In this document: one piece after another, positions 1 through 64,000 of the stretch
Numbering within the stretch: the stretch's first letter is position 1
How the letters are laid out: each line of letters starts with the position of its first letter
Assembly (NCBI GenBank): GCA_036362985.1
Contig: JAYGXS010000004.1
Coordinates: forward strand, 33,985,561 to 34,049,560
DNA length: 64,000 nucleotides
Source: Ligula intestinalis
Lineage: Eukaryota; Platyhelminthes; Cestoda; Diphyllobothriidea; Diphyllobothriidae
Direction of reading: 5' to 3'
Notes under the pieces: generated by a model
The model's input: the letters and a program-made list of their open reading frames with translations, nothing else
What the model was told of the DNA's origin: nothing
The model's database searches: none
Program-made: the position numbers and the translations under genes

Positions 1-2580
1 CAACCGGGGTGAAATATAAGCATGCTGATTTGACACCTTCCTCTGTATTAAAAATTAACGCTTTAGCGTACCATACTGACAGCCTAGTTTCTCACTAGAA
101 GGCCCAGACACACGTTCTGCCGGTATTCTGCAGCTGCTTGACACAGTTGCGAAGGGTCCAGCTCATCAGTGGGACACACAGCTTTCCCTATCTGCTTTCT
201 GATTGATATACCGGTTTTCAACTTTCAGCTTTTTAATCTCCGTCGAAATAAATTTCTGATCGCGGTGTATATCAGTTAATTGAAGTTTTGTAGGCGAAGA
301 CCGAAATTGTCAGTGTATATTTGTGTTAAACCCGTCAATTTTTGCAAAATGTGCACATACTGCCTACAGGCAGTCCTCAGAAGTGCAAACTGACGTTGTA
401 GTCTGCAATACTCACAGCCCTGGTACTTGCTAAAAGGCCAAGACACGTGTTTTGCCAGTATTCAGCTGCTCCTTGACACAGCTTTGAGACGTCTTGCTCA
501 TCAGTGGGACACACAGCTTTCCTTATCTGCTTTCTGATTGATATGCCTGTTTTCAAATTTCAGCTTTTTAATTTGCGTTGTAATAAATTTTTGATCGCCG
601 CTTATATCAGTTAATTAAAGATTTTTAGGCGTAAACCGATATTGTTAGTGTATATTTTTGTTGAAAACCGTCCATTTCTGTGAAATATACACATTCTGCG
701 TACACTCAGTCCTCGGTCGTATAAACTGACGTTGTAACCTGCAATACTTACAGCCCTGGTACTTGCTAAAAGGCCAAGACACGTGTTTTGCCAGTTTTCA
801 GCTGCTGCTTGACGCAGCTGAGAGGGGTCCGGCGAAACAGTAGGTCACGCCAGCTTTCCCTGTGCGCATTCTGGTTGACATGCTGGTTTAAATCTTAGCT
901 TTTTAATCTTCGGAGATATTAATTTCTGATCAAAGTGTGCTTTGGTACATTTAAGGTCTATAGGCGTAATCCGAAATTGCCTGCGTATACTTGTTTTGAA
1001 ACCCCTCAAGCGGGGTGAAATATAAGCATGCTGATTTGACACCTTCCTCTGTAATAAAAATTAACGCTTTAGCGTACCATACTGACAGCCTAGTTTCTCA
1101 CTAGAAGGCCCAGACACGCGTTTTGCCGGTATTCTGCAGCTGCTTGACACAGTTGCGAAGGGTCCAGCTCATCAGTAGGACACAGCTTTCCCTATCTGCT
1201 TTCTGATTGATATACCGGTTTTTTGAATTTCAGCTATTTAATCTCCGTCGAAATAAATTTCTGATCGCGGTGTACATCAGTTAACTGAAGGTTTGTAGGC
1301 GTAGACCGAAATGGTATGTTTATATTTGTGTTGAAACAAGACAATTTCTGCAAAATGTGCACATTCTGCCTACAGGCAGTCCTCAGTCGTACAAACTGAC
1401 GTTGTAGTCTGCAATACTAAGAGCCCTGGTACTTGCTAAAAGGCCAAGACACGTGTTTTGCCAGTATTCAGCTGCTGCTTGACACAGCTTTGAGATGTCT
1501 TGCTCATCAGTGGGACACACAGCTTTCCCTATCTGCTTTCTGATTGATATATCTGTTTTTAAATTTCAGCTTTTTAATTTGCGGCGTAATAAATTTCTGA
1601 TCGCCGCTTATATCAGTTGATTGAAGTATGTAGGCGTTGACCGATATTGTATGCTTATATTTTTGTTGAAAACCGTCAATTTCTGTGAAATATACCCATT
1701 CTGCGTACACGCAGTCCTCGGTCGTATAAACTGACGTTGTAACCTGCAATACTAACGGCCCTGGTACTTGCTAAAAGGCCAATACACGTGTTTTGCCAGT
1801 ATTCAGCTGCTGCTTGACACAGCTGCGAGGGGTCCGGCGCAACAGTAGGTCACCCCAGCTTTCCCTATGCGCATTCTGGTTGACATCCTGGTTTAAATCT
1901 TAGCTTTTTAATCTTGGGAGATATTAATTTCCGATCAAAGTGTGCTTTCGTACATTTAAGGTGTTTAGGCGTAATCCGAAATTGCCTGCGTATATTTGTT
2001 TTAAAACCCCTCAACCGGTGTGAAATATAAGCATGCTGATTTGACACCTTCCTCTGTAATAAAAATTAACGCTTTAGCGTACCATACTGACAGCCTAGGT
2101 TCTCACTAGAAGGCCCAGACACGCGTTTTGCCGGTATTCTGCAGCTGCTTGACACAGCTGCGAAGGGTCCAGCTCATCAGTGGGACACACAGCTTTCCCT
2201 ATCTGCTTTCTGATTGATATACCGGTTTTTTTACTTTCAGCTATTTAATCTCCGTCGAAATAAATTTCTGATCGCGGTGTATATCAGTTAATTGAAGGTT
2301 TGTAGGCGAAGACCGAAATTGTATGTTCATATTTGTGTTGAAACCCGTCAATTTCTGCAAAATTGCACATTCTGCCTACAGGCTGTCCTCAGTAGTATAA
2401 ACTGACGTTGTAACCTGCAATACTAAGAGCCCTGGTACTTGCTAAAAGGCCAAGACACGTGTTTTGCCAGTATTCAGCTGCTGCTTGACACAGCTTTGAG
2501 ATGTCTTGCTCATCAGTGGGATACACAGCTTTCTCTATCTGCTTTCTGATTGAAATACCTGTTTTCAAATTTCCGCTTTT
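1..2580 (+). repeat. Satellite array with three-monomer higher-order repeat
   Basis: Tandem monomers of about 335 bp. Three monomer types recur in the same order, giving a higher-order unit of about 1005 bp that starts near 1, 1006 and 2011. Type A starts with GTGAAATATAAGCATGCTG and alone carries a short palindrome, ACGCTTTAGCGT. Types B and C start near 337/1346 and 671/1681. Copies of the same type in successive units look nearly identical, while neighbouring types differ clearly, which is the mark of recent amplification of the trimer. Read on the - strand, each monomer carries a hammerhead-like core (CTGATGA near the middle); in this block the second core element is mostly AAAA instead of GAAA. 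No coding function is supported. Confidence 0.9.
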
Positions 2581-4254
2581 AAATTTCTAGAGATATTAAT
2601 TACCGATCGAAGTTTATTTCAGTATATTGAAGGTCTATGGACGTATTCTAAAATATTTAGCGTATATTTGTGGTGATACCAATCGACCGTGGTAAAAAAA
2701 CGCATGCAGACATAAGAATATCCTCAAGGGGTCCGGCACATCAGTGGGTCAACCCAGCTTTCCCTACCTGCTTTCTGTCTATAATACCCAGACAAGTGTA
2801 TTGCCGGTATTCTGCCGCTTCTTGACACAGGTGCGAGTGATCCGGCTCATCAGTGGGTCACTTTAGCTTTCCCTATCTGCTTTCTGGTTGATATACCGGT
2901 TTAGAAAGTTCAGCTTTTTAATATCTGGATAAATTTTTTTCGGATCGCGCCATTTATCTGTATATTGAAGTTCTATAGACGTAGACAGAAAACTTTTAGT
3001 GCATATTTATGTTGAAACCCGTCGCCCTTGTGGAATGTAGACATGCTGCCATCATAGAGTACTCAGTAGTATAGATTGACGTTGTAAATTACGACACTAA
3101 CAGCCTAGGTACTTGATAAAAGGCTCAGACACGTATTTCAGCGGTATTCGGCCACTGCTTGACACAGTATAGATTGACGTTGTAACGTACAATACTAATG
3201 GCCTGAGTACTTGATAAAAGACCCCAGACATGTGTATGGGCGATAATCTGCCGCTGCTTTACACAGCTATGAGGGGTCCGGCACATCAGTAGGTCACATT
3301 TTCTTTCCCTATCTGCTTTCTGGTTGATATACCGGTTTTGAAAGTTCACCTTTTTAATCTCCGGAGTAATTAATTTCAGATCGCAGCATTCATCATTATA
3401 TTGAAGTTCTATACGCGTAGGCCGAAATTTTAAGCGAATATATATTTTGAAACCCGTCAACCACTGTGAAATATACACATGCTGCCTACAGACAGTCCTC
3501 AGTTGCATAAACTGTCGTTGCTACTTGCCATACTAACATCCAAGGTACTTGTAAAAAGATCCAGACAAGTGTATCGCCGGTATTCCTCCGCTGCTTGACA
3601 CACGTGCGAGTGATCCGGCTCATCAGTGGGTCACTTTAGCTTTCCCTATCTGCTTTCTGGTTGATATACCGGTTTAGAAAGTTCAGTTTTTTAATATCTG
3701 GATAAATTTTTTTCGGATCGCGCCATTTATCTGTATATTGAAGTTCTATAGGCGTAGACAGAAATTTTAAGTGTATGTTTTTACTGAAACCCGCCAACTC
3801 TGTGGATTATTGACATGCTGCCTTCAGGGAATTCTCAGTAGTATAGATTGACGTTGTTCCTTACCATACTAACAGCCTACGTTCTTGATAATGACCCAGA
3901 CAAGTGTATCGGCGGTATTCTGCCGCTGCTTCACACAGCTGTGAGGGATCCGGCTCATCTTTCGGTCACCATAGCTTTCTCTATGTAAAGCTGCGGAATA
4001 TAGACATGCTGCCTTCATAAAGTCCTGAGTAGTATAGATTGACGTTGTAACTTACCATACTATGAGCCTTGGTACTTGCTTAAAAGCCCAGACACGTGTT
4101 TTGCCAGTATTCCTCCGCTGCTTGACACAGCTGCGAGGGGTCTGGCTAATCAGTGTTTCACCCAAGCTTTCCCTTTTGCTTTCTGGTTGATATACCGGGT
4201 TTGAAATTTCAGCTTTTAATCTCTGGCGAAATTAATGAATGATCGCGTTATATA
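2581..4254 (+). repeat. Diverged satellite monomers, left of the transposon
   Basis: Same 335-bp satellite family but more diverged and with irregular spacing. The conserved monomer landmark TTGACGTTGTAA occurs near 3069, 3174, 3848 and 4037, so some monomers are truncated or rearranged. The - strand copy at about 3558-3634 has stem I GACCCA/UGGAUC, CUGAUGA, stem II GCCGG/CCGGC and GAUA in place of GAAA. The array breaks at a TATA-containing site where the pogo/Tigger element has inserted. Confidence 0.85.
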
Positions 4255-4280
4255 CAGTGGAGTCTGGTTAATGTGGACAC
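4255..4280 (+). repeat. Left terminal inverted repeat of the pogo/Tigger element
   Basis: 26-bp terminal repeat beginning CAGTGGAGTCTGG, preceded by the TA target duplication. It is the inverse of 6301-6326 with one mismatch. Confidence 0.93.
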
Positions 4281-4390
4281 CTCCGTTCCAGGCCAACTGT
4301 GCATATTAACCGGTTGTCCACATTAAGCGCACTGTCTCCAAATCAGTCGTTTTACGTATAAAAAACAGAATTTTGCATTTGAATGAAGTT

Positions 4391-5956
4391 TTATTGAAAG
4401 AAAATGCTCAGTTTTGATTGCTTTGGTGAAAACTTTTCTCTTAAAGCTCCCCTAAAGTTCTTTATCACAGTGTCAAAATTCTCCACATCAAAACCTTGTT
4501 GTCGATGCCCCGTTTCGAGTACGGCCAGTGCCACCCTCATTTCTTTTGATGAGACTGGGAGCTCGACTTCTTCATCTTCCTCTTCAGAGTCTTCTTCCTG
4601 CTCGTCTGGTACCTTCTTGGCATCTGCAACTGCTTCGGCGAGTTTGCTTGCCACCTCCTCCAGTGTTGCCTCCTCGGCGACTTCGGCATCGTCGTCGATT
4701 GAAACCCACTCTAGAAAACTCTCGATCCTGTCCTCTGTCACGTCTTCTGGGATCGGAATCGCGACTTCATTCTCTGCAACTTCCTCTTCAGTGGTGACGA
4801 AACCCCCTTTCCTCCAGCAATTTACGATTGTCTCCGACTTCACCTTTTTCCATGAAGTGCTCAACATCTCCATGGCCTGAAGAACGTCAATCTTCTTCAC
4901 AACGTTGTGAGCCAAACGCATGCCAGTCTCATCGTCTTCCACTACGTCTTGGATGATCTGCAAAATCTCTCGCCGGATCACGGTCCGAAAGAAGGCTTTA
5001 AGAGATCGAATGATGTCCTGATCACAGCGTTGCAGAACTGAAGTTGTGTTGGGGGGCAAAAATTGAAGTGTGATGTTCCTCAGTCCTTCGACTCGAGTGT
5101 GGGCACTGCAGTTATCTGCCAAGAGAAGGATCTTGCGCTTCTGGCGCCCCATTTCGAGGTCAAGTTCTCGTAAGAAATTTTCCCACAGCCCAGACGTCAT
5201 CCATGCGTTCTTCCCGAATGCGTAATGCACTCCCGATGGAATGTTTTTTCTTTTTAAGCACCTTGGCTGCTTTGATTTCCCGACCACAAGAAGCGGTAGT
5301 TTTTCTCCTTCCAGACTGCACGTAACCAGAGCGGTGATTCTGTCCTTCGCCGTTTTTAATCCCTTTGCCGACTTCTTTGACTACTGGGTCGGGTACGTTG
5401 AGTCTGGAAGTGCCCGAAAATAAATTGCTGTCTCGTCAGTGTTGAAGACATCCTTGGGTTGAAACTGCTTCAACAGGTCAGGCCAATCTTTCTTGAGGAA
5501 ATCATCAGCTCTGGAGGTGTCGGCTTCTGCTGCCTCACCACGCAGAGTCGCAAAGACGAGTCCATTTCTCTTCTTCCGCCTCGCAAACCACCCTACGGTA
5601 GGAGTGAAGTTGACCCCCGCTACTTCTGCGATGTTCGCAGCCTTCTCCATAAGCAGCGGACCATTGAGAGGGATGTTACGATCGTGGGCCCAATGATAAA
5701 ACTGCAAAAGTGCTGCCTCGATATCCTTGTCCTTTCCATATCTATTGCGTTTCTGTGCATGGCCTTGTTCATCTTCTGAAGCCTCATGACGAAGTTCCAC
5801 CTCTTTTTTCACCAATTTTCCCAACATCAACTTGGAAACTCCAAGCTGGTCGGCTGCCTCTCGAAGACCCATTCGGGGTGACTGCTTCTTACGGTCATGG
5901 AACTTGCCCAAAACATCCAGTTTCTCTGTTGGTGTTCGATCCTTTCGCTTTCCCAT
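4391..5956 (-). pseudogene. pogo/Tigger transposase, interrupted by one amber stop
   Basis: A DDE transposase of the CENP-B/pogo group that would cut and paste this element. The reading frame starts at the ATG at 5956 and stays open to 4391 except for a TAG at 5381-5383, after about 191 codons. Both halves are in the same frame, about 521 codons in all, which fits this family. N-terminal helix-turn-helix: DRTPTEKLDVLGKF to about residue 50. A second CENPB-type helix-turn-helix covers about residues 75-135 (NFTPTVGWFARRKKRNG). The first catalytic Asp is in FNTDETA (residue 174), the second in LLLADNCSAH, the third in LQRCDQDIIRSLK. An acidic stretch precedes the C-terminal LSIFFQ. The stop lies between the first and second catalytic Asp, so without readthrough no active enzyme is made. 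The rest is hardly decayed, which argues for a fairly recent insertion. Confidence 0.9.
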
Positions 5957-6300
5957 CTGGGAAAGAAGGGAAAGAAAGATTGCAGAAGTCGAAGAACGAC
6001 AGTCGAAAGCACTTCACTTTCGCGTCATCAGGCTCCACACGTACACAACCACAGGCAAGCCAACAGAAAAGCTTTGTGCACTGTTCATCTGAAGCAAAAC
6101 TTTCAGAACAGGATGCGGGAATTCCCCTCCGCGGGCGATTTGGAGTGGATTTTTGACAAAATCTGTGGGTCGACCGACCGGTTGACAGCTTGGTGCTGTC
6201 CACATTAAGCGGTGGCTGTCCAGATTAACCGGAGGATTTTACTATGGAGAAATTCCGTTCCTGGCCAACTGTCCACATTAAGCGGTTGTCCACATTAACC

Positions 6301-6326
6301 GTGTCCACATTAACCGGACTCCACTG
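6301..6326 (-). repeat. Right terminal inverted repeat of the pogo/Tigger element
   Basis: 26-bp repeat ending GGACTCCACTG, followed by the TA duplication at 6327-6328 and then by satellite sequence in the same phase as before the element. Confidence 0.93.
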
Positions 6327-7891
6327 TATCAGTAAATTGAAGGCTTATAGGCGTCGACCGAAACTGTTTGGGTACATTTGTGTTGAAACCCGTTGCCCCT
6401 GTGGTATATAGGCATGCTGCCTTCAGATAGTCTTCAGTAATATAGATTGACATTGAAACTTACCACACTAACAGCCTAGGTATTTGATAAAAAGCTCAGA
6501 CACGTCTTTCAACGGTATTCGGCCGCTGCTTGACACAACCTCAATGGGTCCAGCACATCAGTGGGTCAACTCAGCTTTCCCTACCTTCTTTGCGGTTTAA
6601 ATACCGGTTTCGAACGTACAGCTTTTGAATCTCTGGAGAAAAAAATAATTTCTGATTGCGGTATATAACGGTATATTTAAGGTCTATAGGCGTAGACGGA
6701 AATTTTACGCGTATATTTGTGTTGAAACCCGTCAAACACTGTAAAATATACACATGCTGCCTTCAAACGGTCCTCAGTATTAGAAACTGACGTTGCCACT
6801 TACCATACTTACAGCCCAGGTACTTGCTAAAAGACCCAGACTAATGTATCGGTTGTATTCTGCCGCTTCTTGACACAGGTAAGAGGGATCCGGCTCATCA
6901 GTGGGTCACCCCAACTTTCCCTATCTGCTTTCTGGTTGATATACCGGCTTTGAATATTCAGTTTTTTAATCGCCCCAGAAAAAAAATTACTTCTGATCAT
7001 GGTGTTTATCAGTATAGTGAAGATCTATAGGCGTAGACCGAAATTGTAAGTGTACATTTGTGTTGAAACCCGTCACTCCTGTGGTTTATAGACAAGCTGC
7101 CTTCAGAGAATCCTCAGTAGTATAGGTTGACGTTGTAACTTACAAAACTAACGGCCTAGGTACATGCTATAAGACCCAGACAAGTGTGTCGCCGGTATTT
7201 TGCCGCTGCTTGCCACAGGTGCGAGGGGTCCGTCTCATCAATGGGTCACCCCAGCTTTCCCTTTTTCTTTATGGTTGATAAACCGGTTGTGAAATTTCAG
7301 CTTTTTAATCTCTTGAAAAATGAATTAATGATCGCAGTATGTACACGAAATTGAAGGTCTATAGACGGAGACTGAAATTGAAGGTCGATAGACAAGCTGC
7401 ATTCACAAAATCCTCAGTAGTATAAATTGGCATTGTAACTTACCATTCTAGCAGCCAAGGTACTTGGTAAAATACCCAGACAAGTGTATCTGTGGTATTG
7501 TTGCCGCTGCTGCACACAGTTGTGAGGGGTCCGGGTCATTAATGGGTCACCGATGCTTTCCTATCTGCTTTCTCGTTGAAATACCGGTCTTGAAATTTCA
7601 TCTTGTTAATCTCCGGAGAAATTAATTGCTCATCGCGGTATATATCAGCATATTGAAGGTTTATAGGCGTAGACCGAAATTGTAAGTGTATATTTGTGTT
7701 GAAACCCGTCACCCCTGTTGAATATAGACATGCTGCCTTCAGAGAATCCTCAGTAGTATAGGTTGACGTGTTAACTTGCCAAACTAACGGCCTAGGTACA
7801 TGCTTTAAGACCCAGACACGTATTTTGCCGGTATTCTTCCGCTGCTTGACACAGCTGCGAGGGGTCCGCCTCATCAGTGTGTCACCCCAGC
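6327..7891 (+). repeat. Satellite monomers, right of the transposon
   Basis: Continuation of the 335-bp satellite in the same orientation as 1-4254. Landmarks recur near 6450, 6787, 7128 and 7428; the last interval is short (about 300 bp). The - strand hammerhead-like cores here carry changes such as CTGATGT, TTGATGA, GATA and GACA. The copy near 6835 keeps perfect stem I strands (GACCCA/TGGGTC). The array stops abruptly at the orientation switch at 7891. Confidence 0.88.
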
Positions 7892-8681
7892 GACAATTTC
7901 GGTCTACGCCTATAGACCTTCAATATGCTGATATATACCGCGGTCATTGATTAGTATCTCCGGAGATTAAAAAGCTGAACTTTCAAAACCGGTATATCAA
8001 CCAGAAAGCAGATAGGGAAAGTTGGTTGACCCGCTGATGAGCCAAACCCCTCACAGCTATGTCAAGCAGTTGAGGAATACTGGCGATACAGTTGTCTGGG
8101 TCTTTTAACAAGTACCTTGTCTAATAGAAAGGTAGGTTACAACGTCAATCTATACTACTGAGAATTCTCTGAAGGCAGCATGTCTATAATCCACAGGGTT
8201 GACAGGTTGCAGTACAAAATGCACTTAAAATTTCTGTCTACGCCTATAGAACTTCAATATAGTGATGAATGCTGCGATCAGAAATTTATTTCTCCAGATA
8301 TTACAAAGCTGAACTTTCTAAACCGGTATATCAACCAGAAAGCAGATATGGAAAGCTGGGGTGACCCACTCATGAGCCGGACCACTCGCAGCTGTGTCAA
8401 GCAGCGGAGGAATACCGTCGATACACTTGTCTGGATCTTTTTACAAGTACCTTGGATGTTAGTATGGTAAGTTATAACTGAGGATTCTCTGAAGGAAGCA
8501 TGTCTATTTACCGTATGGGTAACGGGTTTCAACAAAAATAAGCACTTAGAATTTCGGTGTTCGCATATAGACCTTCAATATACTGATAAATGCAGCGATC
8601 AGAAATTTATTTCTCCGGAGATTTAAAAGCTGAACTTTCAAAACCGGAATATCAACCAGAAAGCAGAAATGGAAGCTGGTT

Positions 8682-8757
8682 TTACCCACTGATGAGCCAA
8701 ACCCCTCAGAGATGTGTCAAACAGCGGCAGAATACCGGCGAAACACGTGTCGGAGCC
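8682..8757 (+). ncRNA. Hammerhead-like ribozyme copy with intact core, damaged stem I
   Basis: Core CTGATGA at 8689-8695 and GAAA at 8740-8743. Stem III is AC-ACGT-GT followed by C (H17, 8751). Stem II is partly kept (GCC with GGC). Stem I is poor: TTACCCA before the core against GGAGCC after the cleavage site. It is probably not active, but it supports GAAA as the ancestral second core element. Confidence 0.4.
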
Positions 8758-9358
8758 GGTAAGCAAGTACCTTGGCTTTTAGTATGGTAAGTTACAAAGT
8801 CAAGTTATACCACTGAGGATTTTCTGAAGGGAGCAGATGTATATGTCAGACGGGTTGACGGGTTTCAACACGAATATCCACTAATAATTTCGGTCTACGC
8901 CTGTAGACCTTCAATCTACTAATCTATACCGCGATCAGAAATTAATTATTCCGGAGATTAAAAAGCTGAACTTTCAAAACCGGTATATCAATCAGAATGC
9001 AGATAGGGAAATCTGGGATGACCCACAAATGAGCCCGATCCCTCGAGGTTATGTCAAGCAGTGGCAGAATACCGGTAAAACACGTGTCTGAGCCTTTTAT
9101 CAAGTACCTAGGCTATTAGTATGGTAAGTTGCAATGTCAGTTTATACTACTGAGGACTGTCTGAAGGCAGCATGTGTATATTTCACAGGGGTTGACGGGT
9201 TTCAACACAAAAATACACTAACAATTTCGGTCTACGCCTATAGTCCTTCAATACACTGATATATCGCGATCAGAAATTTTTTTTTTTCTCCTGCGATTAA
9301 AAAGCTGAACTCTTGAAACCCGAATATCAACCAGAATGCAGACAGTGGAAGCTGGGGT

Positions 9359-9433
9359 GACCCACTGATGAGCCGGACCCCTCGCAGCTGTGTCAAGCAG
9401 CGGCAGAACACCGGCGAAACACTTGTTTGGGCC
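9359..9433 (+). ncRNA. Candidate type I hammerhead ribozyme in the satellite monomer
   Basis: All parts of a hammerhead self-cleaving RNA are visible. Stem I: GACCCA (9359-9364) pairs with TGGGCC (9428-9433), five of six positions. Core: CTGATGA (9365-9371). Stem II: GCCGG (9372-9376) pairs perfectly with CCGGC (9411-9415); its 34-base loop can form a further GCTG/CAGC hairpin. Core: GAAA (9416-9419). Stem III: the last A and C, loop ACTT, then GT (9425-9426). Position 9427, T, is H17, so cleavage is predicted after it. Both free ends lie in stem I, hence type I, the class known from schistosome satellite DNA and Penelope-like elements. In a tandem transcript each monomer could cut itself out. 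Self-cleavage is inferred from the motif, not shown. Confidence 0.6.
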
Positions 9434-9509
9434 TTTAAACAGTTCATAGGCTCTATGTATGGTAATTTTTTAACGTCATTTTATACTTCTGAGGACTGTC
9501 TGAAGGCAG

Positions 9510-10964
9510 TTCGTTTCATTTTTTACTCTTAGCTTTCACCTGCGTAGCTTGAATGCATTATACAATGCTGTTTAAAGTGAATGGTAATTAAACTTTCAGG
9601 GGTTAGTAGGATAAATATGTGAATGTCTTATCTCATAAATTGTTGATCGAAGTTCCGAAATCTGATTTCGGTGAGAAATTATTAGCATATGGTTAGTACA
9701 ATACTAATAAGCTTGCGGCAGATTTGCAGGAGCTGGTGTCAGTTTTTGAATGCAATTCTTCCCGGTTGCCTATGAAAGCCGCGCTCGGAACGAAATTGTC
9801 AATGAAGTAGACTGCATTTTTCCCGTTTAGTTCCATTTTTTTTATGAATTTAAACGTATTTTATAGATTATGCACGAACTACCCTTTCCCGTGATCATAT
9901 CGTATCGGATGCCATCTTCTTCAAATTAATTTACTCAAATAATGAGAAGGGTTTTTAGGACCGTCGACTGTCATGTTAAATTTTCGCTTATCTGTCCGCT
10001 TGTGAAGGCCTGTTATGAAATACGGTGGAGTGTCGGTGGATGAATACCTCCATCTACAAACATTGAAGGTAACCAGCAAGCCACTAACAGAAAACTTGTT
10101 TCGATTGACGAGCTTCTGTTCAGTTTACGAGTAGTCAGCGCTCGTGCGTGTGTGCCTGTGTCCACGTTTGAGTTTTGCTCTCAGGGCGTGGATTCTCAGT
10201 CGCCTGCGGCCAATCAGTGAACTGGTGCAGTTTGATTGGCACCATTTTGCACGACAAATGTTTCACACGATGGAGGTTCTACTGCATATGAAATTAGCCA
10301 CGTAGATTGCAAATTAACTGAGCCCTATATGGTGTCTTTATAATGGCATAGAGGTGTACGATTTCCCTTACAAAGTTTTGTAAACTACAGTAAAATCACA
10401 CTTTTCCCGACAATTTTACGATTATACTATCTATAGTTCCTGATATATTCCTAAGGATATTTACCACTTCATACGTTTAATAAAAAACATTAGTAAAACG
10501 TACACGTAGGAGGACACCCGTGCGGGAAGTTCAAAACCTTAAAAATTCCGGAAATGAAAATTTTTGAAAAATGAATTTTCTTCCTTTCTTTGAGCGTAAA
10601 GTATGAAGAAGAAAGCTTTTGCAAAATGAACACAAGCGATATTTTATGTTTGCCTTCACTCATTTCTGACTAAGCGTCGAATTTTTAAGCTGCTTTGATT
10701 TTTGCACGCAATCATAAGACAGCATTCCGCTGTGACAGATATACTTTGAGGTCCTGTTACACGATAAGTAGTATTACAATACTACCAAAGGAAGCCTTTG
10801 TATTTGAAAACTAGTGAAACATTTTCGTTAGCGTTTGAAGAGGAATGCATAGGGAAACTCTTCACATTGCCCAATGAAAAATTGACACAAACCATCTGAA
10901 TGGACAGCGCAACCTTTCGCACCTCCAGTGCCCTAACTGTCTTCGCTGGTCGTATGTCAAATGT
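9510..10964. other. Non-coding sequence between satellite and assembly gap
   Basis: AT-rich sequence with no supported gene, tandem repeat or transposon protein. It may be intron or intergenic DNA of the coiled-coil gene whose last exon follows the gap. Confidence 0.5.
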
Positions 10965-11064
10965 NNNNNNNNNNNNNNNNNNNNNNNNNNNNNNNNNNNN
11001 NNNNNNNNNNNNNNNNNNNNNNNNNNNNNNNNNNNNNNNNNNNNNNNNNNNNNNNNNNNNNNNN
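10965..11064. other. Assembly gap of 100 N
   Basis: Exactly 100 N, the usual placeholder for a gap of unknown size. Apparent open frames across it (10782-11157) are artefacts of translating N. Confidence 0.98.
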
Positions 11065-11255
11065 CAGAGCTGTGTCCGTTGCACTTTCATTCAACTGAGG
11101 GACTCCTGTCAACGGGGGGAGAGAATCGAGCTCGTATATCAATTACTAACCGCTTAAAACGTTCCATTGGTTTTTCTCTTATAAGTATTCGGATTTAAGC
11201 CAAATAGCTTTCGGGTTACAATGTACTGCTGTGATTATCTTGCTTTGCGTTGCAG

Positions 11256-11489
11256 CTCAGTTCATACAAAGAGAAATTGGCCCAACTTCAAAGCAACTTT
11301 GCACGTCATGATCAGATGCTTTCTGCTCGCATTGCTGAATTGGAATCTTATAAAAGTAGGGAGCTGGAACTACGACGCTCATTTGCACAACAGATTCAGT
11401 CACTGGAACTGTCGCTGAGTGCTGCCCATCAGGCCTTTGCAGTTCGCGAAAAACAGCTTCTTCGACAGTTGCATGATGCGAAGATATAG
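11256..11489 (+). CDS. Last coding exon of an unidentified coiled-coil protein
   Basis: Begins after a good 3' splice site (TTGCTTTGCGTTGCAG, ending 11255) in phase 0 and runs 77 codons to TAG at 11487-11489. The peptide is a charged heptad-like coiled coil (SYKEKLAQLQSNFARHDQML, then RIAELESYKSRELELRRSF and HQAFAVREKQLLRQLHDAKI), so it is probably the C-terminus of a long coiled-coil protein such as a centrosomal or cytoskeletal one. I cannot name the family. Upstream exons must lie before the N gap or outside the window. A possible polyadenylation signal AATAAA follows at 11896. Confidence 0.6.
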   Translation, partial: LSSYKEKLAQLQSNFARHDQMLSARIAELESYKSRELELRRSFAQQIQSLELSLSAAHQAFAVREKQLLRQLHDAKI

Positions 11490-13748
11490 GTATTGGTTGA
11501 AATACACCTCTGCATTCCAACGTGACAGAGTGAAAGTTTTTACTTGATCACTTCACACTGGACAATATTCCAGTAGCCTCTTATTCTTCTTTGACTAGTG
11601 AGAAATCGCTAGAAAAATTGTCCGTCATAATGAATTCTTGACTACTTGATTCTTTATATCGGGTTACATATTTACTGCAATGTTTAAATAGTCAAAATGC
11701 AGACCTATTAACTGGTCAGCACTTCATTTCCTTACTTGCATAACATCTTGTTCTCATTTGCAGAGTGCGGCTTAACTATCGTAGCTTTTTCTGAGACTCA
11801 CGGAAAAGTGTCTTAACGGTAGATGACATCAAATCAAATTCCAGCATCATAAAACTCTTACCAAACTTTCACTTCAACATTTGCAAAATATCACAAATAA
11901 ATAAGAATACTTTTTCAATCCTCTCATATATTTTCACCTTCACTCATCGCCACCCATACTAAAATATGCTCGATATAAGTTAAGCTCATAATGTATCTGA
12001 CAAAATTCGCTGTCGTATTTCGGTTGTGCCGCCAAATCATCACCAAGAGGGCCTGCATTAGACACTTAGGTACACTACCATTTTTGAGATTGTATTAATG
12101 AGAACTCTGCTGTTATGGCTGATGATGCGTTCAGGCCAGAATCCGAAACGCCAGGCAAATAAAGTTCTTGTTCCAACGGTTGCATCTTCTACTTTTGTGT
12201 GAGTACTCATCGGCAAAAGGAGAAACAGGCAGATTCTGCCCTTAAAAATATAAAATATATGTTTGAGACACATATATGTAGACAGTACTTCTTATTTTCA
12301 CCCAGAGCCGTGGAACCAAAAGCCAAAAAATTACCTGCCGTAAATACGATGCAACCACTTTTTTCCAAGTGGCTACTGTGAATTTACTCCAATTATTTTC
12401 TCATCCTTGATCGAACACATGTCTTTCTTAGAAATGGTGCAAAATATTGGAGTAAATGGAGCCATGTCGCAGTCCGGAAGGTTGCTTGTCTTGATTTAAC
12501 AAAACTGGTTAATAATATGGCAGTACGTATCCTGCATATACGTTTTTTGAGGAAATCACCCTGTAGAAACGAACCTACATTTGAATTACGTGCTTTTATT
12601 TACTTTCGAGATACTGACATGCACTTGGCCCTCTGCTGAGAAAGCAGCCATCGGTTCGCACCTTGAATGGGAATGGACGGAACATGAACATAGGGCTAAC
12701 TACTGGGACCGCCACACGTATGTTGCATTGTCACATGCTGTACATGTCGGCTACCCAGAATTTAGTATGGCATTGGGTAGTGTACTGCATAAGGAAATCT
12801 ACACTTTACCAGTAATATTTATCACATACATGGGTCTGATTTATTTTTTTCATTTCAATATCCGGCGCTTCGAAGTTTGTGTTCAATATAGCACCAGTTA
12901 ATGCGCAAGGTATAATGGCATTCCAAAAAAGCAGTGTTATATTCAACCTTTAATGTCATATTTTGCAATTGCTGCTTGAAATAGTTCAGATTTGCGATAA
13001 TCATACAAATTTTAAAGGGTGTAAATTGTGTTGCGTATCGATCGAACATTTTAAGCCAAATGGTCTGAAATATTATCATGGTCCCATCGAGGGACACCAT
13101 TGTTACTGACAGCGAATATACGACACAGCCTCTTTAAAATCGATACACGCAATTTAACTTCTCACCACGTCCTTCTATAAAGAAGAAATGCAGAACATCC
13201 GTATAATTTGGATAATACAGTTGGTGGAGTCCACTGATTATTGTTCGAAAGCATTAAACTGCATGAATTCATCGGTTCAGGCGATAGTATGGCTTGACAT
13301 TAATGGATGTTACCACTGTACTTAAAGTCGTCAAGATACCTGTAAAACGGCACAATGAAGTTGCCATCCGGGTATTTAGAGCGTGTATAGTGCACGTCGC
13401 CTAGGCATTATAGGAGATACGGAAATGAATTTTTCATTAGTCCAAGATCATTAAAAACCCGCCAAAGTGGCTCCTATCACCTTTCTCTGAGCTGTAAGCA
13501 AATTTTAGGGGACTATATACACACCGTCCACAGTGTCAGCGGACTGCATTGTGTCATACTGTGAGATAACTTTGTTCACCTATCAACTGCAACAAAGTCG
13601 TGTTGACGCATCGTGAAATTATCGTTTGTAAAGAAACATAGGATATGAAAAATTATTTAAAAACTGCTAATGAACCGTAGGATGGCTTGTTTTGTCACAA
13701 AATGCAGAGGCGTTCAAAGTGGCACTCTCAGACAAATGAGACAGCCGC
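11490..13748. other. 3' flank and intergenic sequence
   Basis: AT-rich sequence holding the likely 3' UTR of the coiled-coil gene (AATAAA at 11896 and again near 12156). A 106-codon open frame at 12581-12901 has no family match that I recognise and no convincing splice sites, so it is not called as a gene. Confidence 0.4.
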
Positions 13749-14302
13749 GCTAGCGCAATCCCCGGACTGGATGGGGGGTTCCAACCGGGTGAATACGGAG
13801 GAACGCGGGGATGAAGAATTTTAGATTAACTGATTACATTAACAGAGTCCAATTTTCAAGATCTATTTTTTATCAACAAATTATGAATGACATTATCCAC
13901 TAACAAAACAATCAAGTTGAGGTCTAAAAAGTGAGAAAAAGGGGACGGCGGGGGGTTAAAATCCCCGCCCGGAGCCCCGCCCTGATTCCCCGTTCAATCT
14001 GAGGATCTCCCCGTCCAGCCCCACCGGTTTGGATGGGGCTCAGGACGGGGATGACAACCCGTCCCCCCGCCGCCTGAAACATGTTTTCGAGGCGAGATGC
14101 CACCTTTTTCTCATTTTTAGACCCCAAGTTGATTTTTTTATTAGAGAATAATGTGATTGATAATGTATTGGTAAAAAATTTGATATTGAAATATGTGCTC
14201 TGTAGATATAACTGAATAATCAAAATGTTTCATCCTCGGATTCCACCGTATTCCCCGAATTACCACGCCAAGAGCAGGGGGGAATCCGGGGATTGTGCTA
14301 GC
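13749..14302. mobile_element. Palindromic MITE or foldback-like element
   Basis: Two long inverted arms: the left starts GCTAGCGCAATCCCCGG (13749), the right ends CCGGGGATTGTGCTAGC (14302). The arms match for much of their length, including GAATACGGWGGAA, CAACAAAT/AATACATT-type AT-rich stretches, AAGTTGRGGTCTAAAAA and GAGAAAAAGG. The centre is GC-rich (CCCCGCC, GGGGCTGGACGGGG). It has no coding capacity. The architecture suggests a non-autonomous DNA transposon; no target duplication is clear. A related end recurs at 15475-15507. Confidence 0.65.
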
Positions 14303-16360
14303 AGGGAGAATATGTTTCTGAGAAAAACACGTATGTTCATAAATCTGGAATATAAGGTTTACAGTCTAAACCTGCAGCCGATCTATTAAAATATTTTCAA
14401 TACCCCTAATTTATATCACACAAAGATGGATCTCAAATCAACAAAGAGCATATCAGTCATCACATGATAAGAATTCTGATCCACAGACTGATATCCTCGT
14501 TGTATGTGAGGTGTTATTAAAAATAGTTCCTATGTTCATCAAGGTGCCTCACACCTGCACGAAATATATTAGGCGAAATGACAAAGTTGTAAGAAAATGG
14601 TGTACAAGCAGCTAGATAGTCGAAATTGTCGAGTGATCTCCTAGTAATGTCAAGGGCATGTATGGTGTACTTTTATGTGCTGGCATATTTGTATAAGAGT
14701 TTGCAACTGGATGTCATCCACTTATCGGGTCATCTAAGTAATTAAGCAATTTGGGTCCATGATTTCTAATACAGTACTGGGTTTCTGCGCTACTGTTTGG
14801 CTGCAGCCAAGTAAAGTAGAAAAGTCTGAAACGATGCAGAAACAATCATACTCGGCACCACTGTTACAACGACCAAATCAGCTTATGTGTTGACACATGT
14901 GGAAGTACAGATATTATGTTGGCCCTTCTCCAGTTTTCCAAAGGTTGGACAATCAGCAAATTTACGCCATCCCTCTTTTCGGGCGATTTGGGAAATACTT
15001 CAACAATATTAAAGGCAAGAACATTTAACGGTGCACCTTATTCTCAAGGGTTTTTGGTTCTCTTGGTGCTAATAATCTATGCACGGCTGGCATATTCCTC
15101 TTCTATTAAATTCTTCCAAGCCATTCCGTGGCAATTCTGGTAGTCTTTCTTAGATCAGTTATGCAAAAAAGGTTAACCATGGGTGATCTCTGTCGCTAAA
15201 AAACAAAAAATATGAACGTGCATATTTCTAAACCTTTCCTTTCAAACATGTATAAGAAATGATCGTGAATTTTACCTTGTTTAAAATCATTGATATCTCA
15301 AAACTCAAACTATGACCTTTTAAATTCGCTGTTTTTGGATTTTCGGCGCTGATTGTCGTTTAGTAATATTTGGTTGAGTCGTTTTTGATTATTATTCGTA
15401 TACACCACAAATATAAGGGGATCCATCCGCTCCCGTTACTTCATAAATACGTATTGACACCAATAAGTATACTTCGACGGGGGAAAACGGGGATTGTGTT
15501 GGCAGGGTATTTATGATTTCAACAAAGAGTAGATTTATATGTTTCAATCAGATCCTGTATAATATTTATATATATATGAGCTTTGCCTATTCCGTCGATA
15601 TGTCATGATGGTGACATGTACTGGTCTAATTAGACCAGTATACTTCACGGCTTTTTAGCGGTTACTGTTGAATAACGCATCAGTAGTTTCATGTGGCGTA
15701 TCGGCCGTACTAATGTGTACAAAATTGACTGTAACACGCATACCGTCCGCCAGCTATGGATTGACAGAGGGGTCTAAGTAGGCTATGCACTCACATTTTA
15801 ACAATAACCTATCTTACATTTGCAGCATCAGCTATTAATTGCGTCTACAATAAAATTGCTCAAATAATTATGGCTGATTGTTCCAAAATTGATAAAGGTA
15901 TTGTTACCCGATTTACATCTTACTTTAAATTGCGCGTCTTTTTGATACAGGGCAAAAGTCTTGATACCGTTTTCCGAATTCCAGCCTACTGACGAATTGG
16001 CACTCGAGCTTCTCCCATTTTAATCATTCGGGACAGAAAAATGACTCATGATCCGGCAATGACCTCTTCAGTTTCATTTAACAATATGTTGTAAATGAGG
16101 GTATACCCTCATTTCCTTTTAATGGAATGCTGAGCAAATTTTGTATTTTTGTCCTGCGACTGCTCGGCACAAAGACAGCGTAACTGTTGCTTGACCTTCT
16201 TTTACCAATACCTATCGCATTCAAGTGTATTCTGATGTTGTACTGTGTGACCTTTTTTCAGTTTGAGCATTATTGCTACTCTTCTTGGCTGGTTTGTATT
16301 TTACTGGCTGGATTTCAGAGATTGCTAAAACGACGATATGGTTGTTTTGCTTTATTGCAG
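14303..16360. other. Intergenic or intronic sequence
   Basis: AT-rich, without recognisable coding exons. It contains the isolated MITE-end-like sequence at 15475-15507 and a short TA-rich run near 15568. It may hold the 5' part of the unidentified gene that follows. Confidence 0.35.
15475..15507 (+). repeat. Solo end resembling the right terminus of the palindromic element
   Basis: GGGGATTGTGTTGGCAGGG matches the right end of the element at 13749-14302 (GGGGATTGTGCTAGCAGGG) with two differences, 1.2 kb away and without the rest of the element. It is a fragment of a second copy. Confidence 0.5.
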
Positions 16361-16766
16361 CTCTCTTTCGTGTCGGACCTATTACTCGGAGTTATGCGGC
16401 GCTTCTACCTTATAAGTTTTATTCTCCTATGTTTATTTCGACCTTATCGCTGCTGGAACGTGAGTTTTGTGTATTATACCTCACCCATCCAAATAGCTTA
16501 CGGCCGAGTTAAATCCTGGCTGTGACAGTCTTTGTGATGAAACTTTTCCCAGTCTAGTATATGTACGCGGACAAACATCTAATCGCTCCATCCATGTGTT
16601 TGCAGCAGCTTCTAAAATGCTCAGCCCTCCAAGCATCTTCATTGTAGAAAGTTCCGCTTCACAAGCATTGGCTAAGATTAACTGGTCCGTCTTACAAGGA
16701 GAACAAAAGTTTGACGCAATTTCCGTTCCGGGTTTCTCCAGCGCCAATGGCGTGTCTTTCCTCTCT
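16361..16766 (+). CDS. Two candidate exons of an unidentified multi-exon gene
   Basis: Exon 16361-16459 lies between TTTATTGCAG and C/GTGAGT. Exon 16606-16766 lies between CATGTGTTTGCAG and TCT/GTAAGT. In the frame containing RVGPITRSYAALLPYKFYS both phases fit: the first exon starts and ends in phase 1, the second goes from phase 1 to phase 0 (SKMLSPPSIFIVESSASQAL). Four more phase-compatible exons follow (18674, about 20120, 20699, 21121), so this is likely one gene. I cannot assign a family. A second open frame over 16187-16525 is hydrophobic but does not fit the phases. Confidence 0.4.
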
Positions 16767-18673
16767 GTAAGTCACGGTTTCGAGATGTTTGACTTCTTAC
16801 TCGACTAGGTCTTATTTATACCTGAAAATAGATATTATATTTGAGTGCGGCCGGTCTGAGCCATTGAAAGACTATAGAATTATGCATAAACATCGGGCAG
16901 TTGACATAGACACGGCAGTCGTTTGATTGATAAATTATAATATGGGACACTTCGATATGGTAATAATATGATAGTGCAAATGTATGTCTGCTTTGCTTTT
17001 TTCCAGACGTGCTACTTACTTGAGTTGTTTTTAGTTTGCTGATTGCACCTTTCACCAACTAGCTCACCATCATATGGATTAAAATTTAAGTAGGTGTTTA
17101 ATTTAATCGTGTTTATGTTCCCCAATACAACTTGCATTCTAAGAACAGGTTTTCACACAAGCTTGACACTTTAAAAAATTGAAACTTGCATCACTCAGTT
17201 GTTTAGCCTCAAACAGGTGCTAGGGGAGCGTCGTCGATTCCAACAAAACGAAAATGTATGCTTTAGGGGCCAAGTAGAATTATCCTTGAATAAAGTTGCA
17301 GATAGATGGTGATCCTACACTTACAGCTGTAGCCTTTGGTGGAATTTCACTGAACGATAGATGATTATATACACCAGTAGAACGTCCTCGTTTTAGTTAG
17401 AACACTTGGGTTAGTGATTCTCAATCGAAAATCATAGGGAGCTGTGGACAAGTATGTCTTTTTGTTAAGTTACCGCGGTACATCATTACAGTGTTCATCA
17501 ATCGGGTTGGCCAGAGTTCAGGGGCCGAACTACGACCCAAAAATATGGTTCCTTCGTTGACCAATTGTTCTATCTGACGTCGTAAAATTGAGGAAATCAG
17601 TTATTCAATTTTCATCAGAATTCCAGTAAATAGTGAAAATCATTCAGGTTGATATCTTGGCGCTTATAATGACAAAGGCTATAGCCGTCCAGTATATAAC
17701 TTACCATTTTATTATACCTTTCTACATTTCCAATATCGCTTTGCAAGCAAATTTAAAGAACTTCATAACACACACAAGATAATATGCTTGGATTCAAGAT
17801 AAAATATCGAACCCAACTTTGAACTAGTGGAACACTTGTTCCCCATTTCAATACATCTTGGGAATTTCAATACCTATTCCATCATGTACCCCAGCCAGGA
17901 TGTCCAAAAATAAATAACATTTTGATGCAAAACGGTAGCCAAACTTTTACGTTTATGTGTTCTTGATGTAAAAACTTTTCGGGATTTGTCACTTTACTAC
18001 TGCGATGATGTGTTGTTGAGCAAGATCTATTTTTGCATATTGTTACTTCATCTACTCAAATACCCCTTTTGCTCAGAACGTCACAGTTCAGACCTCTACT
18101 CAGCACAAAAGTAACTGGGCGCTGCTATTTTAAGTATCTTGTTTGTGCAGCCAAAGAGGTTTGAACGAATTTTATTCGAAACATAATCCTCTTTGCCGCC
18201 GATGTGGAAATACACTGATTGGTCCTAAGTGTTCTAGCGAGGTATCGACGTCCACGGTCGGAATTCCAACTGTGTTTCAAGCTGAATGGCAATAATATCA
18301 AAGGAAAACCAACGGCATTTTGGCAAATTTGTCTTATTCTGTATCCGCCATTTTAAGTACAGCGGCTTCCTCGTAATAAGAGCCCACTAACTACCTTCTC
18401 ATCCATAAAAGTGGGGAGCAGCTAAGCATTAGAGTACACTCTGTCTCCTGAGATTGTGTTCCCTAAAATTGCCGGTTTTCGTGAATCTGCAGTTACTTCG
18501 GATTTTCAAATGTTCATCCTTAATAATATTCTTTGATTTATGTATTTTGTCTGTTCGCCAAAAAGCGTGTGTTTTGGCTCCTTAATAATTTACTACCGCC
18601 GAGAATGTCTGAAACGACTACCCTTCAACATTATCAACCCCTTTTTCTCAATAAAGTCATCCTGCACTTTCAG

Positions 18674-18880
18674 GTCGTGGATTATGATGACAAACACTAC
18701 AGTTTGGACGTGTGGCGTGCTATGCTATCGAATAAAAGCTTTACAGAATACTATCTATCTAAACTGGAGTTTTCAGTCGTCAAATACGACAAGGTCCCCG
18801 ACAAGAAAACGGGTCAACTACAAATAATCTTCCAGTCTGACGGCAACCCTCAACACAAGTTATTGTGGGAGGGTGGTTTT
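18674..18880 (+). CDS. Candidate internal exon of the same unidentified gene
   Basis: Starts in phase 0 after TCCTGCACTTTCAG, matching the phase 0 end at 16766. The protein is hydrophilic and well-formed: VVDYDDKHYSLDVWRAMLSN, then SFTEYYLSKLEFSVVKYDKV and GQLQIIFQSDGNPQHKLLW. The 3' splice boundary is uncertain; the end given is approximate and no strong GT donor is seen close by. Confidence 0.45.
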
Positions 18881-20119
18881 ATCCGATTAATTGCAAGTCT
18901 ATTTGAGATATCTTATTTTTTTATTTTTACTTCGAGGCAGGCCTTTTTAACCCAGCTTTTGAAATTTTTTATCCAGCGGGTAACTGGCGTAATAAGTAGT
19001 TGGGGAGAGAGGGCATTCTTCATCTCCGGCAGGACAACGAAAGCTAGTTGAAGCCCATTGTTTTCTTACTGCGTCGAGTTTTCCAACCATATTTTGTACA
19101 CCAATCTGAGTGACCATGTGGGGCATGTCAACGGAAGTTCTCCTGGTTACAGTGATTACAGTTGACACAGAAACTAGTGACCCTCGTTGCTTAACGTTCG
19201 CCGATTGCTCAGGGATCGCTCATCCCTTGGGGCTCATTCTCGAGCCCCGTCAGCAGCCGCACAGTGGTTAGTAGTCTAGGGAGACAATTTCCTTTGTCTG
19301 AGTACTTAAACAAGTGAGCACTAAAAGTGGCCGACTGTTATATTTGGGGCCGACGAACTGTTCAACAGTTTATGGTGAGTTTTATAGTCCTCTCGTCCTT
19401 TTATGCGGTTTCAAATCCTTAGCAGGGTGCTCGTAGCCTGTGCCATGTAAGGCATGTGCTTCAGGCCAGTTTGCGACGCCCATTTCACCTTTTGCCACCG
19501 TTTTGCTTAGGTTTCATCGGTCCTCTTCCTGTTGCTGAAGAACATAGGGCCATAGAATTTTCAAAAATTCGCATTCGTTTTTAACCTCATTATGCTCCTG
19601 GCTTACAGCGCTTGTCATCTTAGGAGGAATACTTCAGTAAATCTACGGCCACCTTGTCTTCTGGTCATGATGGCCATTTCTGACTAATTTGCTCTCCTCA
19701 GCCAGGCCTAACCCAACCTAGACTGCAAACATGTGCGATGCAGGTATCATTGAGATTATCAAAAAAGTATATCATGTACACTTAGTTCTGAGTACTACCC
19801 TTGGTAATTTCTGAAATTATTAGCATGATATGTTACTCAAAAAATCTACATGAAAAGAGTGGGAGGAATTAAAAGAAAAACCGTTGAAAGTAGCGTTTCT
19901 TCGGACTTAGTGCTGTTGATTATCTGTTACCAGAAAAGTCCGTGATTGTAGAGACTGACACGCCAAAAATGTATTTGGTTATATACCATACATCGCTATA
20001 ACACCAAGGCGCTTCGGAATGCCCAAATGAACCATGACTTCAGTTAACTTGCCCAAAAATAGAATATACTCATCTCATGAAAAAGCTGCTCTGTTTTATA
20101 GGAAATATTTTAATCCTTG

Positions 20120-20394
20120 GCTGGCAGTACTTATTAATTTTACTCGCACTTCCCACAAAGGTAACGATTTCGAACAAGCCCTCGACTGACAGCAAATTAC
20201 CCTTCCTTCGCCTCGTTGCTGGCCTTGCGTTTCGTGTTGATTTAGAATTCAATTACCTGGTGACTCGATTCCCCAACTCGCAGATGGCCGTAGGGCTGGT
20301 CCTCTTCTCCAACAAGAGTCTATCACCGACAGCGGATTTTCAAAATTCGCGGCGTTACTTCAGTCATGCAGACGGTACCTCCCGACGCTATCAA
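20120..20394 (+). CDS. Candidate internal exon of the same unidentified gene
   Basis: Open frame ending in phase 0 at a good donor (CAA/GTATGT). It contains KLPFLRLVAGLAFRVDLEFN and MAVGLVLFSNKSLSPTADF. The 5' boundary is uncertain: AG after CTTGGCTGGC (20126) or further upstream. The alternation GLAFRVDLEF, together with LTLAINLILF in the next exon, loosely recalls beta-strands of the SMP lipid-transfer domain of TEX2/PDZD8. That resemblance is weak and is inference only. Confidence 0.4.
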
Positions 20395-20698
20395 GTATGT
20401 TCCTTTTTTGCTGAATCGTTTTTCCGTTGGAGTCAGCGTTACTCGTCACCTCTGAGTCTCTGCTGACTGGATGTTTAATGTTATGCATTGAATACGTTTG
20501 TTTTTTATTTCTCATATGCCACATTTATGTGTAAACACATGACTATAAAAATATCACAACTAGGTGTTCATGTACAGTTGATGTTAGCTTATGCAACGTC
20601 AATCAAACTTGAAATTTTATTTCGCTGTAATATTATTTGCGAGATACTTCAGTCACCTCAAGATGCCGGTTTTTGAACGAGCTTTTTTAACCCTACAG

Positions 20699-20806
20699 TT
20701 AGAGCTCACCCTAGCCATAAACCTAATCCTATTTTCACGGGACGTTGATGCTAAGATGCCTCTATCGTGGGCGGTCTCTAATCTCATGTCCTCTGTTGGG
20801 CGTTAT
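20699..20806 (+). CDS. Candidate internal exon of the same unidentified gene
   Basis: A 36-codon exon between TTTTTTAACCCTACAG and TAT/GTAAGT, phase 0 at both ends, so it joins in frame with the exons on either side. It encodes LELTLAINLILFSRDVDAKM and then LSWAVSNLMSSVGRY. Confidence 0.5.
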
Positions 20807-21120
20807 GTAAGTTGTCTTTACCATATATTTAATACAAGGATGTGTACGAAAACACTATTTTAATAGTTATTTGATAGAAAATTACATCTTATTCAACTTT
20901 TATATTTGGTAAAAGTGTATCTTTTGGTTTTAAAAAATGCCTTATGATGTTCATTGCAATCTACAATTTCACTTGTATGCCTTGAATTATCCGAGTTAGG
21001 GATAACCATAAGTGGACCGGTGGATCGTGAAAATGAGTTAATTGCCTACTCTTCTGCCCACTTATCAAAACCTGCTCTATTAACGGACTGGATTTGTTTT
21101 GTTTTGACCACTTCCGACAG

Positions 21121-21714
21121 GTTACCGATGTCAAATTAGGTGACACGCACAATACTGGAGCGTTTCTTCTTAGCGCCGAAGAACAGGGCGATCGCAATCT
21201 CACCACGTCCACACACTCTGCTGCTGTTTTTCGTCCCAGCCCCGTCTGCTTCTACGACAAGGACAGATCCAAGAGCGGACCGGTTTTTACTGGTCCCCGA
21301 ACGTCTCTCTCGGAGCCACGCCGGCGGCGCCTGCGGGGTTCCCTGGCGAAGGCCATCTTTGGCACCAGATATAAGCAAGACTTTCACTTTAATGGCAAGC
21401 GAAATGAGCGTCGGCGGGTGAAGAAGTCGAAACCTCTTCCCATTGGGATGCGTCTGCAGTACTTTGCTTTTGGGTCACCTAATGATGCATCCCTGAAGTC
21501 TTCAAAGTTCCTCCTCTGGTACGTTCTGCCTTTTTGTTTCACTGTCAAGGGATTCATGTTATCCTTATTACTATGCCAAGAACACAGCAATAACTGCCTC
21601 CAGTGTAAACAATGGGCATCAAACCGTGTGAGATATTGTCTGAGCCCTTTGAGTGTATTTTCAAGTAGAGAAGATACCTTAAGTGGACTTGCAGTGCTCA
21701 TAGGCACTATGTAG
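21121..21714 (+). CDS. Candidate last exon of the same unidentified gene
   Basis: Starts in phase 0 after CACTTCCGACAG and stays open for 197 codons to TAG at 21712-21714. It begins VTDVKLGDTHNTGAFLLSAE. Its middle is very basic (PRRRRLRGSLAKAIFGTRYK, then RNERRRVKKSKP). A possible donor (CTCTG/GTACGT at 21518) could end the coding part earlier, with more exons downstream; the hydrophobic tail after it may be read-through into an intron. The family was not recognised. Confidence 0.45.
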   Translation, partial: VTDVKLGDTHNTGAFLLSAEEQGDRNLTTSTHSAAVFRPSPVCFYDKDRSKSGPVFTGPRTSLSEPRRRRLRGSLAKAIFGTRYKQDFHFNGKRNERRRVKKSKPLPIGMRLQYFAFGSPNDASLKSSKFLLWYVLPFCFTVKGFMLSLLLCQEHSNNCLQCKQWASNRVRYCLSPLSVFSSREDTLSGLAVLIGTM

Positions 21715-22800
21715 CTGCCCCCATTCTGCATATCAATCAGACTAAAGCATCTGAGGGTAGAAGAGGTATTGAAAAAGACAATATTTACTGCGCTGACAGT
21801 TTCTGGCTTTTTAAGGGTCATGAGCCAGCCATCCTAGTCCCCAGGTCTGGATAATTCTGGCTGCTAACCCAAATTGTTTTGGGTGATTTAGCGTTAATTA
21901 ATCCAACGCTCTGCCATAGGCCCTGCGTTTCTGTCAGTTGTAATCGAGAACCATCGCAGGCAGTCACATAGTGATTACTCCTATATGCGTGGAGGAGTAC
22001 TGATGGACAGGAGATGCACTGGGCTGACTACTTTGGGCCTGATAGCCATCGTCAGCCAGTCATGCCCAACCACATGTTCGGCTTATGTGCCATCCTAACT
22101 CGGACATTTGGTTATTGAGCATTAAGTACTGCTGTTGCGGTCCGTGGAATTCCGCGCCGTAGTCTTTAACATTGACCAGGAATGTAACTGCATATCTGCT
22201 CCTCAGAACACAGGCATGTGGGTTATCTTCAAGGTTTTAAGAGCACTTCCCAACGCTTGTCAGTTTTCGAAAAGTACGCAAATTGTGCAACTCTCAAAGT
22301 CAAAATTTTCAAGCCGGATGTTTTGTGAAGGTTCAAGTTCCTACAAACTTACAAAATATGTAATGAACTTGCTATCCATTTAATTTTTAATTGACCTCCT
22401 TGAAGCACGAAAGATTGGTGAGTTAAATCTTTACTGCCTTCCGTTCCAGTGTCAGTTTCACCGAGGCCAGTATTTTGGTCTTTGACTATCCAGGAGCGTA
22501 GGTCATAATCTCTCATTGAGGATACTATGATCTTGCGCTTTAAGCAGTAGTACACACATAAACTACTCTCATACTCCCCTTTGTATGCATCATGGTCCAA
22601 ATGCAAGTACCAAACCAGCAGTTGCTAGACAAGACCAGTTCGAATTTCGCTCTCAGACAACTTTTATCATTCCCCAAACATTGGCGCGCGCACAGCAGAG
22701 TTCAATGGACACAAAAATCAATAAGAAGGAGCAGATGTGCTCGCTAAAAAAGACGTATTCATCTCTTACTTGTCCGTCGAAGATCCAATAAACAGAGGCG
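21715..22800. other. 3' flank of the unidentified gene
   Basis: No gene is supported. The stretch 21830-22130 has a more even base composition and could be an old interspersed repeat, but I cannot show a second copy in this window. Confidence 0.35.
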
Positions 22801-25800
22801 ATGGCAGAATGGGATCATTCATCCACAGGGAGCTTGAGTGTTTATAGGATGCAGTCGCTATACTACTGCATAACTATGGAAATTAATGGCTCTCCTCTGC
22901 CTACAATAGTTGCTCGATTGTGCGTTAATTGCTTGATGGCCGATATGCGGGTTGTGAGCTGCTGGACTTGGGCGTGATGATTGCTCGGCCATCTAACTCC
23001 CTGGCGCAGGTATTGGAAGCCGCAATCGCCTATGCGTTCCAGAGGGACGAATTGTTGCGGCCAAACTGAGCCTCAGCACCTTATATAGATCAGTTAGCTC
23101 GGTGCACTTATTTATGGACTGGGGTCCAGGAACCATGACTTAATTAAAAACCAAAGTTTATGAGAAAGCGACAAATACAATGCAAGTACTTAACTTCAAC
23201 AGTAACCACCCAATCAGCCACAAACACAGCTGCGTATGAACGCTTTATCAGCGTGTTGAGACCAACTAGAGCGAACCGGAAGACAAAATTACCAAAATGC
23301 AATATCTCCGACGGTTGTTCGGGGAAGATTGCTACCTGCACAAATTTATCAACTGGTGAACGCGTAAACGAAACGAGCGATAAAAATCACACCAAAACTA
23401 AATGCTGACGAGCGAATTTATGCCTCATAGACGTCTAGGATGTCGCCGGCCACCTTCTCGCCCCACTTGCAGTTAGAGGCACACATAGACCAGAGGCAAC
23501 CACAAGGTGTTAGTTAATGAAACCAAAAGACTCACTGTCACAGCAGGAAACCTCTGGAGTCGTCTAAACGATCTGTTGCAGTTGCGGAAAAAGCAACTAC
23601 GTCGGAGACACTAGCAGACTTCGGAAGATGCCACTTGCCGAACACACGGCAGCAGTGCGGAGAAACGCCGCCAATTCTCAAGTTGCGGCTCATTCGACGA
23701 GACCAGGCCACGCATTCAAATTTTATGCGGCGACAATTGTGTGGATTGCGAATTACTTGGACCATGGTTCAAAGACTCCAGCCGATAAAGTAGTGCAACA
23801 ACCTGCTCAATCCATTTTCGGTGCTGAGGCTGAATTTGGCCAAAGCAGGCCGCCACTTGGGGAACGTACACGCCAACGCGTCGTCTAACGCCAGCACCAG
23901 GGCGCCAGATGGCTGAACAATCATCATGTCCAGGTCCAGCACGGGTGACGAAAGTTCCGCAGGTCATCAAGTAATTAGCGCACAAGCGGACAACTATCCT
24001 TGATAGGAGAGTCGTTAATCGTCATAAGTGCGCAGAAACATGGCGACTATATCCTGTAAATACTGCAACTCTATGTATGAACCACCCCGTTTCTGCCATT
24101 GTCTTTGATGATGAATCCATCAGCCTTGGGATGGTTTAAACCCACGATAGCAAGGGCGAGGCTTGAGTGCAATCAAAGCTCTGAGTTCCGAGGCTCCATC
24201 GGGAACTGTGAGTTTAATCACACTTCGGTCGAGTTACCCCTTCCACCCCGTATAGATTCCACTAATTCTGATATAAAAAGTCTAGGCTTTTATGGCATAC
24301 GCTACCAACAAACAAATAAGCAAGGTAAGCAGGCTGTGACCATATTTCAGCCACGCCGATTCCTATGGTAAGTTAACTGAGTCTCGAATTTATATCGGTA
24401 GTAGGACTGCCTTCTTTGCGTTACGCGGCAGTTTAGCCGGTGAGGGCTAGTACTTTTTGAAGCAACCAGGCTTTCCTGCAAAAATGCTAACGTCAGCACT
24501 TGGGCGCAATTACTGGAACAACCCAACATATGAGAAAGCTTTCATACGAACTGCAAATAAGGCGATAGGAGTCTTCGACCTTGTAAATTAGTTTTTGATT
24601 TGTCTTAAAAGGCACGCAATTGCCTAAAAGTGTTTAAGGAGTTATGATTCACCATAACTCCACGAATCTGACGAACGCGTGCCCCTGGCTTGAGGAAGGT
24701 ATAATCTAACAGTCGGATAGTATTCGCCCCTTCTTGTTCTATTTTTCTCCTTTAACTTATCTATGCGTGACATTAATCTAAATGCTAATGCTTCCAAAGT
24801 TACAAGCAATTTGTCCGCTTGCTGTTTGTCTATCTCAGCTATGTAGTTTTCTACTCTCCTTATCTGAAAGGTTGGCTCTAGCTAGCACGGAACCTGCTCC
24901 TCTTTTCTCAAGAGTTCAGCCGCCGGTTTTTCTGTGCCCCAACGAAGTCCGATACTTCTGCTTTTTCAGCCTTTTCTTAAGTCTTGCTTGCTGCCTTGTA
25001 GGTCGTCCATACTCTCAGTGGTTCCCCTGGACCAACCCACTGGTCGGGAGGCTTCGGATGTTTCAAGGGAGTCCTTACTGGCCTGGTACCTCATGGCTTT
25101 GAACTGGGACTCCGCCGTTTCAAGTCAATTGGGATCATGAGCTCTTTCGCACGTACTTTCTGCCCATGATTTATTGCATGTGCACGTCCATGCTCAGCAA
25201 GCTGAAATTATGCAATTTTTCCCGATTTATTTTTAAAAGAACTCTGCTCCCGTCGCTTTGTATGCCTACTTCTGTACTGTTGGTTACTAGCCAGCAGTCA
25301 TCCACGCGGTCCTGGTATGCTTATACTGCGAGGAGTGTAAATTATAAACACAGTTCAGAAGGAAAAGTCATGGTGGGGCTTTGGACAGCACATTTTACAT
25401 ATAGAATACGGTAGTTGGACAAGTCAGGCTCAGCAACGATGACTTCCTTGCGTTCTTTTATAGTGAGACGGACTTTCGGAACACCTTCCCTCACCAATCT
25501 TGCTCCATCGCAGGGTGTTGAGTAAGCTTAACCCTAGCAACTGCGATCTTCAAACCATGGTTACTTAGTGGAAAAGAAGTCGGTGAAGGCCAGATTAGAG
25601 GCAAGTATATATTGTGTACATATAAGAATGGAGAATAAATGGAAGAAGTTTGACCTGGGAGAACACGATCACCCAGGAAATTGGCCGGGTCTCAAGTGCC
25701 AGGTTGACAGCAGTCGGACCAGTAGACAGAGAAAGAGCGTTCATTGGCTAGGTCGGCCTGTGATTGGTTGGACAGCAAGTGAGTAGAAAGCGGCGTGGGT

Positions 25801-28800
25801 GGCCTGTGTCTCGTGCGCCAGCAAAGCTGGCGGCCGCTACGAACTTGAGGTCCAGAGGGATTGAGGTCACGACAGGAAGGTCAGGCGTCGGGCAGGCAAC
25901 GACCACTACAGCTCCACTTTCAAGCCAACTAGACGCGAATGGAAGCGTAGTGATTGGCAACGTTTAACAGTCCGCTTACGCGTGCCGCACAGCATCTAGT
26001 TCACATTTAATATGTTTTAGACCACAATAAGCGCTGCTCTGACCTCACATGGGTAGGTGTGACGTAAACGCCACATGCCGCAGTAGTCATTGCAGTTTGG
26101 CCCCCAGTTTCAAGGAAGAGCAACTAATGTAGTCACTTGCCAGTCGTCTTCATAAAGGTGTCGCTGGATGGAGCTATTAAGGTGCTTTGTGAACACCCAT
26201 TACACACCTACGTGGATCTACGGCAGCTAACTGAGCTACTATAGTTTTCGACTACAAGGGTCTACTTCCTAATTATTGGACAATCGTACGGACGCATTGA
26301 TTGTATGCATATGAGTCTCCCACTGGACCCAGTCCTAGTGGGCATTTTCGTGGCACGTCTTGGATGAAACCTGTTTAAATGCCGAACAACCAACCGTATC
26401 TTAGAACATATTTAAACTTAATTTTCTCGGTGGAAAATAGTTCGAAAAACTTCGAAGTATTACTTACTGCGATGAGCGAGTTGCACCTGGAGACCAAATT
26501 TGAGGGTAAGCACGTGGAAAACCGGTTTACTTTCACGGATTTTTTACCTCAGTGGTGAGAAGACAAGTCTGTCCAATGAGTCCTTTCCCGACAAACTAGT
26601 ACGATAAGACAGTGCTTGTGTTTGGTGAACGTCGCATCACTTCATAGGATACGTGTTATGATCCGCGCTTGGACATCTAATTAATAAGAACAGTGAGCTA
26701 GCCCGGTCGCTGTACCCAAGGCCCGTACGAGAGAGGCAAAGGAACACGAGCAGTGTGTATCCATATATAGCAAGGTAGAGCAAGTCATTGTCACACAGAG
26801 GCTAAGCGTATTAATGGTCCGCGCCGAGACACTATCCAATCGGATGTGGACCAATTAGAATTGAGGACACATCGCTTGCCGGGCAGGGGTAGTTGATGAC
26901 TGCCTTTGCGTGTGCTGACAAATCGTGGGAATTGACGCATTCCCAACATTATAGAAATGCCTTTAAACAACGGAAGGTTTCCCTAACCAAGAATCTCAAA
27001 GATACAATTACGTGAGCAGTCGTTACTGTGATGAGGCGTATGCAGGCATCCCAGAAGTCGACGGTACCAAACGTTTTACCACGCTGCGAGCTAGCTGTTC
27101 CGTTAACGTCTGCGTGAGCCACACCCAGCAATGGTCAATCAATGAGGAGCAAAGTATCGCTGAACAGCACTGTGTTGATAAACCAAGACGCTGTGCGGGC
27201 ATTCATCCAGCAAGGAGGTTCGGCAGCTGGTCCCAGACCTATAAGACCGCCGCATACTCCTTTATATTACATTTGTGGGACAACAAGTGCTCCACAAATA
27301 AGGTGAACGGCGATATCGGTTTTTTTTTTAAGGGTTGCCTGCCGACTGTATCACAGTTTGGCCGTCGCTTTCGACGATATCCAGGGGAGTGCATGAAACA
27401 GTACTTGCACATCACTTACGTCATAGCAGCAGCAGACTTACGCAGCATCTACCGAGCTCCCTTTTCCCACAACCATCTGCCCTCCGTATGCAGGCAGAGC
27501 CAAACAGCCCGATTACATGTGCTGCACAGGCTTGCTAAGCGCAAAATGGACCACGATTTTACACAAACAACAAAAGATAGCTGCTCGGATCCTAACTGGG
27601 TACGAGTGTCACAGCTATCAGACTAAGAAGGTTACATTGCAGTCTTACTCTCCACCTTGAGATAAGGACTGAGTTATCCTGTAGTGTTCGTTTCTGCTCG
27701 ACGCCCACCTAACTCTTGACGTCACAGACAAGGTCACTCAGAGCAGGACCTTGCGCGAATGTATTTTTCGGCCTGCCTCCGAACAGACACAAACTGGCGC
27801 ACGAGTCATGGACCACACACGCCAGTGTCTACCCCCGGGCGTTCCAACCAATCACCATCAAGGCCGCGAGACAGAGAGAGGATTCGGCTGCCACCCCCGA
27901 TTGCTGACGCCAGATTTCACTCGGCATTCCGCCCCTGAGCGGGACGGACGCGTCAACACTGCCGCGCTCTCATGGCCCTAACGGCAAACGCAACGCCAGA
28001 CCGAATCAACCTTCGTCTTAACTATTCTTCCATCCTTTTCCAGAAAAAAACTATTACTAACAATCTGCTTTGCCCAGGACTTATCTCATATTCCAAGGAA
28101 CCGGGCCTGGAAGATCGCAGCCTTTAAGGTTAAACCTTAGTAGCCTTAACAACTTTGCGATACTCCTGTCAGTTGCCCGCCTATCAAGCCATGATCTAAA
28201 GTTCACTGAATAGTTTAGAAGCATACGAGCTTGTTTAGAGGGAGGAATATACGCTGAGTGCATTCGGAACGAAGTTCATAGCGTTGACCTCATTTCCTAT
28301 TTGCTTTCCAAGACACCGGTCTACTGGACGCATCTAGCTGCCAATCCTACACATTCCATCTACGCTTGTCAAAACACCATCTGCCCATCACACGGCTCAA
28401 AAGGTTTTCCCACAACGGGAGTGAGCGGCTTGAACCTCACATGCGTGGGGGCGCTATAGAAAGAGACACTGAGCCTGATTTCCAGTCCATCAGTCAATCA
28501 CTTCGTAAAAAATGGGCATTTAAGCGACATTTGTTTGGCAAGTAAATAATTTTCACCCTATCTATTCTAATTGTATGGCAAAAAGGAGAAGAGTTTGATT
28601 GTCTAGAAGCGCAGAGTCTAGGATCCACCCAGGCTATCGCTTAGGGCAAAGAACCAATCGGGAAGGCGGGTTGTCCGTTAGCGTAGCTTCTAACTACCCG
28701 GCGCGTCCATGGGCGGCGGATAGTGAGACGGCTTTCAGTGAAGGTTTGCCGCGAAGTAAGCAGACTCTCGGGTCTAGCGAATAAGTAGTCGCGGCCCAGC

Positions 28801-31800
28801 AGACTAGCCCCCGTTGGATAGAATCTGGCTGTCTAAATCGTTCACAGGGAGTGTCCGGCTCTGTGTGTTTTTTCTGCTGGTGTGCATTACGCACTCCACT
28901 GTAAAATTAGTAACCAAGGCTCCTGTGCGCAAAAACTCAGCAGGGAAGCTGTTATCACTTTCGTTTACCATCTGGGCAGAACTATACAAACAAAATCTGG
29001 TTTATGCTGGCGTCAGCGCTTATATTTACTGCAACTGCATGACAATCAGTGCGGACCGTGAGATGCAAACAAATTTAAACATAAACCTCCCGGTTTAAGA
29101 TGAGGGCTTCTGGCTGAAAATAAACAGATCCAAAACACACTTAGCACTCACATCAGTGATTGCATACCTGATATCATATGACAGACTTCTGAAAGTGGTC
29201 TTACATGAACGACAAAAAGGCACTCCTCACCAGAATGTCGCCACCTGTCAATAGGGAGTAAATGCTTGACTTTAAGGCTTAGCAGAATTACGTTCTGTTT
29301 CAGAACCACGACAGAATTGAAGAAAAACACCTCGCGGGCTTCACTTTGATGTTTTTAACAAGCTTAGTGAACCTGGAACCTCCCAGCTTGCCGTTCAAAC
29401 TACACCTAAATGAAAGAATAAGCGACTGCAAACTGAGAGTCGTTTTCATCGAATTACTTATTCCGCAGTTAGATCCTAGGGCCTGCGCTGACTTAAATGA
29501 CCCACTTGGTTAATATCATTCATACTAAATACATGGCCAAAATGGCCGTCAAAATCTGCAGACCATTTTCATCCGGAAAAATCAGTTAATGCAAACAGTT
29601 ATCGGGTTTGGCCACGAAAGCTGGGATCCATGGTGCTTAAGGTGAAGTCCCAACTGGCAGTTTGGAATCTTCTAACGCGCGTACTCCTACTACTACTTTG
29701 TTACAACGGGTATCCTCCCTGTTAGAATAGGGGCTATCTCCAGCATTCGATGTCCCATTGACTGATTTATAGGGAGTTCAAAGGTATTTACCTATACTTC
29801 CCTCAGTAAAACCTCACCTGACCTTTTAGTCTTTGGCCCTACTCCGAACGCCTGATAAAAGGATGCAGCCCTCGCATGTTTTTGCATTTGCGCAGCAATG
29901 GTAGTCTAATTTCTGACTAATCACGGTTAGCCAAACCCACCGAACAACGTAAAGATCGACTCAGACGTGCACTAGCCCGGGGCACATAATTACATCTCCC
30001 TCGGGCCGCTACATCCACAGCGGTGGACGTACACTCTCCTCCCGGTATTTGGTACGGAATGCAACACGCTCTACTGGCGTCCAAAGTTTCGTCGTCCTAT
30101 TCAGGACCTGGCCCTAGGGTAAAGATCGCTGAAGCTTTCCTAATAGCCAAAGCTGACACGAGATTTCCGCACTCAAATTTCGGTCTAAATACCAGTAATT
30201 TCTAAGGCCAAACAGGACGAACAGGTGTCAGCTAAAGCACCAAGTCGGATTAGAGATCTACCGCCTGAAGGCGGAAATTTACGTCGGTCTATTCAATAAA
30301 TCCATCACCCACAGGCACAAATACGCGAATACAAATGCACTGCAATGCCGATATGTGATCTGCACTTATGACACACAAAAATGCGTACCCATAACCACCA
30401 AACCCTACCCCATTTGACCAGGGTTTACTAGCTGGAGACTGCACAATTCTTTACGTGTCAATCCTGGTAATAAACCAGTCTCCCTGACACCACTGGCAAT
30501 GTTGGACTTACTACGACAACCTTTGCAAGGCAGTAAGAACGAAGGCATCACTCGAGCAGAAAAGCACAAGAACGCATACGGCAGCATAGAAATAACGTTG
30601 CAGCAGAGGGGTTAATTAATAGTCGGCAACGAGAAGGCAGCTCGAACATAATGTAAGACGAGATGAAATTCCTACGTAGGCGTTGCGATGCGTATAAATC
30701 GAAGGGTATCATAAGAACGAAATACTGAATTACGCATCCCGTAATTACTAATTATACGATCGTAGAGCCTTTTCGGACTAGAATTAAAGTCCGCCCGTAA
30801 GAATCTCAAAAGACCAGTGTCCACTGCTCACAAGCGCAAATAGCGACGGCAAGAGACAACTGCGGTAATTAAGGAATCTGACTTGTCACATAAAATACGA
30901 CTCCAGCAATGAATATGGGAGTGGCTAATTACAGACTACATGTTACTGAAACATAGTAAGCTAAATATACTTAGGCATGTGGCAAACGGTTGTGTGATCA
31001 CATCCACCCATGACAGCTGAAAGGCATTAAATACCAGGGCAGGTGTGCCCTGCATATGATCGATGTACACATATGTACTAGACTACGTGTTTGCATGGAA
31101 ACTGCAATTCCGGTACTCCCACCACCCTTAACTGATACTGCATCTGATGATGGGTTCGAGGGAGGATCCGAAGCTTCAGGCAAATAAACTTCTTCCCGCA
31201 ACGATCGCATCGCTTTCTCCTGAATCGTTGCCCGGTGTGCTTTTTCGACTAACTCCTGAATGCGAACAATAAAAGGGCTACTGGCAAGTGAATAGTAGTT
31301 TATTCATTCTGGTAATTTAATCAAAATAGGCACAAAGTAACGGAGTCTTGACTGGCAGAGATACAGTATCACATTTAATAAATCTGAATAAGTCTGGTGT
31401 GAAGAAGAAAACAAAGAGTTCAAACACTGACTGAAGTTCATCGATTACAGCAAACTAGCGTCGGCTGTCGTTGGAGCATAAATATCTGCTCTCCTGAACA
31501 TCCATGAAGTGATTGCTGGAGGCTGCAAGAGATGAAACAACGGATAATGGAGTTCAGCCTCGACTTTGGCCAGGCACCCTTTGCCGATCCAGCCTCGAGG
31601 ACAAGACGACCGCGAGGAATTGGAAGGGGCACCAAGAACGCATGTGAAGTGACTAAGAACTCAAAAATTCTAATCTTAGAGGGGCAGCAAAACTTCATCC
31701 TGAGGGCTCTCAGGGTTGACTGGGGAGATAGGAACAAGTCAACATGAGTAACCGAACAGATCGAAGAGGTGGTCGGGAGGTAAAAGAAGACAGACAATGA

Positions 31801-34560
31801 AGAATACTTTCCGCAGTAAACTCCACAATGGAGCAATATGAGTCTAGTCCTCGCGAAAAAACTAACCTACGTGTTAATCCCCTCACAGTACTTGTGCTAC
31901 CCAACTGACTCCCTCCCATCAATTTCTAAATAATCAAAAATTAACTCCACTCATCAAAAAGGCCCCCAGGGTGGATATTTTCTATTTCAAATAGTATAGG
32001 TCTGAAGGCAAGCATAACTGCGAATTTGAAGGAGACTCGTACGACTTGCTGAGTCATCTTTGGATTAAAATTGTGACCGCTCTAACGCCCGCACTCTATA
32101 GCAAACACCCCCTGCCCCGCCCTGAGCCAGAGAGGGCAGTTACTTCTGCAACACTGACCAAAATTCGTAATTATGCTTTCAAACAGAAAAGAGGTTAAGT
32201 ACTGGTGAACGCAGGGCAAAATGTTCAGATAATCAGCCAGCGGAAATTTGCTGACTTCAAACTGTAGATTACACAAGCCGCGCATAGTGATTCTATGCAA
32301 AAAATGACTCCATTAGAGGGCACAGGCTTTCCATAAGACGAACTCTAATTTCTTCTGTTTATTTAGCATCAGCAGCAGCAGTCTTATCAGATTTATTCGA
32401 AACAATCTAATGCTTCATTTTGTAAATCATTAAATTCGATAACTTTCTCCTGTTCTGAAATGCAGCACTCTAAAACACTTAGAAATTTCATTCACCCATG
32501 ACTTCAAGGCTGTAGATTACCAAAGTTTGAGGTCAGAAAAATAGTGCAGTCAAGATCGATCAGCCAATGCCGGGCGCAATCTCAATATTGTAAAAACCAT
32601 GCACGGTCCTTCCAGGAAACCAAACGATGGCATCAGTAAGCAGCATGGGCGACAGGAAACAAACTTGTCAAACACCAGATCGAATATACGAGATCGTTTT
32701 GGACCAGAACTCCGGTATTTATGACACAATGGTAGGCCTTAATCATGGCGATGATGTTCGCCGCCACAGAGATTCGCGCTGCAGCGAATTCAATAAAGCA
32801 AACGCTTCTCAGTTGCCGGTAGGCTTGATGGAGCTCTGGGATGCGCAGCTTTGTGAATATCTGATTGGCACATTCAAGGAGCCATACACCTTTTAAGTTC
32901 TAGGAACAGGTATCCTTAACCTCCCAACACCCTAGAATAGATCTGAATGGACTAAAACCCGGATAACTTAACCTGTAAGACAAAGATATTTAAGTAAATG
33001 TCACAAAATTTCCCTAAATAATACACTATTTGGATATAATTAGTGTGAATATCTCTACATCTACTTTCAAGAACAGGCGCCAACAGAACAACTCGACGAT
33101 ACACATTTCCCAATGAATGAAAAGGTTCGCGTTCCAGGTATGAACGAGAAAGAAGACTTGTCCGGTGCTCGACAAATCTTCTTCCTCATACACATTTCCG
33201 TTTTTCTGAGAAAAAAATCGAATTTGCACTAACGTCTACACGCCTTTGTCAATGGTAACAGAGAAATATGTGAAAAAAGTCAGCATAATGAGTTGGTCTA
33301 GGGCTACGCTTACTGTTGATCGCTACTATAATTCGAATCGAGTAGACTTCTAGTTAAAAGCGTACTTAAGGACTTCGATCAGAGCTTCACTACATTCAGC
33401 GCCTACTATGTACGTTCGAAATAACCAGCCTGCTGGTGGCGGCAGCGGCGGCGGCAGCAGCAGCTGTCGAGTCTCCACTTTCCCTGAGAGGGGCAAAGAT
33501 AAACTTGACCTGATTGGACTGATTGTTGGGCTAGTATGAGAAAGTTGGATGAACGGTTCGATTGAGCCCTTTACAGAAGGGAACATTCGTGTTCAGTCTA
33601 CCATTCTTACAGTTCTGACTGGCTGATACAACTACTCTGCGCGGATGTACTCAATAAGGTTTGGGTTGCGCTATTTTTTTATAGATATAGGGTCGAAAAT
33701 ATGCGTTTTCTAAACAACATGGGCTGGTTTTGCAACAGTTACTACTGGTATTTGATTGTCCGTAGACATGGCGGCTCTGGTCAGAGTTCAATTCGGAGCG
33801 AAAAGTCGACAAACTATCCAGAGTGAACAATTAGATAAGATTAGGGGAAAACAGTGGTGGGAAGGAGGACGACAGAGAATAGAAATAAAGTGTAAGAGAA
33901 AAAACACTGAAAAGGTGAAAGGTCAAGGTTTAGAGGGTAGAGTTACCGAGAAAAGCGATGCAGAATTCTTGCTGATGCCTCATAAAGATAGGCCGACAGT
34001 CGTGTACCTGTATGGGTAATCAAAATACCATAACTTCCTGACATAGGTGAACTCTTTAGTTTCACAGACACTAGCAGTATTAAAACGAAGGTTGGTTAGC
34101 CAACGCCGTCTGTTGCAATGACAATGCTCAGCGGCACGCTACCACGACCATCGTAAATGTCAGTACAATTATTCTTAAGATGGTTAAGTAACAGCTTTTT
34201 TCATAGTTCTACAGCTACTAAAACCCGCCAGATAAATAAAGACACCGCAGAATAGTCTTTTGAATGCAAATTGGACGCTTCAAAGTTGGTGGGGACGGTG
34301 GAAGGCCTCTGAAACGCAGAGGCGAAGCACCTTTCCTGGATCGAGGTGGATGTAACACTTTAAGCAGGCCGCTTTAACGTACTTCTGGTTAATCGTGCCA
34401 TTAAAACTCGCTGAACTACAATTTCGACTGATTTAAAAAAAACATACTCGATATCAATGGGTAGTTGTTAGGGATGTGACACTATAAACACCAAAAGCGA
34501 GGTTAAATAAGATGTTAAAAGAAAAAATTGAATAACGTACGGCTGGTTGTACTAGGATTA
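22801..34560. other. Long repeat-poor region without a recognisable gene
   Basis: Nearly 12 kb with balanced base composition and no satellite, LINE, Penelope, Helitron or DNA transposon protein that I recognise. Open frames are short apart from 27012-27626 (204 codons from a GTG, no family resemblance). Small features: a hairpin with arms GGAGTTATG/CATAACTCC at about 24637-24660, a CAG-rich run near 32368-32382, and a GGC/CAG trinucleotide run at 33433-33466. Confidence 0.4.
33433..33466. repeat. Short GC-rich trinucleotide repeat
   Basis: Imperfect run of GGC, GCA and CAG units (GGTGGCGGCAGCGGCGGCGG, then CAGCAGCAGCTG). It is simple sequence; no coding role is supported. Confidence 0.6.
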
Positions 34561-34576
34561 GAGTATAGAAGTTGCC

Positions 34577-37500
34577 TCAGTCACTGAGGGTTAGGTCCTC
34601 CCCCCACCAGGCGGTGATTGTTGGCAGGGCCAGGCTCTGGACGCATGCTGTTGACGGTTTGACACCTTCGGGCTGGTCGAACACCTCGTTCACAACCACC
34701 TCCATACCAGTCCGCGCAGCTTCGGCCCTCACCATCATTCGAAGACGGTCCACATCGTCAGTAGTATAAAGGCTGCTAGAAGATTCGGTGTCAGTGGCTG
34801 CAGGACCGAAGAAATCTCGAATAGTAGCCGCGTAGTGACGCCAGAGCAGGCAACTTTGTGGCAGCAGGGCAAGCGCCTCGGCATAGCACTCCAACAGGTA
34901 ATTTTGTAACCGCAGCCTTACCACTGGATCTACTAAAGGAGTCAGAAACCGTACACCTAATGACACCACCATCAACCAGAAGGTCTCATCGACGGGTCGT
35001 TCGAGACGAGAGATTAGACAGAGACTCTGTAACAGCCTAACATGACCTGCCCTAAGAAGTGAACCGAACATGACCTTCAGAGCGTTGTGGCCGTAAGTTT
35101 CTACAAGCCTAACGCACAGACTATTAGGCGGATGCTCTTCAGTAAACTTGCTCCAGTTAATCTGCTGAAGAAGTTCTAGGAACCAGGGAGGCGGTGAGTC
35201 GCAAAAATAACTATCTCCAGTGAAAAGGTCTAGAAAGAGGAGGGTCTCTAAGGCAGAGTTGTAGGCTTGGGGTGAGTTCTCGCAGGCGGCCAAATGCAGA
35301 CCTAAATGAATCAATAGAGCAATACAAGGGAAGGGGAAGCTATCGCCAAAATAAAAGGAACCAAAGTCAAAAGCCTGACAGTTTGTAGTAAGGTAGTGCA
35401 GTAAATCCTGCAGGAGCGAATCATTGGAGGAAGTGGAGGTAGAGTACAGACCACAGCACATCCAGAGGAAGAGAATGAAACGCGGCTCGAATCCCTTCAG
35501 GTTAAACGGTTCATTCAAGCCAAGAAGGACACGAAAAGCGGGATATACCGCCGAAGGCTCTACTGAGGGCAGAAACACAAGGCTCCCAACCAGTTCGGAG
35601 AGCAGACTGCAGCATAAATCTGTCTTTCCAGAGCGATGCATAAGACACGCAAAGAGAAACGCATACTCGCTCTGAAGGCGATGGTTAGCAATGTTTGAGA
35701 CACAGTTGAAGGCCTCGACATCACCAGCTTGGAGGCAGAGGCTCGAAAAGTTGACAGCGGTCGCAAAAAGAAGATTATCCTGGAGTTTTAGAGCGCCAGC
35801 AGGCTCCAAAAAGTTAAGACAAAAAGCGGCCGCCTGTGCATTCTCACCAACAGCCGCAAGGAATTGTACATACACGTGAATGAAAGACAATACAAAGGAG
35901 TAGGTAGACTGGGGCAATTCAGCGGCCTGACAGTCGGCCAAAAATGTCCGGACGCTAGTGGGAAAGCCCAAATCATCCTCAACATTACGAAACAGATTGG
36001 CCTGTCTAAGCAAATGTTCAGACTCAAAGAGAACTACATGACCGGCGGCGCGGATGAAATCGTCTTGTGGAAAAGTGTTAGACAAATCAAACAGAAGACG
36101 AAGGTACCAAACGCCCCAACGGGCTGGATGACCAGGAGGCAACTGCCTCCAAGTTATCTTAGTAAAACCTAAAAGATCGTCAGCCAGTTGGAGACCAAAC
36201 CGAGAACGGCACACATCCCATTCTAGTTTGGCTGCATAGAAAACGACTGTGGTTATGGGATTTAATAGGCGCACTGATTGCTTAAATGAATCAATGTGGC
36301 AGTGCGCTTCCCTCAGAAGGTGCCGCAAGGCAGCCCTCAGAAGCTGGCGGCGAAGTGATAGAGTAAGTGAGGGGTGGCTTACGACGTAGGCAACAAAGTG
36401 GACGGAAAAATCTGAACAAGCTAGACAGTTGATAACTGTGCGCACAAAATCGTTCGAAAGGCTCTTGCGTAACTGTAAAATTGTATACAGATGATGTACT
36501 ATGAGGCGTCTGTCAACTGAGAAGGAACTGATAGTTGGCGAAGTGAGGACAAAGAGACGGGTCCAATCGATTTCCGAGCTTGGAAAATTTGCGTAGATTG
36601 AATGCCAGTTGGTTAAGTTGTCACAGTGTTGGGGAACTGCATCAGAAACTTCATTAAAAACAGTATTACAAACGGGACAAACAGCACAAGAACTCGGAGA
36701 ATGGGCCCTATCCTTGTTGGCCGGGGAATAAACGCCTCTGTATCGCTGTCGCGAAAGCACAGGCGGGTTACTCAAGCCAGTGGAGGGGTGTTGAAATTTA
36801 CACGCAGAATCAAGGCAATTGCCGTCGAGAAAAAACGGACATATTGGTGTGAGGGGGTCAATTTTTTCAGCACAGATAACTTTAGTAGACTTGGAGGACG
36901 TTGCATTCATTGGACGATTTGCGGGCTTATCTGTCGCATTTAATTGAGGTTGAGGTAGGCCAAAATATCCGAAAAATGGCGATGAAATGCGAAATGATAA
37001 CTCAAGCTGCGGAAGCAGAGCCTTTAAATTTTTGACGGCATTAATGAAGGTCGGTGACGGAAGCTGAGGGGGCAAAGGAGGTCGCGGTGGTGGTGGGAGA
37101 GGAGGCGGTAACGGGGGCGGTGGCAAGGTTTTCGGTTTGGTTTTCTGACTAGAAATGGCAGCCCTCCGAGCCATCTGTTCAGCAGCACTATTCATCCTAA
37201 GTAGCTGCTGTTGAGCACGTTGAAGCTCCGTTACTGTCATCGACTTCTGCCTGTTTACCTGCATAGTAGCTAGGCGGGCATTAGACTGCAACTCTAAAGT
37301 ACGCTGTAATTTGGCCCTGAGAGTAGCTAAAGCAGTGGTTAATTTTGCTTCAGTCTTTTTGCGTTCTATTACTAGCTTCTGCTGACGTTTTAGGATAAGT
37401 TTAAGTTGCTCGACTTTAGTAGCCTGACGCAAAACCAGTTTTTTATAGGAATCTAGAGAGAGCTGAGGCGTGGAACGTTTAACAGACAGGGCACCCGTTA

Positions 37501-37951
37501 GCGGTTTAGACTTATTGACAAGGGTGGAAGGGCTGGCAGTAGACACAAAAAGTGACATCTTTTTGCCGTTGGACGAAACACCATTGTCCGACAAAGAGAG
37601 GGTGGTTTCTGTTTGCGAACGCTTCAAAGTAGTCTTAGAAACTGACGGTTGGGAGGATAAGATGCTTTGTGTTCGGACAGAAGTACAGCCAAGAGTGACG
37701 CTAACCACCGGCGCCGCATGGCACATGGATTGCAGCTCATCGTCACTCGATTCGTCGGATGAGGCGCTGAGCGTCACAATGAATCGTGACTTTGGCTGCG
37801 GAATGAGTGGCTGTAAGGGAGAGGGCGAAGAAACTGGAAGGGACCCGGCCTTAACTTCCGTGTCTGCAGAGGATAAGGACTGGCTGTGATTTGCGTGTTT
37901 TGAGAAACTAAGTAGAGCTTTCTTTCGAAGTTCAAGTTCATCCGTCGAAAC
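34577..37951 (-). CDS. ZFC3H1: ZFC3H1 orthologue, large 3'-terminal exon
   Basis: Zinc finger C3H1 domain-containing protein, the scaffold of the PAXT connection that links polyadenylated nuclear RNA to the MTR4 helicase and the exosome. The exon is open without interruption from about 37951 to the stop at 34577. In order it shows: an acidic serine motif FIVTLSASSDESSDDE, which matches a conserved block of the human protein; a coiled coil (about 37450-37160); a proline run (TLPPPPLPPPLPPPPRPPLP); and the diagnostic finger CPFFLDGNCLDSACKFQH (36789-36841) with spacing C-x7-C-x4-C-x3-H, identical to the human finger. A long helical, TPR/HAT-like half follows, ending in AEALALLPQSCLLWRHYAAT and EVVVNEVF like the human C-terminus. 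It is shorter than the human protein of about 1990 residues. The 5' splice choice is ambiguous: AG at 37952 keeps TDELELRKKALLSF, whereas AG at 37864 (CCTTATCCTCTGCAG) fits the upstream donor phase. Confidence 0.93.
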   Translation of the reverse strand, partial: VSTDELELRKKALLSFSKHANHSQSLSSADTEVKAGSLPVSSPSPLQPLIPQPKSRFIVTLSASSDESSDDELQSMCHAAPVVSVTLGCTSVRTQSILSSQPSVSKTTLKRSQTETTLSLSDNGVSSNGKKMSLFVSTASPSTLVNKSKPLTGALSVKRSTPQLSLDSYKKLVLRQATKVEQLKLILKRQQKLVIERKKTEAKLTTALATLRAKLQRTLELQSNARLATMQVNRQKSMTVTELQRAQQQLLRMNSAAEQMARRAAISSQKTKPKTLPPPPLPPPLPPPPRPPLPPQLPSPTFINAVKNLKALLPQLELSFRISSPFFGYFGLPQPQLNATDKPANRPMNATSSKSTKVICAEKIDPLTPICPFFLDGNCLDSACKFQHPSTGLSNPPVLSRQRYRGVYSPANKDRAHSPSSCAVCPVCNTVFNEVSDAVPQHCDNLTNWHSIYANFPSSEIDWTRLFVLTSPTISSFSVDRRLIVHHLYTILQLRKSLSNDFVRTVINCLACSDFSVHFVAYVVSHPSLTLSLRRQLLRAALRHLLREAHCHIDSFKQSVRLLNPITTVVFYAAKLEWDVCRSRFGLQLADDLLGFTKITWRQLPPGHPARWGVWYLRLLFDLSNTFPQDDFIRAAGHVVLFESEHLLRQANLFRNVEDDLGFPTSVRTFLADCQAAELPQSTYSFVLSFIHVYVQFLAAVGENAQAAAFCLNFLEPAGALKLQDNLLFATAVNFSSLCLQAGDVEAFNCVSNIANHRLQSEYAFLFACLMHRSGKTDLCCSLLSELVGSLVFLPSVEPSAVYPAFRVLLGLNEPFNLKGFEPRFILFLWMCCGLYSTSTSSNDSLLQDLLHYLTTNCQAFDFGSFYFGDSFPFPCIALLIHLGLHLAACENSPQAYNSALETLLFLDLFTGDSYFCDSPPPWFLELLQQINWSKFTEEHPPNSLCVRLVETYGHNALKVMFGSLLRAGHVRLLQSLCLISRLERPVDETFWLMVVSLGVRFLTPLVDPVVRLRLQNYLLECYAEALALLPQSCLLWRHYAATIRDFFGPAATDTESSSSLYTTDDVDRLRMMVRAEAARTGMEVVVNEVFDQPEGVKPSTACVQSLALPTITAWWGEDLTLSD

Positions 37952-38028
37952 CTATGAGTGTAACAAGCATGATGAAATTTGCAAGCATACATTCGAAGGA
38001 GTATCCTCGGGTGCATTCTTTTCTAAAC

Positions 38029-38331
38029 GTAGGATGAAAAATGCGTGTGCGGAGGAAACATACCCGATAACTCGGCCTCAAGATAAGGTACGTCAGTAAT
38101 TTGTTCTAGATACGCTCGGATAGGAGAAATAAACTCACTTGGTGATGACGAAGAGTTCGTGAAATGTACGGCGGTAGATTGAAGACTTCCGATGAAACTT
38201 TTAAGAGCCAACTGACGGAGACTTTCTTCATCAAAATGGGCGGACTGAGCAGCATGACCTTCATACAGAGTGGCTGCTTGGGACTGCAAGTTTTCTAACT
38301 CTGGGTCTTGTGCACAGGTGGGAGAGATCAT
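38029..38331 (-). CDS. ZFC3H1: ZFC3H1 upstream exon
   Basis: Starts after CTTTTCTCTTTACAG with MISPTCAQDPELENLQSQAA and is open to 38029. It contains DEESLRQLALKSF, a motif of the type seen before the coiled coil in the human protein and echoed by TDELELRKKALLSF at the start of the next exon. There are two possible 3' ends. A strong donor CGG/GTATGT at 38064 leaves phase 1 and joins in frame only to the internal acceptor at 37864. A weak donor TAC/GTTTAG at 38029 leaves phase 0 and joins to the acceptor at 37952. Transcript data would decide; both could be used as alternative splicing. Confidence 0.75.
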
Positions 38332-38466
38332 CTGTAAAGAGAAAAGTACTGTTTAAACAGCCATAAAAATCTATGTTAAGCTGTGCAGAAAGTAAATGAA
38401 TAAAAGTAACATGAACTGGTCACGACGCAAGATTTTTGGGGGACACATTTAAAATTGATCACTCAC

Positions 38467-38526
38467 ATAAAAAAGTTTTTGCCTGTCTGACCCTGAGGAT
38501 CCAATATCATAGGCGACCAGGTAAAA
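38467..38526 (-). CDS. ZFC3H1: ZFC3H1 small upstream exon (20 codons)
   Basis: A 60-bp exon between GCACTTTACAG and TAT/GTGAGT, phase 0 at both ends, encoding FYLVAYDIGSSGSDRQKLFY and running in frame into MISPT of the next exon. Exons further 5' are not recognised, so the N-terminus of the protein is missing from this annotation. Confidence 0.5.
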
Positions 38527-41500
38527 CTGTAAAGTGCTGGACAACGCACATAACCCTCGATGTTTAAGTCATAAGAGCAGGTAAGTTCCCTGCGTTTCAA
38601 ACCGTTTCCAACATAGAAGATGAACTTATGCAACAAAGCAATATGTGTGCATGCGTGTGCATTAGTCCGCTCAATCAAGGCCTGTATATTAAACATGTGC
38701 CGACGCTGATCAACCCAAGTACCGCATACTACCAACGTGAACAGATAAAGGGAGGCATTCTACCGCCAAGCCTATGAATCCAGCCAGCTGTCAGTATATC
38801 TTGTAACAGTCAGACGTCGAAATTAGGAGTGACAACAGCATACAGTGGAAAATAATTGGCGGATTAAATACGATTAAATTAATAATTGGTAAGCATGGAA
38901 TTGGCAATTCCTTGTGTAGTCGGAAGTCTGGTGAATTTGCGTACAATTTAAATAGCATATGCTTGGGCATCAAGTAAATCGTCTAGTGAGCTTAGTTTCG
39001 AGCTACCAAACAGTGACTGATCACACACCCCAATTGATGTAAATGCTTATAATTTTGTTAAAAAAACGGATCGATCAAACAGCATATACCAGCTTGTCTA
39101 AGAATTCGCGGATGCAAGAATGGCGGCCACAGGATACTAAAGAAATGCCACATTTGGCCATACCGCACTACTCGGCTGCAGAAACTTCGGTTCAAGGTGC
39201 AGTCTCTATTTGCAGCAGGCATTCACCAATAGCGAAACAGTGCAAATAGCTTATTGGTGGGAAAAGAGCAACCCGCTGCCTTCTTATTGAACCCAAGGCA
39301 ATGTGGTCTAACTGTCATGAAATCGGTAGGTATTACAGGAATAAAAAGAAGCTTCAGGTCAAAACACTTTAATGAGACCCCCCATCAAGACTAGCTAGTT
39401 TAGTTCTATCGTTGGCTATTTCTTAAACAATCTAGTCATGTGACAGACCGGCTTTAGAAACGTGATCATGTGATTAGACGTTCTAAGCCACTACCTCGAA
39501 GGGGTGTTCTATGGCACTTGGAAATTCCTGTTTCACAATTACGGCCCTAATACGGCAGAAACACAAAAGAACATCATCAAATATCGTGAATTTATTGCTG
39601 TGGAAACTACACCGCGGCTTGCAGTCCGATATGGCTTTGCAAAGAAGGTTGTTTATAAAATTTTCAAAATGTACTGACGTCAACTTTCTTTGCAAGTCAA
39701 TAGTTACATCAACGTAAAAATTTACGGAGCGCAATAAAGATCCCTCTTTAGTTTGTTCATTGTGCAGAATTGTCTAAGCACTATTCGAATAGCCCTAATA
39801 CGATTATCCCCTCTTAAAACCATCATTTGTCAACCGACACTTCCGTCTTATGTATAATTCTGAAGACTGACACTATTCAAAGTTAAAAAAGATTATCAAC
39901 AGCTCATCTTCGTAGTTAGCAACTGTGAGTTGTCGAAATCATCGAAGACGAGTTTACAACACGCTCATCACTACGTAGCGACAGTCGTCGATATATGCTG
40001 TTCATCGTGTCGTTTGATCAGGGCAATGCGCCAAACGGAATGATAAGAAACTATTTGAAACAAGCAAAAGAGTTAAAGAATTGAACGTGCTAAAAATCAG
40101 TGAGGAAAAATATCTTAAAACATTTTTAAAGGACTGCAACAAAACAAGACACGAACCATGGGGAAACGGAACTAACCACCATATGCCAAAAATTTCGACG
40201 AGTAAAATCGTTATGAAGTTAATTCAAAGTTAGAAGTTATTAAATTCTTCTGACGACTCTATATGTACTCAGAACGCATCCGTTTCTTTAACTTTTGCTG
40301 TTCTTCCTTGATAATTTGAGGATATACAATACACAGAACACTGGACTAACTTTTTTGCAGTATTTAGGAGGTTTGGCACATTTGCCGCCGTAAACTGATA
40401 ATGTGCAGGGAAGGCTGACAACTAGAGAGATATACAGCAACCGTCCAAAGGGTTGGCAAGATTGCCAGCTTTTGCTGATCATGAAAGTGAAAAAATCGAA
40501 AATTTATATTCAAAACAGAAAAACTGACCACAAATCATGAATGGAGAAAAATCGGTGAACAACGCAATAAATGGACAACTAGCACCACAGTGGCTACCTG
40601 AAGTACGTTTTTGTCTACAAAACGTGCAATAAATGATGCCCTGCCAGGCAAAATCTTGCATTTCCAGTTCTATAGGAATGAGAACATGCAGTTACAAGCT
40701 TATTATTCCTTACCTTATTTTAGATTCCACCAGAAAAGTTTTTTTCTCTTCAGTAAGCTTTCTCCGCGCTCTTATACCTCTTCTCTATATATTGTGCTTT
40801 CTCACTCAATTTGCTGCAAACAACTCGGTCCATGGATTCGTAGGCTCATGGTTAGAAGAATTTTATGTCAAATTAGTTCACTTTATTAAGATGAAAATTC
40901 TTTCGCGCCCGATCTCTCAATGAATGTCTGAAATAAAAGAGCATTTTTATTTACAACAGTAATTCTTGCATTCGTATGTGTAAGCTAGACGTGAACTCTG
41001 AGCATACATGTGATTTTGACTATATATATAAAGTACTTTTTAGCTCGTTGTGCATGAATTTAAACTTTATAACAGTGTCTGAAAACGCTAACGCAGCAGA
41101 TAGGCCGTTCCTCTCGCCAGCAGCCCCCTGTGTTGAGGTTGGCGCCAGATTTCTGTGTATACTAAGTTCCACTGAGCTTTAAACAGTGGCTACGCAATCA
41201 GTACGTCCCTATATCTCAAAGAAATCATTGAACTCTTGCATGCATTCAAGGAATTTCGCTATCTTGTAACTCTGAATGGGGTCAACGCTAAGTTCCCTGT
41301 TAATTGAAGAAAGCAAAAAAGGTTCACTTAGCCTGGCTTCATCAAACAGATACCTCACATTCTTTTATATTTTTGTAGCATCTGTCTGAATTCGTCCCAA
41401 AGTTTGATAATACTTTTTAAGTCACGGGCTCTATACCTGTATGACGTACTTAATTGGAGATCGAATGAACAACATCTCCGTAGTTTTTACCAGATATTTC

Positions 41501-41596
41501 CTGTCTGATCTTTAGGAATATGTACATCAGCGCGAAGAACACCTTTGTTGCGATAGTTTCAGTAATATCGTTTAAACACTCAGTGTGCTGCTTGCG
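38527..41596. other. ZFC3H1 5' region or intergenic sequence
   Basis: Should hold the missing first exon(s) and promoter of ZFC3H1 (- strand), but I see no convincing coding exon. Short hydrophobic open frames at 40611-40923 overlap in two frames and are probably chance. Confidence 0.3.
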
Positions 41597-42094
41597 ATTA
41601 GGCGGGGATTCGTCAACATTGACAAGGAGCTCTTCAGGAAAACCTACGGAGCGTTTGTTCGGTCCCACTTCGGGCATGCTGTCCAGGCTTTGCGTCTGTG
41701 GTTCAAGAAAGATTATCTGCACCTGGAACGAGTGCAGGCGAGGGCTACGAAGATGGTCAAGAATCTTGGTAATCTGCCTTATGAAGACAGACTGACCGAA
41801 CGTGATCTTTTCCCTCTCAATTATAAGCAACTCCGCGGGGACCTACTGTATTGTAAGAGGCCAAAACTGCGCCCTAGAATTTGATGATTTCTTCGAATTG
41901 GCTCGGACTGACTGATATAATGAACAAAGTGTCAGTAGCAGCACTTGCAACTGGCTCACACTTATCGCTGATGTTAAGCCTACATTTGTACATTTGTATT
42001 ATGTACTATTGTTACGGTGGACCTATTATGCGATTTTGGTTATGAATAGGGAGCTCAAGGGTGAAAGCCTTCTTCCCTTAATAAAGTGACTTAA
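41597..42094 (+). mobile_element. CR1-like LINE, 3' fragment (copy A)
   Basis: Reverse-transcriptase C-terminal region (RGFVNIDKELFRKTYGAFVR, HLERVQARATKMVKNLGNLP, YEDRLTERDLFPLNYKQLRG) followed by the 3' UTR, which ends GAAAGCCTTCTTCCCTTAATAAAGTGACTT. The same family, in reverse, forms 50035-50553. Relative to that copy, A lacks roughly 180-200 bp at about 41910, the last part of the ORF. It is 5'-truncated and non-functional. Confidence 0.85.
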
Positions 42095-43784
42095 ATTCAG
42101 CACGTCAAAATTTGCAAGGTCCAGTCTATCAAGAAGGTATCACAAAGACAAGAAGGACAATAAGCTACCACACTTCTTCAATTCTTTTTAATACTGCTAT
42201 TATAGGTCCTGCGATCTGGGCCACTACATCCTACATGTGTGAGGAGTGCCGTTATGTTTATTACTTTTAAAATTAGTATTGTTCGGAGGATTATGGTCTT
42301 GGGACTAGTTTTGGCTCTCAGTTGTGGTTCATTTGCAAATAATGCAGAGCAACTGGTCGTTTTTTATCATCTCATGTGTGAAGAAGAGGTGAGAGTATAT
42401 GCAACTGGGCCAGGCCTATAATCGATTTTGGTCTGTCGTCTTTTCTTGATTTTTGTTTTTGTTAGGTGATAATCCAATTTTATTTTCGAAAAGAACACCT
42501 CTATATCAGTATTAGTCATTAAAAAACGGCTGATAAATGAAATAAACCTGCGTCCGATAGAACTTTTTTTCATAAATAGCATAATTATAGTTCGTTACAT
42601 GCAGTACCGATCCATAAAAACGATTGGCTACCTCGAAATCATATCAGTTCCCGAAACAACTTATTCTGTTTTTGTCTCGAACTTGATTAATCAAATGCAG
42701 TGTGCAATTTAAGAATCGAATCAGCGTTTTATTTCAAGTAAGGGTTAAATCTTCAACGCTGATAAGCGCTCTACAACTCTGCTTCACAACTTCACCCGTT
42801 AAAGATCCCAAATCTGCGCCACAGGTACCCTTCGAAGATAGAAGCAGGTCCTGATTGACTGAGGACTGGGCAGGGTGGACTAAACCCGTGCGAGTATAAA
42901 ATTTTTCACCAAGGCGACTGGCTATTTTACGTGGCACTGGCAGCAGTTATTGTAGGGCTATTTTGGCTCAGTAAAGCTACATATTCCTCTCAACTCTCTC
43001 TTGCCTGACTCTTGAGTTGGGGATCCGTCTGTTGTCGATACAAAAACTTACCCTCGACATGCTTTCCATTCGTCGGTTATGACCACACTGCCTGTGTTAT
43101 CCATTTGGTTACGACCGCTCTTATAGCAGAGCAGCTTCTGTTATTCACCTGTTCTATGATCCATTTACAAGTCTTCATAGCATGCATTTCAAGAAGCCAA
43201 AACTGTTCATTTCTCTTTCTTTCATTGAACTGCCGAAGACAGAACAGCGTTTCATCCGCTTAGACCTCGACTTCAGTCCCGCTCCGTCTATATTAATCGT
43301 TCATGAATGCCATAGAACATACGTTACGCACCACATAACTGCTCTTCGTGTGCAACTCCGTTACCCTCTTCACCAATCACCACGTTCGATCCTCATACAA
43401 ATGGGAGCATTATCGTCAGCACCGCTCTGATACTTTAGCTGATATTTTCATAAATTATGCTGGTTCTCCGAGCTCTGTTACCTTTGAATTTGCCGCATCG
43501 GAACAAAAATCATTCCATGTGTTTTTGTAACAAGTCTCGGCAGAGGACTACAGATAAATGCTTTGAAGGCCAACATGTACAATAACTGCTAAATTACACA
43601 TTTGAGCGATTGGTAATTTCCAGAATCATCCAATTGTTCCTGCAGCCGCTGGTAAAGTACGAAATGGTGATCATGTTGGATTCTAGAGTGGTCTTTGGGA
43701 GTCCAACATGTAAAATAGCCGCTTACATCAGCTTATTAGACAAACTAACATTTCAAATTAACGATGGGAATAATCACTCAATTT
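42095..43784. other. Intergenic sequence
   Basis: No recognisable protein or repeat. A 60-codon frame at 42239-42421 has a signal-peptide-like start (RIMVLGLVLALSCGSFANNA), but nothing else supports it. Confidence 0.35.
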
Positions 43785-45130
43785 AAAAATTTAAGATGGC
43801 AACAACAGCAAGAATTACTGGATCCATGATATTTTGAGGGAGCTCTTTAGTTGCTGCTTGTCATTGCATAACGTGAACCGTGTAAGAGAAAATGCAATTT
43901 GAATTCATACAGAATAATTCATACAAACAATAGGATCATTAGAAATGGCTAAGGGGCTAATCAATAACATAAGAAAGTTAAAACGTTATGGGCAGCACAA
44001 ACGGTGGAAAGATGCCTAAGGGAAGAAGTCGGGAGGGTAAAGGTGTAACCAGAGAGCCAATATTACCACACCAGAGTTAGGTTCACCACATGTTCCAGCT
44101 GTTTACATAGGTTGGGTTAGGACCGCCGTATGTAGGTTGTCTCCAGGTAAATAATATGATATAGTATGTTTACAGGCAATTGTAAAGAGTTGGTAATGCA
44201 CCTCATGGGCGCCTTCCAAAACCTCGAAGACCGGAAAAAACCTAAAACAAACTACCTATGTTGCAGCCAGTATTGGTTTTGTTTCAGGTTTTGTGTTTTG
44301 TCAATACTGGGCGAGATAGGGAGCTTGTTTCAAGTGCAAAAAACCTGACTTCAAATGTTTGATACAAACGGAATATATGTACAGTTGTCAGCTAAGTTGA
44401 CAAATCAGCAGAAAAAATGTTGCAGATCGTTTAAGAACATTAGTTCGAGATGGGGAGGGTCAGCACAAGAACACAGTGTTCTCAGTCTTCCTTCAATGGT
44501 TGTCGGCAAACGTTGCGCGCTATCGACTGAAGGTTAACATACTGCGGGCTGCTGCTTCAGCAGCTTTATCTTCAGCATGAAGCCTGGTGGGGTTCAAAGT
44601 CCACGAACGGCATCAGCGTGAAAGAGAGCTTCCACCGAGTCAGCACCCAAAATTAGTGAAAGTTTTCCTGAATATAAAAAACTAGTTATAGCTCTCTTAA
44701 ACATAGGGTAGATTTGCTGGATTTTAAGACTTTTGGGCAGCTTATTCCAGATTTATATGGCGTTTACTGAAAAGAATTGCGTAAGGTATGAGTTGTTCGT
44801 GCCCGAACAAGTACTCAGACAGAAGTTTTGGGGTCAACAGGATGGCCCATGTCTAGCAGATGTTGAGTTATCGAGGAACGGGAAATTCTGTTTTCTTGTT
44901 AAAATAAACGGTTAGGTAAATGCTCCTTAGCCCTGGCGGCCAATTGCCGTTGCATTAGCCTTATGAACTTGCATTGACAAGTGCATGCAAATTTGTACGA
45001 GAGAATCAACCTTCGTTCCTTGACATTTACTTTTCCAGAAAGAAAGCTAGCTCCATTACACGGATGGTCTCCCATAAGCATACCTGGAAAGGTCAGTATT
45101 TGCATCATCTGAATTTTGTTCCCATTTAAT
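43785..45130 (-). mobile_element. Penelope-like element, 3' fragment (left copy)
   Basis: - strand fragment of a Penelope-like retroelement. The GIY-YIG endonuclease region is at about 45010-44780 (YKFACTCQCKFIRLMQRQLA, AKEHLPNR, then LDMGHPVDPKTSV in broken frames). It is followed, across a foreign insertion at 44150-44775, by its 3' region (44150-43785). Both parts match the right copy (45695-46460) in inverted orientation. Stops and changes (FIR for YIG) make it a pseudogene. Confidence 0.8.
44150..44775 (-). mobile_element. LINE 3' end inserted in the left Penelope-like copy
   Basis: - strand fragment: the end of a reverse-transcriptase ORF (RNSFSVNAI, then IWNKLPKSLKIQQIYPMFKR, then GADSVEALFHADAVRGL and stop, about 44770-44590) and its 3' UTR. 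The 3' UTR segment 44163-44470 has a close relative at 51773-52085. The insertion interrupts the Penelope sequence between CATACCTTAC and TACCTGG, which are continuous in the right copy. Confidence 0.75.
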
Positions 45131-45299
45131 GGAAACGCAACTTGGTATATACTCTTTTCCAGAGGACCAGAAAAATCTGTTCTATGGATACATTGGATAA
45201 TGAATTAGCCAGCCTCAAAGGTACTTTGTTGAAGCGGGGATATCAAACTCGTTTTATACACAAGTACAGTCAGTCAGTATATTTGAGGGAAAAATAGGC

Positions 45300-45660
45300 C
45301 TGCGCCTTTGAACTTTCTATTTGTCATATCAAAATCTCAAAAACTTTTAACAATTTTAACAAGTTTTCAGTCAGAAAATATATACAGTCACATGGTGCAG
45401 TGGTGTTTCAAGGCTAATCTGTCACATATTTCCCGTAGTGCTGTAGCATATGTATATAAAGTCGGTTTTTCAATGTCTCCACAGATTGGGACCTATTAAT
45501 CATCTCGGGAAAGTTATTCCACGGCTCCACGACCCGATTAGGAAAAAGATACTTCCTCACATCCAATCGTCCTTGGGGGCACATACAGTTTGAAGGGATG
45601 TCCCCAGAGATTAGTTGAAGTGGTGAGTTGCAAAAAGTCGTCACACATGACACTTACGAC
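45300..45660 (-). mobile_element. LINE reverse-transcriptase C-terminal fragment
   Basis: The - strand frame 45653-45414 encodes the typical C-terminal block of CR1/Jockey-like LINEs (GRLDVRKYLFPNRVVEPWNN, then FPEMINRSQSVETLKNRLYI). It sits between the two inverted Penelope-like copies. It is 5'-truncated. Confidence 0.75.
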
Positions 45661-45694
45661 ATCAAAAGACTCAGCAGTTAGCGCCTAAAAAGTT

Positions 45695-46460
45695 TGTTTT
45701 TCTTTCTTTGTCCTCTAAGGGCGATAACATTCTGAATAACATAAAGAGACGCCTTCTCAACGCCATTGAAAGAACTTACTATGCTGCCGAACTCATAATT
45801 TACAATCCAACGAAGCCCTTACCAATTATTTGTGCGAAGGATGCCTTGCAGTTGCACGCCACTTCAAAATTTGTTAACGAATTTACATGCACTTGCGAAT
45901 GCAAGTACATAGGGCTAACGCAACGGCAATTGGCCACCAGGGCTAAGAAGCATTTACCTAACTCTTTATTAAAACAAGAAAACAGAATTTTCTGTTCCTC
46001 GATTAACGATCATATGCTTGACACGGGCCATCCTGTTGACCCCGAAACTTCTGTCTGAGTACTTGTTTGGGCACGAACAACTCATACCTTACGCTACCTG
46101 GAGGCAACCTACATATGGTGGTCCAAACCCAACCTATGTAAACAGCTGGAACATGTGGTGAACCTAACTCTGGCGTGGTAACATTGGCTCCCTGTTTAAA
46201 TATTTACCCTCCCGACTTCTTCCCTGAGACATCTTTCCCCGTTTTTGCTGCCCAAAGTGTTTTAACTTTCTTAGGTTATTGATTAGCCCCTGAGCCATTT
46301 CTTATGATCCTGTTGTTTGTATGGATTATTCTGTATGAATTCAAATTGCATTTTCTCTTACACGGTTCACGTTATGCAATGAGAGGCAGCAAATGAAGAG
46401 CTCTCTCAAAAGGTCATGGATCCAGTAAATCCTGCTGTTTTTGCCGTCTTTAAATTTGCA
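45695..46460 (+). mobile_element. Penelope-like element, 3' fragment with GIY-YIG domain (right copy)
   Basis: The frame 45708-46058 covers the end of the reverse-transcriptase connector (IERTYYAAELIIYNPTKPLP) and the GIY-YIG endonuclease (FTCTCECKYIGLTQRQLATR, AKKHLP, then INDHMLDTGHPVDPETSV). After one stop the conserved tail continues (LEATYIWWSKPNLCKQLEHV, VNLTLAW). The GIY-YIG nuclease of these elements nicks target DNA for reverse transcription. The 5' part (reverse transcriptase core) is absent. The 3' region 46092-46460 is the inverse of 44150-43785. Confidence 0.83.
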
Positions 46461-49400
46461 CCTAGGAAACCTTGCATTTCCACGTGCATTTCCACACTCT
46501 TCCAATTTTCGCCCGCTCACCGTCAATCCAGTTGGGTTTTGTGATTTTATTAAAAATTGTACATCATTGACCTCGCCTTAGTTTAGCGAACACCCCTAAT
46601 ATACACGCGCTCGCCGCTGGTTAATATTGGGATGCCGCACATCCCATGATGATTCAACGCACTCAACGGCTTCGCGAGGGCTTCCCGCCGTGAGCCAGTC
46701 TTGTCGGCTTAATTCTGATTGGCCACTGTCAGACAATGTCTGTCTCTCGCGTTCCCTTAAAAGTACATACACCCTGTGTCTGACTGACTTGCGCTTGCTT
46801 GCATTAACGCGCTGTACCGTGCTCTTGTCTGAGTTGACCCTTTGTCTAGCCGACTGGTCTTCTCACTGTCTCTCTTGCGGCTGCTTGGGGGAACCGGTTC
46901 ATGCTGATTAGAAGTACCAAGGCGGATCATAACAGTTAAGAAGGGGTTAATGATGAGGTTAAAATGTACCTCAGTGACCTCGCCCAATGTCAACGATCAC
47001 ATCCCCCGCCCTCAAGTTACACGGGTAACTTTCTTAATTAGCACGATTATTGTGCTCTGATTCGTACCCCAATATGCCTTGATTCATTCCTTCTCCTAAA
47101 CCAGCTGCCCATATTGGAATAGAGCGTGCTTCTTGCGAAGTGTGTGTTATCCCAGTATAGTTCCTTACCCAATTCTTGCCACATCCTCTACCCACAGCGG
47201 CATTTCCTATCCGTTGGGAGTCGTCCGAGAGTCTGACATTTTTGTATGATATCATCGAAGTTAGTTGCATAGTTCTTCCAGCTTCATCAAGACATATTTC
47301 TCTCCAGTTGACGTTCATCAGTAACCTTTTCTCTTTTTATTTGCTTAAAAGGATAACGCATACGTTTAAATTCTGTCGCCGAATCTAGCCTCTTCCGGTC
47401 TCGGATTTTGGAGGGGCTACGCGGGGCTAATAGTGGCCGGATTGTACGGTTGTCAGTTTATAAATTTTTCAATTATCACGCGTTATTTTGTTGATGTGTT
47501 TTAGCTTTTCATAACATTTTATTTACTGTTTTATACCTTAGCTATATTTGAAATGACCATGATAACCCCTTTTACTACCGGTCACGTATTGTTGAATGTT
47601 TAAGTTGTTGCTTGCTGTAATGAGCCTAAAACAAATAAAGTGACACAATAACAATCTACTCTTAATTTCCGTAGTTGCCTTCGGAAGTGACTACAGCGGT
47701 GCTCATGCGGACCGAGCTTAGTAACAATTGAAGCGTCAGTGAGGCGCAGTACCATACAAACTTCATAAGGTGACTTCTACCTATTGAAAAGTAGGTCCTG
47801 ATGGGGTGTGCATTTTCAAATTGGACTCCTATAATGAGTGGAATTCTGAAGATTGCTTTTTTAGGTTCATTTATGATATTTATTCGTCTGTGGGAAATAC
47901 CAAGTCTCTCGTTAATGTGGATCTTTTAAACGGGTATATATTTTTTCGTAAAGCTTTCGTATTGGGTTGTCCGGAATTGATTAATTCAAATTTGACAACC
48001 TTTCATAGTGGAACTCAATATGGTTAACGCAATTTTGTCCCTTCAACTAAAATTTGTAAGGTTGCACTCTGATAGACCACTCATCTGTGTATTATTTCAC
48101 GCTAATCCGTTGAGGGAATATGCCTACAGCAAACACCTGGGGTTTACATCATACCAATTTTCCAAAGAACATATAACTTTTTATGAACATAAGGCTTTTA
48201 GATCCACAAAGCTTATCGATTTTGCTGCTGATTCGTTATAAACATGTGGATTTAATCATAAAATAGTGAATGTCTGTCATCTCATCGAAAAAAATCTACG
48301 TATTTTAGGTATACTGCTTTTGAAGTATTTTCCCGGGTATCAGGTTAAAACAAATGTGTAAAATAAGGTTTATTGGCACTATCCGTTTGCGCGATGGCTC
48401 ATAGCTTCATCTTGTTGCTGTGTAGCATGAATAACAACTGCGAGAAGATAGCAAATTTTAATTATTTTAAAGGTCAAAGTTTGGGACGCAATTAACGGAA
48501 ACGAGTGTGGAATAAGATGTAGTCCGGCCATAAAATAGGTGATTAAACGTATCTCAACATCTATAAGCTAGCGAATATGATAAGGCACGCAAGGCCATAG
48601 TGTCAGGGAGCATTTACTAAGGTAGGAACAAGCGTAGAATGTAAGCAATAGGAAAGTGACTCCCAGAAAAGTGCAGTCCAGCCATGAATGGGCCGGAGTC
48701 CAGAGGTTTGCAACCGAACACTGCGTAATCGGCTCTGGAAGTAGTTGAGTGCAAACAAACTCCCCCGCATCTTGCGCACTGGTCTCACCTTGAGCGTGAT
48801 TGGCTAGTGAGGCCAGACAAGTCTCGACCTTGAGTGGACGCTTTGACTGTCGTGTCTTCCGTCCGCGTGGTGTTTACGACAGACATTGCTTGTGCCCACC
48901 ACGAAGATGCCCTTTATTTGCTGATTCACCTCAACTTCAGCCGTTATCTTTCGCGTGTGGAGGTTTTCACTCCAATAGGTCAGTTTTAGGTCATGCGTTA
49001 TTCCTCCATAGTTATTCCGGTGTTTTTTTGCCAGAAGTTGAAACTCTCACATTCCTTCTCATCCAATTCAGGAGAGGTCAGGTCATGTCACGTCTATTAA
49101 GAGAAATACAGATGAACGCCTTGGGTACGGAGACTGGAAACAGGCGTACGTCTCCTTTTTTGCCTGAGTAATAGTTCAAATCCCTCCAAGATTTCTGTGC
49201 TTGATATCTAAGAAATTCTGCACAAATTTTATTTTCTCCTGCATTCTCAATATCAAAACGTTCTCTTTTCTTTGCTTTTGGTATAGGTTTTTTAGAATAA
49301 CTTGTCAATTGAAATTAAGTCGTTATCTAGTCTATCTGCATTCAAGTAAAGACTGCACATTTATTTCACACTGATTCAATTCACCTTTAATCTTAGAAGT
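46461..49400. other. Intergenic sequence, unidentified
   Basis: No recognised protein. The stretch 46620-47000 is richer in CTGACTGACTT/TGTCTG-type motifs and may be an old LTR or other repeat, with no second copy here to prove it. A frame at 48800-49171 (123 codons) shows no family resemblance. Confidence 0.3.
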
Positions 49401-49404
49401 CAAG

Positions 49405-49446
49405 TTGGCAAACATATGTTTTCAGCAAATCATCATCAGGCCAAAA
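49405..49446 (-). ncRNA. Hammerhead-like motif beside a Penelope-like element
   Basis: On the - strand: stem I strands TTGGC (49444-49440) and GCCAA (49409-49405), five pairs; core CTGATGA (49439-49433); core GAAA (49423-49420). Stem III has three pairs closing loop ATAT; H17 is T at 49410. Stem II (TGATTTGCT) cannot form more than one pair, so the motif is either degenerate or non-canonical. It lies about 140 bp 3' of the GIY-YIG ORF of the element at 49450-51460; hammerheads are known in the flanks of Penelope-like elements. Confidence 0.4.
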
Positions 49447-49564
49447 CATTTGTAGAATAATGAAAACTGTACAGTTTGACAGGGTTAAATAATGTAGTCT
49501 TATTGCAATTCATCGTTTACTTTTCACCCGCATGGCAAGGTCGGCGTATAGAGGTTCGTGTGTT

Positions 49565-49584
49565 GGGGAGGGTAGGGGTAGGGG
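49565..49584 (+). other. G-quadruplex-type motif
   Basis: GGGGAGGGTAGGGGTAGGGG: four runs of three or more G with loops of one or two bases, fitting the intramolecular G-quadruplex pattern. It lies at the tail of the Penelope-like GIY-YIG ORF, on the opposite strand. Confidence 0.6.
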
Positions 49585-50034
49585 AGGTTATTGGGTTAGG
49601 CTGTGGCGGGTTATCAGAGGGCAGATAAATGGAGGGATAATTGCTGCTATTTGCGCGCAGCGAACGAATTTAACTGGGTTCGGGGGCAAAATGCGATCGG
49701 CTTCTGGCGTCGGGGTTGGCCATGGAATTGCAAGTGCTTCTATCTGCTTCTTTTGACAACACAGCACTGGATTTGCTAGCCGCATAGCCACTGCTTCGGC
49801 TGTTGCAAGCACCCGTTGGCCTTGACCCTTGAAAAAGTTGGCTGGTGTCCGGTAGACAACATAAAAGGCTTCGTTAGTATCAACTCGATGATTCGTATCG
49901 ACAAGATGTGCAAGAATAGAACTCGAGATTGATGTTGTTTCACATTTACTCAACCAGACCAGTATTTGTTCACTTACCCTCTTTTCCAGGCGCCTCGTTG
50001 TTCGGCCAATGTATCCCGCTCCACAGGAGCAAGT

Positions 50035-50553
50035 CACTTTAAGTCACTTTATTAAGGGAAGAAGGCTTTCGCCCTTGAACTCCCTATTCATAACCAAAAT
50101 CGCATAATAAGTCCACCGTAACAATAGTACCTAATACAAATGTACAAATGTAGGCTTAACATCAGCGATAAGTGTGAGGCAGTTGCAAGGTGTTTCTACT
50201 GACACTTTGTTCATTATATCTGCCACAGTTTCTCAGCAAATGAGAATCAAGTTTGTGTTTAAAAATGTCAACAGTATCTGAGAGGACCACATCTTCCGGG
50301 AGTCCGTTCCACGCTCCAATGACCCCCTGAGAGAAGGCGTTTCGTCGAAAGTCGATGCGGGCCGGTTTCCTCTGTAGTCTAAAAGGATGACCTTACAGAT
50401 GGTCAGTCCGAGCCAATTCAAAGAAATAATCAAACTCTAGGGCACAGTCTTGGCCTCTAACAATACGGTAGGTTTGTATGAGGTCCCCGCGGAGTTGCCT
50501 TTAATTGAGAGGGAAAAGATTAAGTTCGGTCAGTCTGTCTTCATAAGGCAGAT
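50035..50553 (-). mobile_element. CR1-like LINE, 3' fragment (copy B), with 8-bp target duplication
   Basis: A 519-bp 5'-truncated LINE in the - direction: LPYEDRLTEL at its 5' end, RGQDCALEFDYFFELARTDH, RIDFRRNAFSQGVIGAWNGL, then the 3' UTR ending TTCCCTTAATAAAGTGACTT with the terminal AAGTGACTT partly repeated. It is flanked by GAGCAAGT on both sides (50027-50034, 50554-50561). Same family as 41597-42094. It cuts the Penelope-like ORF just before the GIY-YIG domain. Confidence 0.88.
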
Positions 50554-51460
50554 GAGCAAGTGAAAGAGTAAATGCAGATGGATGTGGCCTTCAATGGGAG
50601 TCGGTCTTCTCCTTCCAATCGTAGGAGAGGAGAGTTTGTGAAGAGTACCCGTTAGTTCACCGCTTGAAAAGCGCTTGCGATTGTGGTCCTCAGGTGTTGT
50701 CTGACCAGCTCGCTTGTTGCATCGCCTAGGAAAGGCAGTCTTATGAACACGTCTTTCTTTTCTACGGTTAAGGTGGCGGGCATTTTGGCACGCTCGCCAA
50801 TATTCCTGAGGATGAACCTTACCGAGTATCCATCTTCAATTGGTGTATGCTGTTGGAGTTCTGGTTCAACAGTTTCAAGAGAGCAGATCTGTCGTACTCT
50901 AGCTGCTTATTACTGGACCAGATTTTGTTTTATATTTAGCGGAAAAAACTGTAAAAGTTGGTGTAATGTCCCGTCCAGGTTTTCTTTCTGAATATCCTAC
51001 GTAGGATAGGTCCATCATCTTGCTTTCCCAGAAGGACGTCAAGGAACGCACTTTCATGGTGAACCTCAGTCTCTGCAGAAAATTTGGGTGACTTTTAAAT
51101 TTAAGCATGAGAATATTTGCAGAACTTAACCTTTTATTTTCCTGATCCTTCCCTAACAGTTTTCTCCATGATTCCGAGAAAAGACCATCGGGAATTGAAA
51201 CTTTTCTTCTCTGCTTGGTGCTCCCCAAGAACCACGATGTCTATCACCATCAGTCATTCAAACGACGGAAGCCACAGGGACCTACCCAGTCTAACTTGCT
51301 CCCGTTTCCTTGGCTACTAGCCATCATCAGAATGGCATTCTTGCTCCTGAGATGTCCAGGCCCCACGTCGTTTGACATTTTTTTACGATGTTTCCTTTCA
51401 TGCGCCTTATCGATCACTAGCAATCCAGATATACGCTTCATTATCTCATTCTGAAGTGCT

Positions 51461-51772
51461 ATCGTAGTAATAGCCTACTCTATCCCTTCCCAATGTAGTT
51501 TTCCTCATCAGTTTTCTTCTGTTCACTCTTTTTGCAAATGGATGCCCATTGAACTTTGCCTCTATTTTTGGCGTGAGAGTTTATCTCACTGCTGATTTCC
51601 TAGTTAAAAAATAATTTCAAAACACCGCTAACTATTGCCCTAAAAGGACACTTTTGGCTTCCATTATTACAGATTTTTATATGGTATCTGCACACATTGT
51701 CATAATTATACTCCAATAGTAAGTTTTTTTAAACAGTGCCTTTCTGGTGCTCAAAATATATAATATGTTTAT
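51461..51772. other. Unassigned sequence between retroelements
   Basis: AT-rich stretch of about 300 bp. It may belong to the 5' part of the Penelope-like element, but no conserved motif is readable. Confidence 0.3.
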
Positions 51773-52085
51773 TATGCCAGTTTACAGGCAATTGTAAAGA
51801 GTTGGTAATGCACCTCTTGGGCGCCTTCCGAAACCTCGAAGACCGGAAAAAAACCTAAAACAAACTCCGTATATTGCAGCCAGCATTATTTCTGTTTCAG
51901 GTTTTGTGTTTTGTCAATACTGGGCGAAATAGGGAGTTTGTTTCAAGTGAAAAAACCTGCCTTCAAAGGTATGATACAAACGGAATAAATGAACAGTTGT
52001 AAGCTGAGTTGGCACATCATCAGGCGAAATGTTGCAGATCTTTTAAGGACATTAGCTCGAGACGGAGAGGTTTGGCACAAGAACC
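51773..52085 (-). repeat. LINE 3' UTR-like repeat, second copy
   Basis: Highly similar to 44163-44470 (shared blocks include GTTTACAGGCAATTGTAAAG and CAGGTTTTGTGTTTTGTCAA). In the other copy this block is the 3' UTR of a - strand LINE. Similarity stops at GCACAAGAAC (about 52085), just before the + strand LINE that follows. Confidence 0.7.
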
Positions 52086-52249
52086 GGATTACGAGTTGAA
52101 ATAGCGGAGAAAGATGAGACAGCTAATAATAGAGCTGGAGAAATGGAGAAAAAATGGCGAGACAAATCTCAAAATAAGAGAGGGACAAGTAGTTCAAGTC
52201 GAAAGGACATCTGTCTGGTCGAAGCCAGTAATAGTGATGGCCTAGCTGT

Positions 52250-54078
52250 TCCCCTCTTAAATTGGTCGTTTTAAATGCCAGATCACTGATTAATAAAATG
52301 CCTCTGCTCCAGACTATGGTTTTCGTCAACCGCCCAGACATTGTTATGGTAACTGAGACATGGGCATCGGCCTGTGCAGCTGACTCTGAACTCTCTGTTC
52401 TAGGTTATGCATGCATTCGGAATGATCGAAACAATGGCCGTGGCGGAGAAAGCTGTATCTATACTAAGCAGCCACTTATATGTCTCTCGTTGGACTATCC
52501 ACAATTCACAGCGGTGGAGGAGAGCTGCTGGCTACGAGTTGTTCTAAAAAACAAAAACTCCTTACTTGTTGGCTGTGTTTATCGCCCAACTAATGCCAAT
52601 TCGGACTAGGATCTTTGTCTCTCGCAGGCATTTCATGCCGCAGCTGACTTGAATCTTAAGTATTGCTTGATTGCAGGCGATTTTAACCTTCCTGATGTGC
52701 ATTTGTTTCCACCATCCGGTCCTTCAAAGTTCCAGAACTTACTTGAGGCAGTAGGTATCGGCAGGTGGGATCAGGTAGTCGATTTTCCTACTCGATGAGC
52801 AAACATACTCGACCTAATTTTTTGTAGGGGATACGAATCACTTTCAGTGTCATCCTTAGGCGCACTTGGGAGTTCAGACCATCTTAAAGTTGTTAGTGAA
52901 CTAGAACTGGCGGTGGATGAAACATTTTCCCAAAAGTATAGTTTTTATCATGACTTCCGATGAGCAAACACGGCGGAATTACTGGCACATCTAAACGCTC
53001 TCGACTGGTCTGAATCTTTCTAATGTTTGCATATAAATGTTTGTTCCAATGCACTGTACAAAGTGTTGGATCCACTCATCCTCCACTTTATTCCCCGTAA
53101 GAAAGTAATGCATGTCAAAAATGAAGTGTACCTTCCTCTGTCTTTCCGTCGTAGGCTGCGTAAACTCTCTCGTCGTTTGCATCGGCAAAACGACAATTCC
53201 GTTCTGCCCTTGATCACACTGATCTTTGAGCAGGCTTAGAAGCTCTCCGAAGAAAAGCAGATAGCCGATGAGGCCCACTTCGCTGAAAATCCTTCCCTAA
53301 ATGTTGCGAAACGCTGTTCGCGCACAGTAAAAGCGCAGAGGAAAACGCAACAGCCCATACTTCAAGACGCCTTAGGAAACCCCATAGCTGACGCTAAGTT
53401 GACCGCCGATAGCTTCAATGCGTTCCTTTCCAAAACGTTTAGTGAAAGCTCGTTCGCTGAACTTCCGGCTATCCGGGCTTGGACGGGTGCCGTCCTCGAA
53501 ACCATAATTTTTATCCTCTGGGATGTGACTATAGCCATTCGTCGTTATCGTCAATCTTATAGTCCACGACCAGATGGCGTCCCAGTTAGCCTTCTAAAAG
53601 CTGAAGTGAATGATATCTTTCCGTCTATCCTTTGTAAGGTATTTAATCTTGCTCTTGAGAGCGAAACCTTTCCTTCGTTGTGGAAGGAATCGCACATAAT
53701 GCCCATTCGCAAGCATGGCTGATCGACGTCATTCGACAACTTAAGGCCAATAAATACAATTTCCGCAGCCTCGAAGATCTTGGAGACCTTGATCAAAGAA
53801 AAGATGATGAGTCACTTGACATAGAACAACCTGCTTAATACAGCTCAACATGGCTTCCTCGAGAAACGATCTTGTGACACCTGCCAGCTCTCTTTCTTTG
53901 ATTATGTGCTGCAATCTAGAGTCAGCGGTTTGCCATGTATAGCGTCTATTTTGATTTTACTAAAGCCTTTGATCGGGCCACTCATAACCTCCTCCTTCTG
54001 AAACTGGCCTCCTTCGGCATAGGTAGCAAACCTCTTAACTTCATATCTTCCTATTTGGATGCTCGCACACAACCCCTG
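52250..54078 (+). mobile_element. LINE with endonuclease and partial reverse transcriptase, degenerate
   Basis: + strand non-LTR element. The APE-type endonuclease starts LVVLNARSLINKMPLLQTMV (52262) and includes VMVTETWASACAADSELSVL, the Asp motif GDFNLPDV (about 52677) and SSDHLKVV. Then come a linker and the reverse-transcriptase fingers (SPRPDGVPVSLLKAEVNDIF, 53550; LESETFPSLWKESHIMPIRK) and motif A (FDFTKAFDRATHNLLLLKLA, about 53945). The element ends at about 54078, before the motifs with GVPQG and YADD. At least six stops or frameshifts make it inactive. Probably CR1/Jockey clade. No ORF1 was seen. Confidence 0.85.
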
Positions 54079-54103
54079 GCGGGGTTCAAAGTCCACGAAT
54101 TCT
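54079..54103 (-). repeat. 25-bp match to the LINE 3' UTR start
   Basis: TTCGTGGACTTTGAACCCC followed by RCCAGG (- strand) also occurs at about 44587-44611, where it follows the stop of the - strand LINE ORF. It sits exactly at the end of the + strand LINE, suggesting that the latter inserted into an older copy of that 3' UTR. Confidence 0.45.
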
Positions 54104-55799
54104 AAATTTTGAATTCCACATTTATACCCAGCACCTACGAAATGCATTGTTACAGCAGAAACTTTCAAAAAGGGTCATTTAAATAACTGCAGACGAAAAT
54201 CGTGCAGACGTACAATGAAGAGGCCCTCCGAGCCTAAAATATAAATTTTTTATTGATTTGTTGAATAAAATTAAACAAACAGTGCTTCCCACTTGTTCAA
54301 AGGAATAAAATTGCAGGTGTAAGTATTAATCTTGTACAAAGCCTTATTTGCGATTCCACTTTTCTAAAGCCAGTCGGGGTAATTAAAAAAAAAGAGTAGA
54401 CAGTGAAAAACTACAAGGCATTTCTCAGAAGAATCTTTCAAAAATCTTTCGTTTGGACTTTGGACATATCGTAAAGTACTGGTATTAAAATGAAAATTGC
54501 GTAAATACCGTGCCTTAGAAATTATAAAGTCGGTACTAGACGTTTACTTCCCGAGAAATTAACTTCTGGATTTTGAAACAGATTCCCTAAAGAGTTAAGG
54601 AAATTAGTACTCGCTTAACTTGCTCAAATTCTAACGTTCACTTAAGTTTTTCAACAACAATCCTTCAGCTCGCTGTTATGTCCATTCTTATTACACCCTG
54701 CCTCCTGTAGCCATGATTTCCGCGACGTTCAATATCATTTTCCCAGTCTGACTCCGAGAGATCTGTTGATGACCGCCGTGAATTCCTGTTTTCGCCATCT
54801 GCTGGTTGTTTGGTAGGTCAGCGAAGAACGATCATGGTCGCACCTCTGCGCTTTGATGATCCTCCGAACCTTCAATGTTGTCTTATCTCTTAGAAGTTAA
54901 ACGTATTATGATCGATCGCGGTGTGCTCCTTTTGCCTGACCACCTTGGTGGTTGCTCCTGCTGACACACCAAAATTATTATGATCACACTTATAGCCACT
55001 AGCTTCAACCGGTCTAAGAATTTTACTTCAACTAGGACTAATTCAAAAGCCTGTATACTCTCCCCTGCTGGAATATCCCTTTCTGCACATATATTTATCC
55101 TCTCTTTAAAAATACTAAATCATATTTGTTCTGTCTTTTTCAGCTAAATTTAAAGGGATTTTTCACCACTGGAAGCGAATATGCGATCCACAGATTCTTG
55201 TTATAAAGAAGATAAGGGTGCAAAAGATGGGATGGTATTTGAATTGTCTGAGCTTTCGGCTTCGTACAAGAGGCCATATTGAAAGGCAATGAATGTGTAG
55301 CAATAATTTACGTGTTTTCCTAGTTAATTTACGAGAAAAGGGAGGTGGAGGTAATGGGGAGGGAGAGGGTTGCATTTGCAGTAGGCTGAGTCCAGATCCA
55401 CGCCGTCTCAAGTCGTCTTCACGATGTGCATCCTTGGCTGGAAATCGGACCGCACCTCATAACCGCATGAACGAGGAGGTGATAGCAGGGGATGTATCAC
55501 TATGTATATTGATGGAGATGAAGTCAGGTACCCAGACAAATATCTAGTCCAGATAAATAAGTATGCCATCCCCGTGATCGCGTCTTCATCTTCTTTGCAG
55601 TTTTTTGATGTTCGCCAACACTTATTTTTTAATCTCAGATTACTTACATTATAAATACTGACTTAACACTGTAAAGTGTGTGTTTACTTGTTTTGAATTC
55701 ATTCGAAAAAGCATTCTTTATTTACCGTGAATGTACCCTTATAATTCAGTATATATATGGAAGATATGCAGGGCCTTTGAAAATTTTATTTACGAATAG
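54104..55799. other. Intergenic sequence
   Basis: No gene recognised. Purine-rich stretch near 55335-55370. Open frames here are short and overlap on both strands. Confidence 0.3.
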
Positions 55800-57050
55800 A
55801 TTCTGGTAAATCATGCATATTTTTCTGAGTAATCATTTATATCTACCAAATCTAAGACCATTGTGTAAAGTTTTATCAAGCCCTATTTTGAATACCTCAA
55901 AGCTTACTTCAAATAAATCTGAAGCTGTTAGTTTGTTCCAGTGTTTAGTGAACCGATGTGAAAAACAGTTGGCCCACACTTCTAGTTTCGCATGTTGTTT
56001 CTTCAGTTCGCACTGATGACCTTAGAAGTGTCGTTTTCGCCAATTCAAAAAATCAGACATCTCAACAGCTCTTCTGACGAGTTTGAAGACCATGATCATA
56101 TCCCCCTATATCGCCTATAAGGGACAGGAAACAAATTTAGTCTTTCTAGCGAACCCTCATATGGTAGAAATTCCAAGCCGCTGACTAGTTTGGTCGCCTT
56201 TTGTTGAACTTTCTCTAGCTCTACGTAATCTTGGTTCATCCAGGGCAGGCCACTTGAAAGCAATATTCTAACAGTGGCCAGAAAAATGTGTAAAATACGC
56301 ACACAAAAAGCTGCATGTTAAAAATAGGAAAGATCTTTTGATCGCTGCTAGGATACTTATAGCTCTATGCAGTTTTAGTACAGTAAGTTAATGGTTTGAG
56401 AAAGGGTTTCATACAAATGTACAGATCCCTTAGTTTGTTTACTTGCTCGAGTTGTTAACCTCCCTGAACTAATTATGCTCAAATATTATCTCCTTTTCGT
56501 TACTATACCATAAGCGGATGACTACAATTTTCTTTAAATTGAGCTGCAGGGACCAATTTTGCAAGTAATTCAAGCTAATTTGCAAGCTCTACCAATCCTG
56601 TTAGCTTTCGATTGACTTCCATATCTTTAGATCGCCAGTTAACATAACTATCTCACATTTAAGACCATCAAGATAGCCTTTCACCCATCAGAAACAGAAT
56701 TGGACTCCAAACTCTCCCCTGTGGAATGCTACCGAAAATGGTTTTCCTTTCCCATTTGGCATCTCAAATGCAAACACGCTGAAGCCTGCATGTAAGAAAG
56801 TGGACTTACCATTTGAGTAGACTTCCAGTCATAACTTTTTGATTCGAATGCCTAGCTGAAGTCAATATAGGTCGCCTCGACCGACGAACCCATCTGTACA
56901 CTTAATAAAAGAGATCTTGTGGTTCTGTCTCGTTCCGATTCCATTTTAGATTGGCTAGCGTCAAGAGTCATAGGTTTGTTCGCCTGATGGCATAGTTCGC
57001 ATAAGCGCCTAGACGCACGTCTGTCCGCCGCTGTCGGCAATCGCTTTTAC
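55800..57050 (-). mobile_element. CR1-like LINE, reverse-transcriptase half, heavily mutated
   Basis: - strand. Motif A remnant (EATYIDFS, stop, AF) near 56850; motif B remnant (GSIPQGRVWSPILF) near 56730; LQNWSLQLNLKKIVVIRLW near 56540. The C-terminal block follows (DYVELEKVQQKATKLVSGLE, FLPYEGSLERLNLFPVPYRR, 56250-56100), and the end of the ORF is near 55830 (KLTASDLFEVSFEVFKIGLD). It has many frameshifts and is 5'-truncated inside the reverse transcriptase. Confidence 0.8.
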
Positions 57051-57564
57051 GAGCTGTCTATCCTACGCTCCATATCAGCTGTTTCAGACAGACGCGCTGA
57101 CTGCCTACTTCCACGCTGACCCCCATGCGGCCGCGGCCACATGAACCACTATCCCCTTTTCCCCGCCGCCGACGCAGCAAAGGCTTAGTCCGCTGCCTTC
57201 GGCCATTGAACACTTAAGCGTACAAGATTAAAATTACGAGTGTCGGTTTGTTTTGCGGCTTGCGGCAAGAAATGCGACACCAAATAACTAATGCAAGAGT
57301 CAAACAAAAAAACAAATTGAACCTTTTCTAAGAATATTCCTGTGTAGTTTGCTGAACTCAACCATACTTATCGAATCTGTTTTTGCTTTTGGCTAAATTT
57401 CCACCAAAAACTAAAAAAACGTTCTCAGAAAGAGCTTCGTGCGGAAAATTACGTCTATCTAAGAGACAATGCCCCTAATGACGGGGTAATATTGGTCGCG
57501 GTCAACTTCTCATCTTACCCTCAAGCCACACTGGGTTACATTGCTATGTGCATGAGAAAAGTCA
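57051..57564. other. Spacer between LINE and Helitron
   Basis: Includes a GC-rich stretch (57110-57200, with GCGGCCGCGGCC) and AT-rich flanks. No gene or known repeat was recognised. Confidence 0.35.
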
Positions 57565-60513
57565 AGGTGTTTTGGTTTACGTTTGACGTTTTGGACGCCC
57601 AGATCTATTTATTCATCTTCAACCCATCTTAGCCTGAAATTGCTGCTGAACTGTTTCTCTGTCAAATGGCCAAGGATCGCCATAATAAGTCGGTGCGAGT
57701 TATTCAGCTGAAATTGAACAGCATGATAAAACTCATCAATAAATTTAAATTTTCGAAGCGTTTCGGTGCCATATGTACACTGTTGAGTGGCAAAAGAGAG
57801 GATTGCCTTACGCACACATTTTGGTCTGGCTGCAGGAAAACATTAAATTCTGCTTATGTTGACAAATTCGTATGTGCCGAGTTGGCCAACCTGGCGGCTG
57901 ACCCTATTCTGTTTGAAACAGTCAAAACGCAGATGGTGCATGGTCCATGTGGTGAGCTTAACCCCAGCAGCCCTTGCATGAAGGATAGTAAAGGCACTAA
58001 AAAGTATCCCAAGCAGTTCATTGACACAACTCAGACTGACGCAGGCGGCTTCCCTCTGTACAGACGAAGACGGCCTGAGATTGGTAGGTTCACAGCTGTC
58101 GTCAATGCGAGGCAAAACGGACGTGTGGGAATCAATAACCATTGGATTTTGCTGTACGCCCACATCAATGTCGATTTTTGCAACTCTTTAAAGTCCATCA
58201 AATACGTCCGCAAATTCATTAACAACGTCTCCGATGCAGCTATGTCTTCTCTCAACCACCTTTCACGCAACGAAGAGATTACTCAATCTGAAATGAGCCG
58301 ATACATCAGCAGCAACGAGGCTTTCTGGACAACCGTTAGTTTTGATATCCACAACCGAGTTCCGGCCCTTGAACATATAATCGTCCACCCTGACAACGGC
58401 CAACGGATTTACTTTACGGAGGAATCCTTAGCGGCTCAACTTCTAAATACTTCAAATTGTGCCAGCAAGATGGATTTGCCCAGACGCTTTTTATGTTGAT
58501 GTCCCCTCCTACTACACTTGTAAACAACACACGTGGGCCCGGCAAAAGAAAAGAATGGTGGTTGAAGGGCATTCATAAATCAAATGCGATTTTAAACTGG
58601 GTCGGATTTACACCATTCATTTATCTAAACAAGAGTGTTGTTTCGTACGAATGCTTCTTCACGAGGTTTGGGGTCTAACATCTTTTGAAGATATCAGAAC
58701 GGTGGATGTTTCTTTGTGTTCAACTTACAGAGGAGCCTGCATGATACGTGGTTTACTTGAAAATGACAATCGTTGGGAGAATACAATTGCTGAGGCTGTT
58801 ATTACAAACACTCCAAACCAACTACGGTGCCTCCTTACTTTGTTGATTAGGAGTTGTGAGTTGGTATGCCCTTGCGGCCTGTAGTTAAAGTTCAGCAGTT
58901 ATATGGCTGAAGACTTCCGGTATAATCTGCAGTTGCAAAATGGCGATGCTCACATTGACTTTAATTCCGCCATCTTCAACATGGCCCTCATTTCCATTGA
59001 AGATAGATTGTTTGCCATGGGTGGCTAGCAACTTCATACATACGGATTCCCTCTGCTTGGCAGGAGCGTTGGAAATCAACTCCCGACTGAACTGCAGCGT
59101 CAGCTTTGTTTAAATGTTACCAAGCTGGCAGCATACGTTTCTCTGAACAAACCAAGGCTACTGGTCGACCAACTGCCCTCATTCAACACTTTTCTTGACA
59201 GTGGTTATGGTCGCAGTAATGGTGATCACGTTTTCTTTTTGGATGCTCCTGGTGGAACTGGCAAAACTTTCGCCCTCAAGCTGCTCCTTGCCGAAATGCG
59301 CAAAGACGGCAAATTGTTTTGGCTGTTGCATCGGCTGGTATTGTAGCGACGTTGCTTCCTGGCAGCAGAACTGCTCACAGTACCTTCAAGCTTCCTCTTA
59401 GGTTATCCGTCGATGGTACTGCAACATGCCACATAAGCAGAGGCAGTTGTTCAGCTGAATTGCTGAAGCGATGCTCAGTAATAATTTGGGACGAGTGCAC
59501 AATGGCAAGCAGGATTGCACTAGAAGCGCTGCATAGAACTGCGTGATATCACAGAAAATACCGCTCCATTTGGTGGCATTCGAAATGTTTTATCTGGCGA
59601 TTTTTGTCAGTCTCTACCTGTGGTCCAAAGGGGTACCAGTGGTGATCAGATAAAGTTTTGCCTGAAATATTCACCATTATGGTGTACGGTAAGGCCATTG
59701 GAACTCACAACCAATATGAGAGTGCACCTCAATGACCATAAGTCCGACAAGTTCTCCACTAATATCTTGAAGATTGAAGGGGGTTAATCAAAACCGATGC
59801 AACTGGGCGCATCTCCCGTGCTTTTCTTGCTAATTTTTTGAGCAGTGGTGACGAACTAAGAGAAAAAGTGTTCCCTAACCTCCAAACAGATTTCTCCGAC
59901 GTTAAGTGGCTCTGTCAATGCGGTATTCTGGCCTCCAAAAACAAATTCGTCAATGCCATTGACGAGAGACTAACCCACTTTCTGCCAGGTGTGAAAAAAC
60001 TGTGAAAATCCTTCGGTACAACAGTTGATCCTACAGATTGCGTTAATTATCCAATTGAATTCCTGAACCGTTTGGAAATGCCTGGCGTCCCTTTTCATAA
60101 ACTGATTCTGAAAGTTGGCATACCGATTATTCTCATGAGAAATCTGGACGCACCATGGCTATGCAACGACACTAGGCTGACTGTCCAGCGTCTGACGAGC
60201 TATCTGATAGAGGCCACCATTATTACCAGTTATGCGAAAGGGGATATTGTTTGCATTACTCGCATTCCCATCATCCCTTCCGATACCACCTTCAGTTTAC
60301 GGCGTCTGCAGTTTCCCGTGAAAGTTTGCTTTGCAATGTCCATCAACAAGTCCCAAGGTCAAACCTTCAAGGTGGCTGGACGTCCCCTTGAAGAATTGCA
60401 CTTTTCCCACGGCCAACTCTATGTTGCCATATATTGAGTTGGTTCAAAACGGAATTTATACGTTTGGGCACCCCACGGGATTTCGAAGAATGTTGTTTAC
60501 TATGAAGAGTTGA
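57565..60513 (+). pseudogene. Helitron Rep/helicase, decayed
   Basis: Rolling-circle DNA transposon protein (Helitron-like Rep plus PIF1-type helicase). Readable blocks in order: a PDLFI/FNPS-stop-PEIAAELF start (57595), the Rep region with QKRGLPYAHILVWL (57790-57835), CAELANLAADPILFETVKTQ, MVHGPCGELNPSSPCMKDSK, NGRVGINNHWILLYAHINVD, MSRYISSNEAFWTTVSFDIH, LLHEVWGLTSFEDIRTVDVS. The helicase follows: Walker A DAPGGTGKTF (59242-59271), Walker B VIIWDECTM (about 59479), DITENTAPFGGI, LSGDFCQSLPVVQRGTSGDQ, VKVCFAMSINKSQGQTFKVA (about 60320), and an end near YEEL. At least ten stops or frameshifts. The first His of the HUH motif reads Tyr (TAC, 57809-57811). The longest open part is 57666-58499. 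The 5' part of Rep is missing. Confidence 0.88.
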
Positions 60514-61379
60514 TCTGACGGTTTTATCTTCCACTTCATAACGTTTCTTATTAATACCCCACTTATGACCGTCCCTACTGCAGTTCCCTAGTCACTCAAA
60601 ATTTGGCTACATTTTTGTTTCTCCTTGGCCGTTTTACGCTCTCTCCGTCCCTACCATTATAACTTTTTCATGTCCTCCTACCTGTTCCCTTTGCCCTTTA
60701 CCACGTTTTCTCTTAATGATTACCTACATCACACTCTCCAGTGCCACACTTACAGTTTCCCGTTTTTTCCATGTCGTTCTACATTAATGTTTGCTCATAT
60801 TTCGTAAGTATTAATTGTTTCAAAAGGTTTTACTGCAGAGGACACTTACCTTTTTCCTTCATAAGGGGACAACAGTGGGTAAGGAATCTAAGGCAAAGCC
60901 GGGCTTCCGCGCTTGCTTCGAATGAATTCGTGCAGTTTCCTTGGATGTTAGCAGGCTAATGAGACAAGATCGGACACAAATAAATCCATGCTGCTGCGCA
61001 CTTAGCAAGCTGTTCTCCTTAATATGTCTCCTAAGTTCCGTTTTGATGATTTTCTCCTTTAGTTTGTAACAAATGCTTTTTAGACAACCTGATTTTAATA
61101 TATTAGGTGATGTATTCTCTCGTTAGTTCTAAATAGGGGTTATTTTGTCTAGCTTCAAGTCGGTAGACGAAGCCCCCTTCTTCATCGAAGGTCTTGGAAA
61201 ATTGGGAGGCCAGTTGTTTTGCAAGCTCATTCGGAAGTTGAGCTAATATGCCATCCAGACCAGGTAATTTAGTGGGCTGTTGTTATCGCAGGATTTTTCT
61301 AACTGTGTCTGGTGCGAACGCCACTGTGCTATGTATATCTGTCGCCGGGACAATATATAATAATGATAAGTTGTATATT
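60514..61379. other. Helitron 3' flank and spacer
   Basis: AT-rich. The stretch GCAAAGCCGGGCTTCCGCGC then TTG (about 60893-60915) has a short palindrome and a CTTG near where a Helitron hairpin plus CTRR end would be expected. The match is imperfect, so the end of the element is not fixed. Confidence 0.3.
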
Positions 61380-63640
61380 TTAGGCCCAGTGGGCCTCATC
61401 AACAAACCAAAAATTCAATAACACGAAGTACTAGAAATAATTGGTTTAACAAACAGTATCCGTAGTATATAGCTATAAGACGATTATAACTGTTTAGAAG
61501 CGAATTTGTTAGATTCGAAAAAAAAGAATATAGCAGTGTCATGTGGAAAGTGAAATTCAAGGGCACACACAGATGAGCCACATCGTTATCTAGATTCTGA
61601 CTATGTATTCTGGTACCCACTGCCTCTGTTAGTAGGGGAGCTTGGAAGCAAACTCAGTCGAAGCTGAGCGTGGGGCAGAACAATAGGTATTAACGAAACA
61701 TTACTGGTATAGACGGGTTCCCGGCACTACACTCGGGTTCCAAAATCGGTGCGGCATAATCGAATATAGGGAACCCACCAGTTTATGATCGTGATGGGCA
61801 CCGCCGTATGAGATCCAAAAGTCCGTCAAATCTACAATAACATCGTTGAGGATGTCTGAGATGCGACCAAATATAAGGCCCTGATGACTGTTGATGACCA
61901 GCGAAACGAGAGTCGTCAAGACTGCGTCTTGATTCCGGGGGACAAGAGTCAGAGGAAGGTAGTTTCAAGAAGGGATCCTAAATTCCCGATGGTCCTTTCT
62001 CGGGATCGTGGAGAAAGCTACCCGGAAAAGATGAGGAAAACAAAGGTTAATGGATTCAGTGTTAAGATAAATGTGCAGTCTTCGCTTGAATGCACATAAA
62101 CTAGTCAACGCCCGAATATCAATCGGCAAATTATTCCAAAGATAGCTATACCTAGAAGCAAAAAATAGAGATCGTTTAGAAGTGGAAGAAGCAGGAGGAG
62201 GTATTATCAACGTTGAACTTCTTAGGTTGTAAGGGCAAGTAACTGGAGTAAGGGCAGAAATCTTGGGGAGATTTGAACTATTATTAAGGCGAAACAGGAG
62301 CCAAAAACCTGCTTTCAGTCTCCTGACCCAAAGAAATTTCAGTTTCGTTATCTCATATCCATCTGAGTAGGAGTTATCTGAGAATGCCGGATAGAGGACC
62401 CTTTTAGTGAATCTTCTTTGGACACTTTCAATTGTTAAATGGCTAGATTCGTTCATTAGACCGAAGAATGGACAACAGTATTCGAGAATAGGAAGCACAT
62501 GCATACGATAAAGTCTTAGCTTCATTTCGGGAAGGTAGAAATCATAAGAGATGAAGCCGCATATCTGAGCAGCTTTTGCTGTTATTCTATCAGCGTGAGG
62601 TGAAAGATCTAATTTATTTGTGATACTTAAACCTTAGTCCTTAATGTTAGAACATTCAGTCATGGGGCAATCTTGAAGAATGATAGGCTGTGGCAGCCTT
62701 TCAGGTCCAAAACACATGTATATCGTTGTTAATCCTCGTTAAATGCCGGCTCTTTGGTAAAACATGGAAATAAAAAGTAAAACACTAGATAAGTATTGCC
62801 TGAATTTTCGTTTGATTTGTTCCCCTAGTTAACTTTCAGACACGGAATGGGATCTTGATTTCCTTTTGACTTATTCACGTAGGAAAATAACATTTTGAGC
62901 TGTTAGGTATTCCCTTGACTAGTTCTGACTGAAAGACTAATCGTTCTATCCGCATGAGTTTTAGACAAAGATTTTACTGTTTCTTATACACAGAGGTGCT
63001 TTGGTTGGTGGTAGCTAGAATATGTTTTCCGCAGTCTTATTTTCTTCTTGAGGTTCCTTTGTATAATCAGTGGCCGGTAGACGCGTGAACTCATTTAAGG
63101 TGGGCAATAATTGTCTACTAATGTTGAGATAAGTTCCAAAAGAAGCACAAGGCGTCATTCGGATCAGGTACATGTACAGGGCTTCAGACAATATCGTTGA
63201 GTAGTCCTTTCGTTTTAGTATCATCCTATTAGGTATTGCTTGAGTGACAGGTGCAGCGAAATTTCTGTACTCCCAAAAAGAACGCGATAATCAAGAGGTC
63301 TGAGTACTCAATCGAAGGCTACCGTTTTCATCGCTACAAATGGCGAGATCTAAACAGCTAGATTGTTGCCTATTTCGGAGCCGCGTGTCCGTTGTGACGT
63401 TTTCCATAGGAAATTCGTCACTAAGCAATGGAAGAAAGTTCTGATCGAATGCATTTTGTGATCGCAACATGTGCATCAAATCCCCAGTAATGTCTGGCGA
63501 GTTAAAATCTCCAGGTTTTAAGACATGTTTGCTGCAGCAGCTTTGTTTTTTTCCCAGTAATTAGTGCACCAGTGTGCAGTGTATTTGGTTTGAATACTGG
63601 AGTAGTATGGAGGTCCGGTTGGGTCAGCACTCATCGTTTA
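61380..63640 (-). mobile_element. LINE with endonuclease and C-terminal reverse transcriptase, core deleted
   Basis: - strand. Endonuclease part 63640-63000: GPPYYSSIQTKYTAHW, the Asp motif GDFNSPDITG near 63500, NAFDQNFLPLLSDEFPMENV, SSCLDLAICSDENGSLRL. After a short gap the reverse-transcriptase thumb and C-terminus follow (62720-61990): MTECSNIKD, LDLSPHADRITAKAAQICGF, MKLRLYRMHVLPILEYCCPF, ASRYSYLWNNLPIDIRALTS, CAFKRRLHIYLN. The 3' UTR runs to about 61380 and ends with a palindrome AGGCCCACTGGGCCT. The central catalytic motifs (FADD-type box) are missing, so this is an internally deleted copy or two fragments of one family. Confidence 0.78.
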
Positions 63641-63744
63641 CAACCAAGTATTATGCAGGGAGGTTTCTTATTTGATGAGAAAATATCTGGGACTTAGTCG
63701 ATGCCATCTCATATGAGTATCGCGATTCCCCCACACCTACGACC

Positions 63745-63790
63745 GCTGACGAGGCCCACTGGGCCTAACAGATAAACAAAGTTAGTTATT
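63745..63790 (+). repeat. LINE 3'-end fragment, opposite orientation
   Basis: GACGAGGCCCACTGGGCCTA followed by an A/T-rich tail matches the 3' end of the LINE at 61380-63640, but on the + strand. It is a short, separate 3' fragment of the same family. Confidence 0.6.
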
Positions 63791-64000
63791 TATTCATACC
63801 ATAGGGATAAGCTGAAAATCGCGCGTGACTCATCCTACCCTCGCTCTGTCAGGCCTTTCTCCCACGCGTAATTATCCACTCCGCGCGCTATCGGCCTTTC
63901 ATGCCATTTCGACTAACATGCCACTTGATAAGCGTATAAGCTCCAAGTCAATTGACACGCTGGCTTCATTTGATTGGCCGCAGGCGGCAGAGTACTCATC
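63791..64000. other. Window end, unassigned
   Basis: GC-richer sequence with CACTCCGCGCGC and a CCAAT-like TTTGATTGGCCGCAGGC near the end. Nothing identifiable. Confidence 0.3.

Follow-up and report, generated by a model that had tools for sequence, protein, structure and literature searches.

Hammerhead ribozymes are already known from animal satellites, among them the SMalpha (W36.2) satellite of Schistosoma mansoni, described as tandem units of 333-335 bp with an active type I hammerhead and altered cores in some copies (PMC8490949). They are also known from animal non-LTR retrozymes, reported as tandem repeats of about 170-400 bp, with type I hammerheads and a GC content below 50%, by a source which further describes invertebrate hammerheads with a stem III of 2 bp and a tetraloop, and names platyhelminths in general among hammerhead or retrozyme hosts (PMC7229834). 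In the pDo500 satellite of Dolichopoda cave crickets, the hammerhead region is reported to be better conserved than the rest of the unit, with G12 changed in 1 of 198 (PMC2837043). Penelope-like elements, in turn, are described as carrying type I hammerheads in tandem, often dimeric (PMC7761336, PMC6155905), and in two related tapeworm genomes the share of Penelope elements is reported as about 10% (PMC8166898). Among the papers searched, by title and abstract, none reported a hammerhead from tapeworms or other cestodes.

The window (i.e., the whole 64-kb stretch of Ligula intestinalis DNA that was analysed) begins inside a tandem array, which occupies its first 9.5 kb in units of about 335-340 bp, the GC content of the first 10 kb being 0.41-0.47 (coordinates in Table 1). 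Array copies share on average 74.6% of their bases (range 62.7 to 96.7%), and the array is therefore old. At its left end (89-2540) a higher-order repeat of about 1004 bp is formed by three defective monomer types, whose like monomers are 91-97% identical. The array's orientation switches abruptly at about 7890, marking an inversion junction, and a DNA transposon (4255-6326) interrupts it. The ends of this element match, a TA duplication flanks it (4253-4254 and 6327-6328), and the frame of its transposase (DDE_1, HTH_Tnp_Tc5) is broken by one in-frame stop. A whole-monomer search of the window returned matches between positions 2 and 9516 only; exact repeat patterns, three searched against viral contigs and one against genome contigs, gave 0 matches, and no homologue was found for the translated array frames. 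The largest frame outside the array (34577-37951, minus strand) is 95% identical to a Dibothriocephalus latus protein over 84% of its length; identity is 78% with Schistocephalus solidus and 76% with Spirometra erinaceieuropaei, which assigns the window to a diphyllobothriid tapeworm. A frame at 60006-60437 (plus strand), in which the Pif1 helicase 2B domain was recognised (E=1.3e-14), is possibly a Helitron remnant. Two others, at 45651-46058 (plus) and 49588-50043 (minus), show a possible likeness to the GIY-YIG region known from Penelope-like elements; Pfam gave no support.

Table 1. Coordinates in the window of the hammerhead-like motif, its parts, related copies and the array.
Feature	Position	Strand	Remarks
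Type I hammerhead-like motif	9359-9433	+	Sole copy with core intact and stems near-complete
Stem I, 5' strand	9359-9364	+	Partner 9428-9433; A9360.C9432 mismatched
Core CTGATGA (positions 3-9)	9365-9371	+	
Stem II, 5 bp	9372-9376 with 9411-9415	+	Whole stem-loop 9372-9415
Stem II loop, 34 nt, predicted inner hairpin	9377-9410	+	Predicted hairpin 9/9 pairs in the 9359-9433 copy
Core GAAA (G12, A13, A14, A15.1)	9416-9419	+	
Stem III	9419-9426	+	A9419-C9420 with G9425-T9426 (A-U, C-G pairs), loop ACTT
H17 = T	9427	+	Predicted cut after T9427
Stem I, 3' strand	9428-9433	+	
Second core-intact copy	8664-8769	+	Stem I 2/6, stem II 3/5 pairs
Copy with stem I 6/6 pairs and A14 to T	8010-8114	+	Hammerhead_1 18.0 bits at 8028-8102, gathering score 34
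Array part, sense minus	1-4254	-	Window starts inside array
Array part, sense minus	6329-7891	-	
Array part, sense plus	7890-9516	+	5 hammerhead-region copies

Type I hammerhead anatomy is complete in one array copy and partial in the rest. In the complete copy the core has no defect (CUGANGA, GAA, A15.1-U16.1 and H17 are all present) and the stems follow in type I order, with 5/6, 5/5 and 2/2 positions paired in stems I, II and III, stem I consisting of four contiguous pairs and, beyond the A.C mismatch, a single G-C pair. This is the anatomy that the earlier note had read off the letters, and it was read correctly, as was the length of the stem II loop with its predicted inner hairpin. A descriptor requiring CTGANGA, a stem II of at least 4 bp, GAAA, a stem III of at least 2 bp with a loop of 3-8, an H17 other than G and a stem I of at least 4 bp finds this copy alone when run on both strands of the window, and a relaxed scan for a minimal hammerhead of the Penelope-like kind elsewhere in the window returned nothing but the same copy (at 9365). 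Like the hammerheads of Penelope-like elements, that of Ligula is of type I and in tandem; unlike it, they are minimal and usually devoid of stem III nucleotides, and no Penelope element could be linked to the array. The likeness to SMalpha (taken from its description in PMC8490949) covers the setting, i.e., a flatworm, a tandem unit of about 335 bp, a type I hammerhead and copies with altered cores, and retrozymes share the unit length within 170-400 bp, the GC below 50% and the 2-bp stem III with its tetraloop.

The state of the motif across the array was followed by nhmmer with positions 9340-9445 as query, which returned 25 copies at E<1e-3, reduced to 23 once the truncated 2769-2664 and 3215-3110 were dropped. 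The earlier claim that the same parts are recognisable in almost every monomer does not hold in functional terms. Stem III is fully paired in 22/23 copies, stem II has at least 4/5 pairs in 20/23, and H17 is never G (C in 21 copies, A and T in one each), but all bases of the core are jointly intact in two copies only. Taken separately, CTGANGA is intact in 13/23 copies, G12 in 10 (changed in the other 13, the commonest base of this column being A, with 12/23) and A14 in 14 (lost in 9); G12 or A14 is lost in 20 copies, out of the 21 with a defective core. Stem I reaches at least 5/6 pairs in 14/23 copies, whilst A15.1, G16.2 and U16.1 are invariant in all 23. The intact GAAA is a single base away from each of its two commonest variants, AAAA and GATA. 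In a tree of the 23 monomers, whose backbone is weak (5/20 inner branches starred), the GATA and the AAAA copies cluster, which the two copies with GAAA do not. CpG decay was considered as a cause of the G12 to A change, and is not strongly supported, since the window's observed/expected CpG ratio is 0.84.

The Infernal check against Rfam, suggested in the earlier note, came out negative: no Rfam family reaches its gathering score in the window, and the best hammerhead results stay below it, with 21.0 bits for Hammerhead_3 against a required 48.5 and 18.0 bits for Hammerhead_1 against 34. Narrow searches, made on 121-base stretches for four of the 23 copies, gave Hammerhead_3 at 9330-9450 (21.0 bits, E=0.015, aligned to 9348-9425) and, in the type I register but below threshold, Hammerhead_1 at 8000-8120 (18.0 bits, E=0.04, aligned to 8028-8102) and 2090-2210 (13.9 bits, E=0.94, aligned to 2112-2186), in both cases behind v-snoRNA-1 (E=0.034 in the former); at 2765-2885 no hammerhead matched. 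A further search ranked sX6 (E=0.053) above Hammerhead_3 (E=1.3), and at equal E unrelated families fit the same stretches as well or better. The type I register was preferred to a type III reading, for which Hammerhead_3 could be fitted only by deleting three positions on the strand of the cut site, and in which base 16.1 would lack its required pairing.

Conservation does not single out the hammerhead within the monomer. Its paired and core columns average 85.4% of the majority base, against a mean of 83.7% elsewhere in the monomer (p=0.13). Ranked among all columns, G12 (52%) falls at the 2.4th percentile and A14 (61%) at the 8.2th. Columns of loop II average 88.1% (p=0.008), a conservation with no known ribozyme reason that may reflect another constraint. 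The monomer's most conserved 10-mers sit in this loop (9377-9410 and its equivalents), around CTGTGTCAAGCAGC. Pairing across copies is kept in 82.6% of cells, compared to 81.4% after shuffling (a value reached by 44/500 shuffles); when the inner hairpin is counted too, the figures are 81.2% and 81.0% (172/500). Sliding the structure along the alignment gave 25.6 to 39.4% (32.2 to 48.3% with the inner hairpin), figures to be read with the structure's derivation from one of the aligned sequences in mind. Changes on both sides are seen in one of 13 pairs only (G-C to A-U, in 5 copies), not above shuffles, and RNAalifold does not predict the hammerhead from the aligned copies.

One rival reading is that the array is an ordinary satellite, one diverged copy of which happened to complete the hammerhead consensus. 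Besides the absence of excess conservation and of covariation beyond shuffles, such chance resemblance would account for the single complete copy among 23 and for the A majority at G12, and it agrees with the unremarkable fold of 9340-9445, which is matched in stability by 106/200 shuffles (z 0.01). What speaks against it is the rarity of the motif. First-order Markov surrogates gave 45 relaxed descriptor matches in 953.6 Mb, or 0.0030 per 64 kb, and only 2 in 953.6 Mb (0.00013 per 64 kb) when a stem II of 5 bp or more and a stem III tetraloop were required. These figures somewhat overstate the surprise, since related CTGANGA sites are plentiful in the array (72 observed on both strands of the window, 31.9 expected), and so many tries weaken the argument from low expectation without removing it. 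Relaxing G12 and A14 gives five matches in the window, all in the array, compared to 0.0018 expected (21 in 746.9 Mb), the five being related copies rather than independent occurrences. On balance we consider chance resemblance unlikely; it nevertheless has to be taken seriously, all the copies examined having come from a single array.

The opposite reading, i.e., that the motif is a working processing site at which array transcripts cut themselves into monomers of about 335 nt that circularise, as the earlier note had proposed, is not supported by this work and appears improbable. The intact core at 9359-9433 would allow for it, and both unit length and setting are as described for animal retrozymes (PMC7229834) and SMalpha (PMC8490949). 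Against this, 21/23 copies have core defects, and the commonest of them, G12A, is reported to slow cutting by the full-length hammerhead about 10^5 to 10^6-fold (PMC2553840). Release of unit-length RNA needs two live neighbours, and no two neighbouring copies of the array are both complete; cis-cut monomers are therefore not expected, and since no more than one copy is plausibly live, neither monomers nor circles of 335 nt should come from this array. Even in the 9340-9445 region, the predicted minimum fold is not the hammerhead but a structure 6.5 kcal/mol lower, in which the core is sequestered. Circular folds were predicted for two monomers, and neither is unusually stable or unusually self-paired (z -0.90 and -0.56, 100 shuffles each), a difference from retrozymes, as far as predicted folds go. 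A different division of labour could be imagined, in which the rare intact copies cut defective ones at the sites that these retain, either in trans or dimerically, two copies joining to form stem III. It would make sense of a cut-site half kept throughout (U16.1 and an H17 other than G in 23/23) next to a catalytic half intact in 2/23, and of the perfect 8-nt palindrome made by stem III and its loop in 8/23 copies, since such palindromes have been reported to make dimeric hammerheads possible (PMC3088659). However, the retained bases may merely be unmutated, the conserved columns are unexceptional as a set, and the 9340 copy itself is palindromic at 6/8 bases only, so we regard such cutting as very improbable. 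The idea may be extended to a split system, in which most copies would have lost their catalytic bases whilst keeping the cut site and a palindromic stem III, and defective copies cut by the rare intact ones would spread parasite-like; this we find hardly credible.

The interpretation we favour, and consider probable rather than secure, is that the satellite of about 335 bp is a mostly decayed type I hammerhead repeat of the SMalpha/retrozyme sort, derived from a hammerhead-bearing ancestor. The claim of a satellite hammerhead in the earlier note thus holds in part: one copy has the anatomy and the setting fits flatworm and retrozyme precedents, whilst no Rfam model supports it at gathering score. 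Descent from an active type I ribozyme is suggested by GAAA being one change from both AAAA and GATA, and by the near invariance of the cut-site bases. The ribozyme would since have largely decayed, most copies being marked by one or other of two presumably inactivating changes, the first affecting G12 and the second A14, and the array would have grown at the DNA level after this loss, as the 1004-bp repeat, composed of three defective monomers, suggests. The 9359-9433 copy could in principle still cut after 9427, probably slowly, given its U17, its 4-bp stem I and the competing fold. The Ligula array differs from SMalpha, whose hammerheads are active, in having core defects in 21/23 copies and in its 34-nt loop II. 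It shares with pDo500 a type I hammerhead borne by an invertebrate satellite, and departs from it in showing no excess conservation of the hammerhead region and in the change of G12 in 13/23 copies.

Processing of RNA into unit lengths at this locus finds no support here. Should the satellite indeed descend from a hammerhead, satellite hammerheads would extend to diphyllobothriid tapeworms, and here a satellite would have outlived its own ribozyme, unlike in cave crickets, where the core was kept.
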